From Nitrospirota bacterium (lineage in GTDB: Bacteria > Nitrospirota > UBA9217): a DNA stretch of 12,289 nucleotides. The notes under the pieces are model-generated. The model worked only from the letters and a program-made list of their open reading frames with translations, was not told the DNA's origin and ran no database searches. The DNA is taken from NCBI GenBank assembly GCA_017885365.1, contig JAFNGD010000350.1, positions 1 to 12,289 of the forward strand. Reading direction: 5' to 3'. Made by a program: the position numbers and the translations under genes. Shown here one piece after another: positions 1 to 12,289 of the stretch (within the stretch, counting starts at the first letter, position 1; each line of letters starts with the position of its first letter).

Positions 1-137
1 GTGGACTTGCCGGAGCCCGACGGCCCCATGATGGCGATGAGCTCCCCCTGCCTCACCGAAAGGGAGACCCTGTCGAGCGCGCAAATGTCCAGTTCGCCCA
101 TGCGGTAGTTTTTGGATATGTTCTTGAGTTCGATCAT
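1..137 (-). CDS. ABC transporter ATP-binding protein, MacB/LolD type (N-terminus only)
   Basis: Only the first 45 or so codons lie in the window; the gene continues past position 1. The start is the ATG at 137..135. The visible protein begins MIELKNISKNYRMGELDICA and reaches a Walker A P-loop GPSGSGKS at residues 38-45, right at the window edge. This N-terminus (IEL.N..K.Y.MGE...AL..VSL) is typical of the MacB/LolD ABC subfamily, whose ATPases drive lipoprotein release or tripartite MacAB-TolC export. It is the fourth gene of a minus-strand unit after the TolC-like channel, the SRPBCC protein and the membrane fusion protein, so it should power that exporter from the cytoplasmic side. It is separated from the fusion protein by 136 bases filled by an AT-rich inverted repeat. 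No clear Shine-Dalgarno precedes the ATG. The permease is expected just outside the window but is not seen. Confidence 0.9.
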   Translation of the reverse strand, partial: MIELKNISKNYRMGELDICALDRVSLSVRQGELIAIMGPSGSGKS

Positions 138-147
138 GGAGAATGAC

Positions 148-275
148 AAAATCCAAATCGCAAACTCCAAATTACAAATAAGCTCCAATCACCAAACGCC
201 AAATTCAATAGTTTGGGAAATTGTGATTTTGAGTTTGAATATTATTTGGGATTTGTTATTTGAGATTTGGAATTT
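148..275. repeat. AT-rich imperfect inverted repeat built of CAAAT-like units
   Basis: The left arm is made of repeated units such as CCAAAT, CAAACT and ACAAAT; the right arm carries their complements (ATTTGG, TTTGAG, GTTATTTG). Reverse-complementing 240..275 aligns with 148..181 at roughly three of four positions. Nested inner pairings are CCAAAC (192..197) with GTTTGG (211..216), and AATCAC (187..192) with GTGATT (223..228). The region is far more AT-rich than the genes on both sides and fills the whole junction between the fusion-protein stop and the ABC ATPase start. It could form a long cruciform or RNA hairpin inside the operon mRNA. No T-run typical of a terminator follows it. Its function is unknown. 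Confidence 0.75.
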
Positions 276-1371
276 ACTTTTCCGCCTCGATCCTCACCTT
301 TACACCGTCCTTCAGTCCTTCGGCTTCAGGCGTGGTGACAACGAACTCGCCGGCCTTCAGGCCGTTCCTGATCTCCGTGCTGACCCAGTTGCTTTCGCCG
401 ATCTCCACGGGCCGCAGGCGCACATGGGTCGTGGCACCGGGGGCAAGGCTCGCTCCTTCAGCGACATAGACCTGCTTCTTGCCCTCCCGCTCCACAATGG
501 CCTGGGATGGAGCGGACAGGACCCCCGTGAGCGTCGTGATGAGGATCTCGATGTCTGCGGACATCCCCGGCTTGATCCTGGCGTCCTTCGCGGTGAAATA
601 GATCCACACGTCCGCGGTCCGGGTCTCCAGCTTTCCGCCGCTCACGATGGGCGATATCCTCCTGATGGAGCCGCTGAACTTCTCGCCCGAGAACGCGTCA
701 ATACTGATGGCCACCGGCTGCCCCAGACGAAGCCGTCCCACGTCCACTTCATCGATGGTTGCCAGCACATAGATCCGGTCTGGGTCCACGACGGTCACGA
801 TCTGCTTCCCGGGCAGGAGCAGCTCGCCGACCTCCGTATATTTCTTCGACACCACGCCGCCATAGGGCGTCCTGATGATGGTATAGTCCTTCTTGACCTT
901 CACGTCGTCCCGGGAGGCTGCATACTGCGACCTCGCTACTTCAAAGGCTCTGCGCGCGCTGTCGAGGTCCTGCTGAGCGATCATGCCGCTCTGAAAGAGG
1001 TCTTCCGAGCGCTTCAGGTTCTTCTCCGTCTCCTCATAGGTGGCCCTGCTCTGGGCAAGGACGTTCTCGGACTGGACGGATTCTTCGGTCAGATCAAGCC
1101 GTGCGATCAGGTCTCCGGCCTTGACCCGGTCCCCTTCCCGCACCGGGAGCGTGACGACCCGTCCCGTGCGCTGTGCGGACAGCGTGACCTCGTATTCCGA
1201 CTTGACCGTCGACGTGGTCGTGGCATTCACGATAACCCGAAGCTCTCCCGGCTTCAGCTCGACGACCTTGACCGCCACCGGCTTCTTCCCGGCCATCAGG
1301 ACGATGAGGACAAGAACGGCTGCTACTGCAGCTGCCGCCCACGCGATCTTCTTGCTCCTGGGAGATATCAC
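274..1371 (-). CDS. Periplasmic adaptor / membrane fusion protein (MacA/HlyD family)
   Basis: 365 residues. It links an inner-membrane ABC or RND pump to a TolC channel across the periplasm. The layout fits the family: an N-terminal anchor (about 10-27, Ala/Val/Leu-rich), a first lipoyl half with the TGRVVTLPVREGDRVKAGD motif (69-87), an alpha-helical hairpin rich in Glu, Lys and Gln (about 96-160), the second lipoyl half (IIRTPYGGVVSKKYTEVGE, 165-183), a beta-barrel (about 200-280, with IKPGMSADIEI) and a membrane-proximal domain (about 285-365). The start is a GTG at 1371..1369. It overlaps the TGA of the SRPBCC gene (GTGA), and GGAG five bases upstream supports it. The overlap implies translational coupling. 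Next to a MacB/LolD-type ATPase it is most likely a MacA-like adaptor. Confidence 0.92.
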   Translation of the reverse strand: MISPRSKKIAWAAAAVAAVLVLIVLMAGKKPVAVKVVELKPGELRVIVNATTTSTVKSEYEVTLSAQRTGRVVTLPVREGDRVKAGDLIARLDLTEESVQSENVLAQSRATYEETEKNLKRSEDLFQSGMIAQQDLDSARRAFEVARSQYAASRDDVKVKKDYTIIRTPYGGVVSKKYTEVGELLLPGKQIVTVVDPDRIYVLATIDEVDVGRLRLGQPVAISIDAFSGEKFSGSIRRISPIVSGGKLETRTADVWIYFTAKDARIKPGMSADIEILITTLTGVLSAPSQAIVEREGKKQVYVAEGASLAPGATTHVRLRPVEIGESNWVSTEIRNGLKAGEFVVTTPEAEGLKDGVKVRIEAEK

Positions 1372-1826
1372 TTCTTCTCCACGCCTTCCTCAAGCTGCCA
1401 CTCGAGCTCGTTCTTGATGTTCTTGATGAACTTCTTTTTCACTTCCCGCAGCTTTTCCGCCACCACCATGTCCTGCAGCATGGCGAAGGGCCCGGTCACA
1501 TGCCCCTCCAGATGATAGACGACCTCGGTCACGTCATCGGATACCTTCCTGACGAAGACGTCCCCGGACATGTGGATGTCGCCTCCGCTCCCGATCCAGG
1601 AAAGCTGCTCAAATTCCTTATACACCGTGGTGTGGGTCTTTAGCTCCACCAGCCGGGCAAAGGGACCGAAGGTCACCCGCACCTTCCAGATCGCGTCCAG
1701 CTCATCCAGGATCTTGACGCCCTTGCATCCCGGGAACAGGCATCCCACTTCGTTCCGGTCCGACATGAACGACCAGACAGCTTTGACCGGGAGATTGACC
1801 CTGAACACTGATTCGACTTTCGGCAT
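1368..1826 (-). CDS. SRPBCC/START-like (CoxG-type) protein inside an exporter operon
   Basis: 152 residues with the look of the SRPBCC helix-grip fold. It starts VESVFRVNLPVKAVWSFMSD, where helix 1 follows the first strand, as in CoxG and polyketide cyclase-like proteins. The LFPGCKGVKIL turn (30-40) matches the CoxG-type 'PGC..V' signature. Beta strands follow, and a long amphipathic, Lys/Glu-rich C-terminal helix (about 119-148). The family binds hydrophobic ligands; CoxG itself anchors CO dehydrogenase. No signal peptide is visible, so it is probably cytoplasmic. The ATG at 1826 has AGGAG nine bases upstream. Its stop overlaps the GTG of the fusion protein, and the TolC-like gene lies 65 bases upstream, so it is firmly part of the exporter operon. 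The exact ligand is unknown; a lipid or hydrophobic cargo is inference. Confidence 0.8.
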   Translation of the reverse strand: MPKVESVFRVNLPVKAVWSFMSDRNEVGCLFPGCKGVKILDELDAIWKVRVTFGPFARLVELKTHTTVYKEFEQLSWIGSGGDIHMSGDVFVRKVSDDVTEVVYHLEGHVTGPFAMLQDMVVAEKLREVKKKFIKNIKNELEWQLEEGVEKK

Positions 1827-1851
1827 AGATGAATTCTCCTCGTGCGGCGGG

Positions 1852-1867
1852 ATCCTTCAAGAAGGAT
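1852..1867. other. Small perfect stem-loop between TolC-like and SRPBCC genes
   Basis: ATCCTTC and GAAGGAT are exact reverse complements separated by AA; as RNA this is a 6-bp stem with a CAAG or CUUG loop. It lies in the 65-base gap between the channel stop and the SRPBCC Shine-Dalgarno. No run of T follows on either strand, so it is not a convincing intrinsic terminator. It could be an mRNA-stability or processing hairpin, or chance. Confidence 0.35.
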
Positions 1868-1891
1868 GGGTTCCCGCACATGCATTATCTG

Positions 1892-3214
1892 TTACTCGCT
1901 GCTTTTCCAGCCCATGGCCTTCAGGAGCTGCGCGATCGCAAGGTGATAATCATACAGCGCCTTGATATGGTCCGTTTCTGCATTGACCGACGAAAGCTGG
2001 GCATCCGTCACTTCAATATAGGGTCCTACCCCTGCCTTATATCTGCCCTGGGCGATGTCGAGGTTCTCGCGGGCTTTCTGGAGGGTCTTTTCCATGACCT
2101 CCACCCGCGCGGCCGCGCTCTCGAGATCGGCAAAGGCCTGGTTCACCTCCAGGAGGATTGACTGCTTCATTGCGTCCCGCTGGGCTTCAATCGCAAGCAT
2201 GTTCCCACGCGCCTCAGCTACGCGGCCTTTTGTCAGGCCGCCCTGGAACAGGGGCAGGGTCAACATGATCCCGGCGTTCCAGCTGTTCTGGACATCGCCC
2301 TTGAACATCGTCCCCATGAACGGTCCCATCTCGGTACTGCCGTTCGCCCAGCTGTAGGCTGCGTTCGCCGAGAGCGTCGGAAGGTAATTCGATTGTTCGG
2401 CCCGGACACGGGACCTGGCCGCCTCGATGTCAGCCTCCATCCGTTTCATGTCCGGACGGTTCTGCAGGGCGTCGATCTGGGCCTGCTCCAGCGTCGGCAG
2501 CGCCGGGACCGTGGGAAGTGCTTCCACGATCTCCGTGGACCGTCCCGGGTCGATCCCCATGGCGTTGTTCAGGGCGATCGTCCTGATGCGAACACCGTTC
2601 TTTGCGTTGATCAGGCCCAGGTTCGCATTGTTCACTTCCACCTCGGCCCGCGTCACGTCGTATCTCGGTTTTGATCCCGCGCGAAAGAACGCCTCGGCCT
2701 GTTTCAGATGGCTTTCGGTCTGCTCGATCGTTTTCTGGGCGACCTCGACGAGCTTCTTAGCCGCTAGCAGCGCGTAATAGGACTGCTTGACGTTCAGCAC
2801 GACCTCCTGGTTGATACGGTCCGCGTCCCGCTCCAGCGACAGAGTACCCAATTTCGCTGCGTCATAGGCATTTCCGGTCTTCCCGAAGTCATAGAGCGTC
2901 TGGTTCATCGACAGGCTCGTGGTATAGCTCTTCGTTGTGCTATCTCCGAACGCCCCGCCCAGGGGTGCATGGCTCTCGGAATAGCCGGTACTTGCCGTAA
3001 GCTGGGGGAAATAGGGCGATGCCGCCTGGGTCTCCCGGCCCTGGCCTGCGCGGACGTTCTCCCGGGCGGCCCTGATTGCCGGTTGGTTCTTAAGCGCCGT
3101 TTCGATGCATTCCTTCAGGGAGAGTTTTTCCGCTGCATGGCCATCGTCAAGCGCACTGATTGCCGGCCACAGGATCGCGAGAACGAGCAGGGCTGATCGG
3201 GCGCTCTTAGCCAT
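1892..3214 (-). CDS. TolC-family outer-membrane efflux channel
   Basis: 440 residues from the chosen ATG at 3214..3212. An N-terminal signal peptide (MAKSARSALLVLAILWPAIS, then a HAA/E cleavage-like site near residue 28) directs it to the envelope. The mature protein shows the two tandem OEP repeats of the TolC fold. The first has LSLKECIETALKNQPAIRAA (31-50), and Ala/Glu/Gln-rich coiled-coil helices follow. The second has LEQAQIDALQNRPDMKRMEA and, later, TLPLFQGGLTKGRVAEA. Near the end come GRYKAGVGPYIEVTDAQ and a helical tail. Length is normal for the family. An in-frame ATG at 3244 would add ten polar residues before the signal peptide and lies upstream of the probable transcription start, so it is less likely. 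It leads the exporter operon and provides the outer-membrane exit. Confidence 0.93.
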   Translation of the reverse strand: MAKSARSALLVLAILWPAISALDDGHAAEKLSLKECIETALKNQPAIRAARENVRAGQGRETQAASPYFPQLTASTGYSESHAPLGGAFGDSTTKSYTTSLSMNQTLYDFGKTGNAYDAAKLGTLSLERDADRINQEVVLNVKQSYYALLAAKKLVEVAQKTIEQTESHLKQAEAFFRAGSKPRYDVTRAEVEVNNANLGLINAKNGVRIRTIALNNAMGIDPGRSTEIVEALPTVPALPTLEQAQIDALQNRPDMKRMEADIEAARSRVRAEQSNYLPTLSANAAYSWANGSTEMGPFMGTMFKGDVQNSWNAGIMLTLPLFQGGLTKGRVAEARGNMLAIEAQRDAMKQSILLEVNQAFADLESAAARVEVMEKTLQKARENLDIAQGRYKAGVGPYIEVTDAQLSSVNAETDHIKALYDYHLAIAQLLKAMGWKSSE

Positions 3215-3220
3215 AGTTCG

Positions 3221-3229
3221 AGTATAACA
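3221..3229 (-). promoter_or_regulatory. Extended -10 promoter of the TolC-like operon
   Basis: On the minus strand the sequence reads TGTTATACT: the TGn extension plus TATACT, five of six matches to TATAAT. No good -35 is present at 16-18 bases (GGTAAA), as is common for extended -10 promoters. The hexamer ends six bases before the ATG at 3214, so transcription would begin at or next to the start codon, giving a leaderless mRNA. No Shine-Dalgarno precedes this ATG, consistent with that reading. Confidence 0.5.
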
Positions 3230-3238
3230 TAGATGCTG

Positions 3239-3267
3239 TTGCATTTACCCGGGAGGTATTGTATAAG
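3239..3267 (+). promoter_or_regulatory. Sigma-70-like promoter of the PAP2-like gene
   Basis: TTGCAT (3239..3244), a 17-base spacer and TATAAG (3262..3267) match a sigma-70 promoter. The -10 ends five bases before the ATG at 3273, so the transcript would start at or beside the start codon. GGGAGG (3251..3256) lies 16 bases upstream of the ATG, too far for a standard ribosome site, and AGAGG (3266..3270) is only two bases from it. The -35 region overlaps where the opposing TolC promoter would need its -35, so polymerase binding is probably mutually exclusive. Confidence 0.5.
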
Positions 3268-3272
3268 AGGTC

Positions 3273-4178
3273 ATGCGCTGGACCTTCAAACCGGTCGACC
3301 TGCTCTCGATCGCCTTCATCGCGCTCCTGGCCGTTGTCACGCTGATCGCGTGGCCGCGGCTGCCCCATGCGGGTTGGCTCTTCGCCCGCTTCGTCGCGCT
3401 TATTTTCGCGTTACTCATCGTCGCCCGCTCCGCGGCGCATCAGGAAGCTCCGAAACTGGCGGGAACGCTCCATGCCTTCCTGCCGGTCCTGTTCGTCCCG
3501 GTCCTGTTCGACAGCATGGGAGATATCATTCCCTGGGTCTGGCTCCGGACCTTCGACGACCTGCTCATCAGGGCCGACTTCCGCCTCTTCGGGGGTCACC
3601 ACCCCACGGTCCTGCTCGAACGGTTCGTCCATCCCCTGCTGACCACGGTGCTGCAGTTCGCCTACATCAGCTATTATCCCATGGCCATTGTCCTGGGCGC
3701 CGTGCTCTTCCTGAAAAAGAACGAGACCGCCTTCGACGAGGCGATCTTCGGCATCATCCTTTGCTTCTACCTGTCCTACCTCGGCTACCTGCTGGTCCCT
3801 GCCGTCGGCCCCCGTTTCACCCTCGCGCATCTGCAGACCCGCGACCTTGCGGCCGGCCCGCTTGTCACGGCCATCCAGGAAACGCTGAACGCCCTCGAGA
3901 ACACCAAGACCGATGCGTTCCCGAGCGGCCATACCGCCGTCGCCCTGATGACGCTCTTCTACGCACGGAAGTTCCGGGAGCGGATCCTGACCTCCCTGCT
4001 CCTGCCGGCGGTGACCGGGCTCATCCTATCCACGGTGTATCTTCGCTACCACTACGTCATCGATGTCATTGCAGGCATCGCGCTGGCGGTGCTCACCGTG
4101 TACCTTGCCCCGCCGCTCTACGCCTGGTGTCTACGCACTGCCGGCAAACCGCGCGATCAGTTCCATCACCCCGCCTGA
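3273..4178 (+). CDS. PAP2-superfamily membrane enzyme, Aur1/inositol-phosphorylceramide-synthase-like
   Basis: 301 residues, strongly hydrophobic with about six or seven membrane segments (roughly 10-27, 36-52, 66-80, 124-146, 157-176, 240-256, 262-283). The lipid-phosphatase catalytic motifs are present: GPR (179-181) in the first position, AFPSGHTAV (215-223) with the catalytic His220, and LRYHYVIDVIAG (257-268) with His260 and Asp264. The RYHYxxDxxAG form and the VPAVGPR loop resemble the Aur1/PAP2_3 branch, which includes enzymes moving phospho-headgroups onto ceramide, rather than classic PgpB. The start is fixed by an in-frame TAA at 3264. It is the only plus-strand gene and converges on a lipid-kinase-like gene, overlapping it by 48 bases. 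It could be a plain lipid phosphate phosphatase; substrate choice is inference from the adjacent ceramide genes. Confidence 0.85.
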   Translation: MRWTFKPVDLLSIAFIALLAVVTLIAWPRLPHAGWLFARFVALIFALLIVARSAAHQEAPKLAGTLHAFLPVLFVPVLFDSMGDIIPWVWLRTFDDLLIRADFRLFGGHHPTVLLERFVHPLLTTVLQFAYISYYPMAIVLGAVLFLKKNETAFDEAIFGIILCFYLSYLGYLLVPAVGPRFTLAHLQTRDLAAGPLVTAIQETLNALENTKTDAFPSGHTAVALMTLFYARKFRERILTSLLLPAVTGLILSTVYLRYHYVIDVIAGIALAVLTVYLAPPLYAWCLRTAGKPRDQFHHPA

Positions 4179-4724
4179 GACCAGCGGGATCACGAGGTTG
4201 TCGTTAACGCGCAGGGGGACCAGTTCCACACCCGCGGCCACGAACGCTCCTGCCGCGATGAGGCCGGGCGCAAGGTGGATGCCGGCCAGCGGGAGCGCCA
4301 GCCCGGAGGCAACGGCAATGACCGCGAATGCCAGGGTCCCTTCCAGGCTTTTATCACCGACGATCTTCGTCCGTCCGTACCGCTCCCCCACGGTCGTCGC
4401 CGCCACATCGCCGAATGCGAGAAAACAGATGGCAGCCGTGGCGATATCGGTACGGTAGAACAACAGCGTCAACCCGATGCCGAGCACATAGGGCGCCGTC
4501 CCGGTGATTTTGTTCGCCTCGTTCTTCCGGATGAAGCTGCTGAACCGCGCCTGGATGAACCGATTGAACGCGGGCACACGAAGGCGGGTGATATCGACGG
4601 CAAGAACGACCAGGACGAGGAGACCGTAGCAGACCAGCGCGTTCCGCCTGCCCAGCAGATAATAGAGCGAAAGCAGGCCGAGCCCGCCGAAGAGGTGGTA
4701 GAGCTTGCGTCCGATATGCTTCAT
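4131..4724 (-). CDS. Diacylglycerol/polyprenol kinase family membrane protein (SEC59/VTE5/DGK1-like)
   Basis: 197 residues with about six hydrophobic segments. It shows the family landmarks of CTP-dependent dolichol, phytol and diacylglycerol kinases: an N-terminal RKLYHLFGGL (6-15), a FGDVAATTVGERYGRTKI block (104-121), KSLEGTLAF (125-133) and NDNLVIPLVSGG (174-185). These enzymes phosphorylate a lipid alcohol at the inner membrane. The ATG at 4724 gives the expected N-terminus, though no clear Shine-Dalgarno is seen. It lies 89 bases after the bCerS-like gene, with a repeat in between, and is probably the last gene of the ceramide unit. Its TAG stop is inside the tail of the opposing PAP2-like gene. 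A role as ceramide or long-chain-base kinase is plausible from context; phytol, polyprenol or diacylglycerol kinase remain alternatives. Confidence 0.8.
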   Translation of the reverse strand: MKHIGRKLYHLFGGLGLLSLYYLLGRRNALVCYGLLVLVVLAVDITRLRVPAFNRFIQARFSSFIRKNEANKITGTAPYVLGIGLTLLFYRTDIATAAICFLAFGDVAATTVGERYGRTKIVGDKSLEGTLAFAVIAVASGLALPLAGIHLAPGLIAAGAFVAAGVELVPLRVNDNLVIPLVSGGVMELIARFAGSA

Positions 4725-4738
4725 AGTTTAGGGACGGC

Positions 4739-4802
4739 AAAGGGCAGAGGGCATAGCGCAGAGACGGAAACAAAAACTTAACCCTATGCTCCATGCTCCT
4801 TG
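4739..4802. repeat. Imperfect inverted repeat of GCATAG/GGAG-type units
   Basis: The left arm (4739..4758, AAAGGGCAGAGGGCATAGCG) pairs imperfectly with the right arm (4782..4802): the reverse complement of the right arm contains AAGG-GCAT-GG-GCATAGGG in the same order. An A-rich loop (GGAAACAAAAACTTAA) separates them. Related short units recur outside the arms (GCATAGTGCA on the minus strand near 4800..4809; GCATAGCGCA at 4751..4760). It fills most of the 89 bases between the bCerS-like and kinase-like genes. It resembles degenerate low-complexity intergenic repeats rather than a terminator. Function unknown. Confidence 0.6.
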
Positions 4803-4813
4803 CACTATGCTGG

Positions 4814-5926
4814 TCAAAGCCTTTTCTCGTAGATCCGGTACTTCTTGTACAGTTTCCCGCCCATGAGCTCGCAGCCGCGCTGCATGAGGATGTTGTCCTC
4901 CAGCACCCAGGACATCTCTGCGCGCTCATAGCCTTTCTTCATGGCTGCTTTGAAGGACTCGAGGTAAAGCAGGCCCTCGATGCCTTTCTTGCGGTATTCC
5001 TCTTTCACCCCCATGGTGAGCACGCGGATGTCGGAGATCTTCCGGGAGTACCACAGGAACTTCAGGATGCCGATAGGCCCCAGCCGCCCATTGACCCGGC
5101 GCAGGACCTGGTTGTAGTCCGGCACAGCCATGAAGAATGCTGCGGGGGCGCCGTTCACCTCGACCATGATCAGCAGTTCCGGCGCGATGAGCGGCTTGAG
5201 GCGCTTCGCCATGGACTCGATCTCCTCATCGGTCATGGGGACGAACCCCCAGTTGTGGCTCCATGCCGAGTTGTAGATGTCCTTCACGGTCTCCAGCTCG
5301 CGTCGGAAGTCCTTCATGTTCGCCGGCCGCACCGTAAGGCCGGGCACCCGAGCCTTCACCCCGGAGGCGAGCCGTTCGAGCCTGCCGCCGGCCGAGACCT
5401 CCGGGATTACCGAAATATACGCATAGAGGTCCTTGGCCTTTTCCATGCCGCAGCGCTCCATGTGGTCAAGATAGTACCGGGGCGTATAGGTCATCATGAT
5501 CATCGGCGGGGAATCGAACCCTTCGAGCAGGAACCCGCATTCGTCGTTCGTGGAAGGGTTTATGGGCCCGCGCATGACCTCGATGTCGCGCGCCTTCAGC
5601 CATGCCGATGCCGCGTCCAGGAGCCCGCAGGCAATGGCGGGGTCAGGAAGACATTCGTAGAACCCGAAGAATCCCGCCTGTTCGTTGTGCGTATTGATGT
5701 GATTGCGGTCGATGATGGCGGCGATGCGGCCAACGATGTTTTCCCCCTCTTTCGCAAGGAAGTAGGCGGCCTCGGCGTGATGGAAGAACGGGTTCTGCTC
5801 GCCGAGGATGAACTCCATCTCGCTGATGAGCGGCGGTACCCAGTTCGCGTTCCCCTCATACACGGCCCAGGGGAACCGAATGAACTGGCCGAGGCCCTTT
5901 TTATCGGAAATAAGTTCGATCTGCAT
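4814..5926 (-). CDS. bcerS: GNAT-fold N-acyltransferase of the YghO / bacterial ceramide synthase family
   Basis: 370 residues. The family is recognised from GPINPSTNDECGFLLEGFD (120-138), followed by PPMIMMTYTPRYYLDHM (140-156), and from the C-terminal block AEMSWVLEDNILMQR (336-350) ending in KKYRIYEKRL. A GNAT acyl-CoA-binding-like strand/turn/helix is seen at VLTMGVKEEYRKKGIEGLL (302-320). Proteins of this YghO-like group include the bacterial ceramide synthase bCerS described in Caulobacter, which transfers a fatty acyl chain to the amine of 3-ketosphinganine. The ATG at 5926 has AGGA four bases upstream. The neighbours Spt-like (upstream) and CerR-like support the ceramide role; from sequence alone only 'GNAT acyltransferase' is certain. 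It is separated from spt by 412 bases holding a broken small gene and a repeat, so its own promoter is possible but was not identified. Confidence 0.78.
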   Translation of the reverse strand: MQIELISDKKGLGQFIRFPWAVYEGNANWVPPLISEMEFILGEQNPFFHHAEAAYFLAKEGENIVGRIAAIIDRNHINTHNEQAGFFGFYECLPDPAIACGLLDAASAWLKARDIEVMRGPINPSTNDECGFLLEGFDSPPMIMMTYTPRYYLDHMERCGMEKAKDLYAYISVIPEVSAGGRLERLASGVKARVPGLTVRPANMKDFRRELETVKDIYNSAWSHNWGFVPMTDEEIESMAKRLKPLIAPELLIMVEVNGAPAAFFMAVPDYNQVLRRVNGRLGPIGILKFLWYSRKISDIRVLTMGVKEEYRKKGIEGLLYLESFKAAMKKGYERAEMSWVLEDNILMQRGCELMGGKLYKKYRIYEKRL

Positions 5927-6026
5927 ACGTTCCTGCTAGCGTAATGCGTCCAACGCTTCTTTACTTAAACAGTCTCTCTTCTTGAAAAGAGGGATATTGC
6001 AGTCCTTCCCGCTCATGAGGTTCGAA

Positions 6027-6104
6027 CCACCTCCCCAACCCCTCCTTGGCAAGGAGGGGCAGTAAATAGTCCCTCCCCTTGCGAAGGGGAGGTCAGGCGG
6101 GGTG
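6027..6104. repeat. GC-rich tandem double hairpin (REP/BIME- or MITE-like)
   Basis: Two near-perfect palindromes sit side by side. In 6039..6059, CCCCTCCTTG pairs with CAAGGAGGGG around one G; in 6072..6092, CCTCCCCTT pairs with AAGGGGAGG around GCG. They are separated by an AT-rich linker (CAGTAAATAGT). The two halves are themselves inverted copies: the reverse complement of 84..104 in this block (CACCCCGCCTGACCTCCCCTT) resembles 6028..6047 (CACCTCCCCAACCCCTCCTT). This symmetric layout is typical of dispersed palindromic elements. As RNA it would be a very stable barrier or stabiliser between spt and bcerS. Confidence 0.75.
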
Positions 6105-6149
6105 ATTTCATTTGAATTGCATGGATAAAGTAATTTATGACTCACTACA

Positions 6150-6329
6150 CTAAGAGTACCGCTCAGCGATGGAATGAAGGATAATACCAGCGGTGAGAAT
6201 TCCGGTATAAGTCATAAGACCTATCCACAATCCGTATTCACTCCCCGTTATGAACCCGATGCCAAACAATCCCATAACGAGAAAAGCAGCGGTTACTCAG
6301 ACAACGTAATATTTTACTATTGGCCTCAT
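6150..6329 (-). pseudogene. Small two-segment membrane protein ORF broken by an in-frame TGA
   Basis: Nine bases after the spt stop, an ATG (6329..6327) preceded by AAGGCGG opens MRPIVKYYVV and then hits TGA (6299..6297). The same frame continues without another stop for 48 codons to a TAG at 6152..6150. It encodes two hydrophobic stretches: VTAAFLVMGLFGIGFITG and YGLWIGLMTYTGILTAGIIL, ending in HSIAERYS. Reading through the TGA would give a coherent 59-residue protein with two membrane segments, so this looks like a small gene of the spt operon with a recent nonsense change (from TGG or CGA). Alternatively a shorter 41-residue product starts at the ATG at 6275, but no ribosome site is seen there. 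TGA is used as a normal stop by several neighbours, so recoding is unlikely. The family is not recognised. Confidence 0.5.
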
Positions 6330-6338
6330 TCCGCCTTT

Positions 6339-7517
6339 TTAAATCACACCCAGTTTCTTCCCTGCCTGCTCCAGGATGACCAGCACCCGGTCGAGCTGTG
6401 CATCGGTATGGGTCGCCATGTAGCTCGTGCGGATGAGGCAGCGTCCCGGCGGTGTTGCCGGGGGGGCGACGGGGTTCACGAAAACGCCCTCATCGCTCAG
6501 GATCTTCCACATCATGAAGGCCCGTTCCATCTCGCCCATGAGCAGCGGGATGATGGGCGTCTCCGAGGTCCCGGTGTCGAACCCCATCTTCTTGAAGGCC
6601 TTCATCATCTTGTGCGTATTATGCCAGAGGTGTTCTCTCAGCTCCGGCTCCTGATCGATGACGTCGAGGGCGGCGATGACGGACGCCACCGAGGCCGGCG
6701 GAGGGCTCGCCGAGAAGATGAGCGGCCGGGACGTATGTTTGATGTAGTGGATCACGTCCTCGCTCGCCGCCACGAACCCGCCGATGGAGGCCATGGACTT
6801 GCTGTAGGTCCCCATGATGATGTCCACGTCCTTCTCGAGCCCGAAATGCTCGGCCGTCCCGCGGCCCGTCTTCCCCAGCACGCCGACGCCGTGGGCGTCG
6901 TCCACCATCAGCCGCGCACCGTACTTCTTGCACACTTTGACGATGTCCGGCAGCGGCGCAATGTCCCCTTCCATGCTGTACACGCCGTCGACGACCACGA
7001 GCTTGCCCCGGTCCCCGCACTCGGAGAGCACGAACTCGAGACTGTTCATGTCGTTGTGCTTGAATTTCTTGACATCGGCATAGGACAGCCGGCAGGCGTC
7101 GATGATGCTGGCGTGGTCCAGCTTGTCGATGACAATGACGTCATCCTTGCCGGCAATGGACGAGATGATGCCGAGGTTTGTCTGGTAGCCGGTGGAGAAG
7201 GTCAGGGCGTTCTCCTTCCGGAAGAACTTGGCCAATTTCTCCTCGAGCTGCACATGGATATCAAGGGTGCCGTTCAGGAAGCGCGAACCGGCGCAGCCGC
7301 TCCCGTACTTCTTCACCGCCTCGATGGCCGCTTCCTTCACCTTGGGGTGGCTCGTAAGGCCGAGGTAGTTGTTCGAGCCGAGCATGATCATCTTCTTGCC
7401 CTCAACCATGACCTCGGGGTTCTGCTCCGATTCCACAACGCGGAAGTATGGATAGAATCCGGCGGCCATCACCTCTTTTGCCGCGGTGTACTTCGTGCAC
7501 TTTTCAAAAAGATCCAA
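6339..7517 (-). CDS. spt: Serine palmitoyltransferase-type alpha-oxoamine synthase
   Basis: 392 residues, soluble, fold-type I PLP enzyme. It condenses an amino acid, here probably L-serine, with a fatty acyl thioester and loses CO2; in Spt this gives 3-ketosphinganine, the first step of sphingolipid synthesis. Visible landmarks are MLGSNNYLGLTSHP (45-58), GSGCAGSRFLNGTLDIHVQ (72-90), LDHASIID (133-140) with the PLP-stacking His135, VDDAHGVGVLG (205-215) with Asp206 and His209, and GTYSKSMASIGGF (236-248) with the PLP lysine Lys240. Near the end NPVAPPATPPGRCLIRTSYM and ATHT match Spt-like members rather than BioF or Kbl. The start is TTG at 7517..7515, backed by GGGAGG seven bases upstream and by an N-terminus (LFEKC...GFYPYF) usual for Spt. 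It lies 44 bases downstream of cerR and upstream of bcerS. Cysteate-using (sulfonolipid) relatives cannot be excluded. Confidence 0.87.
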   Translation of the reverse strand: MDLFEKCTKYTAAKEVMAAGFYPYFRVVESEQNPEVMVEGKKMIMLGSNNYLGLTSHPKVKEAAIEAVKKYGSGCAGSRFLNGTLDIHVQLEEKLAKFFRKENALTFSTGYQTNLGIISSIAGKDDVIVIDKLDHASIIDACRLSYADVKKFKHNDMNSLEFVLSECGDRGKLVVVDGVYSMEGDIAPLPDIVKVCKKYGARLMVDDAHGVGVLGKTGRGTAEHFGLEKDVDIIMGTYSKSMASIGGFVAASEDVIHYIKHTSRPLIFSASPPPASVASVIAALDVIDQEPELREHLWHNTHKMMKAFKKMGFDTGTSETPIIPLLMGEMERAFMMWKILSDEGVFVNPVAPPATPPGRCLIRTSYMATHTDAQLDRVLVILEQAGKKLGVI

Positions 7518-7524
7518 TGTACTG

Positions 7525-7530
7525 CCTCCC
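7525..7530 (-). promoter_or_regulatory. Strong ribosome binding site for the TTG start of spt
   Basis: On the minus strand GGGAGG is followed by seven bases (CAGTACA) and TTG. The strong site at ideal spacing decides for the rare TTG at 7517 over the internal ATG at codon 17, which would remove the conserved N-terminus. Confidence 0.75.
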
Positions 7531-7561
7531 TCTCATCCCATAAGGAATATCGCTGACCTGA

Positions 7562-8563
7562 TCAGCGGACCCAACCTGCTTCACGGTACCATTTCCAGGT
7601 GCGCTCGAGTCCCTGCTCCAGCGGAACGCCTGCGCTGAAACCAAGATCGTCACGGGTCCTGCCCAGGTCGCAGGTCCAGTATTGCTGGACCGCCTCCCGG
7701 ACCTTCTGTCGGCTCATGATCGTTGCCTTGCCTCGGAGGGCGCCGGCCGCCTCGGACAGCGCTCCAATGGCATATCCCATCCAAACCGGCACCTTGATGA
7801 CCTTCGCGTTCACGCCGCCGGTCCGCTGCAGCGCCTGGTGGAATTCCGTCGTTGAATATACCCGATCCTCGGCGACGAAATATCTGCTGCCGCTCGGGAC
7901 CGTCCGTTCCCCGGCCAGCAGAAGCGCCTCGGCCAGGTCCTCCACGTAGCACCAGTTCAGGAAGCGCTCCCCACCCCGTAGGTCGAGGATGAGACCCTTT
8001 GACGCCCACGTGAACAATTCGAACACATCGGTATCGCGCGGGCCGTACACCGCAGCGGGCCGGAGGATCACGATCGGGAACCGTTCCCGGAAGCGGAGCG
8101 TCTCCGCCTCGCTAAGAAGCTTGCTCCTCCCGTAATCCGATACCGGCCGCGGAAGGTCGGTATCCCGTACCGGCCTGCCGTCAACGGCGGGACCGGCCGC
8201 GGCAAGACTGGAGACCAGGATGAACTTCCTGAGCCCGGGGTTGTGACGGCCGCACGCCTCGAGGAGGTTCCGGGTGCCGATATGGTTCACCTCGTAATAA
8301 TCGCGCGGACGGTACGACTTGGTAAGCCCGGCGACATGATACACGACCGCGGCATTCCTGACCGCAGCGGCAAGCGAACCAGGGTCCGAACAATCACCAA
8401 CGACCACGCGGACCTTCAGGCCCTTCAACCAGCGGTGCCTGGCCGGGTCCCGTATGAGGCAGGTGACATCGTAGCCCCTGCGGAGCAGCAGCTCAACGAG
8501 GTGGCTCCCCACGAATCCGGTGCCGCCGGTGACCAGGACCGTGCCGGTAACATTTTGTTTCAT
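7562..8563 (-). CDS. cerR: NAD(P)-dependent epimerase/dehydratase-fold reductase, probable ceramide reductase
   Basis: 333 residues, extended short-chain dehydrogenase. The N-terminal Rossmann motif is VLVTGGTGFVGSHL (9-22); then come VVVGDCSD (53-60), VYHVAGLTKSYRP (74-86), the catalytic Ser in ILVSSLAAAG (115-124) and the YGRSK catalytic pair Tyr144/Lys148, then ILRPAAVYGPRDTD (166-179). The C-terminal half, which binds substrate, is less recognisable. In bacterial ceramide synthesis a protein of this fold, CerR, reduces the keto group of the N-acylated product; the position directly before spt and in the same unit as a bCerS homologue argues for that role. Other family members act on nucleotide sugars (for example HpnA-like), so the assignment is context-dependent. 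The ATG at 8563 is chosen: an upstream GTG at 8587 lies at or before the predicted transcription start and adds only non-conserved residues. No strong Shine-Dalgarno is seen. Confidence 0.72.
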   Translation of the reverse strand: MKQNVTGTVLVTGGTGFVGSHLVELLLRRGYDVTCLIRDPARHRWLKGLKVRVVVGDCSDPGSLAAAVRNAAVVYHVAGLTKSYRPRDYYEVNHIGTRNLLEACGRHNPGLRKFILVSSLAAAGPAVDGRPVRDTDLPRPVSDYGRSKLLSEAETLRFRERFPIVILRPAAVYGPRDTDVFELFTWASKGLILDLRGGERFLNWCYVEDLAEALLLAGERTVPSGSRYFVAEDRVYSTTEFHQALQRTGGVNAKVIKVPVWMGYAIGALSEAAGALRGKATIMSRQKVREAVQQYWTCDLGRTRDDLGFSAGVPLEQGLERTWKWYREAGWVR

Positions 8564-8591
8564 ATGATATCGCTGCCGAAAAAGCACCGAC

Positions 8592-8620
8592 AGTTTAGCG
8601 AATGCGGCAAATTAAGTCAA
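8592..8620 (-). promoter_or_regulatory. Sigma-70 promoter of the cerR-spt unit
   Basis: On the minus strand TTGACT (8620..8615) is followed by 17 bases and TAAACT (8597..8592), matching consensus at five and four of six positions. Transcription would start near 8585, about 22 bases before the cerR ATG. It lies in the 70-base gap after the metal exporter, so the ceramide genes probably form their own transcription unit. Confidence 0.6.
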
Positions 8621-8633
8621 GGAATATGGGGAG

Positions 8634-9608
8634 TTAGCGGTGGTTTTTTATATCCTCAGGAAGCGGACAGGCACCGTTCTCAGCGCACCGTTCACATTCG
8701 AACTGAATGGTGCTGTGGAGGATCTTGTAGCGCTCCGCAAGCCTCTGCCTGATGGCGTCGAGCAGTTCCCTGCTGCCGCTTACCGGCATGTCATCGACGA
8801 CGACATGGGCGCTCAAGGCATAGACGCCGGAGGTGATGGTCCACACATGGATATGATACGCTTCCTTGACGCCGTCAAGCTCTTGAATGTCCGCCGCGAT
8901 CGCGGCCACGTTGATATGCGCAGGGGCCGACTCCAGGAGGATGTTCACGGACTCGGTTACCAGCCCATAGGAACCGATCATGATCCCGATCGCTATCAGG
9001 ATACTCAGGATCGGGTCGATGAGATACCATCCCGAGTAATAGATCACTATTCCACCGATGATGACGCCCACCGACGAGATCGCGTCGCCGATGATATGCA
9101 GAAAGGCACCGCGGATGTTCAGGCTGGTCTCGTGGTGTTTGACCAGGAACAGGGCGCCGAAGATATTGGCGATGAGGCCGATGACCGCGACGGCCAGCAT
9201 CAGCGTCCCCTGCACCGGGGGCGGGTTCAGGATGCGCTGATAGGCCTCGAACATGATATAGAGCGAGATGATCACCAGGGTGATCCCGTTCAGGAAGGCT
9301 GCGAGGATCTCAAGGCGGTAAAACCCGAAGGTCTTCCTGTCCGTGGCGGGCATATCAGCAAACTTCATGGCTAAGAACGACAGGGCGAGGGCCAGGGTGT
9401 CCGTGAACATATGACCGGCGTCGGAAAGGAGGGCAAGGCTGTTCGACAGGAGACCGCCGATGATCTCGGCGATCATCATGAACAGGGTGATCGTGAGGGC
9501 GATCAGGAGGCCTTTCCTCCCCCCTGCAGCCGCGTGGGAGTGACCGTGCGCGTGTTCATGGCCATGTTCCTGGTCGTGGTGCGTGTTGTGTCGCGAAGGC
9601 AGTGTCAT
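8634..9608 (-). CDS. Cation diffusion facilitator (CzcD/ZitB-type Zn/Cd/Co exporter)
   Basis: 324 residues from the ATG at 9608. It exports divalent metal from the cytoplasm in exchange for protons. The N-terminus is a His-rich loop (HHDQEHGHEHAHGHSH, 10-25). Six membrane segments follow, with the two metal-site pairs of the family: SDAGHMFTD (His66/Asp70) in TM2 and HIIGDAISS (His171/Asp175) in TM5. The cytoplasmic C-terminal domain (about 215-303) holds the usual YHIHVWTITSG (251-261) and ends with a Cys-bearing tail (Cys305, Cys308, Cys314). These His/Asp pairs indicate Zn-type selectivity. Its ATG overlaps the TGA of mqnA (ATGA), so translation is probably coupled. The reading frame stays open upstream, but the family N-terminus and the overlap fix the start here. 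Confidence 0.95.
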   Translation of the reverse strand: MTLPSRHNTHHDQEHGHEHAHGHSHAAAGGRKGLLIALTITLFMMIAEIIGGLLSNSLALLSDAGHMFTDTLALALSFLAMKFADMPATDRKTFGFYRLEILAAFLNGITLVIISLYIMFEAYQRILNPPPVQGTLMLAVAVIGLIANIFGALFLVKHHETSLNIRGAFLHIIGDAISSVGVIIGGIVIYYSGWYLIDPILSILIAIGIMIGSYGLVTESVNILLESAPAHINVAAIAADIQELDGVKEAYHIHVWTITSGVYALSAHVVVDDMPVSGSRELLDAIRQRLAERYKILHSTIQFECERCAENGACPLPEDIKNHR

Positions 9609-10426
9609 ATATTCTTTTTCCAGAACCGGAGCTCCGGCACGGCATCGATAGCCCCCAGTTCCGCCGCGTACCCGTAGTAGGTCAGGAGCCCCTTCTGCTC
9701 CTCGGGACCGAAGTCGTAGCTGAAGCAGTTCCAGTACTGCAAAAGCATATCGGCAGAGATCCCGAAACCTGCGGCGTGCCCGTCCGCCAGCTCGCGCAGG
9801 CGGGACAAACCGTACTGTTTTGACTCCGTGAGAATATCGGCAAGCCGTGCCAGGTCCTGTTCGATCGTCTTCCGGTAGTTCACCTGCCACAGTGCGAACA
9901 CAAAGGGCAGGCCGGTCTGCTGATGCCAGAGGTCACCGAGGTCATAGGCATGAGGGAAACGGGGACTGACGGAACGCTTGAGGGCGAGGTCGCCGATGGT
10001 CAGGACCGCGTCCGCCTGGTCGTAGGGATCCTCTACTCCCTGCTCGTACAGCATGAAATCGGGGTTCACGCCGGTAAAGAGCTCAAGGATCACCCTAAGC
10101 AGGACGACCGATGTGGCCGATGCCGTGGTCAGGGCCACGGTCTTTTTGTTCAACTCGTCCAGGGGGACCCGGCTCTCGAGCAGGATGCTCATGACCTTGT
10201 TCCGGGATGTGATCGACAGGCCGGACAGGATGCGGTACTTGCCCGGGTAGGTTGCATACTCGATCGATGACGACGGAGAAACATCGATCTTGCCCTCCAC
10301 GAGGGCCCGGTTCAATTCGGAAGGGATACCTTCCACGATCGGAAAAGGACAGGCGACCTTCCCGGTCAGGATCCCGGCATGGACCGGGAAGCAGTTTGAA
10401 TAGATTATGTGGCCCAGTTTCAGCAT
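9605..10426 (-). CDS. mqnA: Chorismate dehydratase of the futalosine menaquinone pathway
   Basis: 273 residues, periplasmic-binding-protein-like fold. MqnA removes water from chorismate to give 3-[(1-carboxyvinyl)oxy]benzoate, the entry step of futalosine-dependent menaquinone synthesis. Landmarks are LGHIIYSNCFPVHAGI (4-19), GIPSELNRALVEGKIDVSP (33-51) followed by SSSIEYA (52-58), the SATSV ligand loop (103-107), LTIGDLALK (142-150) and YDLGDLWHQQTGLPFVFALW (161-180). Length is normal. The start is the ATG at 10426, which gives the standard MLKLGHI N-terminus; GGTGGG about nine bases upstream may serve as ribosome site. No other menaquinone gene is in the window; its partner is a metal exporter, so the coupling is probably positional rather than functional. 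Confidence 0.92.
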   Translation of the reverse strand: MLKLGHIIYSNCFPVHAGILTGKVACPFPIVEGIPSELNRALVEGKIDVSPSSSIEYATYPGKYRILSGLSITSRNKVMSILLESRVPLDELNKKTVALTTASATSVVLLRVILELFTGVNPDFMLYEQGVEDPYDQADAVLTIGDLALKRSVSPRFPHAYDLGDLWHQQTGLPFVFALWQVNYRKTIEQDLARLADILTESKQYGLSRLRELADGHAAGFGISADMLLQYWNCFSYDFGPEEQKGLLTYYGYAAELGAIDAVPELRFWKKNI

Positions 10427-10497
10427 AAGTATCTGCCCACCATATATAAATATGCAGCCAATACCATCACGTAACACTGGAGGTTATTGAATGAATG

Positions 10498-10506
10498 ATT
10501 ATATCA
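10498..10506 (-). promoter_or_regulatory. Extended -10 promoter upstream of mqnA, inside a palindrome
   Basis: The minus strand reads TGATATAAT, a perfect TGn plus TATAAT. It lies in the 87-base gap between the RND stop and mqnA; transcription would start near 10491, leaving a leader of about 65 bases. No good -35 was found. The hexamer is embedded in the perfect palindrome AATGAT-TAT-ATCATT (10494..10508), which could be an operator. Confidence 0.5.
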
Positions 10507-10513
10507 TTTATTA

Positions 10514-12289
10514 TCAATTAGTTACGCTTTTCTTTCTAAACTTATTCTCCATGTCATCGATCAGGGTATAAATAACCGGTACGACCACCAGAGTTAGCAG
10601 TGTCGACGTGATCAGGCCACCGATGACCGCAATGGCCATAGGTGCCCGGGACTCCGCTCCCTCTCCGATCTTCAGGGCTGTCGGCAGCATGCCGAAGACC
10701 ATGGCTGCTGTGGTCATAATGATCGGCCGGAGCCGAACAGGACCGGCTTTTAACAGCGCCTCATCCCGCCCCATTCCCCTGCTCCGAAGCGTAATGGTAT
10801 AGTCGACGAGCAGGATCGCGTTCTTGGTCACCAGGCCCATGAGCATGATGACGCCGATAAGGCTGAAGATGCTGATCCGCTCTCCCGTGACCAAAAGGAG
10901 CCCCATGGCGCCGATGAGGCTCACCGGCAGCGAGAACATGATCGTGAAGGGGTGGACAAAGCTCTCGAACTGCGACGCCAGGATCATATAGACCATGATC
11001 ACGGCGATGATCAGGGCAAAGGCGATGTTCTTGAAGGCATCCAGCATGGCGTCTGCCATGCCCACATACCGGGTGGAAATGTCAGGGCTTGTGTTCTTCT
11101 TGACGATCTTGTTGAGATCCGCCATGGCCTCGGCCATGGGCTTGGTCTTTTCCGTTCCCGCGAACAACGTGGCGGCCCGCTGCCGGTTATAGTGCATGAT
11201 GAGGGTGGGACCCTTCCCGGTCTCGATGCGGGTAACATCCTTCATGCGCACCAGTTCGCCCGTCGACGAGCGGACCCAGAGCGCTTCCAATGCCGACGGC
11301 CGGTCCCGTTCGGCCTCCGTCAGCCGTGCCGTGATGTCATAACGCTCGCCTTCTTTTTCGTCCTTATACTTCCCGATGATCTCCCCGCCGATCATGGTAT
11401 TGACCGTAGCGCCGATGGCGGCCGCGCTTACGCCGAGGTTCGCAGCCCGATCGCGATCGATGTGCACCCGGACCTCAGGCTTGCCTGTCTCGATCGAGGT
11501 ATCGACATCAACGATGCCGGGCAGTTTTGCGAACTCGTCCCTGATGGCGATCGTCCGCATCGTAATATCGTCGAGGTCCCGGCCCTGGATCATGAGTTGG
11601 ATCGGCACGGACCGCATGCCGCCTCCTACCATGGCGATCATTTCCACCGACGACTTCATGTCGGGGACCTTTGAGACCCGGTCCCGGACCTGCTTCATGG
11701 AGTCGATCTGGACGATCTGCCGGTCCTTCCGCTCCTTCATATTCACGAAGATCCTGCTCTTGTTGACATCGGGAGTGAGGTCGGAACCGGTGACATAGAA
11801 GGTGCTCAGTATCTCCGGCCGCAGGCGGAGCTGCTCGTCGATCTTCCGCATGGAGCTGTCGGCGCGCAACAGCGAATAGTCGATGGGCGTCTCCAGCCTG
11901 ACCATGTATCGTCCCTGGTCCTCGGCCGGCATGAATTCCTTCCCCAGAACGGCAAAGAGCGCGAGGCCGGCCGCGACGCTTGCCAAGGCCAAGACGATGA
12001 CCTTCCAGCGGTTCCGGAGCGCCCATGCAAGAAGCGGTCGATAGACGCCGAACACCGCGTCGAACCCTCTCTCGAGGAACATATAGACCTTGCCGTGCTT
12101 CTTGGTGTAGCTCAGGAAACGCGAGGTCAGCATGGGCGTGAGCGTCAGGGAAACGAACAGGGAGATCAGGACCGCAACCGTGACCGTGATCCCGAACTCG
12201 AAGAAGAACTTGCCCACGATGCCCTTCATGAACGCCACGGGCACGAAGACCGCCACGATGGACAGGGTGGTGGCCATGACCGCCAGGCC
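10514..12289 (-). CDS. RND efflux pump inner-membrane transporter, HAE1/AcrB family (C-terminal part)
   Basis: 592 residues are visible; the frame stays open to the window edge (GLAV before the ATG at 12277), so the N-terminal 440 or so residues of a typical 1030-residue pump are missing. The pump uses the proton gradient to expel hydrophobic or amphiphilic compounds through an adaptor and TolC. Counting from the Met at 12277: the end of the first membrane half (VAVFVPVAFMKG, 8-19; FFFEFGITVTVAVLI, 24-38), TM7 (about 92-111) followed by LGKEFMPAEDQG (111-122), the second porter/docking domain (about 125-410), then TM8-12, including MGLVTKNAILLVDYTI (480-495) with the proton-relay Lys485, and RLRPIIMTTAAMVFGMLPTA (515-534). 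The stop is TGA at 10516..10514. The TM4 Asp pair would be outside the window. Confidence 0.94.
   Translation of the reverse strand, partial: GLAVMATTLSIVAVFVPVAFMKGIVGKFFFEFGITVTVAVLISLFVSLTLTPMLTSRFLSYTKKHGKVYMFLERGFDAVFGVYRPLLAWALRNRWKVIVLALASVAAGLALFAVLGKEFMPAEDQGRYMVRLETPIDYSLLRADSSMRKIDEQLRLRPEILSTFYVTGSDLTPDVNKSRIFVNMKERKDRQIVQIDSMKQVRDRVSKVPDMKSSVEMIAMVGGGMRSVPIQLMIQGRDLDDITMRTIAIRDEFAKLPGIVDVDTSIETGKPEVRVHIDRDRAANLGVSAAAIGATVNTMIGGEIIGKYKDEKEGERYDITARLTEAERDRPSALEALWVRSSTGELVRMKDVTRIETGKGPTLIMHYNRQRAATLFAGTEKTKPMAEAMADLNKIVKKNTSPDISTRYVGMADAMLDAFKNIAFALIIAVIMVYMILASQFESFVHPFTIMFSLPVSLIGAMGLLLVTGERISIFSLIGVIMLMGLVTKNAILLVDYTITLRSRGMGRDEALLKAGPVRLRPIIMTTAAMVFGMLPTALKIGEGAESRAPMAIAVIGGLITSTLLTLVVVPVIYTLIDDMENKFRKKSVTN

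What the first reader, a model, noticed from the sequence alone, without database searches (positions are those of the whole stretch)
4131..8563. Compact bacterial ceramide (sphingolipid) synthesis locus with a kinase
Seen: an Spt-type PLP enzyme, a YghO/bCerS-like GNAT and a CerR-like reductase on one strand behind one good promoter, with a lipid-kinase-like gene at the end. Known: Spt, bCerS and CerR are the three enzymes of bacterial ceramide synthesis, and in several bacteria they are scattered. Inferred: this organism makes ceramides and may phosphorylate them with an SEC59/DGK1-like kinase, a family not usually named as a bacterial ceramide kinase.
Basis: partly seen in the sequence, partly recalled or inferred. 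Interest (0 to 1): 0.8.

Follow-up and report, generated by a model that had tools for sequence, protein, structure and literature searches.

The report
Ceramide gene cluster with AUR1-like enzyme
An uncultured bacterium carries a compact set of genes for making ceramide-type membrane lipids, and beside them lies a gene shaped like the fungal enzyme that caps ceramides with a polar head, a partner that is more constant in relatives than the kinase-like gene first noticed.

Summary
In detail: on the minus strand lie an SDR reductase (8587-7562), an Spt-like enzyme (7517-6339), a YghO/bCerS-like GNAT (5926-4814) and a small kinase-like membrane protein (4724-4131). The ceramide-backbone reading is supported: the Spt-like protein groups with two solved SPTs, apart from BioF/Kbl paralogues (100/100), and the order SDR-Spt-GNAT recurs in 45 of 69 informative loci. 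Such clusters are already described from many phyla.

The kinase-like gene may well be CTP-dependent, but 'ceramide kinase' is not supported: it touches ceramide genes in 12 of 28 Nitrospirota genomes that have it, in two arrangements, and not in 16. Diacylglycerol left by head-group transfer, a sphingolipid, or a polyprenol are possible substrates. The 'one good promoter' is no better than chance. A new variant of a known kind.

The parts
7562..8587 (-). CerR-like SDR (NAD-dependent epimerase family)
   Evidence: PF01370 E=9.8e-39; 29% to the SDR beside acp-spt on a Sphingomonas plasmid; 40% to the SDR of a Rubrobacter Spt-GNAT-SDR row
6339..7517 (-). Spt-like alpha-oxoamine synthase
   Evidence: NCBIfam SPT model 576.6 bits, cut-off 640; PDB 3a2b 431 bits; tree with SPTs apart from BioF/Kbl 100/100
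5927..6338 (.). 412-bp gap between Spt and GNAT; on the minus strand no ORF over 69 aa lies within it
   Evidence: no repeat found by the repeat finder
4814..5926 (-). YghO/bCerS-like GNAT N-acyltransferase
   Evidence: 36% to E. coli YghO from residue 8 to the end; 33% to the N-acetyltransferase in the Sphingomonas spt region
4131..4724 (-). kinase-like membrane protein, SEC59/DGK1-type by source names
3273..4178 (+). AUR1/IPC-synthase-like PAP2_3 protein, convergent with the row and the likeliest head-group enzyme

Best explanation
This is a sphingolipid locus of a Nitrospirota bacterium. The Spt-like enzyme condenses an amino acid (probably serine) with a fatty acyl thioester to a 3-keto base, the bCerS-like GNAT adds the second acyl chain and the CerR-like SDR reduces the keto group, giving a (dihydro)ceramide. 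The convergent AUR1-like PAP2_3 enzyme then moves a phospho-head-group from a glycerophospholipid onto the ceramide through a His/His/Asp site, releasing diacylglycerol. The kinase-like protein is a CTP-using lipid kinase that serves the module in this branch; its most economical job is to turn that diacylglycerol back into phosphatidate. Shown: gene content, family likeness, predicted fold, conserved residues, linkage, co-inheritance. Inferred: every reaction and substrate, the head group and the kinase's role.
For: Spt-like protein with SPTs, 100/100 against BioF/Kbl rows. GNAT full-length like YghO and like the acyltransferase of a Sphingomonas spt region. SDR-Spt-GNAT in 45 of 69 loci with enough DNA. 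PAP2 and GNAT in 148 Nitrospirota genomes: 48 and 57, both 44 (Fisher 3e-21); in 198 Desulfobacterota genomes: 26 and 49, both 24 (3e-15). PAP2 fold AUR1 first by Foldseek, VIA-align and profile. Kinase gene touching Spt or GNAT and converging on PAP2 in two arrangements, 12 of 28 genomes.
Against: No lipid data. Spt score lies under the NCBIfam cut-off (576.6 against 640), and a BioF/Kbl structure (8s1y, 329 bits) comes close to the second SPT (2x8u, 336). PAP2 scores 36 bits on the phosphoinositol dihydroceramide synthase model, cut-off 480; in 3 of 10 relatives the LpxE phosphatase model scores better. 13 of 57 GNAT genomes in Nitrospirota and 25 of 49 in Desulfobacterota lack this PAP2. 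Fisher tests ignore ancestry. The kinase gene goes with GNAT no more than by chance (13 of 28, p=0.39), and DgkA, which could do the recycling, is in 23 of 28.
Confidence: 0.62

Rival explanations
1. One reading: the kinase-like protein phosphorylates ceramide or the sphingoid base, a new family of bacterial ceramide kinase, and the PAP2 protein acts later or as a phosphatase on its product.
For: Gene directly behind Spt or GNAT in 12 of 28 genomes; 16 of 18 genomes with the closer form (over 195 bits, a line drawn after seeing the scores) have GNAT or PAP2, none of the 10 with remoter forms do; a Caulobacter ceramide kinase exists in another family (PMC10331486, passages).
Against: Absent from 44 of 57 GNAT genomes; sits away from ceramide genes in 16 of 28; no DAGK/LCB5 domain found.
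Confidence: 0.25
2. The kinase-like protein is a polyprenol or other isoprenoid kinase of the mqnA-CDF-TolC locus, and the ceramide genes merely settled around it.
For: Between CDF and TolC without ceramide genes in six genomes (mqnA seen in five; G005's contig begins inside CDF) and beside mqnA and TolC in three more; the window has the same outer genes.
Against: A second arrangement, Spt-kinase-PAP2, in six genomes has none of mqnA, CDF or TolC in the stretch.
Confidence: 0.3
3. The PAP2_3 protein is a lipid phosphatase (LpxE or PgpB like) and not a head-group transferase.
Against: IPC synthases align over 254 and 261 residues, the other PAP2 rows over 202 or fewer; tight co-inheritance with the ceramide genes.
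Confidence: 0.25
4. The Spt-like enzyme uses alanine, glycine or cysteate, so the product is a 1-deoxy or sulfono lipid without the hydroxyl that the PAP2 enzyme needs.
For: PMC11334938 reports 1-deoxy and sulfono-1-deoxyceramides and names Desulfobacterota among likely producers (passages); amino-acid choice was not tested here.
Against: Closest solved relatives are SPTs; cysteate-C-fatty acyltransferase 28eh scores 255 bits against 431.
Confidence: 0.15

Closest known systems
Bacterial Spt/bCerS/CerR clusters (Caulobacter and, by genes, many phyla in PMC11334938)
   Same: The three backbone enzymes; clustering is described there (passages)
   Different: In Caulobacter cerS lies in another operon and acp and aasR genes belong to the set (PMC11324152, passages); here GNAT stands directly behind Spt and no acp-sized minus-strand gene of known family was seen between them
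Bacteroides phosphoinositol dihydroceramide synthase BT_1522, found by likeness to yeast AUR1 (PMC9246714, passages)
   Same: PAP2_3 protein with IPC-synthase fold beside or co-inherited with a ceramide pathway
   Different: 36 bits on that family's model, cut-off 480; inositol-phosphate synthase is absent from the 12 Nitrospirota genomes that share GNAT, PAP2 and kinase gene
SEC59/DGK1-type CTP-dependent lipid kinases
   Same: Names given to relatives and a CTP-using fold as best match
   Different: No curated family match for the window protein; no substrate known
Bacterial sphingolipid kinases CpgB (Caulobacter) and DhSphK1 (Porphyromonas)
   Same: A lipid kinase gene in a bacterium with ceramide genes
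   Different: CpgB is soluble with an LCB5/DAG-kinase domain (PMC10331486, passages) and DhSphK1 resembles sphingosine kinase (PMC9045371, abstract); the window protein is helical, membrane-like and of another family

Membership tests
Bacterial serine palmitoyltransferase (Spt) | Groups with proven SPTs, apart from BioF/Kbl | tested here: met
   41-row tree, 100/100; the 2x8u row has a very long branch
Bacterial serine palmitoyltransferase (Spt) | Score over the NCBIfam equivalog cut-off | tested here: not met
   576.6 bits, cut-off 640; still the best model for it. Hence I write Spt-like
Bacterial serine palmitoyltransferase (Spt) | Uses L-serine | not testable with these tools
   Needs the enzyme
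bCerS/YghO family | Full-length likeness to YghO-type proteins | tested here: met
   36% over residues 8-370 to E. coli YghO; 33% to the protein in a Sphingomonas spt region
bCerS/YghO family | Linked to Spt | tested here: met
   Spt directly upstream in 62 of 74 loci with enough DNA
bCerS/YghO family | Falls in the clade of proven bCerS proteins | not tested
   No proven bCerS sequence was at hand; no tree was made
CerR | SDR like the one beside spt in known producers | tested here: met
   29% to the Sphingomonas SDR beside acp-spt; 37% over 171 residues only to a Roseomonas SDR
CerR | Periplasmic location (Caulobacter) | tested here: inconclusive
   By eye the Rossmann motif starts within 20 residues of the N-terminus and no signal peptide is plain; no predictor was run
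AUR1/IPC-synthase-like PAP2_3 | IPC-synthase fold | tested here: met
AUR1/IPC-synthase-like PAP2_3 | Conserved His/His/Asp site | tested here: met
   H220, H260, D264 invariant in 25 rows, aligned with AUR1
Phosphoinositol dihydroceramide synthase (NF052609) | Score over the curated cut-off | tested here: not met
   36.4 bits, cut-off 480; best of the models for 7 of 10 relatives, all far under. Not filed as a member
Phosphoinositol dihydroceramide synthase (NF052609) | Inositol-phosphate synthase in the genome | tested here: not met
   None in the 12 genomes with GNAT, PAP2 and kinase gene, the window's nearest kin; present in 31 of all 44 with GNAT and PAP2
SEC59/DGK1 CTP-dependent lipid kinase | CTP_transf_1-type sequence and fold | tested here: inconclusive
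CpgB-type ceramide kinase | LCB5/DAGK catalytic domain | tested here: not met
   No Pfam match up to E=10

The most novel reading that the evidence does not exclude
Nitrospirota and Desulfobacterota cap their ceramides with a eukaryote-style AUR1-like transferase that is inherited together with the bacterial ceramide pathway, and one Nitrospirota branch couples it to a Dgk1-like CTP-dependent kinase that recycles the released diacylglycerol (or phosphorylates the ceramide itself), with a head group other than inositol.
Probability: 0.25. Interest if true: 0.75.

Novelty: new variant of a known kind. Interest (0 to 1): 0.52.

Why it matters
Spt-like genes are now reported from about 40 phyla (PMC11334938, passages), but head-group enzymes are known for few of them (my judgement). 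A PAP2_3 enzyme that goes with the pathway in two phyla is a concrete candidate, and whether a lineage can use inositol can be read from its genome. If the kinase-like protein works with it, that would be a CTP-dependent step in bacterial sphingolipid making.

Tried and rejected
Ceramide kinase as the constant partner: rejected by its distribution. Kinase gene as a stand-in for DgkA: not supported, DgkA is in 23 of 28 genomes with it. One-promoter operon: not above chance. ACP gene in the Spt-GNAT gap: the longest minus-strand ORF there has 69 aa and was not searched. Rfam at gathering scores: no match in the window. PDB sequence search with the kinase protein up to E=10, and with the PAP2 protein alone up to E=1: none. 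Downstream of GNAT in Elusimicrobiota, Ignavibacteria and WOR-3 loci no shared head-group gene was evident: one ORF of each of 15 ORF families was read by eye from its first 80 residues; most looked like housekeeping genes, and one, about 5 kb off in 9 loci, like an LpxL-type acyltransferase (recalled likeness, no scan).

Literature: (ten searches, the cap) listed no paper that I could recognise as describing a SEC59/DGK1-like bacterial ceramide kinase or an AUR1-like enzyme in Nitrospirota or Desulfobacterota; listings were cut (10 of 1,390), and most subscription papers are not held.

Rows dropped or chosen: GNAT 59 genomes reported, G055 (18 residues at a contig edge) and G090 (partial, E=9e-12) dropped, 57 used; PAP2 57 reported, 9 with E above 1e-30 dropped, 48 used. 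For adjacency in Desulfobacterota 24 of the 34 PAP2 places were given, the other 10 being weaker or second copies. In the Spt tree L139 (fragment), L022 and L033 (doubles) were left out. In the kinase tree L141 bears the label 'other' although it has mqnA and TolC beside it. The 195-bit line for the closer kinase form was drawn after seeing the scores.

Full report
What is there. On the minus strand, in the order of transcription: SDR reductase 8587-7562, Spt-like enzyme 7517-6339, a 412-bp gap, GNAT 5926-4814, kinase-like membrane protein 4724-4131. On the plus strand, tail to tail with the last and overlapping it by 48 bp, a PAP2_3 protein 3273-4178. Outside lie RND, mqnA and CDF genes on one side and TolC, SRPBCC and a periplasmic adaptor on the other. 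The window's own genome is not held; the nearest relatives with a title are Nitrospirota (L001-L005; names), so I take the source to be one.

The backbone enzymes. The Spt-like protein scores best on the NCBIfam SPT model of the Bacteroidota kind, 576.6 bits, under its cut-off of 640. Among solved proteins: SPT 3a2b 431 bits, SPT 2x8u 336, a BioF/Kbl enzyme (8s1y) 329, Kbl 3tqx 279, cysteate-C-fatty acyltransferase 255, BioF 5jay 244; so bit scores alone separate the second SPT from the first BioF/Kbl only narrowly. A tree of 41 rows does it better: nine paralogues from eight of the relatives' genomes and 7poa stand apart from the Spt-like rows and both SPT structures with 100/100 (2x8u has a very long branch). 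Seven of the nine paralogues were scanned, and each scores best on a BioF or BioF/Kbl model. The GNAT aligns with E. coli YghO from residue 8 to its end (36%) and with the N-acetyltransferase in the spt region of a Sphingomonas plasmid (33%). The SDR is 29% identical to the SDR beside acp-spt there, 40% to the SDR of an Spt-GNAT-SDR row in Rubrobacter and 37% over only 171 residues to one in Roseomonas.

Conserved order. A scan of genome contigs with the GNAT alignment gave 129 confirmed places, of which the best 80 were kept. Spt lies directly upstream in 62 of 74 with enough DNA, SDR-Spt-GNAT in 45 of 69, a convergent PAP2_3 gene within 1.2 kb downstream in 23 of 71, the kinase-like gene in 5 of 80. 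[quoted passage not shown] the loci here differ from that.

PAP2_3 is the more constant partner. In 148 Nitrospirota genomes 57 have the GNAT, 48 the PAP2 and 44 both (Fisher 3e-21). By the places listed, 7 of the 44 pairs lie within 1 kb; the rest lie apart or on other contigs, so this is not mere neighbourhood. Of the four PAP2 genomes without a counted GNAT (G047, G055, G059, G075), G055 has a GNAT fragment at a contig edge. Thirteen GNAT genomes lack the PAP2. In 198 Desulfobacterota genomes 49 have GNAT, 26 PAP2, 24 both (3e-15); of 24 PAP2 places examined 15 lie within 100 bp of the GNAT gene, 13 of them convergent; 25 of 49 GNAT genomes lack it. These tests ignore shared ancestry: as a yardstick, DgkA against GNAT gives 3e-7, with odds ratio 6.6 against 74 for PAP2.

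Inositol. Inositol-phosphate synthase (PF01658) is in 31 of the 44 Nitrospirota genomes with GNAT and PAP2, the kinase-like gene in 12, both in none, neither in one. In one of the 31 (G120, L165) synthase, a CDP-alcohol phosphatidyltransferase and PAP2_3 lie within 4 kb. In Desulfobacterota the synthase goes with PAP2 (22 of 26, p=0.005) and not with GNAT (30 of 49, p=0.74). An inositol head group is therefore plausible in other branches and less so in the window's; ancestry may explain the split.

How it most likely works. Backbone by Spt-like enzyme, GNAT and SDR; in Caulobacter acylation is thought to come before reduction (PMC11087976, passages). Head group by AUR1-like transfer, leaving diacylglycerol. 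Kinase: CTP-dependent recycling of that diacylglycerol is the most economical link, inferred only; a sphingolipid or a polyprenol as substrate is about as likely.

Known or new. Clusters of the three backbone genes are described in many phyla (PMC11334938, passages). The AUR1-like companion in Nitrospirota and Desulfobacterota and the CTP-kinase-like gene did not turn up in the searches named under Tried and rejected. I rate this a new variant of a known kind.

Noticed in passing
window 274-3244 and 8634-12277: RND-mqnA-CDF on one side and TolC-SRPBCC-adaptor on the other form a locus that stays together, with the kinase-like gene but without ceramide genes, in several Nitrospirota genomes: the ceramide genes may have settled into, or left, this site.
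   Followed up: partly
L165 (G120) 4459-8422: Inositol-phosphate synthase, CDP-alcohol phosphatidyltransferase, a nucleotidyltransferase/HepT pair and PAP2_3 on one strand: looks like an inositol-lipid cluster in a Nitrospirota genome.
   Followed up: partly
L161 (G168) 2-2946 and L162 (G238) 1-2158: In two Desulfobacterota genomes inositol-phosphate synthase, a YdjM-like protein and a remoter PAP2_3-type protein stand in a row; the PAP2 of L162 was not scanned with Pfam.
   Followed up: partly
L112, L114, L116, L118: In Nitrospirota with inositol-phosphate synthase the PAP2_3 gene follows a small conserved gene (NYN-like by recall), in two of the four loci near gmk- and coaBC-like genes (names recalled from the letters).
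   Followed up: no
L159 (Rubrobacter radiotolerans plasmid) 4701-8068: Spt-, GNAT- and SDR-like genes in one row on an actinobacterial plasmid, beside an LTA-synthase-family gene.
   Followed up: partly
window 5980-6130: GC-rich CCTCCCC...GGGGAGG stretch in the Spt-GNAT gap, like a scattered intergenic element; the repeat finder found no repeat within the gap.
   Followed up: no
window about 112-300: An ORF begins with IQIANSKLQISSN...WDLLFEIWNLLF-like letters, the look of a translated intergenic repeat (recalled, not tested).
   Followed up: no
NC_000913.3 3129043-3130215 (L119): E. coli K-12 YghO is annotated as a putative DNA-binding regulator, although it is 36% identical to this acyltransferase-type GNAT.
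   Followed up: no
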